Assembly: GCF_900102905.1 (NCBI RefSeq)
Contig: NZ_FNFV01000005.1
Coordinates: 62,001 to 126,000 of the forward strand
DNA: 64,000 nt
Direction: 5' to 3'
DNA from: Meinhardsimonia xiamenensis
Lineage (GTDB): Bacteria; Pseudomonadota; Alphaproteobacteria; Rhodobacterales; Rhodobacteraceae
A model generated the notes under the pieces. That model saw only the letters and a list, made by a program, of their open reading frames with translations. It had not been told where the DNA came from and ran no database searches. The position numbers were made by a program, and so were the translations under genes. Shown here in pieces: positions 1 to 64,000 of this stretch; position 1 is the first letter of the stretch, and each line of letters starts with the position of its first letter.

Positions 1-173
1 CTGACTTGCACCTGACCGGCCCGCGGGCCGTCCTCTTGCGCGCGGACCCTACTGCCCTCTACCCGCCCCCGATAGGGCCAGAGAAGAGGTGGCGATAGAT
101 CCAGTCTTGCCCGCAGAAGCAGGAAGCAGATGGGGCGTCAAACCTGCGCAGCTGACGGCGCGCCTGCCCGTGC

Positions 174-540
174 CGCCGCTTCAGGGGCCGCGAGACCGGC
201 GCGCTCAAGCAGTGGAAGCTCCCGCCTATCGACAGGACCAGCCGCGACAAATGGGACGACTGCACCGCGGCGAAGGAGGCGATGTTCTTCCACACCGACA
301 CGGCTGACGCGCCGTGGACGATCGTCAAATGGGATGACAAGAAGCGCGCGCCTCGATTACGTGCGCCACTTCCTGCATTCGCTCGACTACCCCGGCAAGG
401 ATGCCGGGCTCGTCCATGTCCCCGGCCCGCTGATCGTTGGCTGCGCGCAGGTCGTCGTCCTGCATTCCGACCGCATCCGCGGCGTCTACCCGCATCCGCA
501 CACCCGTACGCGTCGCGCGAAGACTTGCGGAGGCACTTGA
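174..540 (+). pseudogene. Polyphosphate kinase 2 C-terminal remnant
   Basis: Read in frame from base 174, the DNA encodes RRFRGRETGALKQWK, then PPIDRTSRDKWDD, then AMFFHTDTADAPWTIVK and DDKKRA. This is the recognisable C-terminal third of the PPK2 family, which makes or uses polyphosphate with nucleotides. Near base 350 the frame breaks at a run of GC dinucleotides; the match resumes one frame over as LDYVRHFLHSLDYPGKD and PLIVG, ending at a stop at 538-540. Upstream of 174 the frame meets a stop, and I see no trace of the Walker-type N-terminal half. With no start, no first half and a frameshift, it cannot make a working kinase. Local sequencing error could explain the frameshift but not the missing half. 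Confidence 0.72.
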
Positions 541-642
541 CTGCAACCCGTGCGGCGGGGGACAAGGCCCTGCTCCAGACGCCCCCGCAGGCAAGGGCGG
601 GCGAGGACACGGGGGCGCGGGAACAGCAGGACGCGAGGCTGC

Positions 643-1547
643 AGGATTCGCATTCTCCTCACCGGCGGCACCGGCAAGGCCGGCCGCCACGCCGTCGCTT
701 ACCTGATCGAGCGCGGCCACCGCGTGCTCAACGTCGATCTGAAACCGCTCGACGCCCCGGTATGGACAACCGCATCGCCGACATCACCGATGCGGGGCAG
801 ATGTATGACGTGATGTCCTCCTATGCCGGATTCGACGAGCTCGAACCGGGCACCGGCGTGCCGCGCTTCGATGCAGTGGTGCATTTCGCCGCCATCCCGC
901 GCATCCTGATGACCGCCGACAACGAGTGCTACCGCACCAATGTGCTCGGCACCTACAACGTCATCGATGCGGCGCTGAAGATGGGCGTGCGCAAGATCGT
1001 CTTCGCCTCCTCCGAGACCACCTACGGCATCTGCTTCGCCGATGGGGAGGTAAAGCCCGACGACCTGCCCATCGACGAGGATCACCCCACCGTGCCGATG
1101 GACAGCTACGCCATGTCGAAGGTCTGCAACGAGGCCACGGCGGGCAGCTTCCAGCGCCCCTCGGGCGCCGACATCTACGGCCTGCGCATCAACATCGTCT
1201 TCGAACCCCATGAATACCAAGATAATTTTTCTGCCTACATCTGCATGGAGAATTACCGGCTGGGAGACTTCTTCGCCTGTATCGATGCCCGCGACCTCGC
1301 CGCGGCCGTCGAGGCCTGCCTGCGGACGGACGGGCTCGGCTACCAGATCTTCAACGTCTCCAACGACGACCATTCGGTGAATCTCACCACCTCCGAGATC
1401 CTCGAGCGCTTCTATCAGGGCATGCCGGTGAAGCGCGCGCTGGGCGAGAGGGAGACGCTCCATGCCAATGACAGGCTCAAGCGCATGACCGGCTGGCGGC
1501 CGCGCCACAGCTTGCGAGACTGCCTTGACGATCCAGCACGCGCCTGA
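643..1547 (+). pseudogene. Frameshifted NAD-dependent epimerase/dehydratase
   Basis: This is an extended short-chain dehydrogenase/reductase of the sugar epimerase type. The Rossmann start RILLTGGTGKAGRH is read from base 646 in one frame and breaks near 757, where a C appears to be missing from the run in gacgcccc. The rest (MDNRIADITDAGQMYDVMSSY onward) continues in the next frame to a stop at 1547. The catalytic-type motif S-x(n)-YAMSK (DSYAMSK) and the NAD-fold segment FDAVVHFAA are intact. No ATG or GTG with a ribosome site precedes the first frame, so the start is damaged too. It is either a decaying gene or a low-quality assembly stretch; the adjacent broken ppk2 fits both. Confidence 0.75.
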
Positions 1548-1550
1548 TCC

Positions 1551-1603
1551 CATCATCCTGGTGAAAATACCCTTGCCGAAGGCACGCGCCCGGCACGGGC
1601 GCG
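1551..1603 (-). repeat. Hairpin-plus-tail element, copy A
   Basis: Read on the minus strand, an 8-bp perfect hairpin (1585-1592 with 1596-1603, 3-nt loop) is followed by GCCTTCGGC, GGGTATTT and CCAGGATGATG. It lies between the epimerase remnant and the MoxR gene, antisense to both. One of seven copies in this window. Confidence 0.7.
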
Positions 1604-1672
1604 GCCGCCCCCTTGTGCGCGCCCGCGCAACGTGCAGCATGGGGGCGCGCAGGAGCAGCGGGAGGCCGGGCA

Positions 1673-2584
1673 GTGCTCAGGGATGTGAAGTCGATCGAGG
1701 AGGTGCAAGAGCTTCTGGCCGGGCAGAAATACGTCTGCGGCCGGGCGCTGGCCACGGTGGTGTTTCTGGCGCTGAAGCTGAACAAGCCCCTGTTTCTCGA
1801 GGGCGAGGCCGGCGTCGGCAAGACCGAGATCGCCAAGGCGCTTGCCGGGGCGCTGGGGCGCGAGCTGATCCGCCTGCAGTGTTATGAGGGGCTTGATGCC
1901 GCCTCGGCCGTCTATGAATGGAACTTCGCCGAGCAGATGATCGCCATCCGCACCGCCGAAGCCGTGGGCGGGGCCGACCGCGAGACGCTGAAGGATGAGC
2001 TCTTCAGCGAGGAATACCTCATCGAGCGGCCGCTTCTGAAGGCGCTGCGCCCGCATGTGGACGGCCCGCCGGTGCTGCTCATCGACGAGATCGACCGCAC
2101 CGACGAGCCCTTCGAGGCGTTTCTTCTCGAGGCGCTTTCCGACTATCAGGTGACCATCCCCGAGCTTGGAACGGTGCGCGCGCTCACCCCGCCGATCGTG
2201 GTGCTCACCTCCAACCGCACCCGCGAGGTGCATGACGCGCTCAAGCGCCGCTGCCTCTACCACTGGGTGGATTACCCGAGCTTCGAGCGCGAACTTGAAA
2301 TCCTGCACGCTCGCGTACCCGAGGCGGCCGAGAGCCTCAGCCGCGAGGTGGTGGCCTTCGTCCAGCGGCTGCGCGAGGAGGATCTGTTCAAGAAACCCGG
2401 TGTGGCCGAAACCATCGACTGGGCGAAATGCCTGCTCGCGCTCGACGTGGTTTCGCTCAGCCCCGAGGTGATCGCCGACACGCTCGGCGCGATCCTGAAA
2501 TACCAGGACGATATCATGCGCATCCAAGGCTCGGAAGCCGCGCGCCTTCTCAACGAGGTCAGGGCGGAGCTCGCCCCGGCGTGA
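1673..2584 (+). CDS. coxD: MoxR-family AAA+ ATPase (CoxD-like)
   Basis: A 303-residue AAA+ ATPase of the MoxR type. CoxD proteins are thought to act as chaperones that mature the active site of carbon-monoxide-dehydrogenase-like enzymes, working with a vWA partner. Walker A is GEAGVGKT and Walker B is LLIDEID; the sensor region VVLTSNRTREV follows. I start it at GTG 1673 because GGAGG lies 7 bases upstream (1661-1665); an in-frame ATG at 1613 has no good ribosome site and would add residues with no family resemblance. The vWA gene follows after 13 bp, so the two are probably cotranscribed. The function within the cluster is inferred from gene order. Confidence 0.85.
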   Translation: MLRDVKSIEEVQELLAGQKYVCGRALATVVFLALKLNKPLFLEGEAGVGKTEIAKALAGALGRELIRLQCYEGLDAASAVYEWNFAEQMIAIRTAEAVGGADRETLKDELFSEEYLIERPLLKALRPHVDGPPVLLIDEIDRTDEPFEAFLLEALSDYQVTIPELGTVRALTPPIVVLTSNRTREVHDALKRRCLYHWVDYPSFERELEILHARVPEAAESLSREVVAFVQRLREEDLFKKPGVAETIDWAKCLLALDVVSLSPEVIADTLGAILKYQDDIMRIQGSEAARLLNEVRAELAPA

Positions 2585-2597
2585 GCGGGTCGCGGCA

Positions 2598-3872
2598 ATG
2601 ACGGACGGCGAGAGAACAGCCACCCCCCTCGACATCCCCGAGGACGGCAGGCTTGCCGAAAACATCACCCACTTCGCCCGTGCGCTGCGCAAGGCCGGGC
2701 TGCGCGTGGGCCCCGGCCACACCATCGAGGCGATCCGCGCGGTGCAGGCGGCGGGCTTCACCGAGCGGGCCGATTTCTACTGGACGCTGCACGCCGTCTT
2801 CGTCTCCCGCCCCGAGGAGCGCGCGGTTTTCCATCAGGTCTTCCGCCTCTTCTGGCGCGACCCGCGCTATCTTGAGCACATGATGGCGATGCTCCTGCCG
2901 GCGGTGCGCGGCGTGCAGGAGGAGCGGCGCGCAAAACCCGCCGAGAAGCGGGCGGCCGAGGCGCTGCTTGACGGGGTGGAGCGCGAGGCGCCGTCTCCGC
3001 CCGAGCCGCCGGAGGAGAGCGAGGAGCTTGTCATCGACGCTTCCCGCACCGCCTCGGCCGAAGAGCGGCTCAGAAGCCTCGATTTCGAGCAGATGTCGGC
3101 CGCCGAGATCGCCGAGGCCAAGCGGATGCTCGCGCGCCTCGCCCTGCCGGTGCCCCCCATCCGCTCGCGCCGCACCGAGACGAGCCGCCTTGGCCGCATG
3201 GCCGACTGGCGGCGCACCCTGCAAAAGGCGGCGCGGCAGGGCGGCGAGATCCGCGCCCTGTCGATGAAGTCGCCGCGCATCCGCTGGCCCAACCTCGTGG
3301 TGCTTTGCGACATCTCCGGCTCGATGTCGCAATACAGTCGGATGATCCTGCATTTCATCCATGCCGTGGCCAACAGACGGGGCGCAGGCTGGGCCAGGGT
3401 GCATGCCTTCACCTTCGGCACGCGGCTGACCAACATCACCCGGCACCTGCGCCAGCGCGATGTCGATGCCGCGCTCGCCGCGGCCGGCGCCGAGGCGCAG
3501 GACTGGGAGGGCGGCACGCGCATCGGTGCGTGCCTGCATGAATTCAACCGCGACTGGTCGCGGCGGGTGATGGGGCAGGGGGCGGTGGTGATTCTCATCA
3601 CCGACGGGCTTGACCGGGGCGACCCGGAGGAGCTCGCCCATGAGATGGAGCGGCTGCACCTCTCGGCGCGCAAGGTGATCTGGGTCAACCCCCTCCTGCG
3701 CTTCGAGGGCTTCGCGCCGCTTGCCCGCGGGGTGCGGGCGATGCTGCCGCATGTGGACAGCCTGCGCGCCGGCCACAACATCGACTCGCTCACGGCACTG
3801 GCCGAGGCGCTGGCCCGCCCCGACGAGATCGGCGAGCAGGGCCGCCTCGCGGCGCTGGCGCGCGCGGGGTGA
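2598..3872 (+). CDS. coxE: vWA domain protein (CoxE-like)
   Basis: A 424-residue soluble protein with a C-terminal von Willebrand factor A domain. The metal-ion-dependent adhesion site DISGSMS lies at residues 238-244, with later elements GGTRIG and LITDG. The N-terminal half is the helical region typical of CoxE (DUF58/VWA-CoxE type). In cox clusters CoxE pairs with the MoxR ATPase CoxD to finish the molybdenum-copper or molybdenum active site. It sits directly between coxD and the xdhC-like gene. The family call is firm; the maturation role comes from studies of form I CO dehydrogenase and is an inference here. Confidence 0.85.
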   Translation: MTDGERTATPLDIPEDGRLAENITHFARALRKAGLRVGPGHTIEAIRAVQAAGFTERADFYWTLHAVFVSRPEERAVFHQVFRLFWRDPRYLEHMMAMLLPAVRGVQEERRAKPAEKRAAEALLDGVEREAPSPPEPPEESEELVIDASRTASAEERLRSLDFEQMSAAEIAEAKRMLARLALPVPPIRSRRTETSRLGRMADWRRTLQKAARQGGEIRALSMKSPRIRWPNLVVLCDISGSMSQYSRMILHFIHAVANRRGAGWARVHAFTFGTRLTNITRHLRQRDVDAALAAAGAEAQDWEGGTRIGACLHEFNRDWSRRVMGQGAVVILITDGLDRGDPEELAHEMERLHLSARKVIWVNPLLRFEGFAPLARGVRAMLPHVDSLRAGHNIDSLTALAEALARPDEIGEQGRLAALARAG

Positions 3873-3932
3873 GCATGGCGACTGGCGCGGGGCGCCGCGC
3901 CGCGCCATATTCGGCGGGCAAGGAGGAGGCGC

Positions 3933-4937
3933 ATGACCACGACCGACCGCACCGATCACGAGGATATCCCCGCCATCGCGCTTGACTGGCACCGCGCCGG
4001 CAAGGGCGCGGTGCTGGCCACGGTGGTGGAGACCTGGGGCTCGGCGCCGCGGCCGGTGGGCAGCCAGCTCGTGGTCTCGGGCGCGGGCGAGATCGAGGGC
4101 TCGGTCTCGGGGGGCTGCGTGGAGGGCGCGGTGGTGGTCGAGGCCATGGACGCGCTTGCCGACGGGCGCGCGCGCATCCTCGAGTTCGGCGTCTCCGATG
4201 ACGAGGCCTTCGCGGTGGGGCTCGCCTGCGGCGGGCGCATCCGGGTGATGGTGGAGCCGGTCGGCGCGCAGATCCCCGAGGCGATGCTGGCCGAGCTTGT
4301 CGCCGCCCGTGCCGCGCGCGAGCCCATCGCCTATGTCGTGGATACAGAGAGCTGGACGCGCCGGCTTGCCCGCCCCGGCGACGCGGAACTCGGCGAGACG
4401 CTCGCCGCGCGTTTCCGCGCCGACCGCTCCGGCTTCGAGCCCGACGGCAGGACCTTCATCGCCATCCACAACCCGCCCTTGCGCATGGCCGTTGTGGGCG
4501 CGGTGCACATCGCCCAGCCGCTGATGGTGATGGCCCGGCTCGCGGGCTATGACGCCGCGCTCATCGACCCCCGCGAGACCTTCGGCTCGGCCGCGCGATT
4601 CCCCGGCGAGCGGATCATCGACGACTGGCCCGACGAGGCGCTCGCCGCCTTCGGGCTTGACGCGCGCACCGCCGTCGTCACCCTCACCCATGACCCCAAG
4701 CTCGACGACCCCGCCATCGAGGCGGCGCTCAGGTCGGACGTCTTCTACCTCGGCTGCCTCGGCTCCACCCGCACCCACGCCAAGCGTGTGGCGCGGCTCA
4801 AGGAGCGCGGCTTCACCGATGAAGAGATCGCCCGCATCCATGCCCCCGTGGGGCTCGACATCGGGGCGATGTCGCCCGCCGAGATCGCCATCGCGATCAT
4901 GGCCGAGATCACCCGCGTCTTGAGAAAGGGCGCCTGA
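3933..4937 (+). CDS. XdhC/CoxF family molybdenum hydroxylase maturation protein
   Basis: A 334-residue protein with an N-terminal XdhC/CoxI domain (the VSGGCVEGAVV cysteine motif near residues 52-63) and a C-terminal Rossmann-like XdhC domain starting at MAVVGAVHIAQPL near residue 185. The conserved end GLDIGAMSPAEIAIAIMAEI is present. XdhC proteins bind molybdenum cofactor, help its sulfuration and insert it into xanthine-dehydrogenase-family enzymes. The gene starts at ATG 3933 after an AAGGAGGAG ribosome site, 60 bp downstream of the vWA gene. It overlaps the next gene by one base (TGATG), which suggests coupled translation. Confidence 0.9.
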   Translation: MTTTDRTDHEDIPAIALDWHRAGKGAVLATVVETWGSAPRPVGSQLVVSGAGEIEGSVSGGCVEGAVVVEAMDALADGRARILEFGVSDDEAFAVGLACGGRIRVMVEPVGAQIPEAMLAELVAARAAREPIAYVVDTESWTRRLARPGDAELGETLAARFRADRSGFEPDGRTFIAIHNPPLRMAVVGAVHIAQPLMVMARLAGYDAALIDPRETFGSAARFPGERIIDDWPDEALAAFGLDARTAVVTLTHDPKLDDPAIEAALRSDVFYLGCLGSTRTHAKRVARLKERGFTDEEIARIHAPVGLDIGAMSPAEIAIAIMAEITRVLRKGA

Positions 4938-5932
4938 TGCGCTTCGGCCCGGTTCCCGTCGCCGCCGCCGAGGGCGCCATTCTGGCCCATTCCGTGCCGG
5001 TGGAGGGCGGGCGCATCCGCAAGGGGCAACTCTTGCAGGCCGATGACATCGCCCGCCTCGCCGCGGCGGGGCTCGGCGAAGTCGTGGTGGCCCGGCTCGA
5101 GCCCGGCGACATGGGCGAGGATGCCGCTGCCGAGGTGGTGGCGGCCGCGCTCGTGCCTCAGCCGGAGGCGGCGGGCCTCACGCTGACCCCGGCGGCGACG
5201 GGGCGGGTCAACGTCTACGCGCGCGGCCCCGGCGTGCTGCGGGTCGATGCGGCGGCGATCCATGCCGCCAACCGGGTCGACCCGATGATCACCATCGCCA
5301 CGCTGCCCGACTTCTCCCGCACCGGCGAAAGGCTCATGGTGGCCACGGTGAAGATCATCTCCTACGGCGTGCCGGCGGCCTCGGTGGAGGCGGCGGCGCT
5401 CGCGGCGCGCGGGGCGCTGCGGGTGGCGCCGGTGCGGCTGAAGACGGCGAGCCTGATCATCACCGACATCGGCAGCGGCCCCGGCAAGGGCGAGGAGGCG
5501 ACGCGCGCGCGGCTTGCCGCGCTCGGGATGGAGCTTGCCGAGGTGAGGGTGGTGCCCCACCGGGTCGGGCTGCTCGCCGGGGCGCTCGCGGAAGTGACCA
5601 CCGACCTCGCCCTGATCCTCACCGCCTCGGCCACCTCCGACCCGCGCGACGTGGGCCCCGAGGCGGTGCGGCGCGCGGGCGGGGTGGTGGAACGGTTCGG
5701 CATGCCCGTCGATCCGGGCAATCTCCTGTTTCTGGGCCGCATCGGCGCACGGCCGGTGATCGGGCTTCCGGGCTGTGCGCGCTCGCCGGCGCTGAACGGG
5801 GCGGACTGGGTGCTCGAGCGGGTGGTCTGCGGGCTTTGGCCGAGCGCTGACGACATTGCCGCCATGGGGGTGGGGGGGCTTCTCAAGGACATCCCCGCGC
5901 GCGGCCTGATGCGCGAGCGCGCGCGCCGCTGA
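4937..5932 (+). CDS. Molybdopterin-binding protein, MocA N-terminal-domain type
   Basis: A 331-residue molybdopterin-binding (MoeA/MogA fold) protein, opening [20 protein letters not shown] recall this domain as the N-terminal half of proteins of about 530 residues in CO-dehydrogenase-like clusters whose C-terminal half is a CTP:molybdopterin cytidylyltransferase. Here the gene stops after [10 protein letters not shown], so that transferase half is absent and is not found elsewhere in the window. Form II enzymes carry the cytosine dinucleotide cofactor, so a cytidylyltransferase must be encoded elsewhere. The start overlaps the xdhC stop by one base. The exact biochemical step is not known to me. 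Confidence 0.78.
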
Positions 5933-6032
5933 CGCCGCCCCCTGGCGAATCGGTGCACAAGCAAAATCAGGGGCTTCTCATTCGCCTGAACCCGTGCTTC
6001 ACTCTCGCCCGAACAATCATGGGAGGAGCAAG

Positions 6033-6515
<483 letters not shown>

Positions 6516-6641
6516 CCGCTCCCGCATGCGCCCGGCGGCGCGCGGTCATGCGCCCGCCCCGCCGCGCGAGACGGGAGGAGGCGCCGCAAGGCGCGGGCCG
6601 GAGCGCAAGGCGCCGGCCGCAGGAGACAAGGGAGGAAGGAA

Positions 6642-9008
6642 ATGCCAAAGGATCATGGCATTGGCGCCAGCCAGAAGCGGCGCGAGGATGTCCGGTTTCT
6701 CACCGGGCGGGGGCGTTACACCGACGACATCAACCTGCCCGGACAGGCCTACGTGGCTTTCGTGCGCAGCCAGGTGGCGCATGGCATTCTGAAGGGCGTC
6801 GACACCTCGGCGGCCGAGGCGAGCCCCGGTGTCCTGCGTGTCTTCACCGGCAAGGATTTCGAGGGCGTGGGCGGGCTGCCCTGCGGCTGGCAGGTGACGG
6901 ACCGTTTCGGCCAGCCGATGCAGGAGCCCGCGCACCCGGTGCTTGCGCAGGGCAAGGTGCGCCATGTCGGCGAGATCATCGCCGCGGTGGTGGCCGAGAC
7001 CTACGAGCAGGCGCGCGACGCGGCCGAGAAGGTGGTGCCCGACATCGAGGAGCTGCCGGCTGTGGTGGACATGCGCGCCGCCCTCGCCGACGACGCGCCG
7101 AAGGTGCACGACGATCTGAAGAACAACCTCTGCTATGACTGGGGCTTCGTCGAGGAAAACCGCGAGGCGGTGGACGAGGCGATCCGCAACGCGCCGCATG
7201 TCACCACGCTCGAGCTCGTCAACAACCGGCTGGTTCCCAACGCCATGGAACCGCGGGTGGCGATCGGCGACTACAACCCCGGCACCGACGAGTCGACGCT
7301 CTACACCACCTCGCAGAACCCGCATGTGATCCGGCTTCTGATGGGCGCCTTCGTGCTCGGCATCCCCGAGCACAAGCTGCGGGTGGTCGCGCCCGACGTG
7401 GGCGGCGGCTTCGGTTCGAAGATCTTCCACTATGCCGAGGAAGCCTTCTGCACCTTTGCCGCCAGACAGCTCAAGCGGCCGGTCAAATGGACGGCGCAGC
7501 GCTGGGAGTCCTTCATGTCGGACGCCCACGGCCGCGACCATGTGACGAAGATCGAGCTTGCGCTCGACAAGGAGGGGAACTTCCTCGCCGTCCGCACCGA
7601 GACGCTGGCCAACCTCGGCGCGTATCTCTCGACCTTCGCGCCCTCGGTGCCGACGTGGCTGCACGGCACGCTGATGGCGGGCAACTACAAGACCCCGCTC
7701 ATCTATGTGAACGTGAAGGCGGTGTTCACCAACACCGTGCCGGTCGATGCGTATCGCGGGGCCGGGCGGCCGGAGGCGACGTATCAGCTTGAGCGCGTGA
7801 TCGACAAGGCTGCGCGCGAGCTGGGGATGGACCCCATCGAGATCCGGCGCAAGAACTTCATCACCGAGTTTCCCTATCAGACGCCGGTGGCGCTGGTCTA
7901 CGACACGGGCAACTACCATTGCACCATGGACAAGCTCATCGAGATCGCCGATCTCGACGGCTTCGAGGCGCGGCGCAAGGCGAGCGAGGAGAAGGGCCTT
8001 CTGCGCGGGCTCGGGGTGAACTGCTACATCGAGGCCTGCGGCATCGCGCCCTCGAACCTCGTCGGCCAGCTCGGCGCGCGGGCAGGGCTCTACGAGAGCG
8101 CCACGGTGCGGGTAAACGCCACCGGCGGCGTGGTGGTGATGACTGGCGCGCACAGCCACGGGCAGGGGCATGAGACGACCTTCCCGCAGGTGATCGCCGA
8201 GATGATCGGCATCGACGAGTCGATGGTCGAGATCGTCCATGGCGACACCGCCAACACGCCGATGGGCATGGGCACCTATGGCTCGCGCTCCATCGCGGTG
8301 GGCGGCGCGGCAATGGTGCGGGCGGCCGAGAAGGTGATCGCCAAAGCCACGAAGATCGCCGCGCATCTGATGGAGGCGGCACCCGAGGACATCGAGCTGA
8401 AGGGCGGGGAGTTCATCGTCAAGGGCACCGACAAGCGGATTGCCTGGGGTGACGTCTGCCTTGCGGCCTATGTGCCCCACAACTACCCGCTCGAGGAGCT
8501 CGAGCCGGGGCTTGAGGAGACGGCCTTCTATGATCCGGCCAACTTCACCTTCCCCGCCGGCGCCTACGCCTGCGAGGTGGAGGTTGACCCAGAGACCGGC
8601 AAGGTCACCATCGACCGCTTCGCCGCCGCCGACGATTTCGGCAATGTCATCAACCCGATGATCGTCGACGGGCAGGTGCATGGCGGGCTCGGCCAGGGCA
8701 TCGGCCAGGCGCTGCTTGAAGGCTGCGTCTATGACGAGAACGGCCAGCTTCTGACCGGCTCCTACATGGACTACGCGATGCCGCGGGCCTCGAACCTGCC
8801 ATTCTTCACCGTCGACCATTCCTGCAAGACGCCCTGCACCCACAACCCGCTCGGAGTGAAGGGCTGCGGGGAGGCCGGTGCCATCGGCTCGCCGCCGGCC
8901 GTGGTCAATGCGGTGATCGACGCGCTGCATCGCGCAGGCCACACCCATGTGACCCATATCGACATGCCGCTGACCCCGGCGCGGGTGTGGCAGGCGATCC
9001 ACGGCTGA
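6642..9008 (+). CDS. coxL: Molybdenum hydroxylase large subunit, form II CODH-like (CoxL-like)
   Basis: The 788-residue catalytic subunit that binds molybdopterin cytosine dinucleotide. The active-site loop reads AYRGAGR at residues 370-376, the signature of form II; form I CO dehydrogenases instead carry a Cys in AYxCSFR that binds copper. The conserved segments GGGFGSK, GQGHET and the C-terminal [12 protein letters not shown], with the catalytic Glu, are all present, and length is normal. Form II enzymes are often annotated as aerobic CO dehydrogenases, but CO oxidation by them is doubtful and the substrate here is unknown. The start follows a strong AGGGAGGAAGG site. Confidence 0.92.
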
Positions 9009-9016
9009 GCGTATCG

Positions 9017-9072
9017 GGCGGCGGCGCGCCCGGTTCCGCCGCCGGAATTGGGTATTTGGACCAGGATGATGG
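9017..9072 (+). repeat. Hairpin-plus-tail element, copy B
   Basis: An 8-bp hairpin (9017-9024 with 9036-9043) is followed by GGGTATTTG, GA and CCAGGATGATG. It starts 9 bases after the coxL stop and lies between coxL and coxM, in the sense direction. This copy lacks the GCCTYCGGC link seen in most others. Confidence 0.65.
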
Positions 9073-9120
9073 GAGCTTCGGGGTGCTTGATCCCGAACGT
9101 CCCGCCCGAGGAGGAACGAG

Positions 9121-9912
9121 ATGTACGAATTCGAATTCGCACGCCCCACAAGTCTCGCCGAGGCGCTGGCAGCGCTGAAGGCCGAGGATGCCCAGCCGCT
9201 CGCGGGTGGCCAGACGCTGATACCGACCCTCAAGCAGCGGCTCGCAAGCCCGTCGGTGCTGGTGAGCCTGTCTGCGATCGAAGAGCTCAAGGGCGTGCGC
9301 CGGGAGGGCGACACGCTCTGCATCGGCGCGGCCACCACCCATGCCGAAGTGGCGCGCGAGGCGGCGGCGCACTACCCGGCGCTCGCCGCGCTCGCCGGGG
9401 GCATTGGCGATCCGGCGGTGCGCAACCGCGGCACCATCGGCGGCTCACTTGCCAACAACGACCCGGCGGCCTGCTACCCGGCCGCGGTTCTGGCCTCGGG
9501 GGCCACGGTGGTGACCAACGCCCGCGAGATCGCCGCTGACGACTTCTTCCAGGGGCTGTTCACCACCGCGCTCGAGGAGGGCGAGATCATCACCGAGGTG
9601 CGCTTCCCGATCCCGCAGGCGGCGAACTACCAGAAGTTCGAGCAACCGGCGTCGCTGTTCGCGCTTGTCGGCGTGTTCGTGGCGCGCTTCGCCGACGGGG
9701 TGCGCGTTGCGGTGACGGGGGCCTCCGAGGAGGGCGTCTATCGCTGGGAATCGGCGGAGGAGGCGCTTTCCAAGGAATTCCGGCCCGATGCGCTGATGGG
9801 GCTGAGGATGAACCCCGCGAACATGATTCACGACATCCACGGCACCAAGGAATACCGCGCCCATCTCGTGGGTGTGCTTACGCGCCGGGCGGTGGCAGCG
9901 GCGCGCGGCTGA
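9121..9912 (+). CDS. coxM: Molybdenum hydroxylase medium subunit, FAD-binding (CoxM-like)
   Basis: A 263-residue FAD subunit of the form II CO-dehydrogenase-like enzyme. The two FAD-binding motifs AGGQTLIP (residues 28-35) and TIGGSLANNDPA (from residue 105) are intact, followed by the CODH flavoprotein C-terminal domain. It takes electrons from the iron-sulfur subunit. The start ATG 9121 follows GAGGAGGAAC. It is separated from coxL by 112 bp containing repeat copy B, a longer gap than elsewhere in the cluster, so subunit levels may be tuned there. An intrinsic terminator follows 25 bp after the stop. Confidence 0.92.
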   Translation: MYEFEFARPTSLAEALAALKAEDAQPLAGGQTLIPTLKQRLASPSVLVSLSAIEELKGVRREGDTLCIGAATTHAEVAREAAAHYPALAALAGGIGDPAVRNRGTIGGSLANNDPAACYPAAVLASGATVVTNAREIAADDFFQGLFTTALEEGEIITEVRFPIPQAANYQKFEQPASLFALVGVFVARFADGVRVAVTGASEEGVYRWESAEEALSKEFRPDALMGLRMNPANMIHDIHGTKEYRAHLVGVLTRRAVAAARG

Positions 9913-9937
9913 GCCGCGGCAACGCCGCCAAAGACGA

Positions 9938-9962
9938 CGCCCCGCCAGTGGCGGGGCGTTTT
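9938..9962 (+). terminator. Intrinsic terminator after coxM
   Basis: A perfect 9-bp stem CGCCCCGCC / GGCGGGGCG (9938-9946 and 9950-9958) with a 3-nt AGT loop is followed by TTTTCC. It closes the coxSLM operon. There is no T tract in the other direction, so it would not stop infC transcripts arriving on the minus strand. Confidence 0.85.
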
Positions 9963-9994
9963 CCTTGCGGTACCTGAACTCGGCCCGGCGCGTG

Positions 9995-10540
9995 TCAGCG
10001 GCTGACCGGCCCGATCATCATCACCATCTGCCGGCCTTCCATCTTGGGCATGTTCTCGACCTTGCCGAGGCCCTCGACATCGGCCGCGACGCGCTCGAGA
10101 AGCTGGCGGCCGAGATCCTGATGCGCCATCTCGCGGCCCCGGAAGCGCAGCGTCACCTTCACCTTGTCGCCATGCTCGAGGAAGCGCTTCACGTTGCGCA
10201 TCTTGACCTCGTAGTCATGCTTGTCGGTGTTGGGGCGGAACTTGACCTCCTTGACCTCGATGGTCTTCTGCTTCTTCCGCGCCTCGGCCTCCCGCTTCTG
10301 CTGCTCGTACTTGAACTTGCCGAAGTCCATGATCTTGCAGACGGGGGGGGTCGCGTTGGGCGAGATCTCCACCAGGTCAAGGCCCACCTGCTGGGCCAGC
10401 GCCAGCGCCTTTTGCGGTGGCACCACCCCGAGGTTCTGTCCATCCGGGCCGATCAGGCGAATCTCGGGCGCCCTTATCCGTTCGTTGACGCGGGGGCCGG
10501 TATCGCGAACGGGCGGGGCGTGGTGCGGTCTGCGGGCTAT
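9995..10540 (-). CDS. infC: Translation initiation factor IF-3, apparent AUA start
   Basis: IF-3 binds the 30S subunit, keeps 50S away and checks the start codon. Starting at an ordinary codon (10426) would remove about 38 family residues. The same frame continues upstream with [11 protein letters not shown] and [21 protein letters not shown], matching the IF-3 N-terminus, back to an ATA codon at 10540. GGGAG lies 8 bases before it. The result is 181 residues, the usual IF-3 length. Known infC genes start at AUU or other rare codons that let IF-3 repress itself, so an AUA start fits. An in-frame ATT 12 codons further up lacks a ribosome site. The usual thrS and rpmI-rplT neighbours are absent here. 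Confidence 0.88.
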
Positions 10541-10636
10541 GGCTGTATCTCCCTGGTCACTGCCGAAAATCGAGACCGGAAACTACCTTTCGCCCCGCGC
10601 CGTTTCAAGCGGCAAAATCGCGTCCGGCGGCCCGTT

Positions 10637-11485
10637 TCAGTCAAGAAAGGCCTTCTCGACCACATAGGTCTGGGGATCGGAGTTGGCGCCCTCCTCAAGC
10701 TCCCAGTCCTCGAGCAGCGCCTTGAGCTCGAGGTTGAAGGCAAGATTGCCGCAGATCATCGCCCGGTCCTTCTCAGGCGTGATCGGGTCGAGCCCGAGAT
10801 CCTCGAACACCTCGCCCGAGCGCAACAGGTCGGTGATGCGGCCCATCTTGTGGCTCTCCTCGCGGGTGGTCGTGGGGTAGTAGTGGAGCCGCTTCTCGAA
10901 GCCCGCGCCAAAGAGCTCCTGATAGAGTTCATTGGTGCGCAGGTCCTCGATGAGCTCGCGCCCGTAGGTCAGCTCGCCCACCTCCCGGCAGGTGTGGGTC
11001 AGAATGACCTGATCGTATTTCTCCCAGGTTTCCGGCTCGCGCAGGAGCGAGGCGAAGGGGGCGATCCCGGTGCCGGTGGCGAAGAACCAGAGCCGCTTGC
11101 CGGGCAGGAGCGCGTCATGCACCAGCGTGCCCACGGGTTTGGGGCGCAGGATGATCTGATCGCCCGGGCGAATGTGCTGAAGCCGCGAGGTCAACGGCCC
11201 GTTCGGCACCTTGATCGAGTAGAACTCGAGCTCGTCTTCCCAGCTCGGCGAGGCGATCGAATAGGCGCGCAGCAAGGGCTTGCCGTTGTCGCCCATGAGC
11301 CCGATCATCACGAATTCGCCGGCGCGAAAGCGGAAGCTCGGCGGCCGCGTCACCCGGAAGCGGAACAGCCTGTCGGTGTAATGCTGCACCTCGGTCACGG
11401 TCTGCGCATCGGGCAGGGCGGGCTTCCTCGGCGCGGGGGTGGCGGCGGCGGTGTCGGTCACGGGTCTGAGCTCGGTCATCTTCAT
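10637..11485 (-). CDS. fpr: Ferredoxin/flavodoxin-NADP reductase
   Basis: A 282-residue FAD enzyme that moves electrons between NADPH and ferredoxin or flavodoxin. The FAD site is RAYSIASPSWEDELEFYSIK and the NADP-binding segment is FFATGTGIAPFASLLRE; the end TYVVEKAFLD is typical. It lies 79 bp downstream of the DUF934 gene of the sulfate assimilation operon, where it plausibly supplies reductant to the sulfite reductase. An N-terminal stretch of about 25 residues rich in Ala, Pro and Thr precedes the fold; a start at the second Met (residue 3) is also possible. Confidence 0.9.
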   Translation of the reverse strand: MKMTELRPVTDTAAATPAPRKPALPDAQTVTEVQHYTDRLFRFRVTRPPSFRFRAGEFVMIGLMGDNGKPLLRAYSIASPSWEDELEFYSIKVPNGPLTSRLQHIRPGDQIILRPKPVGTLVHDALLPGKRLWFFATGTGIAPFASLLREPETWEKYDQVILTHTCREVGELTYGRELIEDLRTNELYQELFGAGFEKRLHYYPTTTREESHKMGRITDLLRSGEVFEDLGLDPITPEKDRAMICGNLAFNLELKALLEDWELEEGANSDPQTYVVEKAFLD

Positions 11486-11564
11486 GCATCATCCGGCGGG
11501 GTCGGTGGCCCGATACCGCCGGAGCCTCTGATAGTCGTTGATCTGGATCAGGAAAAGGGCCGCA

Positions 11565-11951
11565 TCAGCCGCGCAGCCGCGACTGATGGTCGTGCTCGCG
11601 CCAGTTGGCGCGGGAAAGCCACTGCTCTTCAGGCTGGCGGCGGGCGAGCGCATCATCGATCTCGACCTCGTCGAACCCCGAGCGCCGGGCCATGGCATAC
11701 TGCTCGGCAATGACGTGACCCGCCGCCCGCAGCCGCCCGCGATAGCCCATCAGCCGCAGCCGCCGGGCAATGGTGAAACCGCGCCCGTCGGCAAAGCTCG
11801 GAAACAGCACGCGGATCATCTCCACGCCGTCGAGCCGGCCGGCAAGCTCCAGAACATTCGTGTCCGGAGCCAGCTCGAGCGCGCGCGGCGCCTCGAAGCC
11901 GCCCTGCCAGTCGTCGGGCGAAAAGCCCTTGTCGGTCACGATCACCGTCAT
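11565..11951 (-). CDS. DUF934 sulfate-assimilation protein
   Basis: A 128-residue DUF934 protein (TDKGFSPDDWQGG at the N-terminus; LFPSFADGRGFTIARRLR in the middle). The family is almost always next to cysH and sulfite reductase and is assumed to help sulfate or sulfite reduction; its chemistry is not known to me. Here it is the gene after cysH, separated by 97 bp that contain repeat copy C. Confidence 0.85.
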   Translation of the reverse strand: MTVIVTDKGFSPDDWQGGFEAPRALELAPDTNVLELAGRLDGVEMIRVLFPSFADGRGFTIARRLRLMGYRGRLRAAGHVIAEQYAMARRSGFDEVEIDDALARRQPEEQWLSRANWREHDHQSRLRG

Positions 11952-11985
11952 GTCCTGTCCTCCAACCCGGGGCCGTGCCGGGTGT

Positions 11986-12036
11986 CATCATCCTGGTTCA
12001 AATACCCTCGCCGAAGGCGCGCGGCGCAAGCCGCGC
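11986..12036 (-). repeat. Hairpin-plus-tail element, copy C
   Basis: Read on the minus strand, a 7-bp hairpin (GCGCGGC with GCCGCGC, 4-nt loop, 12019-12036) starts 13 bases after the cysH stop and is followed by GCCTTCGGC, GGGTATTTG, AA and CCAGGATGATG. It lies between cysH and the DUF934 gene in the sense direction. Confidence 0.7.
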
Positions 12037-12048
12037 TCCCCCCGCGCC

Positions 12049-12813
12049 TCAGCCGCGCGCCGCCGCTCCGTCGGGGCCGGGGCCGCGCACCGCGCGCCCA
12101 CCGATGAAGTGGATGCCGCATTCGGTCTTCGCCCGGCCCGGCCAGCGCCCGGCGCGCGGATCCTCGTCGTCCGAGGTCGGCTGGGTGCAGGGCGCGCAGC
12201 CGATCGATCGGTAGCCGAGGCTCACCAGCGGATGGCGCGGCAGCTCGTGTGCGTCCATGTAGCCGCGCACCTCCTCGGCCGACCAGCGCGCCAGCGGATT
12301 GATCTTCAGGCGTCCCGTTCCGGTTTCCGCCTCGACCACCGGCAGCGCGCGCCGGGCACCGCCCTGATAGCGCTTGCGCCCGGTGATCCAGGCGGCAAAG
12401 CCCTCGAGCGCGGCCGCGAGCGGCTCGGTCTTGCGCAGGGTGCAGCATCCGTCCGGGTCCGACAGGTGCAGGATGCCGTCGGGATCGCGCCTGAGCACCT
12501 CGGCGCGGTCGGGGGTGATCCGGCGCACGTCTTTGAGGCCCAGTTCCTCGGCCAGCCGCCGCTGATAGGCCAGCGTCTCGGCAAACAGCATCTCGGTGTC
12601 GAGAAACAGCACCGGCAGCGACGGCTCAAGGCGCGAGACCATGTGCAAGAGCACCACCGACTCGGCGCCGAAGGAGCTGACCAGCGCAAGCGGGGCCAGC
12701 GCCTCCTCGGCCAGCGCGGCGGCAAGGATCTCCTCCGCCGCCGCTCCCTCGAGACGGGCGTCAAGCGCGGCCGCCCGCTCCGCGAGCGTCCGGGTTTCGG
12801 CATCAAGCGGCAT
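12049..12813 (-). CDS. cysH: Adenylyl/phosphoadenylyl-sulfate reductase
   Basis: A 254-residue reductase that uses thioredoxin to turn activated sulfate into sulfite. Cys123-Cys124 with Cys206 and Cys209 (CC...CxxC) are the four ligands of a [4Fe-4S] cluster, the mark of the APS-reducing bacterial type. The catalytic Cys232 sits in ECGIHF. The PP-loop motif is VSSFGAES. I start it at ATG 12813 because the longer frame adds Arg-rich residues unlike the family. It overlaps the end of the sulfite reductase gene by 11 bases, which indicates an operon. Substrate preference is inferred from the cluster ligands. Confidence 0.92.
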   Translation of the reverse strand: MPLDAETRTLAERAAALDARLEGAAAEEILAAALAEEALAPLALVSSFGAESVVLLHMVSRLEPSLPVLFLDTEMLFAETLAYQRRLAEELGLKDVRRITPDRAEVLRRDPDGILHLSDPDGCCTLRKTEPLAAALEGFAAWITGRKRYQGGARRALPVVEAETGTGRLKINPLARWSAEEVRGYMDAHELPRHPLVSLGYRSIGCAPCTQPTSDDEDPRAGRWPGRAKTECGIHFIGGRAVRGPGPDGAAARG

Positions 12814-14470
12814 CGGCCTTCTCCTCGCCATAGAGCGCGGCGTGGAAGGGCGCGTGGCCCACCCGCCGCAACGTCTCGCCAAACCGTTCCGCGGGGCTCT
12901 CGCGCAGCTCGAGATAGGCCAGCATCAGCCGCTCCACCGCGGGCACGATCTCGTCGTAGGAGAAGCCCGGGCCGGTCCGGCTGCCGATGGCCGCCTCGGG
13001 CCCGGCGTCGCCGCCCAGCGTGATCTGATAGGTCTCCACGCCCGCACGCTCGAGGCCGAGAATGCCGATGTCGCCCAGGTGATGGTGGCCGCAGGCGTTG
13101 ATGCAGCCCGAGATCTTGATCTTCATCGGGCCCACTTCATGCTCGATCCTGAGTTCCTCCACGCGCCGGGCAATGCCCTGGGCGACGGGAATGGAGCGCG
13201 CGGTCGCGAGCGCGCAGTAATCCATGCCGGGGCAGGAGATGATGTCGGAGGCAAGCCCGACATTGGCCGTGGCCAGCCCCGCGGCCTTCAGCCGGGCGTG
13301 GATCTCGGGCAGATCGGCCTTGTGGACATGCGGCAGCACGAGGTTCTGCTCGTGGCTCACCCTGATCTCGCCGTGGCCGAACTCCTCGGCGAGATCGGCG
13401 ACAAGGCGCATCTGCGCGGCGGTGGCATCGCCCGGCGTCGCGCCATGGGCCTTCAGGCTGATGGTCGCGATGGCGTAGCCCTCGGTCCGGTGGGGGGCGA
13501 GGTTGGTGTCGGCCCAGGCGCGGAAAACCGGGTCGGCCGCGCGGGCGGCCTCGAAGGGGGCGGTGTCGCGGCGGACGAAATCGGGTGCGCGGAACATCCG
13601 CGCAATCCGCGCGAGCACCTCCTGATCGACGCCGGTGAAGCTGGGGCGCAGCTCGGCAAAGCGGGCCTCCACGAGCTCGCGGATGCGCTCGATGCCCAGC
13701 TCGTGCACGATGATCTTGATGCGCGCCTTGTACTTGTTGTCGCGCCGTCCGAACTCGTTGAAGACGCTCAGGATCGCCTCGACGTAGGGCAGCAGGTCTT
13801 CCTTGGGCAGGAAACTGCGCACGACCTTGCCGAGCATCGGCGTGCGCCCGAGCCCGCCGCCCACCAGCACCTCGAAGCCTTCCGCCCCGTCGGCGTTGCG
13901 CACGATCCTCAGCCCGATGTCGTGAACAGCCGTCGCCGCCCGGTCCCGCGGGCTTCCGGTGATGGCGATCTTGAACTTGCGCGGCAGGAACTGGAATTCG
14001 GGGTGGTCGGTGGACCACTGGCGCAGAAGCTCGGCCCAGGGGCGCGGGTCGGCGATCTCGTCGGCGGCGGCGCCGGCGAAGTGATCGGCGGTGACATTGC
14101 GCACGGTGTTGCCCGAGGTCTGGATGGCGTGCATGTCGACCTCGGCCAGCGCCTCGAGGATGTCGGGAATGTCGATCAGCCGCGGCCAGTTGAACTGGAT
14201 GTTCTGGCGCGTGGTGAAATGGCCGTAGCCCTTGTCCCACCGCTCCGCGATCATGGCGAGCTGGCGCAGCTGGCGCGGGTTGAGCGTGCCGTAGGGGATG
14301 GCCACCCGCAGCATGTAGGCGTGCAGCTGCAGATAGACGCCGTTCATCAGCCTCAGCGGGCGGAATTCGTCCTCGGTCAGCGAGCCGTCGAGCCGGCGCG
14401 CGACCTGGGCGCGGAACTGCCTGATGCGCTCGGCCAGAAAGGCGCGGTCCTCTGCGGAATACTCATACAT
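12803..14470 (-). CDS. Siroheme nitrite/sulfite reductase (hemoprotein)
   Basis: A 555-residue siroheme/[4Fe-4S] reductase that takes sulfite to sulfide with six electrons. The two paired nitrite/sulfite reductase half-domains are visible (TRQNIQFNW in the first). The cluster cysteines are in CPGMDYC and GCINACGHHH near the C-terminal third. Its place between DUF2849 and cysH argues for sulfite rather than nitrite. The start ATG 14470 overlaps the DUF2849 stop by 8 bases. A siroheme synthase (cysG), which I recall as common at the head of this operon in related bacteria, is not here. Confidence 0.9.
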   Translation of the reverse strand: MYEYSAEDRAFLAERIRQFRAQVARRLDGSLTEDEFRPLRLMNGVYLQLHAYMLRVAIPYGTLNPRQLRQLAMIAERWDKGYGHFTTRQNIQFNWPRLIDIPDILEALAEVDMHAIQTSGNTVRNVTADHFAGAAADEIADPRPWAELLRQWSTDHPEFQFLPRKFKIAITGSPRDRAATAVHDIGLRIVRNADGAEGFEVLVGGGLGRTPMLGKVVRSFLPKEDLLPYVEAILSVFNEFGRRDNKYKARIKIIVHELGIERIRELVEARFAELRPSFTGVDQEVLARIARMFRAPDFVRRDTAPFEAARAADPVFRAWADTNLAPHRTEGYAIATISLKAHGATPGDATAAQMRLVADLAEEFGHGEIRVSHEQNLVLPHVHKADLPEIHARLKAAGLATANVGLASDIISCPGMDYCALATARSIPVAQGIARRVEELRIEHEVGPMKIKISGCINACGHHHLGDIGILGLERAGVETYQITLGGDAGPEAAIGSRTGPGFSYDEIVPAVERLMLAYLELRESPAERFGETLRRVGHAPFHAALYGEEKADAA

Positions 14471-14798
14471 TTCCCAGGGCCTCCTGCTTGCCGTGGGGGT
14501 AGTTGGAAGGACCCTTGGCGCGGAACGCCTCGCGGAAATGCGCAGGCTCGACCGCGCCGCCAGGGCCGCGGCGGGCGGGGGCGAGATAGGCGCCGACCAC
14601 CCGGTCGGGCTGGCCCTGCGCGAACAGAAGCCGGATCTGCGCATGCGCCTCGTCCTCGATCAGCTCGGCCTCGGCAATGCGCGGTGTCCAGCGGTCATCG
14701 GCGGTGAGATACACCACCTCGCCGCCCAGAAGCTCGTTGGCGGTAACCACCTGCGCCTGGGGTGCGCCGGGTTTGCGCCTCGGTGATGCGCTCGTCAT
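14463..14798 (-). CDS. DUF2849 protein
   Basis: A 111-residue DUF2849 protein (ANELLGGEVVYLTADDRWTP at the N-terminus). The family sits immediately upstream of sulfite reductase in many alphaproteobacteria and has no established activity. The start ATG 14798 follows CAGGAGGTTGCC, a strong ribosome site. As first gene of the operon, its upstream region (14799-14918) is shared with the divergent Lrp-type regulator. Confidence 0.85.
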   Translation of the reverse strand: MTSASPRRKPGAPQAQVVTANELLGGEVVYLTADDRWTPRIAEAELIEDEAHAQIRLLFAQGQPDRVVGAYLAPARRGPGGAVEPAHFREAFRAKGPSNYPHGKQEALGNV

Positions 14799-14881
14799 GG
14801 CAACCTCCTGCTCTGCATGGCTTGCCTTTGGCGGGAAATTAGGAGATTTTCCCCACGAAACGCCATAGGGTCGGAAAAATA

Positions 14882-14895
14882 AGAACACTTGTTCT
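14882..14895. promoter_or_regulatory. Palindromic operator candidate between cys operon and Lrp gene
   Basis: AGAACACTTGTTCT is a perfect 6-2-6 inverted repeat in the 120-bp AT-richer gap between divergent genes. It lies 24 bases before the Lrp-type start and 84 bases before the DUF2849 start, so it could serve self-control of the regulator and control of the operon. Lrp/AsnC proteins bind such short dyads; the pairing is inferred from position. Confidence 0.55.
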
Positions 14896-14918
14896 CCAAA
14901 AGGTGAAGGGAAAAGACG

Positions 14919-15407
14919 ATGTCCCAAGATCGGGCGAAGGAGGAAACGCCGGTCCGGCTTGACGAGCTTGACCGGAAAATCCTCGCCGAACTGCAGCGCG
15001 ACGCCTCCCGCTCGCTTGACGAGATCGCCCGCGCGGTGGGCTCGTCGAAGACCCCGGTATGGAACCGCATCCGCAAGCTCAAGGCCGCCGGCGTGATCCG
15101 CAAGGAGACGGTGATTCTCGACCCGGACGCTCTGGGGCTCGAGGCCTGCTTCTTCGTGCTCGTGCGCACCTCCGAGCACGAGGCCGGCTGGCAGGCGCGG
15201 TTCCTCGAGGCCTTGCGCGCGCGCCCCGAGGTTCTCGAGGCGCACCGGCTCGCAGGCGAGATCGACTATATCCTGAAGGTGCGGGTGAAGAACGCGCGCG
15301 CCTATGACGCCTTCTACCAGGCGCTGATCTCGGAGGTGAAGATCTTCAACGTCACCGCGCTCCTGTCGATGGAGGAGATCAAGGCCACCACCGAGCTGCC
15401 GTTGTAG
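14919..15407 (+). CDS. Lrp/AsnC family transcriptional regulator
   Basis: A 162-residue regulator with an N-terminal winged helix-turn-helix (LDELDRKILAELQRDASRS to GVIRKETVIL, residues 13-66) and a C-terminal RAM/AsnC ligand-binding domain (LEACFFVLVRTSEHEAGW to EIKATTELPL). It is divergent from the sulfate assimilation operon, with a palindrome between them, so control of sulfur assimilation is the likeliest role. The inducing ligand is unknown. The start ATG follows AAGGTGAAGG. Confidence 0.88.
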   Translation: MSQDRAKEETPVRLDELDRKILAELQRDASRSLDEIARAVGSSKTPVWNRIRKLKAAGVIRKETVILDPDALGLEACFFVLVRTSEHEAGWQARFLEALRARPEVLEAHRLAGEIDYILKVRVKNARAYDAFYQALISEVKIFNVTALLSMEEIKATTELPL

Positions 15408-15673
15408 AGCGCGGTGCGCTCACTCGACTTCATTCCGCCCGGGGCGCGGGACGCGGCCCGGGCATGCGCCCGCCCGCCCCCTGGCGGGCGCATTCGCGCC
15501 CACCCGGGCGGCCGCATGCCCTCCGTTCGGCTTTCCGGCAAATCGGTTTGGCTTCCACATGCTGCAAGAGCGGGATGAGGTCGAATGGAACCGCCCGCTC
15601 CGCGGCACCGCGATGACGCGGTGCGTTGCCCTTGCCGATTCAACCCCGCTTCATCTCGTTCCAGCTGCGCGCC
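15408..15673. other. Non-coding gap between convergent genes
   Basis: This 266-base gap separates the Lrp gene from the convergent decarboxylase. It holds GC-rich inverted repeats such as GCGGGCGC near 15480 and CCGCGATGACGCGG near 15610, but no T tract and no convincing gene. Short frames here are continuations or shadows. Confidence 0.5.
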
Positions 15674-16843
15674 TCAGATCGCCACCACCTCGAGCGGCGG
15701 AAAGCCGTTGAAGCCGACAGAGGCGTAGGTGGAGGTGTAGGCTCCGGCGTTGCGGATGATCACCCGGTCGCCGGCGGCGAGCGAGAGGGGAAGCATCACC
15801 GGCCGGCGCTCGTAGAGCACATCGGCCGAATCGCAGGAGGGACCGGCGAGGATGCAGGGGCCCGTCGCCTCGCCATCCTTCTCCGTCAGGATCGGATAGC
15901 GGATCGCCTCGCCCTCGCACTCCGCAAGCCCCGAGAAGCGGCCGATGTCGAGATAGACCCAGCGGTGCAGATCCATGGGCGACTTGCGCGCCACAAGCAG
16001 CACCTCAGCCCCGATCGCGCCCGCCTCGGCGACAAGCCCGCGCCCCGGCTCGGCCATGATCTCGCGCGCGTCGGGAAAGCGCGCGTCCACCTGCGCCATC
16101 ACCCCCTCGGCGTAAGTCCGCGGCGCGGGCACGGCGCTGTCGTAAGCCGCGGGAAAGCCGCCGCCGATATTCAGAAGCCGCAGGTCATGACCTGCCGCCC
16201 GCGCCGCCGCCCAGACCGCGGCGACCTGATCGAGCACCGGCCGCCACATGGAGGGCGCGCGCGTCTGCGAGCCGACGTGAAAGGAAAGCCCCGCCGGCTC
16301 GAGCCCCAGCGCGCGCGCCCGGTCAAGGAGCGCAAGCGCCGTCTCGGGCGCGCAGCCGAACTTGCGGCTCAGCGGCCAGTCGGCCTCGCTCGAGGCGACG
16401 GCAAGGCGGATGTAGACCGAGGCGCCGGGCGCGTGCGCCGCGATCTTGTCAATCTCCTCCTCCGCGTCGGCGGCAAAGAGGCGCACGCCCGCGGCATGGG
16501 CGAAGGCGATGTCCGCCGGCCGCTTGATGGTGTTGCCGAAGCTGATGTCGGCGCCGCGCGCGCCCGCGGCGATGCAGGACTCGATCTCGGCGCGGGAGGC
16601 GGCATCGAAGCGACAGCCCTCGGCGGCGAGGCGGGCGAGGATCGCGGGGTGCGGGTTGGCCTTCACCGCGTAGTGGATCGCGGCCCGCCCGAGCCCCGCT
16701 GCAAGCGCGCGGTAGCGCGCGGCAACGGCCTCGGTGTCGATCACCAGCGTCGGCCGCTCAAAGCGGCTCCCGGCGATGAAGCGCTCGGCACGGGTGAGGC
16801 AAGCGAAGCGAGGGGCGCGGGCGCCCTCGGGCAGCGTGGTCAT
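15674..16843 (-). CDS. Type III PLP decarboxylase (ornithine/lysine type)
   Basis: A 389-residue fold-type III decarboxylase with an alanine-racemase-like barrel. Lys61 in HYAVKANPHP is the PLP lysine; LLNIGGGFP binds phosphate; Cys337 in GPSCDSADV is the active-site cysteine on the C-terminal domain. That GPSCDSADV motif with DIGRFSGLAE fits ornithine or lysine decarboxylase better than diaminopimelate decarboxylase, which favours polyamine synthesis (putrescine or cadaverine). The exact amino acid is not certain. It stands alone, convergent with the Lrp gene. Confidence 0.87.
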   Translation of the reverse strand: MTTLPEGARAPRFACLTRAERFIAGSRFERPTLVIDTEAVAARYRALAAGLGRAAIHYAVKANPHPAILARLAAEGCRFDAASRAEIESCIAAGARGADISFGNTIKRPADIAFAHAAGVRLFAADAEEEIDKIAAHAPGASVYIRLAVASSEADWPLSRKFGCAPETALALLDRARALGLEPAGLSFHVGSQTRAPSMWRPVLDQVAAVWAAARAAGHDLRLLNIGGGFPAAYDSAVPAPRTYAEGVMAQVDARFPDAREIMAEPGRGLVAEAGAIGAEVLLVARKSPMDLHRWVYLDIGRFSGLAECEGEAIRYPILTEKDGEATGPCILAGPSCDSADVLYERRPVMLPLSLAAGDRVIIRNAGAYTSTYASVGFNGFPPLEVVAI

Positions 16844-17000
16844 GGGTCTCTCTCCAACAGACCGGGGGCCGGACAGGGCCCGAGTTCCAGCGGGGAGACG
16901 TTACCGTCGCTGCATGGGCGCGAAGCCGGGGCTCCGGCCAGAGGCGCGTGCGTTGGCGTCCGTGGCGCGCGACATGGCTGTTCCGGTCGCGAAAATCAAG

Positions 17001-17039
17001 AAAAAAATGCGGCCGGCGCACATTCCGCACGCCGGCCGC
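17001..17039 (-). terminator. Intrinsic terminator after pntB
   Basis: Read on the minus strand, a perfect 10-bp stem GCGGCCGGCG / CGCCGGCCGC (17030-17039 with 17009-17018) with an 11-nt loop is followed by ATTTTTTTC. It lies about 28 bases after the pntB stop and ends the pnt operon. Confidence 0.88.
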
Positions 17040-17067
17040 CGGGTCTGCCGCGCGCGGCGGCAGGATC

Positions 17068-18564
17068 TCAGTCGATGCGCGACAGGAGCGCGTCGATGGA
17101 CTCGCGCGCATCGCCATAGAGCATGCGCGTGTTCTCCTTGTAGAACAGCGGGTTCTCGATGCCCGAATAGCCCGTGCCCTGACCGCGCTTGAGCACGATC
17201 ACGTTCTTGGCCTTCCACACCTCCAGAACCGGCATGCCGGCGATGGGCGAGTTCGGATCCTCCTGCGCGGCGGGGTTCACGATGTCGTTGGCGCCGATGA
17301 CGATGACGACATCGGTATTGGGGAAGTCGTCGTTGATCTCGTCCATCTCCAGCACGATGTCATAGGGCACCCGCGCCTCGGCCAGAAGCACGTTCATGTG
17401 CCCCGGCAGCCGCCCGGCGACGGGATGGATGGCAAAGCGCACCTCCTTGCCCTTCGCCCGCAGCTTGCGCGTGAGCTCGGCGACGGCGTTCTGTGCCTGC
17501 GCCACCGCCATGCCGTAGCCCGGCACGATGATGATCGAATCGGCCTCCTCAAGAAGCGCGGCCGCGCCGTCGGGGTCGATCGGCACCATCTCGCCCGAGA
17601 CCTCGGCCGCAGGCCCGCCGGTGCCGCCGAAGCCGCCGAGGATCACCGAGATGAAGGAACGGTTCATCGCCCGGCACATGATGTAGCTCAGGATCGCACC
17701 CGAGGAGCCGACGAGCGCACCCACCACGATCAACAGGTCATTGCCGAGCGAGAAGCCGATCGCCGCGGCCGCCCAGCCCGAGTAGCTGTTGAGCATGGAG
17801 ACGACCACCGGCATGTCGGCTCCACCGATGCCCATGATGAGGTGATAGCCGACGAAGAGCGCGGCGAGCGTCATCACGAGGAGCGGCAGAAGCCCGCCGC
17901 TCTGGAAATACCACACGATGCACAGAAGCGAGACGAGCGCGGCAGCGGCGTTGAGCGCGTGCCCCCCCGGCAGCTTCTTCGCCGCCGAGGTGATCTTGCC
18001 CGCGAGCTTGCCGAAGGCCACCACGGAGCCCGTGAAGGTCACCGCCCCGATCAGGATCCCGAGGAAGAGCTCGAGCCTGAGCACCGCGATCTCGGCAGCG
18101 GTCTTCTTGGCCACGACCGCGGCGAAGCCCTGAAACTGGCCGATCACCGGCTTGGCCGCCGCCACCACATCGGCGTTGGCGTGCTCGGGCAGCGGAAAGG
18201 GGATCCCGGCGGCCATGTAGGCGGCGGTGACGCGCCCGATCTCGAGATGGGCGTTGAAGCCCACGAAGACGGCCGCGAGGCCGACGAGGCTGTGCATGGC
18301 CGCGACAAGCTGGGGCATCTCCGTCATCTGCACCCGCTTGGCCACATACCAGCCGATCACGCCGCCCGCGGCGATCAGGATCAGCGACAGCCCCCAAAGC
18401 CCCGCACCGGGCCCGGCGAGCGTGGCGACGACCGCCAGCGCCATGCCGACGATGCCGTACCAGACGGCGCGCTTGGCGCTCTCCTGGTTCGACAGCCCGC
18501 CCAGCGACAGGATGAAGAGGACGGCGGCAACGACATAGACCGCAACGGTGAAACTGGTTCCCAT
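17068..18564 (-). CDS. pntB: NAD(P) transhydrogenase subunit beta
   Basis: A 498-residue inner-membrane subunit of the proton-pumping transhydrogenase. The N-terminal two thirds is hydrophobic (about nine helices, including [21 protein letters not shown]). The C-terminal third is domain III, which binds NADP(H): [29 protein letters not shown] and [15 protein letters not shown]. With PntA it uses the proton gradient to make NADPH from NADH. I start it at ATG 18564, after TGAGGAGGCGG, 13 bp downstream of pntA, rather than at longer frames reaching into pntA. Confidence 0.94.
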
Positions 18565-18577
18565 GATCTCCGCCTCC

Positions 18578-20149
18578 TCAGGACTTCTGGAACATGGCGA
18601 GCATGCGCCGGGTGACGAGGAAGCCGCCGAAGATGTTGATCGCGGCCATGAACACCGAGGCGGCGGCAAGCACCACCACGAGCCATGAACCCGATCCCAT
18701 CTGCATGAGCGCGCCCACGATGATGATCGAGGAGATGGCGTTGGTGACTGCCATCAGCGGCGTGTGCAGGCTGTGGGCGACGTTCCAGATCACCTGGAAG
18801 CCGACGAAGACGGCGAGCACGAAAACGATGAAATGGGCCATGAAGCTCGCCGGCGCATAGGCGCCCACAAGCAGCATCGCAAGGCCCCCGAGCGTCAGCA
18901 GGCTCACCTGCCGGCGCGTGGCGGCGCGGAATTCGGCAAGCTCCTGGGCGCGTTTTTCTTCGGGCGTCAGCTCCTTGGGCTTGGGTGCCTTCGCCGGCGA
19001 GGCGATGGCCTGCACCTTCAGGGGCGGCGGTGGCCATGTGATCTCGCCGCCATGGGTGACGGTGGCCGAGCGGATGACGTCATCCTCCATGTTCACCACC
19101 GCCACGCCGTCCTTGTTCGGCGTGAGGTCGCTGACCATGTGGCGGATGTTGTTGGCATACATCGTCGAGGCCAGAGGCGCCATGCGACTCGGAAAGTCGG
19201 TGTAGCCGATGATGATGACGCCGTTTTCGGTGACGATGCGCTCGTCGGGCACGGTGAGATCGCAGTTGCCGCCGCGCTCGGCGGCGAGATCGACGATCAC
19301 CGAGCCGCGCTTCATGGCCTTGACCATGTCCTCGGTCCACAGCTTCGGCGCCGGGCGGTTGGGGATGAGCGCGGTGGTGATGACGATGTCCATCTCGGGG
19401 GCAAGCTCGCGGAACTTCTCGAGCTGCTTTTGCCGGAACTCCTCGGACTGCGGCGCGGCATAGCCCCCCGTGGCCGCCGAATCCTGGTTCTCGTCGAATT
19501 CGAGAAAGACGAACTCCGCCCCCATCGACTTGATCTGCTCTGCCACCTCGGGGCGCACGTCGAAGGCATAGACCTGCGCGCCGAGGCTCACCGCGGCGCC
19601 GATCGCGGCAAGCCCCGCCACGCCCGCGCCGACCACCAGCACCTTGGCCGGCGGCACCTTGCCCGCCGCCGTGACCTGACCGTTGAGGAAGCGGCCGAAA
19701 TTGGCGCTCGCCTCGATCACCGCGCGGTAGCCGGCGATGTTGGCCATGGAGCTCAGCGCATCCATCTTCTGGGCGCGCGAGATGCGCGGGACCATGTCCA
19801 TCGCGATGACGGTGGACTTCTTCTCGGCGCAGAGTTTCAGAAGCTCCTCGTTGGCGGCCGGGTAGAAGAAGGAGATCAGGATCTTGTCCTTCGTCAGCCG
19901 CTTGGCCTCGGTCTCGGTGGGCGGGCGCACCTTGGCCACGATGTCGGCGGCCTTCCACAGACCGGCGGCCGTCTTGACCACTTCGACACCGGCTTCTTCA
20001 TATTCCGCGTCGGAAAAGCCTGCCGCCTCGCCCGCGCCCGACTCGATCAGGCATTCATAGCCCAGCTTCTGCAGAGCACGGGCGCTCTCGGGGGTCATGG
20101 CGACCCGCGCTTCCCCCCTTGCCACCTCCTTTGGCGTGCCGATCTTCAC
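18578..20149 (-). CDS. pntA: NAD(P) transhydrogenase subunit alpha
   Basis: A 523-residue alpha subunit carrying the NAD(H)-binding domain I and, at its end, the alpha membrane segment as one chain (enterobacterial layout). [15 protein letters not shown] is the Rossmann loop; VIDVRPE-like FDVRPEV and [14 protein letters not shown] follow. Hydrophobic helices fill roughly residues 425-515. The start GTG 20149 gives the typical [20 protein letters not shown]; an upstream ATG would add 21 residues not seen in the family. Most alphaproteobacteria I recall split domain I and the membrane part into two genes; here they are fused. Confidence 0.92.
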
Positions 20150-20218
20150 GTCTCTCGCCCCTTTTCGCACAACCGCCGCCTCTTCGGGCGGCCGGAAGGT
20201 TTCATATACCACCGATCA

Positions 20219-20248
20219 GGAATGCGCCACATTTCACGGGAATGCGCC
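20219..20248 (-). promoter_or_regulatory. Tandem 10-bp direct repeats upstream of pntA
   Basis: GGAATGCGCC occurs at 20219-20228 and again at 20239-20248, exactly 20 bp (two helical turns) apart, 70-100 bp upstream of the pntA start. A possible -10 (TATATG on the minus strand, near 20206) lies just downstream, so the nearer repeat would overlap the -35. A 6-bp hairpin (GCCGCC/GGCGGC) follows in the leader. The spacing suggests a dimeric activator or repressor; the protein is unknown. Confidence 0.45.
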
Positions 20249-20319
20249 CCTCAACCGAAAGTTTGCGACATCCTGCCGCGCGCGCGCAACAAAGTTTCGT
20301 GCCGGGTTCCCACGGCCGC

Positions 20320-20775
20320 TCAGATCCAGCGCCGCGTGCGCTCGGCCCACCGCTCCCAGGCCGGGCCGAAGGAGGCGCGCAGGCGGCGCTCCTCGGGGAT
20401 GATGAACCGCCGCTGCAGCACCCAGGCGAAGACGGGGATCAGCAGAAGCGGAAGCGCGGCCCCGAGCCAGACCAGAAAGCCCGCCAGAAACAGCACATCG
20501 CCGAGATAGATCGGATTGCGCGAGAAGCGGTAGATGCCTGTCGTCACCAGCGCCCGTGCCTCGCGGTGGGGCACAACCGTCGTGCGATGGCGGCGCAGCT
20601 CGACGACGGCGGCAAACATCAAGACCAGCCCTGCGGCCACAAGCACCGGCCCCACCGGCACCGACCAGGGCCCCAGCGGCGGCTCGGGCAGGAGCACCGC
20701 AAGCCCCCAGCCCATGGCACAGAAGGCGGCAAGCCAGACCGGCGGGGTGTCGATCCACTTCATGGGCCACTTCAT
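20320..20775 (-). CDS. Isoprenylcysteine methyltransferase-like membrane protein
   Basis: A 151-residue protein with about four hydrophobic helices and the C-terminal signature of the ICMT/PEMT-like family: TTGIYRFSRNPIYLGDVLFL, then RFIIPEERRLRASFGPAWERW. Members methylate isoprenylcysteine, phospholipids or other substrates; bacterial ones are mostly uncharacterised. Its substrate cannot be read from sequence. It lies upstream of pntA on the same strand but 170 bp away, and the pnt promoter candidates lie in that gap, so it is probably separate. Confidence 0.8.
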   Translation of the reverse strand: MKWPMKWIDTPPVWLAAFCAMGWGLAVLLPEPPLGPWSVPVGPVLVAAGLVLMFAAVVELRRHRTTVVPHREARALVTTGIYRFSRNPIYLGDVLFLAGFLVWLGAALPLLLIPVFAWVLQRRFIIPEERRLRASFGPAWERWAERTRRWI

Positions 20776-20976
20776 GGCGCCGAGCCTAGGCGTCGGGCGG
20801 GCGGCGGGCAAGGCGGCGCGCAGGGGGCGGAGCGGGCCGCTGACGCGAAAGCGCCGCACCGGCCGCGGCCGTCGTCTTGCAAGGACGCTGGCGAGTTCAT
20901 AGCTCGGGGGCGTGTTCAACGCCCTCCCGGCAGCCGGCATCCGGGGCCGTGAAGGAGGCATGATGGCAGGCCGACG

Positions 20977-22047
20977 ATGACCACAGCGATGCGATATTTC
21001 CGCTGGGCCTTTGCCGTGACGGCGCTCGGCATCGTGCTCGCCGGATGGCTCGGCTGGGTGACGCATGGCACGCTTTCGGGCGTGATTGCCTTTCTTGTCA
21101 TCGGCGTCGTGCTCGCGGCGCTGGAGATCTCGCTTTCCTTCGACAATGCGATCGTCAATGCCAACCGGCTGAAGACCATGAGCCCCGTCTGGCAGCAGCG
21201 CTTCCTGACCTGGGGCATCCTGATCGCCGTCTTCGGCATGCGCATCGTCTTCCCGCTGGCGGTGGTGGCCTTCGCCGCGCGCCTTGGGCCGCTCGCGGCG
21301 GTGGAGCTCGCCGCCGTGAAGCCGCAGGAATATGCCCGCATCATGAACGAGGCGCACCTGTCGATCGCCGCCTTCGGGGGGGCGTTTCTGATGATGGTGG
21401 CGCTCAACTACTTCATCGACGAGGGCAAGGAGGTGCACTGGATCCACGCCCTCGAGACGCGGCTGCGGCGGCTCGCGCCGATCCGGGGCATGCAGATTAC
21501 CGTGGTCCTCGTGGTGCTACTCGCCTTTGCGTCGCGGCTGCCCGAGGCGAAGAAGGCCGAGTTCCTGTTCGCCGGCCTCCTGGGGCTCGTCGTGTTCACG
21601 GTGGTCGAGATCGCCTCCCACCTTCTCGATTCGCGTGACCGCGCTCTCGCGGCGGCGGGGCGCTCGGGGCTCGGGGGCTTTCTCTATCTCGAGGTGCTTG
21701 ACGCGAGCTTCTCCTTCGACGGGGTGATCGGCGCCTTCGCGCTGACGCAGAACCTCTTTCTCATCGCCATTGGCCTTGGCGTGGGCGCGATGTACGTGCG
21801 CTCGATGACCATAATGCTGGTCGAGCGGCAGACGCTCACTCAGTTCCGCTTTCTCGAGCATGGCGCCTTCTATTCGATCTTCGCGCTGGCGCTGATCATG
21901 TTCGCCCAGTCGATGGTGCACATCCCCGAGCTCGTGACCGGCTTCATCGGCGCGGGGCTGATCGGGACGGCGCTGTGGTCCTCGGTGTGCTGGAACCGCA
22001 GGAACGGCGCCGCGCTCTCCGGGAGGCCGGAGACGGCGGGTGAGTGA
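20977..22047 (+). CDS. DUF475/TerC-type integral membrane protein
   Basis: A 356-residue polytopic membrane protein of the DUF475 family in the TerC/LysE superfamily. Two related halves carry acidic motifs inside helices: ALEISLSFDNAIVNAN near residue 50 and EVLDASFSFDGVIGAF near residue 230. TerC-like proteins are linked to metal ion (manganese, tellurite) handling, with the Asp residues of SFDN/SFDG as likely ion ligands. The start ATG 20977 is weakly preceded by GGCAGGCCGACG. I looked for a manganese (yybP-ykoY) riboswitch upstream and could not support one. Confidence 0.85.
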   Translation: MTTAMRYFRWAFAVTALGIVLAGWLGWVTHGTLSGVIAFLVIGVVLAALEISLSFDNAIVNANRLKTMSPVWQQRFLTWGILIAVFGMRIVFPLAVVAFAARLGPLAAVELAAVKPQEYARIMNEAHLSIAAFGGAFLMMVALNYFIDEGKEVHWIHALETRLRRLAPIRGMQITVVLVVLLAFASRLPEAKKAEFLFAGLLGLVVFTVVEIASHLLDSRDRALAAAGRSGLGGFLYLEVLDASFSFDGVIGAFALTQNLFLIAIGLGVGAMYVRSMTIMLVERQTLTQFRFLEHGAFYSIFALALIMFAQSMVHIPELVTGFIGAGLIGTALWSSVCWNRRNGAALSGRPETAGE

Positions 22048-22070
22048 GCGCGGCGCGCCCGGAAGGCGAA

Positions 22071-22131
22071 GCGGGGCTTGCGCCGCGGCCCGCAGGCTGC
22101 CTCCGGCGGGGGTATTTGGGCCAGGATGATT
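22071..22131 (+). repeat. Hairpin-plus-tail element, copy D
   Basis: A weak 5-bp hairpin (GCGGG 22071-22075 with CCCGC 22089-22093) is followed by GCCTCCGGC, GGGGGTATTTG, GG and CCAGGATGAT. It begins 24 bases after the DUF475 stop, in the sense direction, before dusA. The tail matches well; the stem is the poorest of the seven. Confidence 0.65.
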
Positions 22132-22230
22132 GGATCGGGGCTGGTTCGGTGCTTGCGGGCGGCAACTGGCCGTGGCAGCGGATGGCGCGCGCGGGGCAGG
22201 CGCGCGGGCGGGACGAGACATGGTGACGGA

Positions 22231-23238
22231 ATGAACGCAATCGGTACTGCGGCGCGGCTTTCGGTCGCGCCGATGATGGACTGGACCGACCGCCACTGCC
22301 GGTATTTCCACCGGCTGATGAGCGCCCACGCGCTGCTCTACACCGAGATGGTCACCTCGGCGGCGCTCGTTCGCGGGGGTGCGCGGCATCTCATCGCCTT
22401 CGATCCCGCCGAGCACCCGGTGGCGCTGCAGCTTGGCGGCTCGGACCCGGCCGAGCTGGCGCATGCCGCGCGGATCGGTGCCGATGAGGGCTATGACGAG
22501 ATCAACCTCAATGTCGGCTGCCCCTCGGACCGGGTGCAGTCGGGCTGCTTCGGCGCGGTGCTGATGAAGACCCCGGCGCTTGTCGGCGACTGCGTGGCAG
22601 CGATGGCGGCGGCGCAGGCGCGGGAGGTGACGGTGAAGTGCCGCATCGGCGTGGACGAGGACGAGCCGCGCGAGGTGCTGCCGCGCTTTCTCGAGGTGAT
22701 CCGCGCGGCCGGGGTGCGGCGGGTGACGGTCCATGCCCGCAAGGCCTGGCTCAAGGGTTTGTCGCCAAAGGAGAACCGCGAGATTCCGCCGCTCGACTAC
22801 GGCCTTGTGCACGAGATGAAGCGCGCCTTTCCCGATCTTCACATCTCGCTCAACGGCGGGATCGCCGGCCTTGCCGAGGCGCGGGAGCATCTGGCCGCGG
22901 GGCTTGACGGGGTGATGATCGGGCGCGCCGCCTATCAGCGCCCGGCCGACATCCTGATTGCCGCCGATGGCGAGATCTTCGGCAGCGCGCCGCGGTTTTC
23001 CGACCCCGTCGAGGTGGCCCGGGCGATGCGCCCCTATCTCGCGCGCCATCTCGAGGCGGGCGGGCGGCTGCACGCGGTCACGCGGCACATGCTGGGGCTT
23101 TTCGCCGGCCGTCCGGGCGCGCGGCTGTGGCGGCGCATGCTCTCGGAGGGGGCAGCGCGGCCGGGCGCGGGCCTTGAGGCCTATGACGCGGCGCTTTCGG
23201 CGGTGGAGGAGGCGGCTGCGGAACTTTCCGCGTCCTGA
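22231..23238 (+). CDS. dusA: tRNA-dihydrouridine synthase A
   Basis: A 335-residue FMN enzyme that reduces uridines in the tRNA D-loop. The N-terminal LSVAPMMDWTDRHCRYFHR is diagnostic of DusA. The catalytic Cys lies in INLNVGCPSDRVQSGCFGA; Lys, His and Arg residues of KCRIGVDE and VTVHARKAWLKGLSPKENR bind FMN and tRNA. Length is normal. I start it at ATG 22231; a TTG frame beginning at 22078 would run back through repeat copy D. It is alone on this strand, convergent with the DUF1289 gene, with only 10 bp between the stops. Confidence 0.93.
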   Translation: MNAIGTAARLSVAPMMDWTDRHCRYFHRLMSAHALLYTEMVTSAALVRGGARHLIAFDPAEHPVALQLGGSDPAELAHAARIGADEGYDEINLNVGCPSDRVQSGCFGAVLMKTPALVGDCVAAMAAAQAREVTVKCRIGVDEDEPREVLPRFLEVIRAAGVRRVTVHARKAWLKGLSPKENREIPPLDYGLVHEMKRAFPDLHISLNGGIAGLAEAREHLAAGLDGVMIGRAAYQRPADILIAADGEIFGSAPRFSDPVEVARAMRPYLARHLEAGGRLHAVTRHMLGLFAGRPGARLWRRMLSEGAARPGAGLEAYDAALSAVEEAAAELSAS

Positions 23239-23248
23239 AGCGGGCGGC

Positions 23249-23509
23249 TCAGTCCTTGCCTGCGCCGCGCGCCTGCCGGCGGGCCGCGCCGCGCGCCCGG
23301 CCGCCGCGGCGCCGGGCGATGCGGCCCGCGCGCGCGGGCAGCTCCCCGATCACCTGCCGGCGTTCATCGGGGGTCATGGCGCTCCAGCGGGCGATTTCCT
23401 CGATGCTGCGCAGGCAGCCCACGCAGAGCCGCGCCTCGGGGTGGATCACGCAGACCTTCACGCAGGGGCTTTCCACCTCGTCGCGGCGCCAGATGTCGTC
23501 ACTCGCCAC
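23249..23509 (-). CDS. DUF1289 protein
   Basis: An 86-residue DUF1289 protein with four conserved cysteines, [20 protein letters not shown], which look like a small metal or iron-sulfur site, followed by [17 protein letters not shown]. The C-terminal tail is Arg- and Gly-rich and basic. I start it at GTG 23509, 11 bases inside the end of ruvX and behind GGGAG, because longer frames add unrelated residues. The function of the family is unknown. Confidence 0.82.
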
Positions 23510-23987
23510 CGGCGCGCTCCCTGTGGAGATGGGCGAGCCGGTCGAGCGCGCCCTGAAGGATGTAGCCGGCGGCGACATGGTCGATCACCTCGCCGCGCCG
23601 CCTGCGCGACGCATCCGCCTCGAGGAGCGCGCGCTCGGCGGCCACGGTGGACAGGCGCTCGTCCCAGAAGGTGATGGGCAGATCGACAAGGCGTGCAAGG
23701 TTGCGGGCAAAGGCGCGGGTTGACTGGGCGCGGGGGCCTTCGCTGCCGTCCATGTTGCGCGGCAGGCCGAGGACAAGGCCCACGATGGCGCGCTCGGCGA
23801 CGAGCGCAAGCAGCGCCTCGGCATCGAGCGTGAACTTGCGCCGCCGGATCGTCGTCAGCGGGCTCGCCACGCGGCGTGAGGTGTCAGAGACCGCGACACC
23901 AATCGTCTTCGTCCCCAGATCGAGGCCCGCGAGCGCCCCCTGGGCGGGCAGGGCGGCCGCGAAATCCGCGATCTCCTCGAAGATCAC
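23499..23987 (-). CDS. ruvX: Putative pre-16S rRNA nuclease / Holliday junction resolvase
   Basis: A 162-residue RNase H-like nuclease of the YqgF/RuvX family. The first acidic residue is in [17 protein letters not shown]; later motifs are [19 protein letters not shown] and [13 protein letters not shown], with a final Asp in [16 protein letters not shown]. YqgF trims pre-16S rRNA in E. coli; the resolvase role is less certain. It starts at GTG 23987, overlapping the ccmI stop (GTGA), and its end overlaps the DUF1289 gene. Confidence 0.92.
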
Positions 23988-25216
23988 TGCGCCACCCCCG
24001 CGCGCTCGGCCGCCGCGCGCACCGTGGCAAGTGCGGCGGTGTCTCCGGCGAAGACCTCCTGCGCCTCGCTCCAGATCCGCGCCGCCTCCTCGCCCCGGCC
24101 CAGCACGCCAAGTGCGGTGACAAGCCGCGCCCAGTCCTCGGGCGGGCCGCCCTCGGAGGCGAGGCGGTCGGAAAGCCGCGCCACCATGCCCTCGATCATT
24201 GCCTGGCGCTCCTGGACGCTCATCTGGCCCGCGGCCTCGATGTCCTCGGCCGTGGGCCCAGGCCGGGCGCCGCCGGCGGAGGGCGGGCTGTAGCGGATGC
24301 CGGCATCCGCGGCGATCTCGGTGATTCGCTCGCGGATCGGCGCCGCCCAGGGCGCATTGGGCGCGCTCTCCTCCAGAAGCGGGCGCCAGATGCGGAAGGT
24401 CACATCGGGCCGGCCGTTCTGGGCAAACATCAGCCCCGAGTAGAAGCGCGCCACCGGATTGTGCGGGTCATCCGCGAGTACCCGGCTCAAGGCGGCTTCC
24501 GCCTCAGGCGAGACGTAGCCGTTCGCTGCCCGGATCATCAGTTCGGCAAGCGTCAGCCAGTCCTCGGGCGAAGCGGACTCGCCCTTCAGCTCGATGACCT
24601 TGGCCTGAGCCCGCCAGGCGGCGCCGTAATTGCCGATGCGCGCCTCGTTCTGAGCGAGCAGGATCTGCCCCTGCAGATCGTCCGGCCGTCCGGCGACCAC
24701 CTCGCGCAGCCTCTCCATCAGCTCGGCATAGCGCGGATCGAGCTCGGCCATCGAGGGCGGCGTCTGGCCGATCTCGGCCTCCATCTCGGCCTGGCGCGGG
24801 CGCTCGGCGCGCGCCTTCTCGGCCTCGGCCAGCCGCTCGGAAAGGGGCAGGTCGGGATAGCCCGGTGCACCCAGATAGCGGTAGGCGGCAAGCGAGCCGG
24901 CGGTGACGACGATCACCGCGAGCGCCGCGGCCGCCAGCGTTGCCCCGCGCGGTGCCGCGCCCGCGCGCTGCCTGCCGCGCGCGGCGCGGTCTGCCTCGAG
25001 CAGGCGGCGCTTGATTTCCAGCCGGGCGCGCTCGGCCTCCTCGGCGCCGATCACGCCGCGGGCAAGGTCGCGATCCACCTCGGCAAGCTGGTCGCGGTAG
25101 ACCTGAATGTCGGTCGCCTCGGCGCCGTCCTCCCCGCTCTGCCCGCGCACAAGCGCAAGCGCGATGCCGCCCGCCACGGCGAGCGCGAAGAGCGCGGCGA
25201 CTGTCCAGAAGATCAT
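23984..25216 (-). CDS. ccmI: Cytochrome c biogenesis protein CcmI
   Basis: A 410-residue membrane protein of system I cytochrome c maturation. Two N-terminal membrane helices (residues 1-23 and about 91-113) flank a cytoplasmic loop with a leucine-zipper-like stretch ([21 protein letters not shown]). The periplasmic C-terminal part has TPR repeats, such as [26 protein letters not shown], that hold apocytochrome c. I start it at ATG 25216 ([12 protein letters not shown]); the longer frame adds a basic stretch ahead of the first helix. The other ccm genes are not in the window; it is followed directly by ruvX. Confidence 0.9.
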
Positions 25217-25437
25217 CTCGGGCCTCTCCCTTTCATGGTCCTCCCATCTAGGCCGCCACGACGGAAGGGAAAAGGCCCGCGGCTTCACCGATGTGTAACC
25301 GCGCGCGCCGATCCGGCGCCCGGGCGCGCATCACCATGTCGGAAAACCCCGCCTGAGTGCCGCACTCCGCCTTGGCAAGCGCGCGCCCGCGCGGCATACC
25401 CCGGGCGCGAGGGGCCCTAGCTCCGGGGGATCGGTCC

Positions 25438-26682
25438 ATGAAACGCTATTCCGCCTTTGCCATCGTCCGCGAGGCGTTCCGCCAGCACACCGGCTGGCCG
25501 CGCGCCTGGGCCTCGCCCGAGCCGCGCGAGCGCTACGACGTGATCATCGTCGGCGCCGGCGGACACGGCCTTGCCACCGCCTATTACCTCGGCCGCAACT
25601 TCGGCATCACCAATGTCGCGGTGCTCGAGAAGGGCTGGCTTGGCGGCGGCAACACCGGGCGCAACACCACCATCATCCGCTCCAACTACCTGCAGGATGC
25701 CTCCGCGGCGATCTATGAGAAGGCGCGCTCGCTCTACGAGACGCTGAGCCAGGAGCTGAACTTCAACCTGATGTTCAGCCCCCGCGGGGTGATGATGCTC
25801 GCCCAGACCGAGCATGAGGTGCGCGGCTACAGGCGCACCGCCGAGGCCAATGCGCTGCAGGGGGTGGAAACCGAATTCATCGGGCGCGAGCGCGTGAAGG
25901 AGCTCTGCCCGATCATCAACATCGAGGGCCCGCGCTATCCTGTCCTCGGCGCGCTCTGGCAGCCGCGCGGCGGCACCGCGCGCCACGATGCGGTGGCCTG
26001 GGGCTATGCGCGCGCCTGCTCGGACATGGGCATGCACATCATCCAGAGGTGCGAGGTCACCGGCATCCGCACCGAGGGCGGGCGCGTCACCGGGGTGAGC
26101 ACCACCCGCGGCGACATCGGCTGCAACAAGCTCGGCATCGTCGTTGCCGGGCACTCGGGCGTGCTCGCGCAGATGGCCGGCTTCCGCCTGCCCATCGAGA
26201 GCGTGGCGCTGCAGGCGATGGTCTCCGAGCCCGTCAAGCCCTGCATGGACGTGGTGGTGATGGCCAACACCGTGCACGGCTACATGAGCCAGTCCGACAA
26301 GGGCGAGATGGTGATCGGCGGCGGCGCGGACGGCTTCAATAACTACACCCAGAGGGGCTCCTTCCACCACATCGAGGAGACGGTGCGCGCGCTGTGCGAG
26401 ACCTTCCCGATCATCTCGCGGCTGAAGATGCTGCGTCAGTGGGGCGGGATCGTGGACATGACCGGCGACCGCTCGCCGATCATCTCGAAAACGCCGGTTG
26501 AGAACATCTTCATCAACTGCGGCTGGGGCACCGGCGGCTTCAAGGCCATCCCCGGCTCGGGCTGGGCGATGGCCGAGCTGATGGTCAAGGGCGAAAGCCC
26601 GCTCGCCGCCGAGTTCGGGCTGAACCGCTTCCGCGAAGGCCGCTTCATCGACGAATCCGTCGCCGCGGGGGTGGCGCACTGA
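25438..26682 (+). CDS. soxB: Sarcosine oxidase subunit beta
   Basis: The 414-residue flavin subunit of heterotetrameric sarcosine oxidase, which turns sarcosine and oxygen into glycine, peroxide and a one-carbon unit on folate. The FAD Rossmann motif is VIIVGAGGHGLATAYYL (residues 35-51). His183 in GGTARHDAVAWGY matches in position the histidine that binds FMN covalently in Corynebacterium SoxB (inference). I start it at ATG 25438. The next gene overlaps its stop by one base. The sox genes point to growth on glycine betaine or choline derivatives. Confidence 0.94.
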   Translation: MKRYSAFAIVREAFRQHTGWPRAWASPEPRERYDVIIVGAGGHGLATAYYLGRNFGITNVAVLEKGWLGGGNTGRNTTIIRSNYLQDASAAIYEKARSLYETLSQELNFNLMFSPRGVMMLAQTEHEVRGYRRTAEANALQGVETEFIGRERVKELCPIINIEGPRYPVLGALWQPRGGTARHDAVAWGYARACSDMGMHIIQRCEVTGIRTEGGRVTGVSTTRGDIGCNKLGIVVAGHSGVLAQMAGFRLPIESVALQAMVSEPVKPCMDVVVMANTVHGYMSQSDKGEMVIGGGADGFNNYTQRGSFHHIEETVRALCETFPIISRLKMLRQWGGIVDMTGDRSPIISKTPVENIFINCGWGTGGFKAIPGSGWAMAELMVKGESPLAAEFGLNRFREGRFIDESVAAGVAH

Positions 26683-27203
26683 TGCGCGCGGGCGCGGCCC
26701 TCACCCTCGCCACGCTGCTGCTTCTGGCAGGCGCTCCGGCGCGCGCCTTCCACGACGAGTTCGGCGACACCTACCAGCTGCGCCTTGGCGACTTCACGCT
26801 CGTCGGCCGCTACCGCGCCGGCTCCTGCGCGCTGCAGGGCAGCTTCCGCAGCCTGCGGGGCGCGCGCACCATTTTCACCGTCTACTGGCTGCCCGGCCGC
26901 TCGCTCCATCTGGCCACCCATCACTCGCAGGTGGCGCGGGTCAGCGGCCGGCAGACGATGCAGTTCCGCTTTCCCGACGGCACGGCGATGGCCTTCGCCA
27001 CCACCCGCAACGGCAACCAGCTGCAGACGCGAATTGGCTTCGGCGCGGCCGCGCAGCGCTTCTACGAGGCGATCGAGCGCAACCCGTCCATGCGCATCGA
27101 GCTTCCGGCAGTGGGCGACGCGGTCAATGTCAGCCTCGAGCAGCGCGAGGAGGCCGTGGCCGCGATGTTCCACTGCCGCGACGACTACCTGCACAGGAGA
27201 TGA
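26682..27203 (+). CDS. Secreted protein of unknown function inside the sox operon
   Basis: A 173-residue protein with a clear Sec signal peptide (MRAGAALTLATLLLLAGAPARA, cleavage likely after Ala22) and a mature part rich in beta-type segments, such as FTVYWLPGRSLHLATHHS. I do not recognise its family. It starts one base inside soxB and ends 4 bases before soxD, so it is cotranslated with sarcosine oxidase although the enzyme itself is cytoplasmic. Two cysteines in the mature chain could form a disulfide. I know of no standard sox operon with this gene between B and D. Confidence 0.78.
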   Translation: MRAGAALTLATLLLLAGAPARAFHDEFGDTYQLRLGDFTLVGRYRAGSCALQGSFRSLRGARTIFTVYWLPGRSLHLATHHSQVARVSGRQTMQFRFPDGTAMAFATTRNGNQLQTRIGFGAAAQRFYEAIERNPSMRIELPAVGDAVNVSLEQREEAVAAMFHCRDDYLHRR

Positions 27204-27207
27204 GGCG

Positions 27208-27537
27208 ATGCTGATCCTGCACTGCCCCTATTGCGGCGTGATGGCCGACGAGACCGAGCTCGCCCCCGGCGGCGAGGCGCATCTGCGCCGCGCCGGCCCC
27301 GAAAGCTCCGACGAGGAATTCATGGCCTATCTCTTCGAGCGCGAGAACCCGCGCGGCGTGCATTTCGAGCGCTGGCGCCACGCGCTGGGCTGCGGCAAGT
27401 GGTTCCACGCCGCGCGCGACACCGCCACGCTCGAGGTCTTCGGCACCTATCCCGCGCAAGTGACCGAACCGCCCGAGGCGCTTCTCGAGACGATCCGCGA
27501 AAAGCGCCCCGGCTGGCAGTGGAGGGATCTGAAATGA
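27208..27537 (+). CDS. soxD: Sarcosine oxidase subunit delta
   Basis: The 109-residue zinc-binding small subunit of heterotetrameric sarcosine oxidase. Ligand residues lie in LHCPYCGV, RWRHALGCGKWFHAARD. The start ATG 27208 follows AGGAGATGAGGCG. The repeat copy E begins 3 bases after its stop, so soxD and soxA are separated by 85 bp, unlike the tight spacing in the rest of the operon. Confidence 0.92.
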   Translation: MLILHCPYCGVMADETELAPGGEAHLRRAGPESSDEEFMAYLFERENPRGVHFERWRHALGCGKWFHAARDTATLEVFGTYPAQVTEPPEALLETIREKRPGWQWRDLK

Positions 27538-27539
27538 TC

Positions 27540-27591
27540 CATCATCCTGGTTCAAATACCCCCGCCGGAGGCAGGCGCGCGCCAGCGCGCC
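27540..27591 (-). repeat. Hairpin-plus-tail element, copy E
   Basis: Read on the minus strand, a 7-bp hairpin (GGCGCGC with GCGCGCC, 4-nt loop, 27574-27591) is followed by GCCTCCGGC, GGGGGTATTTG, AA and CCAGGATGATG. It lies inside the sox operon between soxD and soxA, antisense to both. Confidence 0.7.
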
Positions 27592-27622
27592 TCACCCCGC
27601 CCCGCACCGGGAGGGCCCGCCG

Positions 27623-30600
27623 ATGAGCACGCGCCTTGCCGCGGGCGGGCGGCTCATCGACCGCTCCCGCCGCCTCGAGTTCACCTTCAACGGCCGCCGC
27701 CTCGCCGGCCACCCCGGCGACACGCTGGCCTCGGCGCTCCTGGCCAACGGCCAAATGCTGGTGGGCCGCTCCTTCAAGTATCACCGCCCGCGCGGCATCC
27801 TCGCCTCCGGCCCGGATGAGCCGAACGCGCTCGTGGGCCTCGGCAGCGGCGCGCAGTTCGAGCCCAACCAGCGCGCCACCATGACCGAGCTCTTCGACGG
27901 GCTCGCGGCCACGAGCCAGAACCACTGGCCGAGCCTCGAGTTCGACATCGGCGCCATCAACAACCGGCTCGCCCGCTTCTTCCCGGCGGGCTTCTACTAC
28001 AAGACCTTCATGTGGCCGCGCGCGGCTTGGAAGCGGCTCTACGAGCCGGTGATCCGCCGCACCGCAGGGCTGGGCCGCCCGCCCGCCGAGCCCGATCCCG
28101 ACCGCTACGAACACTTCCATGCCCATGTCGATGTGCTGGTGGTGGGCGGGGGCATCGCAGGGCTTGCCGCGGCGCGCGCGGCCGGCCTCTCGGGCGCCTC
28201 GGTGCTCCTGATCGAGCAGACCGCGCACTGGGGCGGGCGCGCGCCGGTGGATGGCGCGGTGATCGACGGCAAGCCGGCCGAGGAATGGATCGCCGACACC
28301 ATCGCCGAGCTCGAGGCGATGGAGAACGTGCGCCTGCGCCGCCGCTGCATGGGCGCGGGCGTCTACGACCACGGCTATGCCCTCGCCTGGGAGCGGCTCA
28401 CCGACCACGCTCCGGGCACCGACGCGCCGCGCCACCGGCTGTGGAAGATCCGCGCCCGCCGCATCGTCTCGGCGATCGGCGCCATCGAGCGGCCCATTGC
28501 CTTTGCCGGCAACGATGTCCCCGGCGTGATGCTGGCCTCGGCGGTGCGCGATTATCTCGTCAACTGGGCGATCTCGCCGGGCGACCGCACCGTCGTTGTC
28601 ACCGCCCACGACGATGCCTACCGCACCGCGATCGCGCTGAAGGAGGCGGGGCTCGAGGTGCCGGCGATTCTGGACGCGCGGGCCGAGGCCGACGGGCCCC
28701 TGCCCACCCGCGCCCGCGAGCTGGGGCTGAGGGTGATGACCGGGCGCGGCGTGGCGAAGGTGCTCGGCCGCAAGCGCGTCACCGGCGTCGTGGTCTGCGC
28801 CCACGCGGGCGAGGGTGCGCCCCTCGAGACCATCGCCTGCGACGCCGTGGCGATGTCGGCGGGATGGTCGCCGGCGGTGCATCTGTGGTCGCACTGCGGC
28901 GGCAAGCTCCTCTGGGACGAGGCCGAGCACTGCTTCCGTCCTGATCCCGACCGCCCGCCCACCGGCCACGACGGCACCGGCTTCGTCATCTGCGCGGGCA
29001 GCTCGAGCGGCGCGGTGACCACCGCCGAGGTGCTCGCCGATGCCCACGCGGCAGGCAGGCGCGCGGCGAAGGAGACGGGCCACAGCGCCACCCGCAAGGC
29101 CGCGCCGAAGGCCGAGGCGGAGGCGCGCGGGCCGTCCGGCGCGCTGTGGCTGATGCCGCAGGGGGCGAGTGCCGAGAAACGCGCCAAGGCCTTCCTCGAC
29201 TACCAGAACGACGTGAAGGTCTCCGACGTGGAGCTTGCCGCGCGCGAGGGCTACACCTCGGTCGAGCACACCAAGCGCTACACCACGCTCGGGATGGCCA
29301 CCGACCAGGGCAAGACCTCCAACATCAACGGCATCGCGGTGCTCGCCCAGGCGCTTGCCGAGCCGATCCCGCAGGTCGGCACCACCACCTTCCGCCCGCC
29401 CTGGTCGCCGGTGACGCTCGGGGCGATCGCGGGCGAGGCGAAGGGGCCGCTGTTCCAGCCCATCCGCAAGACGCCGATGCACGGCTGGCACGAGGCCCAT
29501 GGCGCGGTGTGGGAGCCGGTGGGCCAGTGGCGCCGGCCCTACACCTATCTGCGCGCGGGCGAGGACAAGCGTGCGGCGGTGAACCGCGAGATCACCAACA
29601 CCCGCACGAATGTCGGGCTCCTCGATGCCTCCACGCTCGGCAAGATCCTCGTCAAGGGGCCGGACGCGGGGCGTTTCCTCGACATGCTCTACACCGGCAT
29701 GATGTCCACGCTGAAGCCGGGGCGCTGCCGCTATGGGCTCATGTGCAACGAGAACGGCTTTCTCATCGACGATGGCGTCGTGGCGCGGCTCGATGAGGAG
29801 ACCTTCCTGTGCCACACCACCACTGGCGGGGCCGACCGCATCCACGCCCACATGGAGGAATGGCTGCAGACCGAGTGGTGGGACTGGAAGGTCTACACCC
29901 TCAACCTCACCGAGCAGTATGCCCAGATCGGGGTTGTGGGCCCCAGGGCGCGCGATGTGCTCGAGGCGCTGGGGGGCATGGACGTTTCCGAGGAGGCGCT
30001 GCCCTTCATGGGGTGGGCGGAGGGCACGCTTGGCGGTTTCGACGTGCGCATCTTCCGCATCTCCTTCTCCGGCGAGCTGAGCTTCGAGATCGCGGTGCCG
30101 GCGGGGCAGGGGCTTGAGCTGTGGGAGGCGCTCCATGCCGCCGGCGAGCCCGTCGGCATCATGCCCTACGGCACCGAGGCGCTGCATGTGATGCGCGCCG
30201 AGGTCGGCTTCATCATGATCGGCGACGAGACCGACGGCACGGTGATTCCGCAGGATCTGGGCCTTGACTGGGCGATCTCGAAGAAGAAGCCCGACTATCT
30301 GGGCAAGCGCGCCCAGATGCGCCCGCACATGACCGACCCCGAGCGCTGGAAGCTCGTCGGTCTCGAGACGCTCGACGGCTCGGTGCTGCCCGAGGGCGCC
30401 TATGCGGTGGAGGAGGGGGTCAACGTCAACGGCCAGCGCCGCACCCAGGGCCGCGTGACCTCGACCTACTACTCGCCCACGCTCCAGCGCGGCATCGCGC
30501 TGGGTCTCGTGCGCCGCGGCCCCGAACGGATGGGCGAGGTCATCGACTTTCCGCGCCGCGACGGAACGGTCATCAAGGCGCGGATCGTCTCGCCCGTCTT

Positions 30601-30625
30601 CCACGAGCCCAAGGGGAGAGCATGA
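27623..30625 (+). CDS. soxA: Sarcosine oxidase subunit alpha
   Basis: The 1000-residue alpha subunit. An N-terminal 2Fe-2S-like fold without cluster cysteines (GRRLAGHPGDTLASALLANG, near residues 20-40) precedes an NAD-binding Rossmann domain (VLVVGGGIAGLAAARAAG, near residue 172). From about residue 600 a GcvT-type aminomethyltransferase domain binds tetrahydrofolate and captures the one-carbon unit (GLLDASTLGKILVKGPDAG; MRAEVGFIMIGDETDGT). Length is normal. Its stop is one base before soxG. The start is ATG 27623, just after a GGGAGGGCC ribosome site. Confidence 0.94.
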   Translation: MSTRLAAGGRLIDRSRRLEFTFNGRRLAGHPGDTLASALLANGQMLVGRSFKYHRPRGILASGPDEPNALVGLGSGAQFEPNQRATMTELFDGLAATSQNHWPSLEFDIGAINNRLARFFPAGFYYKTFMWPRAAWKRLYEPVIRRTAGLGRPPAEPDPDRYEHFHAHVDVLVVGGGIAGLAAARAAGLSGASVLLIEQTAHWGGRAPVDGAVIDGKPAEEWIADTIAELEAMENVRLRRRCMGAGVYDHGYALAWERLTDHAPGTDAPRHRLWKIRARRIVSAIGAIERPIAFAGNDVPGVMLASAVRDYLVNWAISPGDRTVVVTAHDDAYRTAIALKEAGLEVPAILDARAEADGPLPTRARELGLRVMTGRGVAKVLGRKRVTGVVVCAHAGEGAPLETIACDAVAMSAGWSPAVHLWSHCGGKLLWDEAEHCFRPDPDRPPTGHDGTGFVICAGSSSGAVTTAEVLADAHAAGRRAAKETGHSATRKAAPKAEAEARGPSGALWLMPQGASAEKRAKAFLDYQNDVKVSDVELAAREGYTSVEHTKRYTTLGMATDQGKTSNINGIAVLAQALAEPIPQVGTTTFRPPWSPVTLGAIAGEAKGPLFQPIRKTPMHGWHEAHGAVWEPVGQWRRPYTYLRAGEDKRAAVNREITNTRTNVGLLDASTLGKILVKGPDAGRFLDMLYTGMMSTLKPGRCRYGLMCNENGFLIDDGVVARLDEETFLCHTTTGGADRIHAHMEEWLQTEWWDWKVYTLNLTEQYAQIGVVGPRARDVLEALGGMDVSEEALPFMGWAEGTLGGFDVRIFRISFSGELSFEIAVPAGQGLELWEALHAAGEPVGIMPYGTEALHVMRAEVGFIMIGDETDGTVIPQDLGLDWAISKKKPDYLGKRAQMRPHMTDPERWKLVGLETLDGSVLPEGAYAVEEGVNVNGQRRTQGRVTSTYYSPTLQRGIALGLVRRGPERMGEVIDFPRRDGTVIKARIVSPVFHEPKGRA

Positions 30626-30626
30626 G

Positions 30627-31196
30627 ATGCTGGTGAAGGTCGACAGGCGGCGCGGTGCGGAGGGCTTCTGCTCGGTCAGCGAGCTCGCCCCCCGCGGCAT
30701 GATCACCCTGCGGGGCGATCTTTCGGCGAAGAAGCTGCAGGCGGCGGCGATGGCGGCGGCGGGGGTGAAGGCCTTTCCGGGCCGGCTCGGCGCGGTGGTG
30801 GAGGGCGAGCGCGCCATCCTGTGGTTCTCGCCCGATGAGCTCCTGATCCTCTGCCCAAAAGCGGAGGTGGGCGAGGCGCTCGAGAAACTGGGCAAGGCGC
30901 TGAAGGGCACGCATCATCTTGCGGCCGATGTCTCGGATGCGCGCGCGATCTTTGCCGTGGCGGGCAAGAGCGCGCGCGAGGTGCTGGCCAAGCTGACCCC
31001 GGCCGATGTCTCGCCCGAGGCGCTGCCGGCGGGCATGGTGCGGCGCTCGCGGCTGGCGCAGGTGCCGGCGGCGTTCTGGCCGTCGGGCGAGGATCGCTTC
31101 GAGATCATTGCGTTCCGGTCTGTGGCTGACTACGTGTTCGAACTGCTCGCCACCGCGGCGCGGACGGGCGGCGAGGTGGGCTGGTTCGCGCGATGA
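30627..31196 (+). CDS. soxG: Sarcosine oxidase subunit gamma
   Basis: A 189-residue GcvT-like small subunit that caps the folate domain of SoxA. Recognisable segments are SELAPRGMITLRGDLSAKKLQ and AAFWPSGEDRFEIIAFRSVADYVFELL. It starts 1 base after the soxA stop and is the last gene of the operon; I see no U-rich terminator in the 105 bp before sodB. The folate genes (glyA, folD, purU) often found after it in related operons are not here. Confidence 0.9.
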   Translation: MLVKVDRRRGAEGFCSVSELAPRGMITLRGDLSAKKLQAAAMAAAGVKAFPGRLGAVVEGERAILWFSPDELLILCPKAEVGEALEKLGKALKGTHHLAADVSDARAIFAVAGKSAREVLAKLTPADVSPEALPAGMVRRSRLAQVPAAFWPSGEDRFEIIAFRSVADYVFELLATAARTGGEVGWFAR

Positions 31197-31301
31197 GAGG
31201 AACGCGGGGCGCAAATTCGCGCGCTTCGCCTTGACCTTCGCCGCGCCTTAAGGTCCATCTCGAAAAAGACAAGTTCCGGATTCCAGATTATGGAGGCTCA
31301 G

Positions 31302-31910
31302 ATGGCTTTCGAACTTCCCGATCTTCCCTACCCGCATGACGCGCTTGAAAGCCTCGGCATGAGCCGGGAGACGCTGGAGTATCACCACGACCTGCACCAC
31401 AAGGCCTATGTGGACAACGGCAACAAGCTCATCGCCGGCACCGAGTGGGAGGGCAAGTCGGCCGAGGAGATCATCCGCGGCACCTACCAGGACGGCGCGG
31501 TCGAACAGAACGGCATCTTCAACAACATCTCGCAGTACTGGAACCACTGCGAGTTCTGGAAGATGATGAGCCCGAAGCAGACCGGCATTCCGGGCGAGCT
31601 GGAGAAGGCGCTGAACGAGTCCTTCGGCTCGGTCGATGAGTTCAAGAAGCAGTTTACCGCCGCCGGTGCGGCGCAGTTCGGCTCGGGCTGGTGCTGGCTG
31701 GTCAAGGACGCCGATGGCGGGCTCAAGGTGACGCGCACGCCCAACGGCGTGAACCCGCTGTGCTTCGGTCAGACCGCGCTTCTGGGCTGCGACGTGTGGG
31801 AGCACTCCTACTACATCGACTACCGCAACCGCCGGCCGGCCTATCTCGAGAATTTCGTCAACCGGCTGGTGAACTGGGAATACGTCGCCGAGAAGCTCGC
31901 CTCGGCCTGA
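31302..31910 (+). CDS. sodB: Superoxide dismutase, iron type
   Basis: A 202-residue Fe/Mn superoxide dismutase that turns superoxide into oxygen and peroxide. Metal ligands are His28, His82, Asp164 and His168 (CDVWEHSYYIDYRN). Gln78 in ISQYWNHCEFW is in the place typical of iron enzymes, where manganese ones have Gly. I start it at ATG 31302 behind TATGGAGGCTCAG; an ATG four codons earlier belongs to that ribosome-site region. It follows the sox operon, whose enzyme makes peroxide, but it probably has its own promoter. Confidence 0.93.
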   Translation: MAFELPDLPYPHDALESLGMSRETLEYHHDLHHKAYVDNGNKLIAGTEWEGKSAEEIIRGTYQDGAVEQNGIFNNISQYWNHCEFWKMMSPKQTGIPGELEKALNESFGSVDEFKKQFTAAGAAQFGSGWCWLVKDADGGLKVTRTPNGVNPLCFGQTALLGCDVWEHSYYIDYRNRRPAYLENFVNRLVNWEYVAEKLASA

Positions 31911-32010
31911 GCCGGGAGCGGCGCGCCGGCACGCCGCCATGGCGCGCGCCGGCGCGGCATGTTTCGGGGCCGTCCCCTGGCGGGGGCGGCCCTGAGCAAT
32001 GGAGAGGGCG

Positions 32011-32952
32011 GTGAACGAGGCGCAGAAGGGCATTCTCGCGGTTGTGGGAGCGGGCAGCATCTGGGGCCTCTCGCCGCTCTACTACAAGCTTCTTGCCCAT
32101 GTGCCGCCGCTCGAGGTGCTCAGTCACCGCACGCTGTGGTCGCTGGTCTTCTTCGGCGGCGTTCTGGCGCTGCAGGGGCGGCTGCGGCTGGTGCCGGCGC
32201 TGATTCTCAGCCGCGACATCGTCAAGCTGGTGCCGGCGGCGGCGATGATCTCGCTGAACTGGTTTCTCTTCATCCACGCGGTGCAGACGGGGCGCGGCGT
32301 GGAGGCGAGCCTTGGCTACTACATCCTGCCGCTCGTGGTGGTGCTCCTCGGCATGGTGGTCGTCGGCGAGCGGCTGCGGCGGGCGCAGGGCGTGGCGGTG
32401 GCGCTTGCGGCGCTGGCCGTCACCGTGCTCTCGATCGGCCTGGGCGCGGCGCCGGTGGTGCCGCTCGCGCTGGCGTTCTCCTTCGGCTTCTATGCGCTCA
32501 TCAAGCGGGGGATGGCGGCCGGACCCACGGCTTCGGTCACCGCCGAGGTCGCGCTGCTGGCGCCGCTCGCGGCGCTGTGGCTGTGGGGCGTGCACGCGCA
32601 GGGCTGGAACGGAATCGTCGGGCGCAACCTCGCCACCTTCGGCGCCTCGCTGCCGGACAGCCTGCTTCTGATGTTCTCGGGCCCGATCACCGCGTTGCCG
32701 CTGATCCTGTTTTCCTATGGCGCGCGCCACGCCTCGATGGCAACGGTGGGGCTTGTGCAGTATCTCAACCCGACGCTGCAGTTCCTGTGCGCCACGCTGG
32801 TCTTCGGCGAGGTCGTGACCTTCTGGCACGCCATGGCGCTGCCGCTGATCTGGGCGGCACTCGCGATCTACTCGATCGACAGTCTCCGTCAGGGCAGGGC
32901 GGCGCGCAGCTCCGCCTCGAGCGCCACCGCGGAGGGGGCGACCCCGACGTAA
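32011..32952 (+). CDS. rarD: RarD-type EamA-family permease
   Basis: A 313-residue inner-membrane protein with ten hydrophobic helices in two EamA/DMT halves. ISLNWFLFIHAVQTGRGVEASLGYYILPL is the RarD signature (residues about 72-100). RarD was named for chloramphenicol sensitivity; substrates are uncertain. I prefer GTG 32011 as start because GGAGAGGG lies just before it; ATG 31999 in the same frame is the alternative. Its last 64 bases overlap the convergent LOG gene, so the basic C-terminal tail (ARSSASSATAEGATPT) is encoded opposite the LOG C-terminus. Confidence 0.87.
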   Translation: MNEAQKGILAVVGAGSIWGLSPLYYKLLAHVPPLEVLSHRTLWSLVFFGGVLALQGRLRLVPALILSRDIVKLVPAAAMISLNWFLFIHAVQTGRGVEASLGYYILPLVVVLLGMVVVGERLRRAQGVAVALAALAVTVLSIGLGAAPVVPLALAFSFGFYALIKRGMAAGPTASVTAEVALLAPLAALWLWGVHAQGWNGIVGRNLATFGASLPDSLLLMFSGPITALPLILFSYGARHASMATVGLVQYLNPTLQFLCATLVFGEVVTFWHAMALPLIWAALAIYSIDSLRQGRAARSSASSATAEGATPT

Positions 32953-33443
32953 TCCTTCAGCGAGGGATCGGCGAAGCCCTGGGCGATGACATGGTCGAGA
33001 AGCGCGATGAGCGGCGACCAGAAGCCCCCGGTATCGAGCAGGAAGATCGGCTTGCCGTGCAGGTGCAGCTGCCGCCAGGTGAGAATCTCGAAGAACTCGT
33101 CGAGCGTGCCCGCGCCACCGGGCAGCACCACGATAGCGTCGGAGTTCATGAACATCACCTTCTTGCGCTCGTGCATGGTCTCGGTGACGACAAGCCCCGC
33201 GCGATCGCCGCGCGTGCGCTCGAGCTTCATCAGATGCACCGGGATCACGCCCAGCGTCTGGCCACCCGCGGCCTGCGCGGCGCTGGCCACGACCCCCATG
33301 ATCCCCACATCTCCGGCGCCATAGACGAGCCGCCAGCCGTTGGCGGCGATGAGCTCGCCGAGCCGTAGCGCCTCCTCGGCGATGGCCGGATCATGCCCGG
33401 AGCGGGAGCCGCAGAAGACGCAGACGGATGCGGTGATGGACAT
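32889..33443 (-). CDS. LOG-family nucleoside 5'-monophosphate phosphoribohydrolase
   Basis: A 184-residue Rossmann-fold enzyme of the LOG family (TIGR00730 type), which removes ribose phosphate from cytokinin or other nucleotides. The diagnostic motif PGGAGTLDEFFE is present, with CVFCGSRSGHDP at the N-terminus. Bacterial members probably work in nucleotide salvage or clearance; the true substrate is unknown. It is convergent with rarD and overlaps it by 64 bases. Confidence 0.9.
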   Translation of the reverse strand: MSITASVCVFCGSRSGHDPAIAEEALRLGELIAANGWRLVYGAGDVGIMGVVASAAQAAGGQTLGVIPVHLMKLERTRGDRAGLVVTETMHERKKVMFMNSDAIVVLPGGAGTLDEFFEILTWRQLHLHGKPIFLLDTGGFWSPLIALLDHVIAQGFADPSLKDYVGVAPSAVALEAELRAALP

Positions 33444-33560
33444 GGGCGCACATCCCTTTATCTGATTGCCTTGGTGCCAGAGATACGGGGGCAGTGATAG
33501 GGCGTGGGCTATTGTGGCTCAAGCACCTCTCCTGTATCGCAGGGCAAACGGAGAACAGTC

Positions 33561-35585
33561 ATGGCGTTCTTCACCGGAAAGGGAGCCGGAGCAGGGCTGA
33601 CGGTGGGCGCGGCCGTCACCGCGGTGGTCGCGCTTGCGGCCGCGCTGGGCTGGCGCATGGCCAATCCCACGGCTCCGGTCGAGCCGCCCGCCGCGGTGAC
33701 GCCGTCGCCGCAGGCCGCGCTGCCGGGGTCCGCCGCCCCGGCCGGCGGAGAGGTGGAACCTCGCCGGAGCACCCCCCCGGGCCCGCCCACGGAGACAGCA
33801 AGAGCCGGTGACGCCGGCCCGACCGCGAGTGACAAGGCCCGCACGCCCTCCGCGACCGCCGGGGGCGGCGGCGCCACAAGGGACGCCACCGAGGCGGCGG
33901 ACGCCGCGGCGCCGAGCTTCGACATCCTGCGGGTTGACGCGGAAGGAGCGGCGCTCGTGGCCGGGCGCGCGGCGCCGGGCGCGCGTGTGGCGGTTCTGCT
34001 TGACGGCGAGGTCGTCGGGGAGGTCGAGGCCGATGGCAGCGGCGGTTTTGTCGCCTTCTTCGATGTGGCGCCCTCGGCCCAGCCCCGCGTCGTGACGCTC
34101 CGCGCCGAGCTCGCCGACGGCCGCAAGCTCGCCTCCGAGGCCTCCGCGATCATCGCGCCGAGCCTGGTGGAGTCGCCGGTTCCGGGCGAGGCGCCGCAGC
34201 TGGCCGGCACCGCCCCGCCCCTTGTGCGGGAGGAACCGGGCGGCGAGCGCGTCGCGCTGGCCGAGGCGCCCCTGCCGCCTGCGGGCGGTGCGGCCCCGGC
34301 CGCCGATACCGAGCTCCCGCCCCCTCCCGCACGGCGCGAAGCCGGGGCGGGTGGCGAAGTACCGGCGCCTTCCGTCGAGCCCTCCGCGATTGCGGAGGAG
34401 ACAGGCAGCACAGCGACGGGCGAAGCAGCGGCAGAGGCGGAAGAGCCGGCGGATACGATGGAGGTCGCCCGCTCCGAGGCCGTTGCGGATCGGCCTGCTG
34501 CGGCAGCTACGGTCGCGCCTGCCGAGGAGACAGCGGCAATGACCGCAGCAACGCCGCAAGGCGCGCCCCGCACCCCGCCCCAGACGGAGGAGGAGACGGC
34601 GGCGACTGCGCCACAGGCCGCGCCGGGTGCACTCGAGCCCGAACCCACGGGCGAGACGGCAACCACCGTTGCCGCGGCGCAGACCGATGGCGCGGCAGAT
34701 GCGCGCCCGGCCGGCGGTGCCCGGTCCGGGTCGGTCATGCCCGCACAGCCTGCGACCGGCGCGGTGGGCGGCGACGCAACCGAGGTTGCCGCAGAGGAGG
34801 GCGGCGACGTGCCTTCGCAGGCTTCCGGCGAGCCCGCGCGCCCCGCCGAGGTGGCGGCAGCGAAAGCCGAGGCGGGCGCAGCCACTGCCCCGGCACCGGA
34901 GGTGGTGGCCTCGGTTGAGGCGCCGGGCGCGCCTTCCGCCGGATCGCGCCCCGAAACACCGGCACTCCCCGCCGAGGGCGCCGCGCCCGCGAGCGCGGCA
35001 CCGGCGGCGCCCCGCGTGCTTCTGGCCGATGACAGCGGGGTGAGGGTGCTCCAGCCCGGCGGCGAGGAGGTGGAGGTCTCGACGGTGATGATCGACACGA
35101 TCTCCTACGACCCGGCCGGCGAGGTCGCGCTCACCGGTCGCGGCGCGGGGAACGCCTTCGTGCGCATCTATCTCGACAACCGCCCCGTGCTCACCGCGCC
35201 CATCGCGCCCGACGGGCAGTGGCAGGCCGCGCTGCCCGAGGTCGACACCGGCGTCTATACCCTGCGGGTGGACGAAGTGGATGCCGAGGGCCGGGTGATC
35301 TCGCGCGCCGAGACGCCCTTCAAGCGCGAGGAGCCCGAGCTTCTGGCGCGGCTCGCGGGCGACATCGAGCCGCCCGAACAGGGCGCGCGCGCGCGGGTGG
35401 TGACCGTCCAGCCCGGAAACACGCTCTGGGGAATCGCGCGGAAGAACTACGGGCGCGGCATCCTCTATGTGCATGTCTTCGAGGCCAATCGCGACCAGAT
35501 CCGTGACCCCGACCTGATCTATCCGGGCCAGGTCTTCACCGTGCCCGCGCTCGAGATCCCCGAACGTGCAGAAGGGGCGAACTGA
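33561..35585 (+). CDS. Low-complexity envelope protein with C-terminal LysM domain
   Basis: A 674-residue protein with an N-terminal membrane anchor or signal (VGAAVTAVVALAAALGWRM, residues 15-33), a first Ig-like/carbohydrate-binding-like repeat (FDILRVDAEGAALVAGRAAPG, from about 120), then about 280 residues of Ala/Glu/Pro/Thr-rich spacer, then a second similar repeat (DPAGEVALTGRGAGNAFVRI, from about 515) and a LysM domain at the end (VVTVQPGNTLWGIARKNYG to IYPGQVFTVP). LysM binds peptidoglycan. The layout suggests a tether reaching from the inner membrane to the cell wall. The spacer is acidic and probably disordered. The start follows ACGGAGAACAGTC. Confidence 0.85.
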   Translation: MAFFTGKGAGAGLTVGAAVTAVVALAAALGWRMANPTAPVEPPAAVTPSPQAALPGSAAPAGGEVEPRRSTPPGPPTETARAGDAGPTASDKARTPSATAGGGGATRDATEAADAAAPSFDILRVDAEGAALVAGRAAPGARVAVLLDGEVVGEVEADGSGGFVAFFDVAPSAQPRVVTLRAELADGRKLASEASAIIAPSLVESPVPGEAPQLAGTAPPLVREEPGGERVALAEAPLPPAGGAAPAADTELPPPPARREAGAGGEVPAPSVEPSAIAEETGSTATGEAAAEAEEPADTMEVARSEAVADRPAAAATVAPAEETAAMTAATPQGAPRTPPQTEEETAATAPQAAPGALEPEPTGETATTVAAAQTDGAADARPAGGARSGSVMPAQPATGAVGGDATEVAAEEGGDVPSQASGEPARPAEVAAAKAEAGAATAPAPEVVASVEAPGAPSAGSRPETPALPAEGAAPASAAPAAPRVLLADDSGVRVLQPGGEEVEVSTVMIDTISYDPAGEVALTGRGAGNAFVRIYLDNRPVLTAPIAPDGQWQAALPEVDTGVYTLRVDEVDAEGRVISRAETPFKREEPELLARLAGDIEPPEQGARARVVTVQPGNTLWGIARKNYGRGILYVHVFEANRDQIRDPDLIYPGQVFTVPALEIPERAEGAN

Positions 35586-35599
35586 GGCGGGGCCGAGTC

Positions 35600-36061
35600 T
35601 CAGCCCGTCTCCTTCACCGCCTCCATGCTCACATGGGTCGAGGTCGCGGCCACATGGGGCAGGGCGGAGATCACCTCGCCCAGCACCTGCCGATAGCTGC
35701 GGATGTCCTTGGTGCGTACCTTCAGAAGGTAGTCGAAGGCGCCCGCGATCATGTGGCACTCCTCGATCTCGGGCACGCGCCCGACGGCGGCGTTGAAGGC
35801 CGAGAGCGCGGCCTCGGTGGTGTCGGAAAGGCGCACCTCGACGAAGGCGACATGCTCACGCTCGAGCAGGGCAGGGTCGATGACCGCGCGAAAGCCACGG
35901 ATCGCGCCCGTCTCCACAAGCCGTTTGAGCCGCTCGCCGGTTGGCGTCTTCGACAGGCCGATGCGCCGGGCAAGTTCCGTGACCGACATCCGCCCGTCAT
36001 GGGCGAGCGCGTCGAGAATGGCCCGATCCCATCGGTCAAGTTTCCTGTCTTGTGGCTTCAT
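35600..36061 (-). CDS. putR: Lrp/AsnC regulator of proline use (PutR-like)
   Basis: A 153-residue Lrp/AsnC protein: helix-turn-helix in LDRWDRAILDALAHDGRMSV to KRLVETGAIRGFRAVID, then the RAM domain (HVAFVEVRLSDTTEAALSAF). Divergence from putA with a 141-bp gap is the arrangement of PutR, the proline-responsive activator of putA known from Agrobacterium and Rhodobacter. I start it at ATG 36061; GTG 36076 in frame is possible. The regulatory link is inferred from synteny. Confidence 0.87.
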   Translation of the reverse strand: MKPQDRKLDRWDRAILDALAHDGRMSVTELARRIGLSKTPTGERLKRLVETGAIRGFRAVIDPALLEREHVAFVEVRLSDTTEAALSAFNAAVGRVPEIEECHMIAGAFDYLLKVRTKDIRSYRQVLGEVISALPHVAATSTHVSMEAVKETG

Positions 36062-36202
36062 GTGAGGAGAAATCACTCATTTGTCGCGGATATTCATTCC
36101 ATTACACTGCAAGAGCGCGAAAACAAGGAAAACAGCCGCTTCGGACCGGGTTAGACTGCACCCAGGCTTGCCCGATTCTGGCTTCGAGGAAAGGCTCTCG
36201 CC
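36062..36202. promoter_or_regulatory. putR-putA divergent promoter region
   Basis: A 141-bp, relatively AT-rich gap between divergent start codons, holding both promoters and presumably PutR sites. I see A-rich patches near 36119-36135 but no perfect palindrome. A GAGGAAAGG ribosome site lies 10 bases before the putA start. Confidence 0.55.
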
Positions 36203-39200
36203 ATGACTCTCGCATCTCCCGGCCGCGACCGGATTCGCGCCTGTCACTTCCGCGATGAAGGCGCGCTGATTGCCGAGCTTGTCGCCGACGCCGCCATCGC
36301 GCCCGAGACCCGCGCCGCCGCGACCGCCCGCGCCGTGGAGTGGGTGAGGACGATCCGTGTTGCCTCGCATCCGGGGCTGATGGAGGCGTTCCTTGCTGAA
36401 TACGGGCTTTCCACCGACGAGGGCGTGGCGCTGATGTGCCTTGCCGAGGCGCTCTTGCGCGTGCCCGATGCCGAGACCATCGACGCGCTGATCGAGGACA
36501 AGATCGCGCCTTCGCAATGGGCGCGGCACCTCGGCCGCTCCTCCTCGCCGCTCGTCAACGCCTCCACCTGGGCCTTGATGCTCACCGGCAAGGTGCTTCG
36601 GGAGGGCGAAGGCGTGGCCGAGGTGCTGAAGGGCGCGATCCGCCGGCTGGGCGAGCCGGTGATCCGCGCCGCGGTGGCGCGCGCCATGCGCGAGATGGGC
36701 GCGCAGTTCGTGCTCGGCCAGACCATCGGGGAGGCGCTCACGCGCGCCCGCGAGGACGTGGCCCGCGGCTACACCCACTCCTATGACATGCTGGGCGAGG
36801 CGGCGCGCACCGCGGCCGATGCCGAGGCGTATTTCAGGTCGTACGAGACCGCGATCGAGGCGATCTCGGCCGAGGCCGGCGGCGGGGCGGAGGTGGTCTC
36901 CGCCCCCGGCATCTCGGTCAAGCTCTCGGCCCTTCACCCCCGCTACGAGGAAACCCAGAAGGACAGGGTGATGGCCGAGCTCGTCCCGCGCGTGGCCCAT
37001 CTTGCGCGCATCGCCGCGGCCGCCAACATCGGCTTCAACATCGACGCAGAGGAGGCCGACCGGCTGGAGCTTTCCCTCGACGTCATCGAGGCGGTTCTGG
37101 ACGAGCCCGAGCTTTCCGGCTGGGAGGGTTTCGGCGTCGTCGTGCAGGCCTATGGCCGGCGAGCTTCGCCGCTTCTCGACTGGCTCCACGAGCTGGCGCG
37201 GGCGCGCGGGCAGCGGCTCATGGTGCGGCTCGTGAAGGGCGCCTACTGGGACAGCGAGATCAAGCGCGCCCAGGTGGAGGGGCTGCCGGGCTTTCCCGTC
37301 TTCACCCGCAAGGTCTCGACCGATGTGAGCTATCTGGCCTGCGCGGCGCGGCTTTTGCGCATGGCCGACCGGCTCTACCCGCAATTCGCCACCCACAACG
37401 CCCATACCGTCGCCACCGTTCTGGAGCTTGCCGGCGACCGGCGCGACTTCGAGTTCCAGCGCCTGCACGGCATGGGGGCGGCGCTCCATGATCTGGTGAT
37501 GCGCGAGGCCGGCACCCGCTGCCGCATCTACGCCCCCGTGGGCCGGCACCGCGACCTTCTGGCCTATCTGGTGCGCCGGCTTCTCGAAAACGGCGCCAAC
37601 TCGAGCTTCGTGCACCGCATCGTCGACGAGTCGGTGCCGCCCGAGGAGGTTTGCGCCGACCCCTTCGAGCATCCCCGCCTCGGCACGCCCAACCCCGCCG
37701 TCACCCCGCCCGAGGCGCTGTTCGCGCCCGAGCGCGTCAACAGTCGCGGCCATGACCTGCACGACCGCGCCGAGATGGCCCGCATCGAGGCCGCCCGCGC
37801 ACCCTTCGCCACCGCCCGCTGGCGCGCCGCCCCGATCCTCGCCACCGGCACGGCCGAGGGCCGCCCACCCCAGCCGGTGGAAAATCCCGCGCGCCCCGGG
37901 GACTGCCCCGGCGAGGTGATCGAGGCCACGCCCGCCGATGCCGCCCGCGCGCTGGCCGCCGCCCGGCCCTGGCGCGCGAGCCCGGCCCGGCGCGCCGAGG
38001 TGCTCAACCGCGCCGCCGACCTCTACGAAGAGCACTTCGGCGAGTTCTACGCGCTTTGCGCCCGCGAGGCCGGCAAGACGCTTCTCGATGCCGTGGCCGA
38101 GCTGCGCGAGGCGGTGGATTTCCTGCGCTACTACGCCGCCCGCGGACGCGAGCTCGAGGCCCCGCCGCGCGGGCGCATCGTGGCGATTTCGCCGTGGAAC
38201 TTCCCGCTCGCCATCTTCACCGGCCAGATCGCGGGCGCCCTTGCCGCCGGCAATGCGGTGATCGCCAAGCCCGCCGAGACCACGCCGCTCATCGCCCACC
38301 GCGCCGTGGAGCTTCTGCACCGGGCCGGGGTGCCGCGCCCGGCGCTGCAATTCCTGCCCGGCGCGGGCGCCGAGATCGGCGCGCGGCTGGTGGCCGACGC
38401 GCGCACCAATGGCGTCGTCTTCACCGGCTCGACCGCCACCGCCCGGCGCATCGCGCAGGGCCTTGCCGAGGCGGCCGAGCCCGACGCGCTCCTCATCGCC
38501 GAAACCGGCGGGCTCAACGCCATGGTCGTCGATTCCACCGCCCTGCCCGAGCAGGCCGTGCGCGACATTGTCACCTCCGCCTTCCGCTCCGCCGGCCAGC
38601 GCTGCTCGGCGCTCAGGATGCTCTACCTCCAGCGCGACGTGGCCGACGACATCCTTGAGATGCTCACGGGCGCGATGGACGAGCTTCGCCTCGGCGACCC
38701 GTGGGAGCCGGCAACCGACGTCGGCCCCGTGATCACCGCCGCGGCGCGGGCCGACATTCTCGCGCATATCGAGGCCGCCCGCGCCGAGGGGCGCATCCTC
38801 CATGAGCTCGCCGCACCCCCAGAGGGCCATTTCGTGGCGCCAACGCTCATCGACCTGCCCGGGGGCATCGCCGATCTCGAACGCGAGGTGTTCGGCCCTG
38901 TCCTCCATGTGGCGCGCTTCGCCGCCGAGGAGCTCGAGTCGGTCGTCGAGGCGATCAACGCGCGCGGCTACGGACTCACCTTCGGCATGCACAGCCGCAT
39001 CGATGACCGGGTGGAGGCGGTCACAAGCCGGCTCAGGGTCGGCAACCTCTACATCAACCGCAACCAGATCGGCGCGGTTGTGGGCTCCCAGCCCTTCGGC
39101 GGCGAGGGGCTCTCGGGCACCGGCCCCAAGGCGGGCGGCCCGCATTACGTGGAGCGCCTCGCCGCCAGCCCCACGGTGACGATGGCGCCCGTCGCAGGCG

Positions 39201-39688
39201 CCCAGGCCGAGCCTTCGGCGGTGCAGGCGCTGATCGACGCCGCCCGCCCCGAGCCCGGCCCGGTCGCGAGCTTCGACATGCCCGGCCCGACCGGCGAGTC
39301 GAACCGCCTCTCGCTCCATGGCCGCGGCGTCGTGCTCTGCCTCGGCCCCACCGCGCGCGCGGCCGAGATCCAGGCCCGCGCCGCCCGCGCCGCAGGCGCC
39401 GCGGCGGTCCTGGTCGCCCCCGGCGTGCGCGGGCCCGGTGCGCTCGATGGCCTGCTCGACCGCGCGGCACTGACCACGCTGAGCGGCATCGCCGCCGTCG
39501 CGCTCTGGTCCGACGAGGCCGACATGCGCGCCGCCGCCCGCGCGCTCGCCGCGCGCAAGGGGCCGATCGTGCCGCTCGTCTCGGCGCGCGATCCGGGGCC
39601 GTGGAGCATGGTCGAGCGGCACCTGTGCATCGACACCACCGCCGCGGGCGGCAACGCGCGCCTTCTCGCCGCCGCCGGCGATGACTGA
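36203..39688 (+). CDS. putA: Bifunctional proline dehydrogenase / P5C dehydrogenase
   Basis: A 1161-residue PutA that takes proline to glutamate in two steps with channelled intermediate. The FAD proline dehydrogenase barrel spans about residues 130-460 (ARGQRLMVRLVKGAYWDSEI). The aldehyde dehydrogenase follows: LAAGNAVIAKPAETT for NAD, AETGGLN with the general base Glu, and the catalytic Cys in FRSAGQRCSALRM (about residue 798). A C-terminal domain of about 160 residues follows, as in longer PutA types. The N-terminus lacks a ribbon-helix-helix DNA-binding domain, so control falls to the divergent Lrp-type gene. Confidence 0.95.
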   Translation: MTLASPGRDRIRACHFRDEGALIAELVADAAIAPETRAAATARAVEWVRTIRVASHPGLMEAFLAEYGLSTDEGVALMCLAEALLRVPDAETIDALIEDKIAPSQWARHLGRSSSPLVNASTWALMLTGKVLREGEGVAEVLKGAIRRLGEPVIRAAVARAMREMGAQFVLGQTIGEALTRAREDVARGYTHSYDMLGEAARTAADAEAYFRSYETAIEAISAEAGGGAEVVSAPGISVKLSALHPRYEETQKDRVMAELVPRVAHLARIAAAANIGFNIDAEEADRLELSLDVIEAVLDEPELSGWEGFGVVVQAYGRRASPLLDWLHELARARGQRLMVRLVKGAYWDSEIKRAQVEGLPGFPVFTRKVSTDVSYLACAARLLRMADRLYPQFATHNAHTVATVLELAGDRRDFEFQRLHGMGAALHDLVMREAGTRCRIYAPVGRHRDLLAYLVRRLLENGANSSFVHRIVDESVPPEEVCADPFEHPRLGTPNPAVTPPEALFAPERVNSRGHDLHDRAEMARIEAARAPFATARWRAAPILATGTAEGRPPQPVENPARPGDCPGEVIEATPADAARALAAARPWRASPARRAEVLNRAADLYEEHFGEFYALCAREAGKTLLDAVAELREAVDFLRYYAARGRELEAPPRGRIVAISPWNFPLAIFTGQIAGALAAGNAVIAKPAETTPLIAHRAVELLHRAGVPRPALQFLPGAGAEIGARLVADARTNGVVFTGSTATARRIAQGLAEAAEPDALLIAETGGLNAMVVDSTALPEQAVRDIVTSAFRSAGQRCSALRMLYLQRDVADDILEMLTGAMDELRLGDPWEPATDVGPVITAAARADILAHIEAARAEGRILHELAAPPEGHFVAPTLIDLPGGIADLEREVFGPVLHVARFAAEELESVVEAINARGYGLTFGMHSRIDDRVEAVTSRLRVGNLYINRNQIGAVVGSQPFGGEGLSGTGPKAGGPHYVERLAASPTVTMAPVAGAQAEPSAVQALIDAARPEPGPVASFDMPGPTGESNRLSLHGRGVVLCLGPTARAAEIQARAARAAGAAAVLVAPGVRGPGALDGLLDRAALTTLSGIAAVALWSDEADMRAAARALAARKGPIVPLVSARDPGPWSMVERHLCIDTTAAGGNARLLAAAGDD

Positions 39689-39704
39689 AATGAGCGACGG
39701 GCTT

Positions 39705-39753
39705 CATCATCCTGGGTGCAAATGCCCGCGGGGGTGAATGCCGCGAAGCGGCA
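39705..39753 (-). repeat. Hairpin-plus-tail element, copy F
   Basis: Read on the minus strand, a 6-bp hairpin (TGCCGC with GCGGCA, 3-nt loop, 39739-39753) lies 28 bases after the hydantoinase B stop and is followed by a diverged link, GGGCATTTG, CA and CCCAGGATGATG. It lies between convergent putA and hydantoinase genes. Confidence 0.65.
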
Positions 39754-39780
39754 GAGGGGGCGGCAGCCCCCTTGCCCCGC

Positions 39781-41535
39781 TCAGCCGCCTGCGCGGGCGC
39801 GCAGCGCCTCGGTTGCCGCCTGATCGACCTCCGGCGGCGCGCCCCTCACGATTACGCCGAAGAGCCGGGCCGCCTCCTCCACCGTGTAGCGCCCGAGCGC
39901 CACGTCGCGTGCCACCGCCGCCGGATCGCGCGTGAGCGGGTCGCCATAGCCGCCGCCGCCGGGCGTCTTCACCCGCACCCGGTCGCCGGGCGAGAGCGGG
40001 ATGTCCTGCGCCTTCGACAGATGCTCGGGCACATGCGCCACGCCGCCCTGCCAGACGGTCACCTCGTTCACCGCCCCGTCGAGCCCGCCGAGCACGCCCT
40101 GCGGGCCGAAACGGCCGTGATCCATCACGAAGCTCGCCTGCGCCGTCCCGCGCCGCAGTTCCACCTCGTAATCCACCCCGAAGCCGCCGCGGTGCCGCCC
40201 GGCCCCGCCCGAGCCCTCGCGCAGCGCGTAGCGGCGGTAGAGGACGGGAAAGCGCGCCTCCATGATCTCGATCGGCGGCGCCTTGGAGATGCCGATGGTC
40301 GAGCAGCCGTTGGTCAGCCCGTCATGGTCGGCATTGCCGCCGTAGCCGCCGCCGGAGAGCTGGTACATCACATAGTCCTGCCCGCGCGCGGGGTCGTGCC
40401 CGCCGAGGGCGAAATTGCCCGAGGTGCCGGCAGGCGCGGCGGTGACCCTGCCGGGGATGGCCTTGACGAGCGCGGCAAAGACCGCCTCGGCGATGCGCTG
40501 GCTCACCTCCGCCGCGCAGCCCGAGACGGGGCGGGGATAGCGCGCATCGAGAAACGTGCCCTCGATCCCCGCCACATGCAGGGGCTGAAAGGCGCCCGCC
40601 GAGATCGGCACCTCGGGGAAGATGTGCCGCATGGCGAGATAGACCGACGAGAGCGTCGTTGCGCGCACCGAGTTCATCGGCCCCCGGCAGGGCGGGGCGG
40701 AGCCGGTGAAGTCGAAGTGCAGATCCTCCCCGCGCCGCTCCACGGCGAGGCGGATGGCCAAGGGCTCGTTCACCACCCCGTCGCTGTCCACCCATGCCAC
40801 GCCCTCGAAGCGCCCCGTGGGGATTTCCGCGATCGCCGCGCGCATCTGGCGCGCCGCGCGCGCCTTGAGCTCGGCGATGGCCGCGGCCACCGTCTCGTCG
40901 CCATAGCGGTCCATCAGCGCATGAAGCCGCGCCTCGCCCACGTGAAGCGCGGCGGCCTGGGCGCGCACGTCGCCGATGCGCTGTTCGGGGATGCGGATGT
41001 TGGAGCAGATGATCGCGTAGATTTCGCCATCCATCTCGCCGCGCTTGAAGAGCTTGACGGGCGGCAGGCGCAGCCCCTCCTGCTCCACCGCCGTGGCCGA
41101 GGCCGAAAATCCCCCCGGCACCGCGCCGCCCATGTCGGGCCAGTGGCCGGTGTTCGACAGCCACGCAAAGAGCCGCCCCTGCCGGAAGAAGGGCTTGGCA
41201 AAACGCACATCCATCAGATGCGTGCCGCCGAGGTAGGGGTCGTTGACGATGTAGATGTCCTCCGGCTCGGGCGGGGCGGTCAGGCCCTTGCGGATGCGCT
41301 CGATGAGAATGCGCGTCGATTCCTGCATCGTGCCGACGAAGACGGGCAGGCCCCCCACACCTTGCGCGATCAGCGCGCCGTCCTCGGCGGCATAGATGCC
41401 GTCGGAGCGGTCATTGGCCTCTGCGATCACCGGCGAGAAGGCAGCGCGGGAGAAGGCCAGATCCATCTCGTCGCAAACCTGCGCAAGCCCCGCCTGAATG
41501 ACCGACAGCGTGATCGGGTCGAGCGCGCCCTTCAT
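39781..41535 (-). CDS. hyuB: Hydantoinase B / 5-oxoprolinase beta-type subunit
   Basis: A 584-residue HyuB-type subunit of an ATP-dependent N-methylhydantoinase or oxoprolinase. Family segments: MDLAFSRAAFSPVIAEANDR, EDIYIVNDPYLGGTHLMD, HFDFTGSAPPCRGPMN and the Gly-rich end VKTPGGGGYGDPLTRDP. The pair opens a cyclic amide using ATP. The start ATG 41535 overlaps the hyuA stop (ATGA), so the subunits are translationally coupled. The substrate could be a hydantoin, N-methylhydantoin, 5-oxoproline or carboxyprolyl compound; sequence alone does not decide. Confidence 0.88.
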   Translation of the reverse strand: MKGALDPITLSVIQAGLAQVCDEMDLAFSRAAFSPVIAEANDRSDGIYAAEDGALIAQGVGGLPVFVGTMQESTRILIERIRKGLTAPPEPEDIYIVNDPYLGGTHLMDVRFAKPFFRQGRLFAWLSNTGHWPDMGGAVPGGFSASATAVEQEGLRLPPVKLFKRGEMDGEIYAIICSNIRIPEQRIGDVRAQAAALHVGEARLHALMDRYGDETVAAAIAELKARAARQMRAAIAEIPTGRFEGVAWVDSDGVVNEPLAIRLAVERRGEDLHFDFTGSAPPCRGPMNSVRATTLSSVYLAMRHIFPEVPISAGAFQPLHVAGIEGTFLDARYPRPVSGCAAEVSQRIAEAVFAALVKAIPGRVTAAPAGTSGNFALGGHDPARGQDYVMYQLSGGGYGGNADHDGLTNGCSTIGISKAPPIEIMEARFPVLYRRYALREGSGGAGRHRGGFGVDYEVELRRGTAQASFVMDHGRFGPQGVLGGLDGAVNEVTVWQGGVAHVPEHLSKAQDIPLSPGDRVRVKTPGGGGYGDPLTRDPAAVARDVALGRYTVEEAARLFGVIVRGAPPEVDQAATEALRARAGG

Positions 41536-43586
41536 GCCGCGCCTCCGATCCCGATGACGAGATTGCCCATCGCGTCGCTCCGCGCCCGGTCGCCGGGGGC
41601 GAGCAGAATCGTCGTGTCCATCTGCTCGATCACCGCAGGCCCGGTGATTTCCGCCGCAAGCGGCAGACGCTCGCGGCGAAAGACGGGCGTGTCGCGCCAC
41701 GCGCCCTCGAAATGCACCGGCCGCGTGCCGGTCTGCGCCTCCCTGAGCGTTGCCGCGCGGCCGGCGGGGTCGATGAGGGTGGAAAGGTCGAGCGGCGGGC
41801 GCGCCCCGATAACCGAGGTGTTGACGTTGACGACATGGGCGCGGATCTCGGGCAGGCGCACGCGGAAGCGCTCGAAATAGACCTCGTCAAAGCGCGCGCG
41901 CAGCGCCTCGGGCCTGATGGCGGGGTCATCGACCGGCACGCGCAGAAGATGCGTCTGGCCCGAGAACTGCATCTCCACCGAGCGCACATGCCGGATGCCG
42001 GTGAGCGCCACGCGCTCTGCCGCCAGAAGCCGCTCGCCCTCGGCCGCCTGCGCGGCGAAGACCTCGGCGAGCGCGCCGGGGGCGAGCGCGTCAAGGGGCG
42101 TGTTCAGCGTCTGCACGAAGTCGTGGCGCAGATCGGCCACCACGCAGCCGATGGCGTTGGTGATGCCCGGCCGGCCCGGCACCAGCACGCGCGGCAGGCC
42201 AAGTTCGCGGGCAAGCGCGCAGGCATGCAGCGGCCCCGCGCCGCCGAAGGCGAAGAGAGCGAAGTCGCGCGGATCGGCGCCGAGCGAGAGCGAGACCATG
42301 CGGATCGCCCCGGCCATGCGCATGTTGGCAATGCAGATCACGGCGGCGGCGGCCTCCACGGCGTCAAGCCCGAGCGGGGCGCCGAGGGTCTCGGCGAAGA
42401 TGGCGCGCACCTCCTCCACATCCACCCCGCCTTCCACCGGCAGGCTGGCGGGGTCGAGCCGGCCGAGGAGGAGGTTTGCGTCCGAGATCGTCGGCGCGCG
42501 CCCGCCCCGGCCGTAGCAGATGGGGCCGGGGTCGGCGCCGGCGCTCTCCGGGCCCACCTCGAGAAGGCCTGCGGCATTGACCCGCGCGATCGAGCCGCCG
42601 CCCGCGCCGATGGTGCGCACATCAACCATCGGCACATGGATGGGCATGGCGTATTCGAGCTCGATCTCGCTCGAGACGGCAGGCTCGGCGCCGCGCACCA
42701 GCGCCACATCGGTGGAGGTGCCGCCCATGTCATAGGTGATGAGATCGGGGATGCCGGCGATGCGCCCCGTGTAGGCTGCGGCCATCACGCCCGAGGCCGG
42801 GCCCGACATCACCGTCTTCGCGGCCTCGCGCGCCACGGCGCGGCCCGAGACCATGCCGCCATTGCCGTTCATCACCAGAAGCTCGCCGCCGTAGCCGCCG
42901 CGTGCGAGCTCGTCGCGGAGCCGGGCGATGTAGCGCTCCAGAATCGGCTGAACGGCGGCGTTGACGGCCGCCGTCACCCCGCGCTCGAACTCGCGGCTTT
43001 CGCTCAGAAGCTCATGGCCAAGCGTGATGTGGCCGTTGGGCCAGAGCCGCCCGATGATCTCGCCCGCCCGCCGCTCATGGGCGGGGTTGGTGTAGGCGTG
43101 CAGGAAATGCACCACGACCGACTCGCAGCCCCTCTCGAGAAGCGCGCGCGCCGCAGCTTCCACCGCCGCTTCGTCGAGCGGGACCAGCACGTTGCCCTCG
43201 GCATCCATCCGCTCGGGCACCTCGAGGCGCAGATCGCGGGGAATGACCGGCTCGAAGCTGCCGGTCATCCCGTAGGGCTGCGGGCGGGTGCGCCGGCCGA
43301 GCTCGAGGATGTCGCGGAAGCCCTCGGTGGTGATGAGCCCGGTGCGGGCAAGCTTGCGCTCGAGCACCGCGTTCGTGGTGGTGGTGGTGCCATGCACGAT
43401 CAGATCGACGGCGGAAAGATCGACCCCCGCGGCGGCGAGCGCGTCCATCACGCCGAAGGCCTGATTCTCGGGCGTCGAGGGCACCTTGGCGAGCCGCACC
43501 GCGCCGGTTGACGTGTCAAGCTCGAGAAGATCGGTGAAGGTGCCGCCCACATCGACGCCCACCACCTTGCCCCCCGATCGCTCCAT
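41532..43586 (-). CDS. hyuA: Hydantoinase A / 5-oxoprolinase alpha-type subunit
   Basis: A 684-residue HyuA-type subunit with the actin-like ATP-binding start VVGVDVGGTFTDLLELD (residues 8-24), the family motif VDLIVHGTTTTTNAVLERK, and the second nucleotide motif LITYDMGGTSTDVALVRG. AFGGAGPLHACALA is also conserved. It phosphorylates the cyclic amide before hydrolysis by the B subunit. I start it at ATG 43586, with GGGAGC upstream; the very long frame beyond that runs antisense to the next gene. The pair is divergent from the membrane protein at 43695. Confidence 0.9.
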   Translation of the reverse strand: MERSGGKVVGVDVGGTFTDLLELDTSTGAVRLAKVPSTPENQAFGVMDALAAAGVDLSAVDLIVHGTTTTTNAVLERKLARTGLITTEGFRDILELGRRTRPQPYGMTGSFEPVIPRDLRLEVPERMDAEGNVLVPLDEAAVEAAARALLERGCESVVVHFLHAYTNPAHERRAGEIIGRLWPNGHITLGHELLSESREFERGVTAAVNAAVQPILERYIARLRDELARGGYGGELLVMNGNGGMVSGRAVAREAAKTVMSGPASGVMAAAYTGRIAGIPDLITYDMGGTSTDVALVRGAEPAVSSEIELEYAMPIHVPMVDVRTIGAGGGSIARVNAAGLLEVGPESAGADPGPICYGRGGRAPTISDANLLLGRLDPASLPVEGGVDVEEVRAIFAETLGAPLGLDAVEAAAAVICIANMRMAGAIRMVSLSLGADPRDFALFAFGGAGPLHACALARELGLPRVLVPGRPGITNAIGCVVADLRHDFVQTLNTPLDALAPGALAEVFAAQAAEGERLLAAERVALTGIRHVRSVEMQFSGQTHLLRVPVDDPAIRPEALRARFDEVYFERFRVRLPEIRAHVVNVNTSVIGARPPLDLSTLIDPAGRAATLREAQTGTRPVHFEGAWRDTPVFRRERLPLAAEITGPAVIEQMDTTILLAPGDRARSDAMGNLVIGIGGAA

Positions 43587-43694
43587 TGCCCGGTGCTCCC
43601 GCTTCGCCCGGGGTTGAGCCTTCGCGCGACGCGGCGTTTTGTCAATGCGGCGGGGGCCTGTGCGCGGCCGAAGCGCGGCGCTATCCTTGCCCCC

Positions 43695-45092
43695 ATGCGC
43701 CCGCTTGCCGCCATCGCGCCCGCCCTCTTCGCCGCGCTCTGCGTGCTTGCGCCTCAGACCGCGCGCGCCCATGCCACCGAACAGGGCTTCGTGCTCCTGT
43801 TGCCGACGGAGCTCTACACGGCGGCGGGCACGGCGGCGGTGGCGCTGACGGTGCTCTTGGTGGCCTTCCTGCCCGCGCGCGCCGCGCGCAGCCCCTTCCG
43901 CCCGCTTGCGCTGTGGCGGGTGCGCCCCATGCCGGGGCGGGGGCTCGTCAATGCCGCCGCGACGCTCCTCTTGCTTGCGCTCATTGCGGCGGGCTGGTGG
44001 GGGCCGCGCGACCCCCTCGAGAACCCGCTCACGCTTGGCGTCTGGACGGTGTGGTGGGTGGCGCTCGTCACGCTTCAGGGGGTTCTTGGCGACATCTGGC
44101 GATGGCTGAACCCCTTTGCGCTTCCCGCCGCGCTGGCCGCGCGGCTGGGGAGCGGGGCGCGCCGCCCCTGGCCGCGGGCCCTGGGCCGCTGGCCCGGCGT
44201 GGTGGTGTTCGTGGCCTTCGCCGGATTTCTCATGGCCGATCCCGCCCCGGCCGACCCTGCGCGGCTGGCGCTGGCGGCGGCGGGGTATTTCGCGGCGGTG
44301 ATGCTCGGCGCCTTCCTCTTCGGGCCGCGCTTCGTGCTCTCGGCGGAAGGCATTGCGCTGGCGATGCGCGCCTATGGGCGGATGGGAATCTTCGGCCGCC
44401 ACCGGGGCAGGGTGGCGCTCGGGCTGTGGGGCTGGAAGATCGCCGGCGCGCGCGCGCCCGGCCTGTCACTGGCGGTGCTGCCCCTCGTACTCCTCGCCTG
44501 CGGCAGTTTCGACGGGCTCAACGAGACCTTCTGGTGGCTCGCACAGCTCGGGATCAACCCGCTCGAGTTTCCCGGCCGCTCGGCGGTGATCTGGCAGAAT
44601 CTGGTGGGGCTCTCCCTGATGAACCTTGCGCTGCCGCTTGCCTTTGCGCTGACCATCGGCGGGGGGCTCTGGCTGGCCGGCCGGCCAGTCGGGTGGGGGC
44701 AGGCTTTCCGCCTCTTGGCGCCGTCGGTGCTGCCGATCGCGCTTGGCTACCATGTCGCCCATTACCTCACGAGCTTTCTCGTCGAGGGCCAGTATGTGCT
44801 GGGCGTGTTGAGCGACCCCTTCCACCTTGGCTGGGATCTGCTGGGGCTCGGGCATCACCACGTGACGACCGGTTTCTTCAACACCCGCGACACGGTGCGC
44901 CTGATCTTTCTCACCCAGGCCGGGGCGATCGTGCTTGGCCATGTGCTCGCGGTGCTGCTCGCCCACGCGCTGGCGGTGCGCCTTTTCGGCTCGAGCCCGC
45001 GCGCCGCCCTCGCCCAGGCGCCGCTTGCCGCCTTCATGGTGGGCTACACGCTCTTCGGCCTTTGGCTTCTGGCATCCCCGCGCGGGCTGTGA
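43695..45092 (+). CDS. Polytopic membrane protein of unknown function
   Basis: A 465-residue protein with an N-terminal signal-like helix (MRPLAAIAPALFAALCVLAP, followed by TARAHATEQGFVLLLPTELY) and about ten further hydrophobic segments. Conserved-looking polar motifs include GDIWRWLNPF, SFDGLNETFWWLAQLGINPLEF and LGYHVAHYLTSFLVEGQY. I cannot name the family with confidence; related proteins carry the doubtful label fenitrothion hydrolase. A 6-bp hairpin (GCCCGC/GCGGGC, 45099-45117) follows the stop. Its neighbours do not explain its role. Confidence 0.78.
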   Translation: MRPLAAIAPALFAALCVLAPQTARAHATEQGFVLLLPTELYTAAGTAAVALTVLLVAFLPARAARSPFRPLALWRVRPMPGRGLVNAAATLLLLALIAAGWWGPRDPLENPLTLGVWTVWWVALVTLQGVLGDIWRWLNPFALPAALAARLGSGARRPWPRALGRWPGVVVFVAFAGFLMADPAPADPARLALAAAGYFAAVMLGAFLFGPRFVLSAEGIALAMRAYGRMGIFGRHRGRVALGLWGWKIAGARAPGLSLAVLPLVLLACGSFDGLNETFWWLAQLGINPLEFPGRSAVIWQNLVGLSLMNLALPLAFALTIGGGLWLAGRPVGWGQAFRLLAPSVLPIALGYHVAHYLTSFLVEGQYVLGVLSDPFHLGWDLLGLGHHHVTTGFFNTRDTVRLIFLTQAGAIVLGHVLAVLLAHALAVRLFGSSPRAALAQAPLAAFMVGYTLFGLWLLASPRGL

Positions 45093-45098
45093 CCGCGC

Positions 45099-45117
45099 GC
45101 CCGCTGGACAAGCGGGC
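45099..45117 (+). terminator. Hairpin after membrane protein gene
   Basis: GCCCGC and GCGGGC pair around a 7-nt loop 6 bases after the stop codon. No T tract follows, so it is a weak terminator or an mRNA 3'-end stabiliser. Confidence 0.35.
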
Positions 45118-45173
45118 AGCGTCGGGCGCAGGATAGGGCGCGTGAACAAGCTGCCTCCAAGGGGGAACTCGCC

Positions 45174-46466
45174 ATGACCGACAAGACCGACAGGAAACTT
45201 CTGACCCGCCGGGGCGCGCTGAAGACGGTTGCCGCCGGCGGCGCAGCCGCGGCGAGCCTGCCGCTCTGGGCGCGGTTCACCGAGGCGCAGACATCGGCGC
45301 CGATCCGCATCGGCTTTCAGCAGCACGTCACCGGGATCGGCGCGGCCTACGGCCGCTGGTACGGCCGCACCACCGAGGCGGCGGCAAAGCTCATCAACGA
45401 GATGGGGGGCATCAACGGCCGGCCGGTGGAGATCGTCGCCGAGGATGACGGCACCGACCCCAAGCGGGGTGCCGAAGTGGTGGAGAAATTCGCCAATCAG
45501 CACAAGGTGGATGTGGTCTTCGGCACGCTGTTTTCCCATGTGGTGATGGGCTCGGCGCCGCGCGCGGGCGAGTTGAAGATGCCCTATTACGTGGTCTCCG
45601 AGGGCCATCACGTGGCCTCGGGCGCGCTCAACCGCTACACGCTCCAGCCCGGCATCACCGATGTGAAGAGCCAGGTGCGGGCGATGGCGCCCTTCGTTCT
45701 CGGCAATCTCGGCAAGAAAGTCACCATGATCTTTCCCGACTACGCCTTCGGCCACGATCACCGCGACTTCTTCACCGAGGCGGTGCGCGAGGGCGGCGGC
45801 GAAGTGGTGGCGCACATCGCCATCCCGCCCACCGAGACGAGCTTCACGCGCTACTTCCCCAAGATCCCGCGCGAGACGGAGGTGCTCTATCACGTCATGG
45901 TGGGGCCCGCGGTGCTGACCTTCGTCAAGGAACTTGGCGAGTTCTTCGGGCCGAGCCGCCCGGAGATGTTCGGCTTCATCGACAGCCTCGAGGCGGTGGA
46001 CATCGCGAGCCCCGGTCTCGAGTTCCTGGAAGGCACCTATTTCTGGGAAGGCAACCCGCGCTACGCCCAGCCTGACCAGTCGCCCTACGACAGGTTCTTC
46101 CGCGAGCGCGTCGGGGTGGACGAGAACGGCGCCTCGGTGACCGACCCGCGCGATGTCTCGACCTATTCGCACATGTTCGGCTGCTGGGAGACGCTGTTTG
46201 TCATCAAGCAGGCGATGGAGGCTTGCGGCTATCGCGGCCCGCAGGATCGCCCCGCGCTCATCGAGGCGACCGAGGCGATCACCGAGATGCCCCATTCCAA
46301 CGAGCACCCGCAGGGGCCGAAGATATTCAACGGCAGGACCCATCAGGTCTTCGGCGTGCAATACATCAGCCGCGTCGAGGACAGGCGGCTGAACGTCAAG
46401 CACGTCGCCCCGATCGAGGATGGGCTCTATCCCGACGAGGTCGATTACACGACCCAGCCGCTGTGA
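45174..46466 (+). CDS. Tat-exported ABC substrate-binding protein, Leu/Ile/Val or amide type
   Basis: A 430-residue periplasmic binding protein of the type I fold. A twin-arginine signal is visible (LTRRGALKTVAAGGAAAASL, residues 10-29). The mature start PIRIGFQQHVTGIGAAYGR and EMGGINGRPVEIVAEDDGTDP match the branched-chain amino acid/urea/short-amide binding family. No permease or ATPase gene lies beside it, so it is an orphan here and must work with a distant transporter, act as a sensor, or be a remnant. The start follows AAGGGGGAAC. Confidence 0.87.
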   Translation: MTDKTDRKLLTRRGALKTVAAGGAAAASLPLWARFTEAQTSAPIRIGFQQHVTGIGAAYGRWYGRTTEAAAKLINEMGGINGRPVEIVAEDDGTDPKRGAEVVEKFANQHKVDVVFGTLFSHVVMGSAPRAGELKMPYYVVSEGHHVASGALNRYTLQPGITDVKSQVRAMAPFVLGNLGKKVTMIFPDYAFGHDHRDFFTEAVREGGGEVVAHIAIPPTETSFTRYFPKIPRETEVLYHVMVGPAVLTFVKELGEFFGPSRPEMFGFIDSLEAVDIASPGLEFLEGTYFWEGNPRYAQPDQSPYDRFFRERVGVDENGASVTDPRDVSTYSHMFGCWETLFVIKQAMEACGYRGPQDRPALIEATEAITEMPHSNEHPQGPKIFNGRTHQVFGVQYISRVEDRRLNVKHVAPIEDGLYPDEVDYTTQPL

Positions 46467-46471
46467 GGGGA

Positions 46472-46533
46472 ACGCGCCGCCCCACATGGGGCGGCGCGTG
46501 CCTTCGGCGAGGGTATTTGCCCCAAGGTGATGA
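46472..46533 (+). repeat. Hairpin-plus-tail element, copy G
   Basis: A perfect 12-bp hairpin (ACGCGCCGCCCC with GGGGCGGCGCGT, 4-nt ACAT loop, 46472-46499) starts 5 bases after the binding-protein stop and runs straight into GCCTTCGGC, GAGGGTATTTG, CC and CCAAGGTGATGA. It lies between convergent genes and could act as the terminator. Confidence 0.72.
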
Positions 46534-46625
46534 ACAGACCCGGCAGCCCCCGGAGACCCCGGGCTGCGGCGCGCCGTTCCCGGGCGCGATGGTGCCGGTA
46601 ACGGTGCCGGCGCCGTGGCCTGACG

Positions 46626-47633
46626 TCAGCCGCCGGTGTGGCTCATGTGCCGGCTCACCTGGCCGCGCACCCTCTGGCGCGAATAGTCGAAGTCATGCCC
46701 CTTGGGCTTGCGCATGATCGCGCGCCGGATTGCCGCTTCGAGAGCGGAATCGTCATCGGGGTGGTCACGCAGGGGCTTGCGCAGGTCGGCGCGATCCTCC
46801 TGGCCGAGGCACATGTAGAGCTCGCCGGTGCAGGTCATGCGCACGCGGTTGCAGCTCTCGCAGAAATTGTGCGTGAGCGGGGTGATGAAGCCGATCTTCT
46901 GGCCGGTCTCCTCCACCCGCACATAGCGCGCGGGCCCGCCGGTGCTCTCTGCCAGATCGGTGAGGCGGTAGCGCTCCTCAAGCCGCGCGCGCAGGTCGGT
47001 GAGCGCCCAGTACTGGCCGATTCGCTCCTGCTCCTCCATCTCGCCCATGGGCATCACCTCGATGAAGGTGAGATCCATGCCGCGGCTGGCGCACCATTCG
47101 GTAAGGGTGAAGAGCTCGTCCTCGTTGAAGCCCTTCAGCGCCACGGTGTTGATCTTGATCTTCAGCCCCGCCTCCTGGGCTGCGTCGATCCCTTCAAGCA
47201 CCTGGTTGAGGCGGCCCCAGCGGGTGACGCGGGCGAACTTCTCGGCATCGAGCGTATCGAGCGAGACATTCACCCGCCGCACGCCCGCAGAGGCAAGCTC
47301 GCCCGCGAAACGCTTCAGCTGCGAGCCGTTGGTGGTGAGTGTCAGCTCGTCGAGCGCGCCCGAGGCAAGGTGGCGCGACATGGCATGGAAGAAGGTCATG
47401 ATGCCCTTGCGCACCAGCGGCTCGCCGCCGGTGACGCGCAGCTTCCTGACCCCGAGCCGGATGAAGGCCGAGCACATGCGGTCAAGCTCCTCGAGCGTGA
47501 GAAGCTCGCGCTTGGGCAGGAAGGTCATGTTCTCGGCCATGCAGTAGACGCAGCGGAAATCGCAGCGGTCCGTGACCGAGACGCGCAGGTAGCTGATGGG
47601 CCGGTTGAACGGGTCGATGAGCGGTGCTTCCAT
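46626..47633 (-). CDS. moaA: GTP 3',8-cyclase (molybdenum cofactor biosynthesis)
   Basis: A 335-residue radical SAM enzyme that makes the first molybdopterin intermediate from GTP. The N-terminal cluster uses Cys24, Cys28 and Cys31 (CDFRCVYC); the C-terminal substrate cluster is in [18 protein letters not shown]. The conserved final Gly-Gly (HMSHTGG) is present. I start it at ATG 47633 ([13 protein letters not shown]); longer starts in the same frame are possible. It stands alone on its strand and may feed the molybdenum hydroxylase at the start of the window. Confidence 0.94.
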
Positions 47634-47716
47634 GCGCCGGAGCATAGGAGCGCCGGGGACGCTCGGCAAGCGCATCGCCCGTTGCAGCAACGGCCGTTGC
47701 GTCCTAGGCTCGGGCC

Positions 47717-48244
47717 ATGATGAGGCGTGCTGCTTTTCTGTTTGCCCTGGCGCTTGTCCCCTCCGGCTGCGGGTTGCAGGACATGCGGTTTCTCGACCGT
47801 TTCAACCGTGGCGCGGCCGACGAGACACAGGCTTCGGGGGAGACGGGGACGGAAGCGGAAGCGGGGGCGCCGCTCTCGGCGCTGAGCACGGCGCCGCCAC
47901 CTCCCGCCGGTGCCGCCACGGCCGAGGCGTTCGACACCACCCTGCCGGAGGAACGCGAGGCGGCGGTGCGAGCGGCGCAGGAGATGAGCGGCGAGCGGCT
48001 TCTGGGCGAAACCGTCACCTCACTGGGCGATCCCACGATCCCGGGTTTCTGGATGGAGACGCCGCTTGTGAGCGAAGCCAGGCAGGGCAGGGTGGAAAAT
48101 CCCCTCACCGGCAAGAGCGTCACGGTGGAGCTGAGGCCTTCGGGTGGGGCGCCCGGCTCGGGAAGCCGGCTGTCGCTGGCCGCCTTCCGCCTTCTCGGCG
48201 CCGATCTCAGAAGCCTCGTCACCCTCAAGGTCTATGCGCTCTGA
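47717..48244 (+). CDS. Putative lipoprotein of unknown function
   Basis: A 175-residue protein with a lipoprotein-like signal ([13 protein letters not shown], Cys18) and a low-complexity Ala/Gly/Glu/Pro spacer, then a conserved C-terminal block: [20 protein letters not shown] to [16 protein letters not shown] recall that similar proteins in Rhodobacteraceae are labelled D-galactarate dehydratase, which the size and lipobox make implausible. The true function is unknown. It ends 4 bases before the acyl-CoA synthetase start, so the two are probably one transcript. Confidence 0.75.
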
Positions 48245-48248
48245 GCCC

Positions 48249-49871
48249 ATGCAGCGCCGCCTTCTCGACGCCTGGTCCGACATCCGCAACATGCAGGCGG
48301 GATTCCGCTGGCAGATCCCCGACCGGCTCAACATCGCGCATGTCTGTTGCGAGGCCTGGGCGGCAGCCGCGCCCGAGCGCACGGCGATCGTCCATGTCAG
48401 TGAAGACGGCCGCCGCGAGCTGTGGAGCTACGGGCGGCTGAAGGCGGTCTCCGATGCGCTGGCGCTCTCGCTTGCCGCACGCGGGGTGGGCCGGGGCGAC
48501 CGGGTGGCGGTGCTGCTTGCACAATGCCCCGAGGTGTTGGCCGCACACATGGCGATCCACAAGCTCGGCGGGGTGGTGCTGCCGCTCTTCACCCTCTTCG
48601 GGCCCGAGGCGCTGGCCTTCCGTCTGGCTGATTCGGCCGCCCGCGCCGCCATCACCGACGCCGCGGGGGTGGAGAAGCTGATGGCGCTGCGCCCCGAGCT
48701 GCCCGAGCTTGCCGAGATCTACTCGATCGACCCCGCGCCCGCACCCATCCGCCACCTTGCCGATGAAATCGCCGCCGCCCATGGCGCCCCGCCGCCCGCG
48801 GACACCGCGGCCGAAGACCCGGCGGTGCTCATCTACACCTCCGGCACCACCGGCCCGCCGAAGGGCGCGCTGCATGCGCATCGCTTCATGATCGGCCACT
48901 GGCCCTCGATCGAGACGACCCACCCGCGCTTCGCCTCTCCCGGCGATGTCGGCTGGACGCCCGCCGACTGGGCCTGGGTCGGCGGGCTGATGGACATGGC
49001 CATTCCCTGCCTTGCCTATGGCGTGCCGCTCGTCGCGCACCGGATGCGCAAGTTCGACCCCGAGGCCGCCTTCGCGCTGATCGCGCGGGAGGGCATCAAC
49101 CGGCTGTTCCTGCCGCCCACGGCGCTCAAGCTCATGCGCCAGGCGCCCGCGCAACAGCGGCTCTCGGTGCGCTCGATCACCTCGGGTGGCGAGAGCCTCG
49201 GCGCGGCGCTCTCGGAATGGGCTGAAGGCACGCTCGGCGCGCCCGTCAACGAGATCTACGGCCAGACCGAGTGCAACCTCGTCATCGGCTCCTGCCACGG
49301 GCTGATGGAGGTGCGCGAGGGCTCGATGGGCCTTGCCACCCCCGGCCACGAGGTCGCGGTCATCGACCCGGAGGGACGCGCGCTGCCGCCGGGCGAGATC
49401 GGCGAGATCGCCGTGCGCGCGCCCGATCCGGTTATGTTCCTTGGCTACTGGAACAAGCCGGAGAAGACGGCAGAAAAGTTCACCGGCAGCTGGATGCGCA
49501 CCGGCGATCTCGCCCGGCGCGACGAAGACGGCTATTTCTGGTTCGTCTCGCGCGACGATGACGTCATCACCTCGGCCGGATACCGCATCGGCCCGAGCGA
49601 GATCGAGAACTGCCTCACCGGCCACGCCGATGTGGTCAATGCCGCGGTCATCGGGGTGCCCGACCCCGTCCGCACCGAAATCGTCAAGGCCTATGTCGTC
49701 CTTCGCCCTGGCGCCGCCTGGTCGGAGGCGCTTGCCGAAGAGCTGAAAGCACGGGTGCGCGCGCGCATCAGCCCCCACGTTGCGCCGCGCCTGATCGAAC
49801 CCATCGACAGCCTGCCGATGACCGCGACCGGCAAGGTGATGCGCCGCGCGCTGCGCGAGAGAGCCACCTGA
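48249..49871 (+). CDS. Acyl-CoA synthetase (AMP-forming, acetate/medium-chain type)
   Basis: A 540-residue ANL-superfamily ligase that activates a carboxylic acid with ATP and CoA. The P-loop motif is IYTSGTTGPPKG, the core adenylate motif NEIYGQTECNLVIGS, the hinge MRTGDLARRDEDGYFWF, and the catalytic lysine lies in MTATGKVMRRALRE near the C-terminus. The sequence resembles acetyl-CoA synthetase-like and medium-chain enzymes of alphaproteobacteria; the acid is not certain. It starts 4 bases after the lipoprotein gene. Confidence 0.9.
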   Translation: MQRRLLDAWSDIRNMQAGFRWQIPDRLNIAHVCCEAWAAAAPERTAIVHVSEDGRRELWSYGRLKAVSDALALSLAARGVGRGDRVAVLLAQCPEVLAAHMAIHKLGGVVLPLFTLFGPEALAFRLADSAARAAITDAAGVEKLMALRPELPELAEIYSIDPAPAPIRHLADEIAAAHGAPPPADTAAEDPAVLIYTSGTTGPPKGALHAHRFMIGHWPSIETTHPRFASPGDVGWTPADWAWVGGLMDMAIPCLAYGVPLVAHRMRKFDPEAAFALIAREGINRLFLPPTALKLMRQAPAQQRLSVRSITSGGESLGAALSEWAEGTLGAPVNEIYGQTECNLVIGSCHGLMEVREGSMGLATPGHEVAVIDPEGRALPPGEIGEIAVRAPDPVMFLGYWNKPEKTAEKFTGSWMRTGDLARRDEDGYFWFVSRDDDVITSAGYRIGPSEIENCLTGHADVVNAAVIGVPDPVRTEIVKAYVVLRPGAAWSEALAEELKARVRARISPHVAPRLIEPIDSLPMTATGKVMRRALRERAT

Positions 49872-49935
49872 GCCGTCTTCGATCCTGCTTCCGGGCGTGC
49901 GTCGGTGCGCCCCCCTGCGCGGTCTACCGGTGACC

Positions 49936-50640
49936 TCAGCCAAGCCGCCGCGCCGCCTCGCGCCGGGCGAACGGCCGCATCCGCGCGCCATGCGCGTCAA
50001 GAAACCGGCGCACCCGCGCCGCGTCGCGCCGGGAGAGATCGCGCAGCCAGGAGGCCACCACCTTGTGAATGAACCAGTCCCGGTCATCGAGCAGCGCCGC
50101 GGCCCAGCCAAGCACGCGCTCGCGCACCGCGAGGTCGCGCGCCTTGGGGTGATTCATCCGCGCCCAGGGCAGCGTCATCACCAGCGCCGCGCGCCGGCTC
50201 CACATGTGCGCCCGATGCGTCCAGCCCTCGACCTCGTCGATGCGCGCAGGGTCGGCCACAAGGCGCTTCTGGCCGGCGATGCAGGCATGGTCGGCAATGG
50301 CCCAGGCGTCGAAGCTCTCCACCCACGAGGCGATCAGCGCCCAGGCGCCGTCGTCGGGGCGCATCCGCGCCTGGGTCAGAAGCCTTGCCGCGAGAATGCG
50401 CGCCTCGTGAATGTCCGTCTCCCACAGCGCCCGGGCAAGCGCGACGCGCTCGGGCGCGGGCAGGGTGCGGCGCAGGGGGCGCGCCAGCGCCTCGATGGCG
50501 GGATTCGCAACGCCAAGATAGCGCCGCGGCGCCTTGTGATAGGCCGCCATCGCCGCCGCCCGGTCGGGCTGGCCCAGATCCTTCAGCGCCGCAAGGAGCG
50601 CGGCGGCATCGGCCGGCGGGTCTCCAGCAGTGTCACTCAA
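49936..50640 (-). CDS. DNA alkylation repair protein (AlkD-like)
   Basis: A 234-residue all-helical HEAT-like repeat protein of the DNA alkylation repair family. Typical segments are ALWETDIHEARILAARLLTQ, WVESFDAWAIADHAC and DRDWFIHKVVASWLRDLSRRD, including the Trp and Asp residues that AlkD uses to hold damaged DNA. It likely removes bulky or cationic alkylated bases. Its start lies 8 bases inside the end of glmS, so it is probably the last gene of the glmU-glmS transcript. Confidence 0.88.
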   Translation of the reverse strand: MSDTAGDPPADAAALLAALKDLGQPDRAAAMAAYHKAPRRYLGVANPAIEALARPLRRTLPAPERVALARALWETDIHEARILAARLLTQARMRPDDGAWALIASWVESFDAWAIADHACIAGQKRLVADPARIDEVEGWTHRAHMWSRRAALVMTLPWARMNHPKARDLAVRERVLGWAAALLDDRDWFIHKVVASWLRDLSRRDAARVRRFLDAHGARMRPFARREAARRLG

Positions 50641-52459
50641 CGGTCACCGATTTCGCCAGATTGCGCGGCTGGTCCACATCGGTGCCCTTGGCCACGGCGG
50701 TGTGGTAGGCCAGAAGCTGCACCGGCACCGCATAGAGGATCGGCGCAAGGAGCGGCTCGACGGCCGGCATGGCAAGCTGCGCCCAGCTTCCCTCGGCGGC
50801 CTCGTCGATGCCGCGCTGGTCGCTGACGAGCAGCACCTGGCCGTGCCGTGCCATCACCTCCTGCATGTTGGAGACGGTCTTCGGAAACAGCCCGTCGCGC
50901 GGGGCGAGCACCACCACCGGCACCGACTTGTCGATCAGCGCGATGGGGCCGTGCTTGAGTTCTCCCGCCGCGTAACCTTCGGCGTGGATGTAGCTGATTT
51001 CCTTGAGTTTCAGCGCACCTTCCAGCGCGATCGGATAGATCGCGCCGCGCCCCAGATAGAGCACGTCGCGCGCCTCCGCGAGCCGCTCGGCGAGCGCGGC
51101 GATGCGCCCGTCGAGATCGAGCGCGCGCGCCACCAGCCCCGGCAGGCTGGCAAGCGCCCGGAGATGCCCGGCAAGCTCGCCCTCGTCGATCCTGCCCCGG
51201 TCGAGCGCGGCCTGAAGCGCAAGGCAGGCCAGCACCGCGAGCTGGCAGGTGAAGGCCTTGGTCGAGGCGACGCCGATCTCGGGCCCGGCGAGGATCGGCA
51301 GGGCAAGGTCGGATTCGCGGGCGATCGAGCTTTCGGGCACATTGACCACCGAAAGGATGTGCTCGGCCCGTCCCTGGCAGAAGCGCAGCGCGGCCAGCGT
51401 GTCGGCGGTCTCGCCGGACTGGCTGACGAAGAGCGCCGCGGTGCCGGCGGTGATCGGCGGCTCGCGGTAGCGGAACTCCGAGGCGATATCGACGTCCACG
51501 GGCAGGCCGGCGAGCTGCTCGAACCAGTATTTCGCCACCATGCAGGCATAGAAGGCGGTGCCGCAGGCAACGAGGCTCAGCCGGTCGACGCGGGCGAAAT
51601 CGGGCGTGGCCTCGGGCAGGGCAAGGCCGCGGCCGTCTTCGGTGAGATAGTGACGGATGACATTGCCAAGCACGGTCGGCTGCTCGGCGATCTCCTTCAT
51701 CATGAAATGGCGGTAGCCGCCCTTCTCGACCCGCGCCGCGTCGATCTCCACCACCCGCACGGGGCGGTTCGCCCGCCGTCCCTCGGCATCGTAGATTTCC
51801 ACCGAATGGCGGGTCAGCACCGCCCAGTCGCCCTCCTCCAGATAGGTCAGCTCGCGGGTCAGGGGCCCAAGGGCGATGGCGTCCGAACCCACGAACACCT
51901 CGCCATCCCCATGCCCGATGGCGAGCGGCGAGCCGCGGCGGGCGACGATCATCAGATCAGGCTCGCCCTCGAAGAGGAAGGCGAGCGCAAAGGCGCCCTC
52001 AAGGCGCGCGATGGTCTGCTCGGCGGCGTCGCGGGGGGCGAGGCCTTGGTCGAGGAAGCTCTCGCACAGCACCGCCACCGTCTCGGTGTCGGTCTCGGTG
52101 CCGAAGGCATAGCCCTTCGCCTCGAGCGCGGCGCGCAGCTCCTTGAAATTCTCGATGATGCCGTTGTGCACCACCGCCACGCGCCCGGCCTGGTGGGGAT
52201 GCGCGTTGGTCTCGGTGGCAGCGCCATGGGTGGCCCAGCGGGTGTGGCCGATGCCCGAGGTGCCGGTCAGCGGCTCGTGCACGAGCCGGTCGGAGAGATT
52301 GACGAGCTTGCCCACCGCGCGCCGCCGGTCGAGCCGGCCGGAGGCATCGACCGTGGCGATGCCGGCGCTGTCATAGCCGCGGTATTCGAGCCGCTTGAGC
52401 GCCTCGACGATGATCGGCGCCGCCTCGTGCCGGCCCAGAACCCCGACGATCCCGCACAT
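50633..52459 (-). CDS. glmS: Glutamine-fructose-6-phosphate aminotransferase
   Basis: A 608-residue enzyme that makes glucosamine-6-phosphate. After Met removal, Cys1 of CGIVGVLGRH is the glutaminase nucleophile; the N-terminal Ntn domain (about 1-240) is followed by two SIS sugar-binding domains (LVACGTAFYACMVAKYW; FLGRGAIYPIA-like YLGRGAIYPIALEGALKLKEI) and the end DQPRNLAKSVTVE. It starts 3 bases after the glmU stop, so UDP-GlcNAc supply is one unit. No glmS ribozyme is expected or seen. Confidence 0.95.
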   Translation of the reverse strand: MCGIVGVLGRHEAAPIIVEALKRLEYRGYDSAGIATVDASGRLDRRRAVGKLVNLSDRLVHEPLTGTSGIGHTRWATHGAATETNAHPHQAGRVAVVHNGIIENFKELRAALEAKGYAFGTETDTETVAVLCESFLDQGLAPRDAAEQTIARLEGAFALAFLFEGEPDLMIVARRGSPLAIGHGDGEVFVGSDAIALGPLTRELTYLEEGDWAVLTRHSVEIYDAEGRRANRPVRVVEIDAARVEKGGYRHFMMKEIAEQPTVLGNVIRHYLTEDGRGLALPEATPDFARVDRLSLVACGTAFYACMVAKYWFEQLAGLPVDVDIASEFRYREPPITAGTAALFVSQSGETADTLAALRFCQGRAEHILSVVNVPESSIARESDLALPILAGPEIGVASTKAFTCQLAVLACLALQAALDRGRIDEGELAGHLRALASLPGLVARALDLDGRIAALAERLAEARDVLYLGRGAIYPIALEGALKLKEISYIHAEGYAAGELKHGPIALIDKSVPVVVLAPRDGLFPKTVSNMQEVMARHGQVLLVSDQRGIDEAAEGSWAQLAMPAVEPLLAPILYAVPVQLLAYHTAVAKGTDVDQPRNLAKSVTVE

Positions 52460-52462
52460 CCC

Positions 52463-53830
52463 TCACCCCTCCTGTTCCGCCTTGCGCGCCTTGATCTGCC
52501 GCAGCCGCGCCATCAGTCGGCGCGCAAGCCCCGGCTTGACCTCTTGCCGCGCCCTCGCGATGGCAAGCGCGCCCTCGGGCACGTCCTCGGTGATCACCGA
52601 TCCCGAGGCGGTCATCGCCTCCGCGCCCACCTTGACCGGCGCGACCAGCATGGTGTCCGAGCCGATGAAGGCGCGCGCGCCGATCTCGGTGCGGTGCTTC
52701 ATCACCCCGTCATAGTTGCAGGTGATCGTGCCCGCGCCGATGTTCGCCGCCTCGCCCACCGCCGCATCGCCGATGTAGCTGAGATGGTTGACCTTGGCGC
52801 CGGGGCCGATCTCGGCCGCCTTGACCTCGACGAAATTGCCCACCTTCGCGCCTTCCCCGATCTCGGCGCCGGGCCGCAGCCGGGCGAAGGGGCCGATCAC
52901 CGCCCCGTCGCTCACATGGCAGCCCTCCAGATGGCTGAAGGCGCGGATCTGCGCGCCCGTCTCCACCGTCACGCCGGGGCCGAAGACGACGTTGGGTTCG
53001 ACCACCACGTCGCGCCCGATCACCGTGTCGAAGGAGAAGAACACCGTCTCGGGGGCGACGAGCGTGACGCCGTCCTCCAACGCCTCGGCGCGGCGGCGGC
53101 GCTGAAACACCGCCTCGGCGCGGGCAAGCTCGGCGCGGGAATTGACGCCGAGCGTCTCCTCCTCGTCGCAGCGCACGACGGTTGCGGTGAGCCCGCGCGC
53201 CCGCGCGATGGCCACGATGTCGGTGAGGTAGTATTCGCCGGCGGCGTTGTCGTTGCCCACCTCCTCGATGAGCGAGAACAGCGTCGGCGCATCGGCCATC
53301 ACCACGCCAGAGTTGCACAGGGTGATCCGAAGCTCCTCGGGCGAGGCATCCTTGGCCTCGACGATGCGCTCGAGCGCGTCGCCCTCCACCACCAGCCGGC
53401 CGTAGCGGCCCGGCTCGGCGGCCTCGAAGCCCAGCACCACCAGATCGGCGCGCCCGCGCGCCGCGCGCATCGCCTCGAGCGTCTCGGGACGCACGAGCGG
53501 CGTGTCGCCGTAGAGCACCAGCGCGTCGCCCGCGAAACCCTCGAGAAGCGGCCGCGCCTGGGCCACCGCATGCGCGGTGCCGAGCTGCTGTTCCTGAACG
53601 GCCACCTCGATTGCGGGGTCGATCTCCTGCGCAAGCGCTCTCACCGCCTCCGCGCCGTGCCCGGCCACCACCACCACGCGGGCGGGCTCGAGCGCCCGGC
53701 CCGCGGCCAGCGCATGGGCGAGGAGCGGCGCTCCGGCAAGCTCGTGCAGAACCTTGGGTTTTTCGGATTTCATCCGCGTGCCGAGGCCGGCGGCCAGCAC
53801 GATCAGCGAAAGCGCCATGGGCAATACCAT
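52463..53830 (-). CDS. glmU: Bifunctional GlmU: uridyltransferase / acetyltransferase
   Basis: A 455-residue enzyme that acetylates glucosamine-1-phosphate and then makes UDP-GlcNAc. The N-terminal half has LIVLAAGLGTRMKSEKPKVLH and the C-terminal half a left-handed beta-helix of hexapeptide repeats (VIGPFARLRPGAEIGEGAKVG, GAGTITCNYDG). ATG 53830 has GAGGCGG upstream and gives the usual length; ATG 53818 is the alternative. Both candidate starts lie within or beside a 12-bp inverted repeat, so start access may be controlled by RNA folding. Confidence 0.92.
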   Translation of the reverse strand: MVLPMALSLIVLAAGLGTRMKSEKPKVLHELAGAPLLAHALAAGRALEPARVVVVAGHGAEAVRALAQEIDPAIEVAVQEQQLGTAHAVAQARPLLEGFAGDALVLYGDTPLVRPETLEAMRAARGRADLVVLGFEAAEPGRYGRLVVEGDALERIVEAKDASPEELRITLCNSGVVMADAPTLFSLIEEVGNDNAAGEYYLTDIVAIARARGLTATVVRCDEEETLGVNSRAELARAEAVFQRRRRAEALEDGVTLVAPETVFFSFDTVIGRDVVVEPNVVFGPGVTVETGAQIRAFSHLEGCHVSDGAVIGPFARLRPGAEIGEGAKVGNFVEVKAAEIGPGAKVNHLSYIGDAAVGEAANIGAGTITCNYDGVMKHRTEIGARAFIGSDTMLVAPVKVGAEAMTASGSVITEDVPEGALAIARARQEVKPGLARRLMARLRQIKARKAEQEG

Positions 53831-53859
53831 CGTCAATTCCGCCTCAGGGTATTGCCCAT
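53817..53859 (-). promoter_or_regulatory. Hairpin enclosing the glmU ribosome site and start
   Basis: ATGGGCAATACC (53817-53828) and GGTATTGCCCAT (53848-53859) are perfect 12-bp inverted copies with a 19-nt spacer. On the glmU transcript the GAGGCGG ribosome site lies in the loop, the start AUG at the loop-stem junction, and the alternative AUG at the stem foot. Such folding could limit glmU translation. The dyad could also be a DNA operator between glmU and divergent gph. Confidence 0.55.
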
Positions 53860-53919
53860 CGCCCGGCACTCTGCAAGGGGAGGGGAGCGGGCGGCATCTT
53901 CCCGCCGACAGGAGGCGCG

Positions 53920-54630
53920 ATGCGGACGGTGATCTTCGATCTTGACGGCACGCTTGCCGATACAAGCGGCGATCTCATCGCCGCGGCCAACGCCCGCTTC
54001 GAGGCGCTGGGGCTTGGCCGGCCGCTCGACCCGGTGGCCGATGCCGCCACCGCCTTCCGGGGTGGGCGGGCGATGCTGCGGCTCGGTTTTCAGCGCGTCC
54101 TCGGCCGGGTGGACGAGGCAAGGGTCGATGCCGAATACGCGCCCTTCCTTGCCGCCTATGCCGAAGCGCTCGACACCCACAGTCGCCTCTACCCCGGCGC
54201 GGCGGCTGCGCTCGAGGCGCTCGCGGGCGAGGGCTGCCGTCTGGGCGTGTGCACCAACAAGCCCGAGGCGCTGGCCGAGGAGCTTCTTTGCCGCCTCGGC
54301 GTGCGGGGCCTCTTCGCTTCGCTCATCGGCGCGGACACGCTCGAGGTGCGCAAGCCCCACCCCCGGCCGCTGCTCGAGGCGATTGCGCGGGCCGGCGGCG
54401 AGCGGGCGCGGGCGGTGCTCATCGGCGATACGGAGACCGACCGCGCCACCGCCGCGGCGGCGGGCGTTCCGGCCGTGCTCGTCACATTCGGTCCCGAAGG
54501 CGAGGCGGTGAAGGCGCTGGCCCCCGAGGCGCTCCTGCGCTCATACGGCGAGCTTCCCGCGGTGGTCGCGCGCCTCATCGGCCCTGCCGCCACTTCGGAG
54601 CGGGACGCGCAAATTGGTTCGGATATCTGA
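53920..54630 (+). CDS. gph: HAD-family phosphoglycolate phosphatase
   Basis: A 236-residue HAD phosphatase of the Gph type that clears 2-phosphoglycolate. Motif I is VIFDLDGTLADTSGDL with the nucleophile Asp; motif II VCTNKP; motif III/IV KPHPRPLL and LIGDTETDRATAAAAG. The start ATG 53920 follows GACAGGAGGCGCG. It is divergent from glmU, sharing the 90-bp gap with the glmU hairpin. Other small phosphate esters are possible substrates. Confidence 0.87.
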   Translation: MRTVIFDLDGTLADTSGDLIAAANARFEALGLGRPLDPVADAATAFRGGRAMLRLGFQRVLGRVDEARVDAEYAPFLAAYAEALDTHSRLYPGAAAALEALAGEGCRLGVCTNKPEALAEELLCRLGVRGLFASLIGADTLEVRKPHPRPLLEAIARAGGERARAVLIGDTETDRATAAAAGVPAVLVTFGPEGEAVKALAPEALLRSYGELPAVVARLIGPAATSERDAQIGSDI

Positions 54631-54746
54631 CCGATTTCTTGCGGCTGGCCGAAAACGGGGCTAGTTTGCCCGCCGGTCCGGGGCGGCGTGTCCGAACCGC
54701 GGCCGCAACGAGGATATCTCGGCAAGACATTCAGTGAGGGACGGCG

Positions 54747-56885
54747 ATGAGCGCGCGCGTTGAGAAATTCGGTCTGCAGGTGGATGCGGGGCTTGCCGCG
54801 TTCCTGGAGGAGGAGGCGCTGCCGGGCACCGGCGTGACGGCGGAGGCGTTCTGGAAGGGGCTTTCCGAGCTTGCCCATGAGTTCGGCCCGAGAAATCGCG
54901 CCCTTCTCGAGACGCGCGAGAAGCTGCAGGCGGCGATCGATGCCTGGCATGTGGAGCGCCGCGGCCAGCCGCATGACCCCGAGGCCTACGTGGCGTTCTT
55001 GCGCGAGATCGGCTATCTGGTGGAGGAGGGTCCCGATTTCGAGATCGACACCGACCGCATCGACCCGGAGATCGCCGAAATCCCAGGCCCCCAGCTTGTG
55101 GTGCCGATCACCAACGCCCGCTACGCGCTCAATGCCGCGAACGCGCGCTGGGGCTCACTCTATGACGCGCTCTACGGCACCGATGCTCTGGGCGATGCGC
55201 CCAAGCCCGGCCCCTACGACCCCGAGCGCGGCGCGCGGGTCATCGCCTGGGGCCGCGCCTTCCTCGACGAGGCGGTGCCGCTCGCCGAGGGCAGCCACGC
55301 CGACGTGGAGGCCTACCGGGTCGAGAACGGCCGGCTCGTGCCGGCCCTGCGCGATCCGGCCAAGTTGGCAGGCTACACCGGCGATCCGGCGAATCCGTCT
55401 TCGGTGCTTCTGAAGAACAATCACCTGCATATCGAGATCGTCATCGACCCCGACCACCCCGTCGGGCGCACCGACAAGGCAGGCGTGGCCGACATCCGCC
55501 TCGAGGCGGCCGTCTCGGCGATCATGGACTGCGAGGACTCGGTCGCCGCGGTCGATGCCGAGGACAAGACGCTGTGCTACCGCAACTGGCTTGGGCTGAT
55601 GAAGGGCGACCTGACCGCCTCCTTCGAGAAGGGCGGCAGGACCATGACCCGCGCCATGGCGCCCGACCGCGCATTCACCGCGCCCGATGGCACGCCCTTC
55701 ACGCTCAAGGGCCGCTCGCTGATGCTGGTGCGCAACGTCGGGCACCTGATGACCAACCCGGCCATCCTCACCCGTGACGGCGAGGAGATCTTCGAGGGGC
55801 TGATGGACGCGATGTTCACCACCCTCATCGCGATCCACGACCTCAAGGGCAACGGCGCGTTCCGGAACTCGGCCGCGGGCTCGATCTACGTGGTCAAGCC
55901 CAAGATGCACGGGCCTGCCGAGGTGGCCTTTGCCGACGAGGTCTTCTCCCACGTGGAGCGCGCGCTCGGGCTTGAGCCCTACACGGTGAAGCTCGGCATC
56001 ATGGATGAGGAGCGGCGCACCTCCGCCAACCTCAAGGAATGCATCCGCGCCGCGAAGCACCGCGTGGCCTTCATCAACACCGGCTTCCTCGACCGCACCG
56101 GCGACGAGATCCACACCTCGATGGAAGCGGGGCCGATGATCCCCAAGGGCGAGATGAAGCACGCCACCTGGCTCAAGGCCTATGAGGATCGCAACGTCGA
56201 CATCGGGCTTGCCTGCGGGCTCGCGGGCCGGGCGCAGATCGGCAAGGGCATGTGGGCCGCGCCCGACCTCATGGCGGCGATGCTGAAGGAAAAGATCGCC
56301 CACCCGCAGGCCGGAGCCAACTGCGCCTGGGTGCCTTCACCGACGGCGGCGACGCTGCATGCGACGCACTACCACAAGGTCGATGTCTTCGCCCGTCAGC
56401 GCGAGATCGCCGCGGGCGGCCCGCGCGCGAGCCTGCGCGCGCTTCTGACCATCCCGGTGATGGAGGGGCGCAACCTCGGCGAGGACGAGGTGATGCGCGA
56501 GATCGACAACAACGCGCAGGGCATTCTCGGCTATGTGGTGCGCTGGATCGATCAGGGCATCGGCTGTTCGAAGGTGCCCGACATCAACGACATCGGGCTG
56601 ATGGAAGACCGCGCCACCTGCCGCATCTCGAGCCAGGCCATCGCCAACTGGCTGCACCACGGGCTTGTGGAACGCGAGAAGGTGATGGAGGCGATGAAGC
56701 GCATGGCGCAGGTGGTGGACCGGCAGAACGCGGGCGATCCGAACTACACGCCGATGGCGCCGTCCTACGATGGTGAAGCCTTCAAGGCCGCCTGCGCGCT
56801 GGTCTTCGAGGGGCGGGTGCAGCCCTCGGGCTACACCGAGCCGATCCTCCACCGCTACCGGCTCATGCGCAAGGCGCGCGGCTGA
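54747..56885 (+). CDS. glcB: Malate synthase G
   Basis: A 712-residue monomeric malate synthase that joins glyoxylate and acetyl-CoA. Recognised segments: [21 protein letters not shown] (magnesium ligands nearby), [47 protein letters not shown] and [23 protein letters not shown]. Length is normal for isoform G. It serves the glyoxylate cycle or glycolate use, which fits with gph beside it. The 116-bp upstream gap probably holds its promoter. Confidence 0.95.
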
Positions 56886-56909
56886 GGCGCGCGGCATGAA
56901 ACAGGCAAG

Positions 56910-56935
56910 CGGCCCGTGCCATTCGGCGCGGGCCG
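56910..56935 (+). terminator. Hairpin after malate synthase gene
   Basis: CGGCCCGTGCC pairs with GGCGCGGGCCG (one G-T pair) around an ATTC loop, 25 bases after the stop. The following bases (TCCTGCTT) are only weakly T-rich, so termination here is plausible but not certain. The rest of the gap to 57111 shows no gene. Confidence 0.45.
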
Positions 56936-57111
56936 TCCTGCTTCAGCAGGCCCCGCATCCGGCAGTGAGTCCGGCGGACCCGCTCCCCAGACAAGGTTCT
57001 TGCATCGACGTCAGCCCGTTCGCCGAACGGCGGCGGACGAGAAGGACATGAACCGCGCCGGGTTGGCCTGAGGGCGGCACCGCGCCTTGTGCCGCGGCGG
57101 GGCGGCGCCGG

Positions 57112-57777
57112 TCAGGCGAGGCCGCGCTCGCGGTCTGTCGCCACGGGCACGTGGCGCAGCCAGTCCGCATAGTCCCCGGTCGTGGCGCGGCGATGCAGCT
57201 CGCGCAGCGCGCACAGAGGGTCGTCGGGATGGAAATCGATGCGCAGGGTAAGCGGCGGCCGGTTCCGGCTCAGGACGAGGAGCGCCGCAGATTGCAACCC
57301 GCGATGGTCGCCACCCGCTTCCGCGGCCGCCTCGAGCGCCGCGAGCAGCCGCTCGTCGAGCGGGCCTGCGGTGGCGCGGAACCCGTCCACCAGCGCGGCC
57401 AGAACGCCCTCGTCGCTCAGCATGTTGCCGGCGGCAACGCCTCCGTCAAACAGCACGTGCCCCTTGGCATCGCCGTTTCGCGCGCCGGTGAAGGCGGCGC
57501 CTTCTCCTCCTTCGGAGAGCGCCGAGAGCTGCCGCCATTCGCGGCCGCGATCGCTGCCGACGACCCTGTCGAGTGCCGCCTGCGCAGACATGCCCTCGCG
57601 CAGCAGCGTCAACACATCCTCGCCCCAGAACGTGGATGGCGCCGCGCCCTGGCTGGCGGACATGCCCGCCCCCAGAGCGCCCCTCAGCACCCAGCCGCCC
57701 ACGCACAGGCTTCCCGTGGCCGCCGCACCGCCGATGGCTCCCGTCTGCGCGTCGCGGGCGAGAATGGAAAAGGTCAT
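57112..57777 (-). CDS. DUF1028 family protein
   Basis: A 221-residue DUF1028 protein with an Ntn-hydrolase-like start: MTFSILARDAQTGAIGGAAATGS, and the conserved GLQSAALLVLSR. Members are assumed to be amidohydrolases or peptidase-like and often travel with peptide transporters. I start it at ATG 57777, behind CACGGAGGTGTGCG; a longer frame would run through the inverted-repeat operator. It is divergent from the ABC transporter, and the shared operator suggests that it processes what the transporter brings in. Confidence 0.87.
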   Translation of the reverse strand: MTFSILARDAQTGAIGGAAATGSLCVGGWVLRGALGAGMSASQGAAPSTFWGEDVLTLLREGMSAQAALDRVVGSDRGREWRQLSALSEGGEGAAFTGARNGDAKGHVLFDGGVAAGNMLSDEGVLAALVDGFRATAGPLDERLLAALEAAAEAGGDHRGLQSAALLVLSRNRPPLTLRIDFHPDDPLCALRELHRRATTGDYADWLRHVPVATDRERGLA

Positions 57778-57798
57778 CGCACACCTCCGTGCGCGAAG

Positions 57799-57841
57799 AA
57801 TTATCATGATAAATTGACCGGCGCAATTTATCATGATAATT
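57799..57841. promoter_or_regulatory. Perfect 18-bp inverted repeat operator
   Basis: AATTATCATGATAAATTG (57799-57816) and CAATTTATCATGATAATT (57824-57841) are exact inverted copies with a 7-nt spacer, and each arm contains the 12-bp palindrome TTATCATGATAA. It is strikingly AT-rich for this DNA and lies 22 bases from the DUF1028 start and 77 bases from the binding-protein start. The likely reader is the GntR-type gene at the end of the operon. The two inner palindromes, 27 bp apart, suggest two dimers. Confidence 0.82.
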
Positions 57842-57917
57842 TGCACGCATCATGGATGGGCAGCGTCCGCGACCAGGCGCCCATGCCGAAAGATGCCAGA
57901 CAGGGAGACCGTGACCG

Positions 57918-59507
57918 ATGACCTTTCGCCATCCGACTCGCCGGGGCTTTCTCGCCTCGACCATGAGCAGCCTGGCCGCCCTTGCCGCGGCCGGGGCCAT
58001 GCCGCGCCGGGCTCGTGCCGCCACGCCGCCGGGGGTTCTGGTGGTGGGGCAGATCGCCGAGCCAAAGGCGCTCGACCCTGCGGCGGTCACGGCGGTCAAC
58101 GACTTCCGCATTCTCGTGAACCTCTACGAGGGCCTGACCCGCTACAAGCCGGGCACGCTCGAGGTGGCGCCTGGGCTGGCCACCGACTGGACGATCAGCG
58201 ACGACGGCACGGTCTACACCTTCACCCTGCGCGAGGGCGTGCGCTTTCATGACGGTACGCCCTTCGACGCCGAGGCGGTGAAGTTCAACTTCGATCGCAT
58301 GCTCGACGAGAGCCATCCCTACCACGACACCGGCCCGTTTCCGCTGGCGTTCTTCTTCGGATCGGTTGCCAAGACCGAGGCGCTCGATCCGCGCACGGTG
58401 CGATTCACGCTGAACGAGCCCTACGCGCCCTTCCTGTCGAACCTCGCCTATCCCACGGGGCTCATCGTCTCGCCCGAGGCGGTGAAGCGGCACGGCAAGG
58501 AGTTCGGCCGCAACCCGGTGGGCACCGGACCCTTCCGCTTCGTCGAGTGGCGCTCCAACGAGGCGGTGGTGATCGAGCGCAACCCCGATTACTGGGGCGA
58601 GAAGGCCGGCACCGAGGCGGTGATCTTCCGCCCGATCACCGACGCGAACACCCGCGTTGCCGAGATGCTGGCCGGCGGCATCGACCTGATGGTGGAGGTG
58701 CCGCCCACCTCACTGGCGCAGTTCCGCGGCGGAGGCTTCTCGATCGTCGAGCAGGCCGGCCCGCACCTGTGGTTCCTGATCCTCAACTGCAAGGAGGGCC
58801 CCTTCGCCGACAAGCGGGTGCGCCAGGCGGCCAATTACGCCATCAACAAGGAAGCGATCGTGAACGACGTGCTCGAGGGCACGGCCACGGTGGCCGCCGG
58901 ACCCATTCCGCCGGCCTTCAACTGGGCCTACAACGACGCGCTCGAGCCCTATCCCTACGACCCCGACAAGGCCCGCGCGCTGATCGAAGAAGCCGGCGCG
59001 GCCGGCGCGAAGCTCGTCTTCTACGTCACCGAGGGCGGTTCGGGCATGCTCGATCCGGTGCCGATGGGCACCGCCATTCAGGCCGATCTCGAGGCGGTCG
59101 GCTTTGATGTCGAGATCAAGACCTTCGAATGGAACACCTTCCTCGGACAGGTGAACCCCGGCCTCGAGGGCAAGGCCGACATGGCCGAAATGGCCTGGAT
59201 GACCAACGATCCCGACACGCTTCCCTACCTGGCCTTGCGCACCGAGGCCTGGCCCGACAAGGGCGGCTTCAACTCGGGCTACTACTCGAACCCGAAGGTG
59301 GACGAGCTGCTGGAGAAGGCGCGCACCTCCACCGATCAGGCCGAGCGCGCGCGCCTCTACAAGGAGATGCAGGTCATCGTGCATGATGATGCGCCCTGGG
59401 TCTTCGTCGCCAACTGGAAGCAGAACGCCGTCACCAGCGACCGGGTGAAGAACTTCCGGCTCGAGCCGTCCTTCCTTCTGCACCTTGCATCGGTGGTGAA
59501 GGAGTGA
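57918..59507 (+). CDS. Peptide-type ABC transporter substrate-binding protein
   Basis: A 529-residue extracellular binding protein of the SBP_bac_5 (DppA/OppA) family. A Tat signal is visible (TRRGFLASTMSSLAALAAAG), with cleavage likely near residue 35 (ARAATPP). Family segments: VAPGLATDWTISDDGTVYTF and VKFNFDRMLDESHP, and NPVGTGPFRFVEW. It captures peptides, modified peptides or similar solutes for the permeases encoded downstream. First gene of a five-gene operon (57918 to the GntR gene). Confidence 0.93.
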   Translation: MTFRHPTRRGFLASTMSSLAALAAAGAMPRRARAATPPGVLVVGQIAEPKALDPAAVTAVNDFRILVNLYEGLTRYKPGTLEVAPGLATDWTISDDGTVYTFTLREGVRFHDGTPFDAEAVKFNFDRMLDESHPYHDTGPFPLAFFFGSVAKTEALDPRTVRFTLNEPYAPFLSNLAYPTGLIVSPEAVKRHGKEFGRNPVGTGPFRFVEWRSNEAVVIERNPDYWGEKAGTEAVIFRPITDANTRVAEMLAGGIDLMVEVPPTSLAQFRGGGFSIVEQAGPHLWFLILNCKEGPFADKRVRQAANYAINKEAIVNDVLEGTATVAAGPIPPAFNWAYNDALEPYPYDPDKARALIEEAGAAGAKLVFYVTEGGSGMLDPVPMGTAIQADLEAVGFDVEIKTFEWNTFLGQVNPGLEGKADMAEMAWMTNDPDTLPYLALRTEAWPDKGGFNSGYYSNPKVDELLEKARTSTDQAERARLYKEMQVIVHDDAPWVFVANWKQNAVTSDRVKNFRLEPSFLLHLASVVKE

Positions 59508-59587
59508 CAGCGACGCAGTGACGCGACCGCCGCCGGCCCGCGCGGTCGGAGGCGGTCGCTCGCGACGGGCTTGCGGGGCATCGGAAC

Positions 59588-60531
<944 letters not shown>

Positions 60532-60535
<4 letters not shown>

Positions 60536-62406
60536 CCGCCTTCCTTCAGCGTCTGGCCCGCAACCGTCTTGCCGCCGCCGGGGGCGCGATGCTGGCGCTC
60601 ATCGTGCTGGTGGCGCTCGCCGTGCCGCTCCTGCCGCTGCAGGATCCGAACGCCACCGCCACCGCCGAGCGCTTCGCCCGCCCCCTCTCCGAGGGCCATC
60701 TTCTGGGCACCGACCATCTGGGGCGCGATCTGCTTTCCCGCCTCGCCCATGGCACCCGGCTGTCGCTGGCGATGGGGTTTGCCGCAGCGCTCATCGCCGC
60801 CGTGCTCGGCTCGGTTCTCGGTATCGTCGCGGGCTTTCTCGGCGGGCGGGTGGACAATGTCATCATGCGCGGCGTCGACATGCTGATGGGGTTTCCCTAC
60901 GTGCTCCTGGCGCTGGCGATCGTCGCGGCGCTGGGGCCGGGGCTCGTCAACGCGCTGATCGCGGTGGCCGCCGTCAACGTGCCCTTCTTCGCCCGCAACA
61001 TCCGTGGCGTGACGGTCGCGCTCGCGGGGCGCGAGTTCGTCGATGCCGCGCGGCTGTCGGGCATGGGCAACCTGCGCATCATGGCGGTGGAGATCCTGCC
61101 CAACGTGCTGCCGGTGATCGTCATCGCCCTGACCACGACGACCGGCTGGATGATTCTCGAGACGGCCGGGCTCAGCTTTCTCGGCCTCGGCAGCCAGCCG
61201 CCGCAGGCCGACCTCGGCTCGATGCTGGGAGAGGCGCGCGCCGCGCTCATCTCGCACCCCCATGTCGCGGTGGTGCCGGGGGTGATGATCTTTCTCGTGG
61301 TCATGTCGATCAATCTTTTCGGCGACGGCGTGCGCGACGCGCTCGACCCGCGGCTTGGGGCCGGGGCGCTGACCCGCCCGCTGCCGGCCACCGTGGTGGA
61401 CCGGCCTGCGCCGCCCCCGCTGCGGGAGCCCGACCCGCCCGCGCTGCTCGCGATCGACGATCTCAGGACCGAGTTTCGCCTCGGCCGGCGCGTGCTGCCG
61501 GCCGTGGACGGGGTCAGCCTGTCGCTCGGGCGGGGCGAGGCGGTGGGGCTCGTGGGCGAGTCGGGCTCGGGCAAGTCGGTGACGGCGCTTTCGGTGATGC
61601 GCCTCGTGGCGTCGCCGCCCGGGGTCATTGCCGGCGGGGCGGTGCGGCTCGACGGCGAAGAAGTGATCGGCGCGCCGTTCGAGGTGCTGCGTGCCCTGCG
61701 TGGGCGGCGCGTGGCCTATGTGTTCCAGGATCCGCAGGCCACGCTGCACCCGCTCTACCGCATCGGCGACCAGCTGGCCGAGGCGATCCGCGCCCACCAG
61801 CCGATGGGGGCGCGGGCGGCGCGCGTACGGGCGCTGGAGCTGCTGCGCGATGTGCGCATGCCCCGCCCCGAGGACCGGATCGACGACTACCCGCACCAGC
61901 TGTCGGGCGGGCAGCGGCAGCGCGTCGGCATTGCCATGGCGCTTGCCAACAACCCTGACGTCATCATCGCCGACGAGCCGACGACGGCGCTGGATGTCAC
62001 GGTTCAGGCGCAGATCCTTGCGCTGCTCGAGCGTCTGCGGCGCGAGCGCGGCCTTTCCATCCTGTTCATCACCCATGACTTCGGTGTGGTCGCCCAGCTC
62101 TGCGAGCGGCTCGCCGTGATGTACGCCGGGCGCATCGTCGAGGAGGGACCGACGGCCGAGGTTCTTGCCGCGCCGGCCCACCCCTATACCCGCCGGCTGA
62201 TCGCCTGCGTGCCCGAGCCCGGTGCCGGGCGCCGGCGGCTCGAGGCCATCCCGGGCCTGCCGCCGCGGCTCGACGCGCTGCCGCCCGGTTGCGCCTTCGC
62301 CCCCCGCTGCCACCGTGCCCGGCCCGACTGCGGCGCGGGCGACATTCCCCTGCGCCGCGCGGGCGCGCGCGCGGTGCGCTGCCTCCATCCCGAGACGACG
62401 CCATGA
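60532..62406 (+). CDS. Fused ABC permease and ATPase (DppC-DppD type)
   Basis: A 624-residue fusion. Residues 1-285 form a DppC-type permease (FAPL-like start, [24 protein letters not shown] loop [19 protein letters not shown]). After a short Pro-rich linker ([19 protein letters not shown], about 285-305) an ATPase follows: Walker A GESGSGKS, signature LSGGQRQR, Walker [13 protein letters not shown] and the peptide-type Cys-rich tail [14 protein letters not shown]. One membrane half and one ATPase half are therefore made as one chain; the partner halves are the DppB- and DppF-type genes. Confidence 0.92.
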
Positions 62407-63368
62407 CGAGCATCCCGGCACTGAAGGTCGAGGACCTGCGCAAGACCTTCGGGGACCGCGCCCCGCTTCTGGGCCGCGCGCGGGCCGGGGTGCAGGCGGT
62501 GCGCGGCGTCTCCTTCGCGGTGGCACCGGGGGAGACGCTTGCCATCGTCGGTGAATCGGGGTCGGGCAAGTCGACGCTGGCGCGCATGCTGGTGGGCCTT
62601 CTGCCGCCCACCGCGGGGCGCATCGAGATCGAGGGCAGGGCGCTCGATACCGCCGACCCCGCCCGCTTCGGGCGGCTCATCCAGTATGTGTTTCAGGATC
62701 CCGCCGGCAGCCTCAACCCCCGCCGCAGCGTGCGCCGCATTCTCGAGACCCCGCTGAAACTCCTGCACCGGATGCCGCGGGCGGCACGCGAGAAGCGGCT
62801 TGCCGAGCTTCTCGCCGCCGTCAGCCTGCCGGCCGACGCGCTCGACCGCTACCCGCACGAATTCTCCGGCGGGCAGGCGCAGCGCATCGGCATCGCCCGG
62901 GCGCTGGCCGCCGATCCGCGCATCCTGGTGCTCGACGAGCCGGTGTCGGCGCTCGATGTCTCGGTGCAGGCGCAGGTGCTGAACCTGCTTGCCGACCTGC
63001 AGCGGCGCATGGGCCTGACCTATCTGTTCATCACCCATGACCTCGCCGTGGCCGAGGCGGTCTCCGACCGCGTCATGGTGCTCTACTTTGGCGCCGTGGC
63101 CGAACTGGGGCCGGCGCGCGAGGTCTTTGCAAGCCCGGCCCATCCCTATACGAAGCTTCTGGCCGACAGCGCGCCGGTTGTCGGCCGGGCGCTGCGGGCG
63201 CCCGAGGCGGCGGAAGCCGAGCTGCCCGACCCGCGCCATCCTCCCGCGGGCTGCGCCTTTGCCGGCAGGTGCCCGCGCGCCGACGCCCTGTGCCGCGCGC
63301 AGGAACCGCCACTGGAAGAGATCGGAGATGACCGACTTGCCGCCTGCCACCACCCGCTCCGCGAATGA
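62403..63368 (+). CDS. ABC transporter ATPase (DppF type)
   Basis: A 321-residue ATPase of the oligopeptide/dipeptide family. Walker A is GESGSGKS, the signature reads FSGGQAQR, Walker B is ILVLDEPVSALD, and the tail PPAGCAFAGRCPRADALC is typical. It pairs with the ATPase half of the preceding fusion. The start overlaps the fusion stop (ATGA), and the GntR gene starts 41 bases inside its end. Confidence 0.93.
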   Translation: MTSIPALKVEDLRKTFGDRAPLLGRARAGVQAVRGVSFAVAPGETLAIVGESGSGKSTLARMLVGLLPPTAGRIEIEGRALDTADPARFGRLIQYVFQDPAGSLNPRRSVRRILETPLKLLHRMPRAAREKRLAELLAAVSLPADALDRYPHEFSGGQAQRIGIARALAADPRILVLDEPVSALDVSVQAQVLNLLADLQRRMGLTYLFITHDLAVAEAVSDRVMVLYFGAVAELGPAREVFASPAHPYTKLLADSAPVVGRALRAPEAAEAELPDPRHPPAGCAFAGRCPRADALCRAQEPPLEEIGDDRLAACHHPLRE

Positions 63369-64000
63369 GCCGAGGACAAGCCGGCCCTTCCGCGTTGCCG
63401 AGGCGATCAAGGGCTGGGTCGTCGAACAGGGGCTGAAGCCCGGCGACCGGCTGCCGCCGGAGGCGGAGCTGATCGAGCGCTTCGGCGTGTCCAAGGGAAC
63501 GGTGCGCGAGGCCATGCGCCTGCTCGAGGCGCAGGGGCTCATCAAGACGCGCACCGGGCCGGGCGGGGGCAGCTTCGTTCACGAAGTCAGCCGTCAGCGC
63601 ACCAAGGCGCTGCTGGCCAACTACTTCTTCTTCAAGCATCTGAGCATCGACGACATCTACGAGCTGCGCGCCGTGCTCGAGCCGAAGCTTGCCGCCTCAC
63701 TCGCGGGCAAGCTGGCGCCGGAGGTTCTCGATGAACTCGGGGCGGTCATGGCAAGCTATGCCCGGCCGTCACGCACGCTCGAGGAGGAGCGCGCCCAGCA
63801 CGTGGCCTCGTTGCGCTTTCACGCCATCCTCGCCGAACAAGCCAGGAATCCGCTTCTGGGCCTCATCATCGACTTCATGGTCACGCTGCTTTCCGATCTC
63901 ACCGTCTACCGGCGGCTCTATTCGCCGCGCAACCTCGAGCTCTGGCGGCAGGGGTTCGACCACCAGTCGCGCCTGATCGCCGCGCTCAGGGAGGGCGACG
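63328..64000 (+). CDS. GntR-family regulator, FadR/FCD type (cut by window edge)
   Basis: The first 224 residues of a GntR regulator; the window ends in the gene. An N-terminal winged helix-turn-helix (RVAEAIKGWVVEQGLKPGDRLPPEAEL, then FGVSKGTVREAMRLLEAQGLI, residues 23-77) is followed by an all-helical FCD ligand domain (DIYELRAVLEPKLAASLAG onward). It overlaps the ATPase gene by 41 bases, so it is translated with the transporter. It most likely represses the operon and the DUF1028 gene through the inverted repeat at 57799-57841. Confidence 0.9.
   Translation, partial: MTDLPPATTRSANEPRTSRPFRVAEAIKGWVVEQGLKPGDRLPPEAELIERFGVSKGTVREAMRLLEAQGLIKTRTGPGGGSFVHEVSRQRTKALLANYFFFKHLSIDDIYELRAVLEPKLAASLAGKLAPEVLDELGAVMASYARPSRTLEEERAQHVASLRFHAILAEQARNPLLGLIIDFMVTLLSDLTVYRRLYSPRNLELWRQGFDHQSRLIAALREGD

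Follow-up and report, generated by a model that had tools for sequence, protein, structure and literature searches.

The question raised by this locus is what a long, perfectly matched inverted repeat does between two divergent genes, one encoding a DUF1028 protein and the other opening an ABC importer operon. We analyzed the 64,000-nt stretch of the Meinhardsimonia xiamenensis genome that contains it (the window, to whose numbering coordinates refer). The first-pass annotation had described an 18-bp perfect inverted repeat with a 7-nt spacer and a motif in each arm, and both coordinates and complementarity bear this out: the arms, at 57799-57816 and 57824-57841, are 18 nt each, 100% complementary and 7 nt apart. 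Its placement between divergent genes was also correct, in a 140-bp gap (between 57777 and 57918; GC 55%) separating the DUF1028 gene on the minus strand from the gene for a solute-binding protein (SBP) on the plus strand. The features of the locus are as follows.

57112..57777, minus strand: DUF1028 protein, 221 aa, beginning with Met-Thr, Ntn-hydrolase fold (Pfam 2.6e-55; 2IMH 4.3e-83)
57798-57803, minus strand: predicted -10 box TAATTC of the DUF1028 promoter, overlapping O1
57799..57841, no strand: complete 18-7-18 inverted repeat, the element of the first-pass annotation
57801..57812, no strand: predicted operator O1, palindrome TTATCATGATAA, DUF1028-proximal
57814..57819, plus strand: predicted -35 box TTGACC of the SBP-operon promoter (from conservation in 26 loci; predicted register)
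57821..57826, minus strand: predicted -35 box TTGCGC of the DUF1028 promoter (from conservation in 26 loci; predicted register)
57828..57839, no strand: predicted operator O2, palindrome TTATCATGATAA, SBP-proximal, 27 bp from O1 centre to centre
57834-57842, plus strand: predicted -10 box with TG extension, TGATAATTT, of the SBP-operon promoter, within and just past O2
57918..59507, plus strand: solute-binding protein, family 5 (SBP_bac_5; Pfam 1.2e-104)
59588..60535, plus strand: ABC permease, DppB type (Pfam)
60532..62406, plus strand: ABC permease (DppC type) fused to an ATPase (DppD type) (Pfam)
62403..63368, plus strand: ABC ATPase, DppF type (Pfam)
63328..64000, plus strand: GntR/FCD regulator, predicted binder of O1 and O2 (Pfam), extending past the window to 64104

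Shuffling the gap 20,000 times with its dinucleotide composition kept never produced a repeat with 18-bp arms (spacer ≤20), the element is the sole perfect repeat with 18-bp arms and a spacer ≤40 within the 64-kb window, and the 12-mer TTATCATGATAA has no exact copies in the 3.13-Mb assembly beyond these two. A search for the motif upstream of homologous loci, the refutation test proposed in the first-pass annotation, found it in relatives: a pair of sites at 26-28 bp is kept in 90 of the 95 distinct DUF1028 upstream regions (window included, after removal of four identical regions and of the own-genome duplicates L001-L003) and in 43 of 295 family genomes (one per genus), the pair lying about 21-44 bp from DUF1028 in each of the 43. 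Forty-two of these 43 genomes carry an orthologue of the GntR regulator, and a reversed-pattern control over the 295 genomes gave 0 matches. Although the intergenic length varies between 75 and 176 bp in the 90 loci measured, the sites stay 26-28 bp apart (r -0.44), as in the double-site divergons of PMC4494728, where a constant distance accompanies varying intergenic length. Comparisons of cores and flanks used 79 of the 95 loci, namely those with at most 4 mismatches in total, sites spaced 27 or 28 bp apart, at least 20 bp between DUF1028 and the first site, and flanks that were long enough and not near-copies of one another. The 12-bp cores are mutually fully complementary in only 11 of these 79 (window included). 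Perfectly paired halves are unusual in the group, and conservation attaches to the two palindromes and their near-fixed spacing. Of the nested inverted repeat described earlier, the perfect repeat stands, but the conserved unit is a pair of putative operators and not a single nested hairpin.

The sites also follow the regulator gene. Each of the 8 GntR-bearing genomes that lack the strict pair still has one or more sites with 0-1 mismatches, two sites with 2 mismatches, or a 26-bp pair, and the pair is missing from 244 of the 245 genomes without a GntR orthologue. Where gntR is a separate gene, a site with ≤1 mismatch lies upstream in 40 of 60 loci; where it is last in the operon, this is so in 0 of 29 (near copies retained in both counts, loci with a GntR match <48% identity left out). 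Once six upstream regions were set aside (one short, the others identical or nearly so), 36 of 54 separate gntR genes have an upstream site, against 0.01 on average in shuffled sequence. Beyond the family, one or two sites (1-2 mismatches) lie upstream of the SBP gene in L112, L136, L137 and L138, none of which has a DUF1028 match, and L141-L143, three species of one genus with no such importer or DUF1028, have a 1-mismatch site ~25-35 bp before gntR. Two genomes with DUF1028 and no GntR orthologue (G230 and G271) contain 0 sites in the 16 kb read.

Several observations count against this association. For 12 of the 60 separate gntR genes, no site lies within 250 bp even when 2 mismatches are allowed, and the outgroups L139, L140, L145 and L146 lack a site at the expected place. 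G098 (84% complete) has the pair, and GntR was not found in it; G206 has DUF1028 (60%) and the SBP (84%) but 0 sites, and its gntR may be missing data, because the 7.3-kb contig stops in the SBP gene of a genome that is 83% complete. Within the 54 DUF1028 genomes, the link of the pair to GntR is weak (p 0.02), because only 4 of them lack GntR. A single change of gene order suffices on a quick tree (support 85), and the contrast is therefore one event with many descendants. What the sequences themselves document is the twin sites, their conservation and, in one lineage, sites before a separate gntR; on the same kind of evidence, the sites are linked to GntR rather than to DUF1028.

The regulator was said in the first-pass annotation to close the operon. 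Its Pfam identity was confirmed (GntR 1.7e-16, N-terminal winged helix; FCD 1.1e-13, C-terminal), but it is not complete within the window, the gene running from 63328 to 64104 (8328-9104 of L003). The AF2 model (pLDDT 90.8) has CGL2915 (2di3) as its top PDB match. In the recognition helix, K56, T58 and R60 are invariant among 87 distinct orthologues, and Lys56 (87/87 close orthologues) aligns by eye with FadR Arg45. The metal site of many FCD domains consists of Asp and three His. At these positions in the 87 orthologues, H165 and H235 are invariant, H212 is His in 68 and Tyr in 14, and the Asp position is S161 in 86. The TKGT/ACMA boxes common in the FadR subfamily (PMC4494728) were looked for, and TTATCATGATAA has no GT/AC pair in the window or in relatives; membership in the subfamily is still compatible with this, because BioR and NanR are exceptions to the consensus within it (PMC4494728).

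Promoters were predicted on both strands. In 26 loci (same drop criteria as for the 79), the plus-strand -35 letters TTGAC are 100/100/96/96/88% conserved and the minus-strand letters TTG 100/100/88%. A sigma-70 consensus scan listed neither predicted promoter among its sites and gave ATGATA-17-TATCAT on both strands instead; we chose TTGACC-17-TAATTT over the scan register because its letters are the conserved ones, a register that is a choice and whose -10 matches TATAAT at 3 of 6 positions. Substitutions are concentrated in the inner half of each site (104/948) vs the outer half on the -10 side (25/948; Fisher p 2e-13, ignoring kinship). Judging from the mirrored TTG boxes and the conservation of the outer halves, each operator seems to overlap one of the two divergent promoters. 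A CAAG block outside O1 is also conserved in the 28-bp class (85/87/87/66%).

As the main reading, to which we give a probability of roughly 0.87, the FCD-type GntR protein whose gene closes the ABC operon would use the TTATCATGATAA pair as its operator. We infer that each palindrome would hold one GntR dimer. In the chosen register, each palindrome would also overlap the -10 region of one of the two divergent promoters, whose predicted -35 TTG boxes lie between the palindromes. From there, bound GntR would silence DUF1028 in one direction and, in the other, the ABC operon together with its own gene. The imported compound, or a product of its breakdown, is the probable intracellular ligand that would release GntR. 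One regulator very probably controls both the importer and DUF1028 through these twin switches. The earlier proposal of a self-contained uptake and processing regulon with a defined operator gains support from the twin sites, from their co-occurrence with GntR and from the sites upstream of gntR.

A function of the repeat as a hairpin, be it an attenuator, an RNA element or a cruciform, rather than as protein-binding sites is barely credible. The single-stranded DNA of M. xiamenensis does fold at -17.4 kcal/mol (z -5.2), but among 121 changed core pairs in the 79 loci, 113 are changed on one side and broken, 7 are changed on both sides and broken, and 1 is compensated, and some lineages retain a single palindrome. 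No Rfam family matched at gathering score, the sub-threshold stem matches being three miRNA models, and a search for a terminator-like site found none. The halves lack compensatory change and do not co-vary; on this ground the hairpin is largely refuted and was rejected. It is also very unlikely that another regulator, for example BioR, binds the palindromes with gntR as a bystander. Their outer letters TTAT...ATAA resemble the BioR site TTATMKATAA (PMC4494728), but the gap between TTAT and ATAA is 4 bases here vs 2, and TTATCATGATAA does not contain TTATMKATAA; BioR was rejected on this spacing and on co-occurrence. Against any other regulator stand the near-complete absence of the pair from genomes without GntR, the sites preceding separate gntR genes, and L141-L143, where sites accompany gntR with neither importer nor DUF1028.

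The sign of control is a separate matter. FCD regulators include both activators and repressors, and only orientation and overlap are known here; GntR might bind and activate, or activate one side and repress the other, which is unlikely given that the sites cover the predicted -10 boxes, the position of a repressor, and that their outer halves at the -10 are better conserved. A real possibility, at somewhat below even odds, is that the palindromes are two half-independent operators whose 27-28 bp come from promoter geometry and not from cooperative binding. The twin -35/-10 boxes mirror the sites, the DUF1028-side and SBP-side sites drift independently, and several lineages manage with one site. 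The near-constant distance argues against it, the small remaining correlation with intergenic length being negative, and such constancy despite varying intergenic length has been read as cooperative control (PMC4494728). This alternative is compatible with the main reading of a GntR operator and inseparable from it here.

Turning to the DUF1028 protein, its PF06267 profile scores 187.7 bits against a gathering score of 26.2, and its AF2 model shows the alpha-beta-beta-alpha Ntn fold and superposes on 2IMH with a TM of 0.96 (61% identity over 220 columns); most of the other structural matches, at TM values of about 0.35-0.5, are subunits of the proteasome and of HslV. Among matches aligned from residue 1, residue 2 is Thr in 115/115 of clade I and 8/8 others, and Thr2 is invariant in 46 aligned DUF1028 sequences, as for an N-terminal nucleophile; residue 1 is Met, or Val/Leu in 9, presumably from alternative start codons. 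A GTG start at 57846 in the ORF listing would cross the operator and was rejected, because the ATG at 57777 yields the Met-Thr start common to clade-I relatives aligned from residue 1. The genome has one DUF1028 gene in total. SCOPe assigns DUF1028 a separate Ntn subfamily, and a DUF1028 crystal structure has been available since 2006. The Ruegeria pomeroyi protein SPO2555 (PDB 2IMH) is called uncharacterised in a passage of the review PMC9140057. None of the papers searched contained the word DUF1028, and they yielded nothing on the regulon under DUF1028/PF06267/COG3342, SPO2551-SPO2557, the palindrome, or GntR with allantoate amidohydrolase; SPO2551 occurs once in PMC4809877, and the main text of an R. 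pomeroyi transporter screen (PMC10130141) names no SPO255x gene.

What the importer carries bears on the function of this enzyme. It had been called a peptide transporter, and the gene families agree; 'peptide' itself is a family label only. The top-scoring solved relatives of the SBP are GbpA/HbpA and DppA entries. According to a passage in PMC3295651, DppA Asp408 forms a salt bridge with the peptide amino group. In the SBP, Asn430 aligns with it, and 80 of 82 orthologues have Asn there; the argument from Asp408 is weakened because an invariant Asp (Asp431, 82 orthologues), which could serve in the Asp408 role, adjoins the aligned position. The SBP stretch here, WMTNDPD, is two residues shorter than its DppA counterpart. 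DppA Arg355, which we take to be a ligand contact, aligns with Gly376.

The regulon of many relatives has a linked M20 amidase of the hydantoinase/carbamoylase family, the commonest close neighbour family (29 of 86 loci, median 91 bp). The window genome has two TIGR01879 amidases above cut-off, both on other contigs. Among other neighbour clusters in the 86 loci, one of 21 loci overlaps the M20 amidase on the opposite strand in the one example examined, one of 13 loci lies at a median of 409 bp with no Pfam match, one of 5 loci lies at a median of 178 bp, and the rest are at least 700 bp away.

We favor an imported N-blocked amide as the substrate. Tentatively, and with some doubt, the regulon may serve the dedicated catabolism of one such compound (a blocked peptide, or an amino acid bearing an N-carbamoyl or N-acyl group), with DUF1028 as an Ntn-type amidase that the M20 amidase either joins in series or replaces, and with GntR, whose recognition helix carries Lys instead of Arg, reading an operator free of GT/AC. 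If true, this would be the first function for DUF1028. The regulon points to a feeding transporter, a substrate- or product-sensing regulator and a second amidase beside or replacing DUF1028 in relatives, and the predicted operator would offer a direct handle on the function of a nearly unstudied enzyme and simplify the ligand search.

Known systems share parts of this arrangement. SPO2555 (2IMH) belongs to the same DUF1028 clade as the window protein but is known by structure only, with no regulon described in the literature found. The Dpp/GbpA/Gsi peptide and glutathione importers likewise have a family-5 binding protein and DppBCDF-type parts; here, permease C and ATPase D are fused, and the Asp408 position, next to an invariant Asp, is Asn in 80/82. 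In BusR (PMC8517857), one GntR regulator reportedly also reads two spaced motifs (bipartite), but it responds to c-di-AMP. BioR is likewise a FadR-subfamily exception with a TTAT...ATAA palindrome without GT/AC (PMC4494728); its TTATMKATAA has two central bases instead of four, and it regulates alphaproteobacterial biotin genes. The FadR-subfamily double-site divergons (PMC4494728) share an FCD regulator, AT-rich palindromes, two near-constantly spaced sites between divergent genes and a regulator within the regulon, and differ in that the present sites have no TKGT/ACMA boxes and a CATG centre, the regulator has Lys56 for the recognition-helix Arg, and its gene in the window is the last of the operon.

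Paired palindromes occupy the gap between the divergent DUF1028 and importer genes, and the first-pass annotation had pointed both to a perfect inverted repeat there (18-bp arms, 7-nt spacer) and to a GntR/FCD regulator as the final gene of the operon; both were found in the window:

57112-57777, minus strand: DUF1028 gene
57799-57841: inverted repeat (18-7-18), each arm with the self-palindrome TTATCATGATAA
57801-57812: O1, the DUF1028-proximal palindrome
57828-57839: O2, the palindrome proximal to the solute-binding protein gene
57918-59507, plus strand: family-5 solute-binding protein (SBP) gene
60532-62406: permease C and ATPase D of the importer as a single fused protein (624 aa)
63328-64104: GntR/FCD regulator gene (gntR), extending 104 bases beyond the window end

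Since each arm holds its own self-palindrome, the structure amounts to two 12-bp palindromes with centres 27 bp apart, inside a 140-bp intergenic gap; no comparable repeat arose in 20,000 shuffle trials. SBP is followed by genes for a permease, the permease-ATPase fusion, an ATPase and the regulator, the last two overlapping. Within the 3.13-Mb assembly, the exact 12-mer is confined to this repeat, with no sites at one mismatch and seven at two mismatches (reversed control, one). When the fused protein was used as a query, most relatives whose locus spans that region gave one aligned stretch of about 1.8 kb. Directly after gntR, just past the window end (locus L003, 9714-19499), integrase-like, terminase-like and portal-like genes recognized by eye look like a candidate prophage.

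Presence of the motif upstream of homologous loci had been named beforehand as a test. Of 124 loci found near GntR relatives in named genomes, 80 were kept, and 30 more were taken around DUF1028 genes of the family, including that of the window; the closest named relative was Rubellimicrobium thermophilum (GntR 90%). A DUF1028 match was present in 99 of these 110 loci, giving 95 distinct upstream regions. Paired sites were identified in 90 of them, 26 (n=2), 27 (n=26) or 28 bp (n=62) apart, and a single exact site in four (L027, L042, L109, L110); only L025 had no site. Kinship among the sequences inflates these and the other counts, except in the one-per-genus set. A single operator was seen in several lineages (L109, L110, L112, L116, L117, L042), some of them early-branching on a quick tree, and the twin arrangement may be derived.

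The one-per-genus set comprised 295 genomes of the family, with up to three mismatches allowed in the pair. The pair was present in 29 genomes with 28-bp and 14 with 27-bp spacing, always with a same-clade DUF1028 gene about 21-44 bp away, and the reversed pattern in none of the 295. A GntR orthologue was detected in 50 genomes (E below 1e-70; next match 2e-41): pair and GntR occurred together in 42, the pair alone in one, GntR without a strict pair in eight and neither in 244 (Fisher p 1e-41). Restricting the comparison to the 54 DUF1028 genomes weakens the association (p 0.02), since GntR is missing from few of them. The exceptions include two incomplete genomes. The genome with a pair and no GntR (G098) is 84% complete. 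Of the eight without a strict pair, five (G018, G050, G094, G097, G201) retain a single site at 0-1 mismatches, G024 has two sites at two mismatches, and 26-bp pairs occur in G065 and G214 (L013, L017). Besides G098, same-clade DUF1028 genes occur without GntR in G206, G230 and G271, which have no site.

The repeat had also been described as nested, and pairing of its two halves in a hairpin should leave compensated changes. The 18-7-18 repeat exists, yet its halves do not co-vary: the 79 deduplicated loci had 121 changed core pairs, among which 113 were one-sided and broken, seven two-sided and broken, and just one compensated. The position of the sites points to the regulator. Where gntR ends the operon (29 loci), no site lies within 250 bp upstream of it; where gntR is separate and tail to tail with DUF1028 (60 loci), a site precedes it in 40 at one mismatch or fewer and in 48 at two or fewer (36 of 54 after removal of near copies, versus a shuffled mean of 0.01). 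Five further loci fall outside both gene orders, one with a two-mismatch site. The rearrangement maps as one change on a quick GntR tree (support 85), and thus probably happened once, with many descendants retaining it. A wider class search gave matches in 14 of 385 genomes. Among 15 loci examined (L146 came from the family search), 11 (L132-L138, L141-L144) have a site with at most two mismatches before SBP or gntR, and L139, L140, L145 and L146 have none in the expected place. No DUF1028 match was found in L136, L137 or L138, nor in L112 from the earlier set of GntR-relative loci. L141-L143, from three species of one genus, contain neither this importer nor DUF1028, and carry the site TTATTATGATAA (L141, 10208-10219) about 25-35 bp before a 39% identical GntR; next along in L141 are a branched-chain-type binding protein and a permease. 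The operator may have been retained there while the regulated importer changed type. The sites before separate gntR genes and those in DUF1028-less loci indicate, from gene context, that the palindrome belongs to GntR and not to DUF1028.

The space between the palindromes contains two TTG boxes that face outward. With 27-bp spacing (n=26), the SBP-side TTGAC is conserved at 100/100/96/96/88% and the DUF1028-side TTG at 100/100/88%. For the 28-bp class (n=53), the corresponding TTG values are 100/96/85% and 100/92/87%. Their G is unconserved at the matching outer positions, which argues that they are not simply extra operator. TTGACC, 17 bp and TGA-TAATTT would form a promoter whose predicted extended -10 overlaps the outer half of O2, mirrored on the other side; a consensus scan did not list this register. 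Agreeing with that overlap, changes number 25 in outer and 104 in inner halves (948 bases each; kinship uncorrected). The layout would be an overlapping divergent promoter pair, each -10 covered by one GntR dimer. The 28-bp class also shares a CAAG block (conservation 85/87/87/66%) that flanks O1 on its DUF1028 side and reads towards that gene.

The DUF1028 protein belongs to the clade of Ruegeria pomeroyi SPO2555 (PDB 2IMH). Residue 2 is Thr in all 123 matches aligning from residue 1, as expected if an N-terminal Thr nucleophile is freed by Met removal. The commonest close neighbour (29 of 86 loci) is an M20 amidase of the hydantoinase/carbamoylase family, with TIGR01879 above cut-off in all seven members scanned. 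Where gntR ends the operon and DUF1028 is present, 7 of 27 loci have this amidase immediately downstream of DUF1028; it is divergent from separate gntR in 25 of 60 (24 of these 25 with a site of at most one mismatch within 250 bp before gntR), and takes the place of DUF1028 opposite SBP in five DUF1028-less loci; the window genome has no linked copy. L123-L125 have more distant DUF1028 genes and, next to a Dpp-like importer, a gamma-glutamyltranspeptidase homologue, placing two Ntn hydrolases side by side. Two aligned pocket stretches of the binding protein are nearly invariant. Asp408 of DppA holds the free amino group of the dipeptide, according to PMC3295651; 80 of the 82 orthologues here have Asn at the aligned position. 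Together, M20 linkage, this Asn and the transpeptidase neighbours favour an imported N-blocked amide as substrate, a reading we still consider rather doubtful and the weakest step of our account; an adjacent invariant Asp could do the work of Asp408, which counts against it. In Arsenicitalea (L112, 3392-4549), a gene for an NAGGN osmoprotectant-system peptidase (TIGR03106) is next to the importer; this may be coincidence or hint at a blocked dipeptide as substrate. Another family of DUF1028 loci (L126-L128; L127, 7297-16154) has a different, TOBE-type ABC transporter. Its two DUF1028 genes, which lie on either side in L127, are accompanied by an amidohydrolase and an FAD-dependent oxidoreductase.

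The AF2 model of the regulator is a confident FCD regulator (pLDDT 90.8), nearest to CGL2915, GntR of S. agalactiae and NanR. FCD domains usually have four metal ligands; two of them are not conserved here (S161 at one position; Tyr often replacing H212), which may make for a different ligand pocket. Operators of the FadR subfamily share TKGT/ACMA boxes, and a recognition-helix Arg makes contact with G, as described in PMC4494728. The present operator lacks GT/AC, and the Arg position is Lys56 (in all 87 of the close orthologues; a wider set of 57 has 54 Lys and 3 Arg). BioR, which the same paper gives as a known exception of this sort, shares with our regulator the departure from the FadR-subfamily operator consensus.
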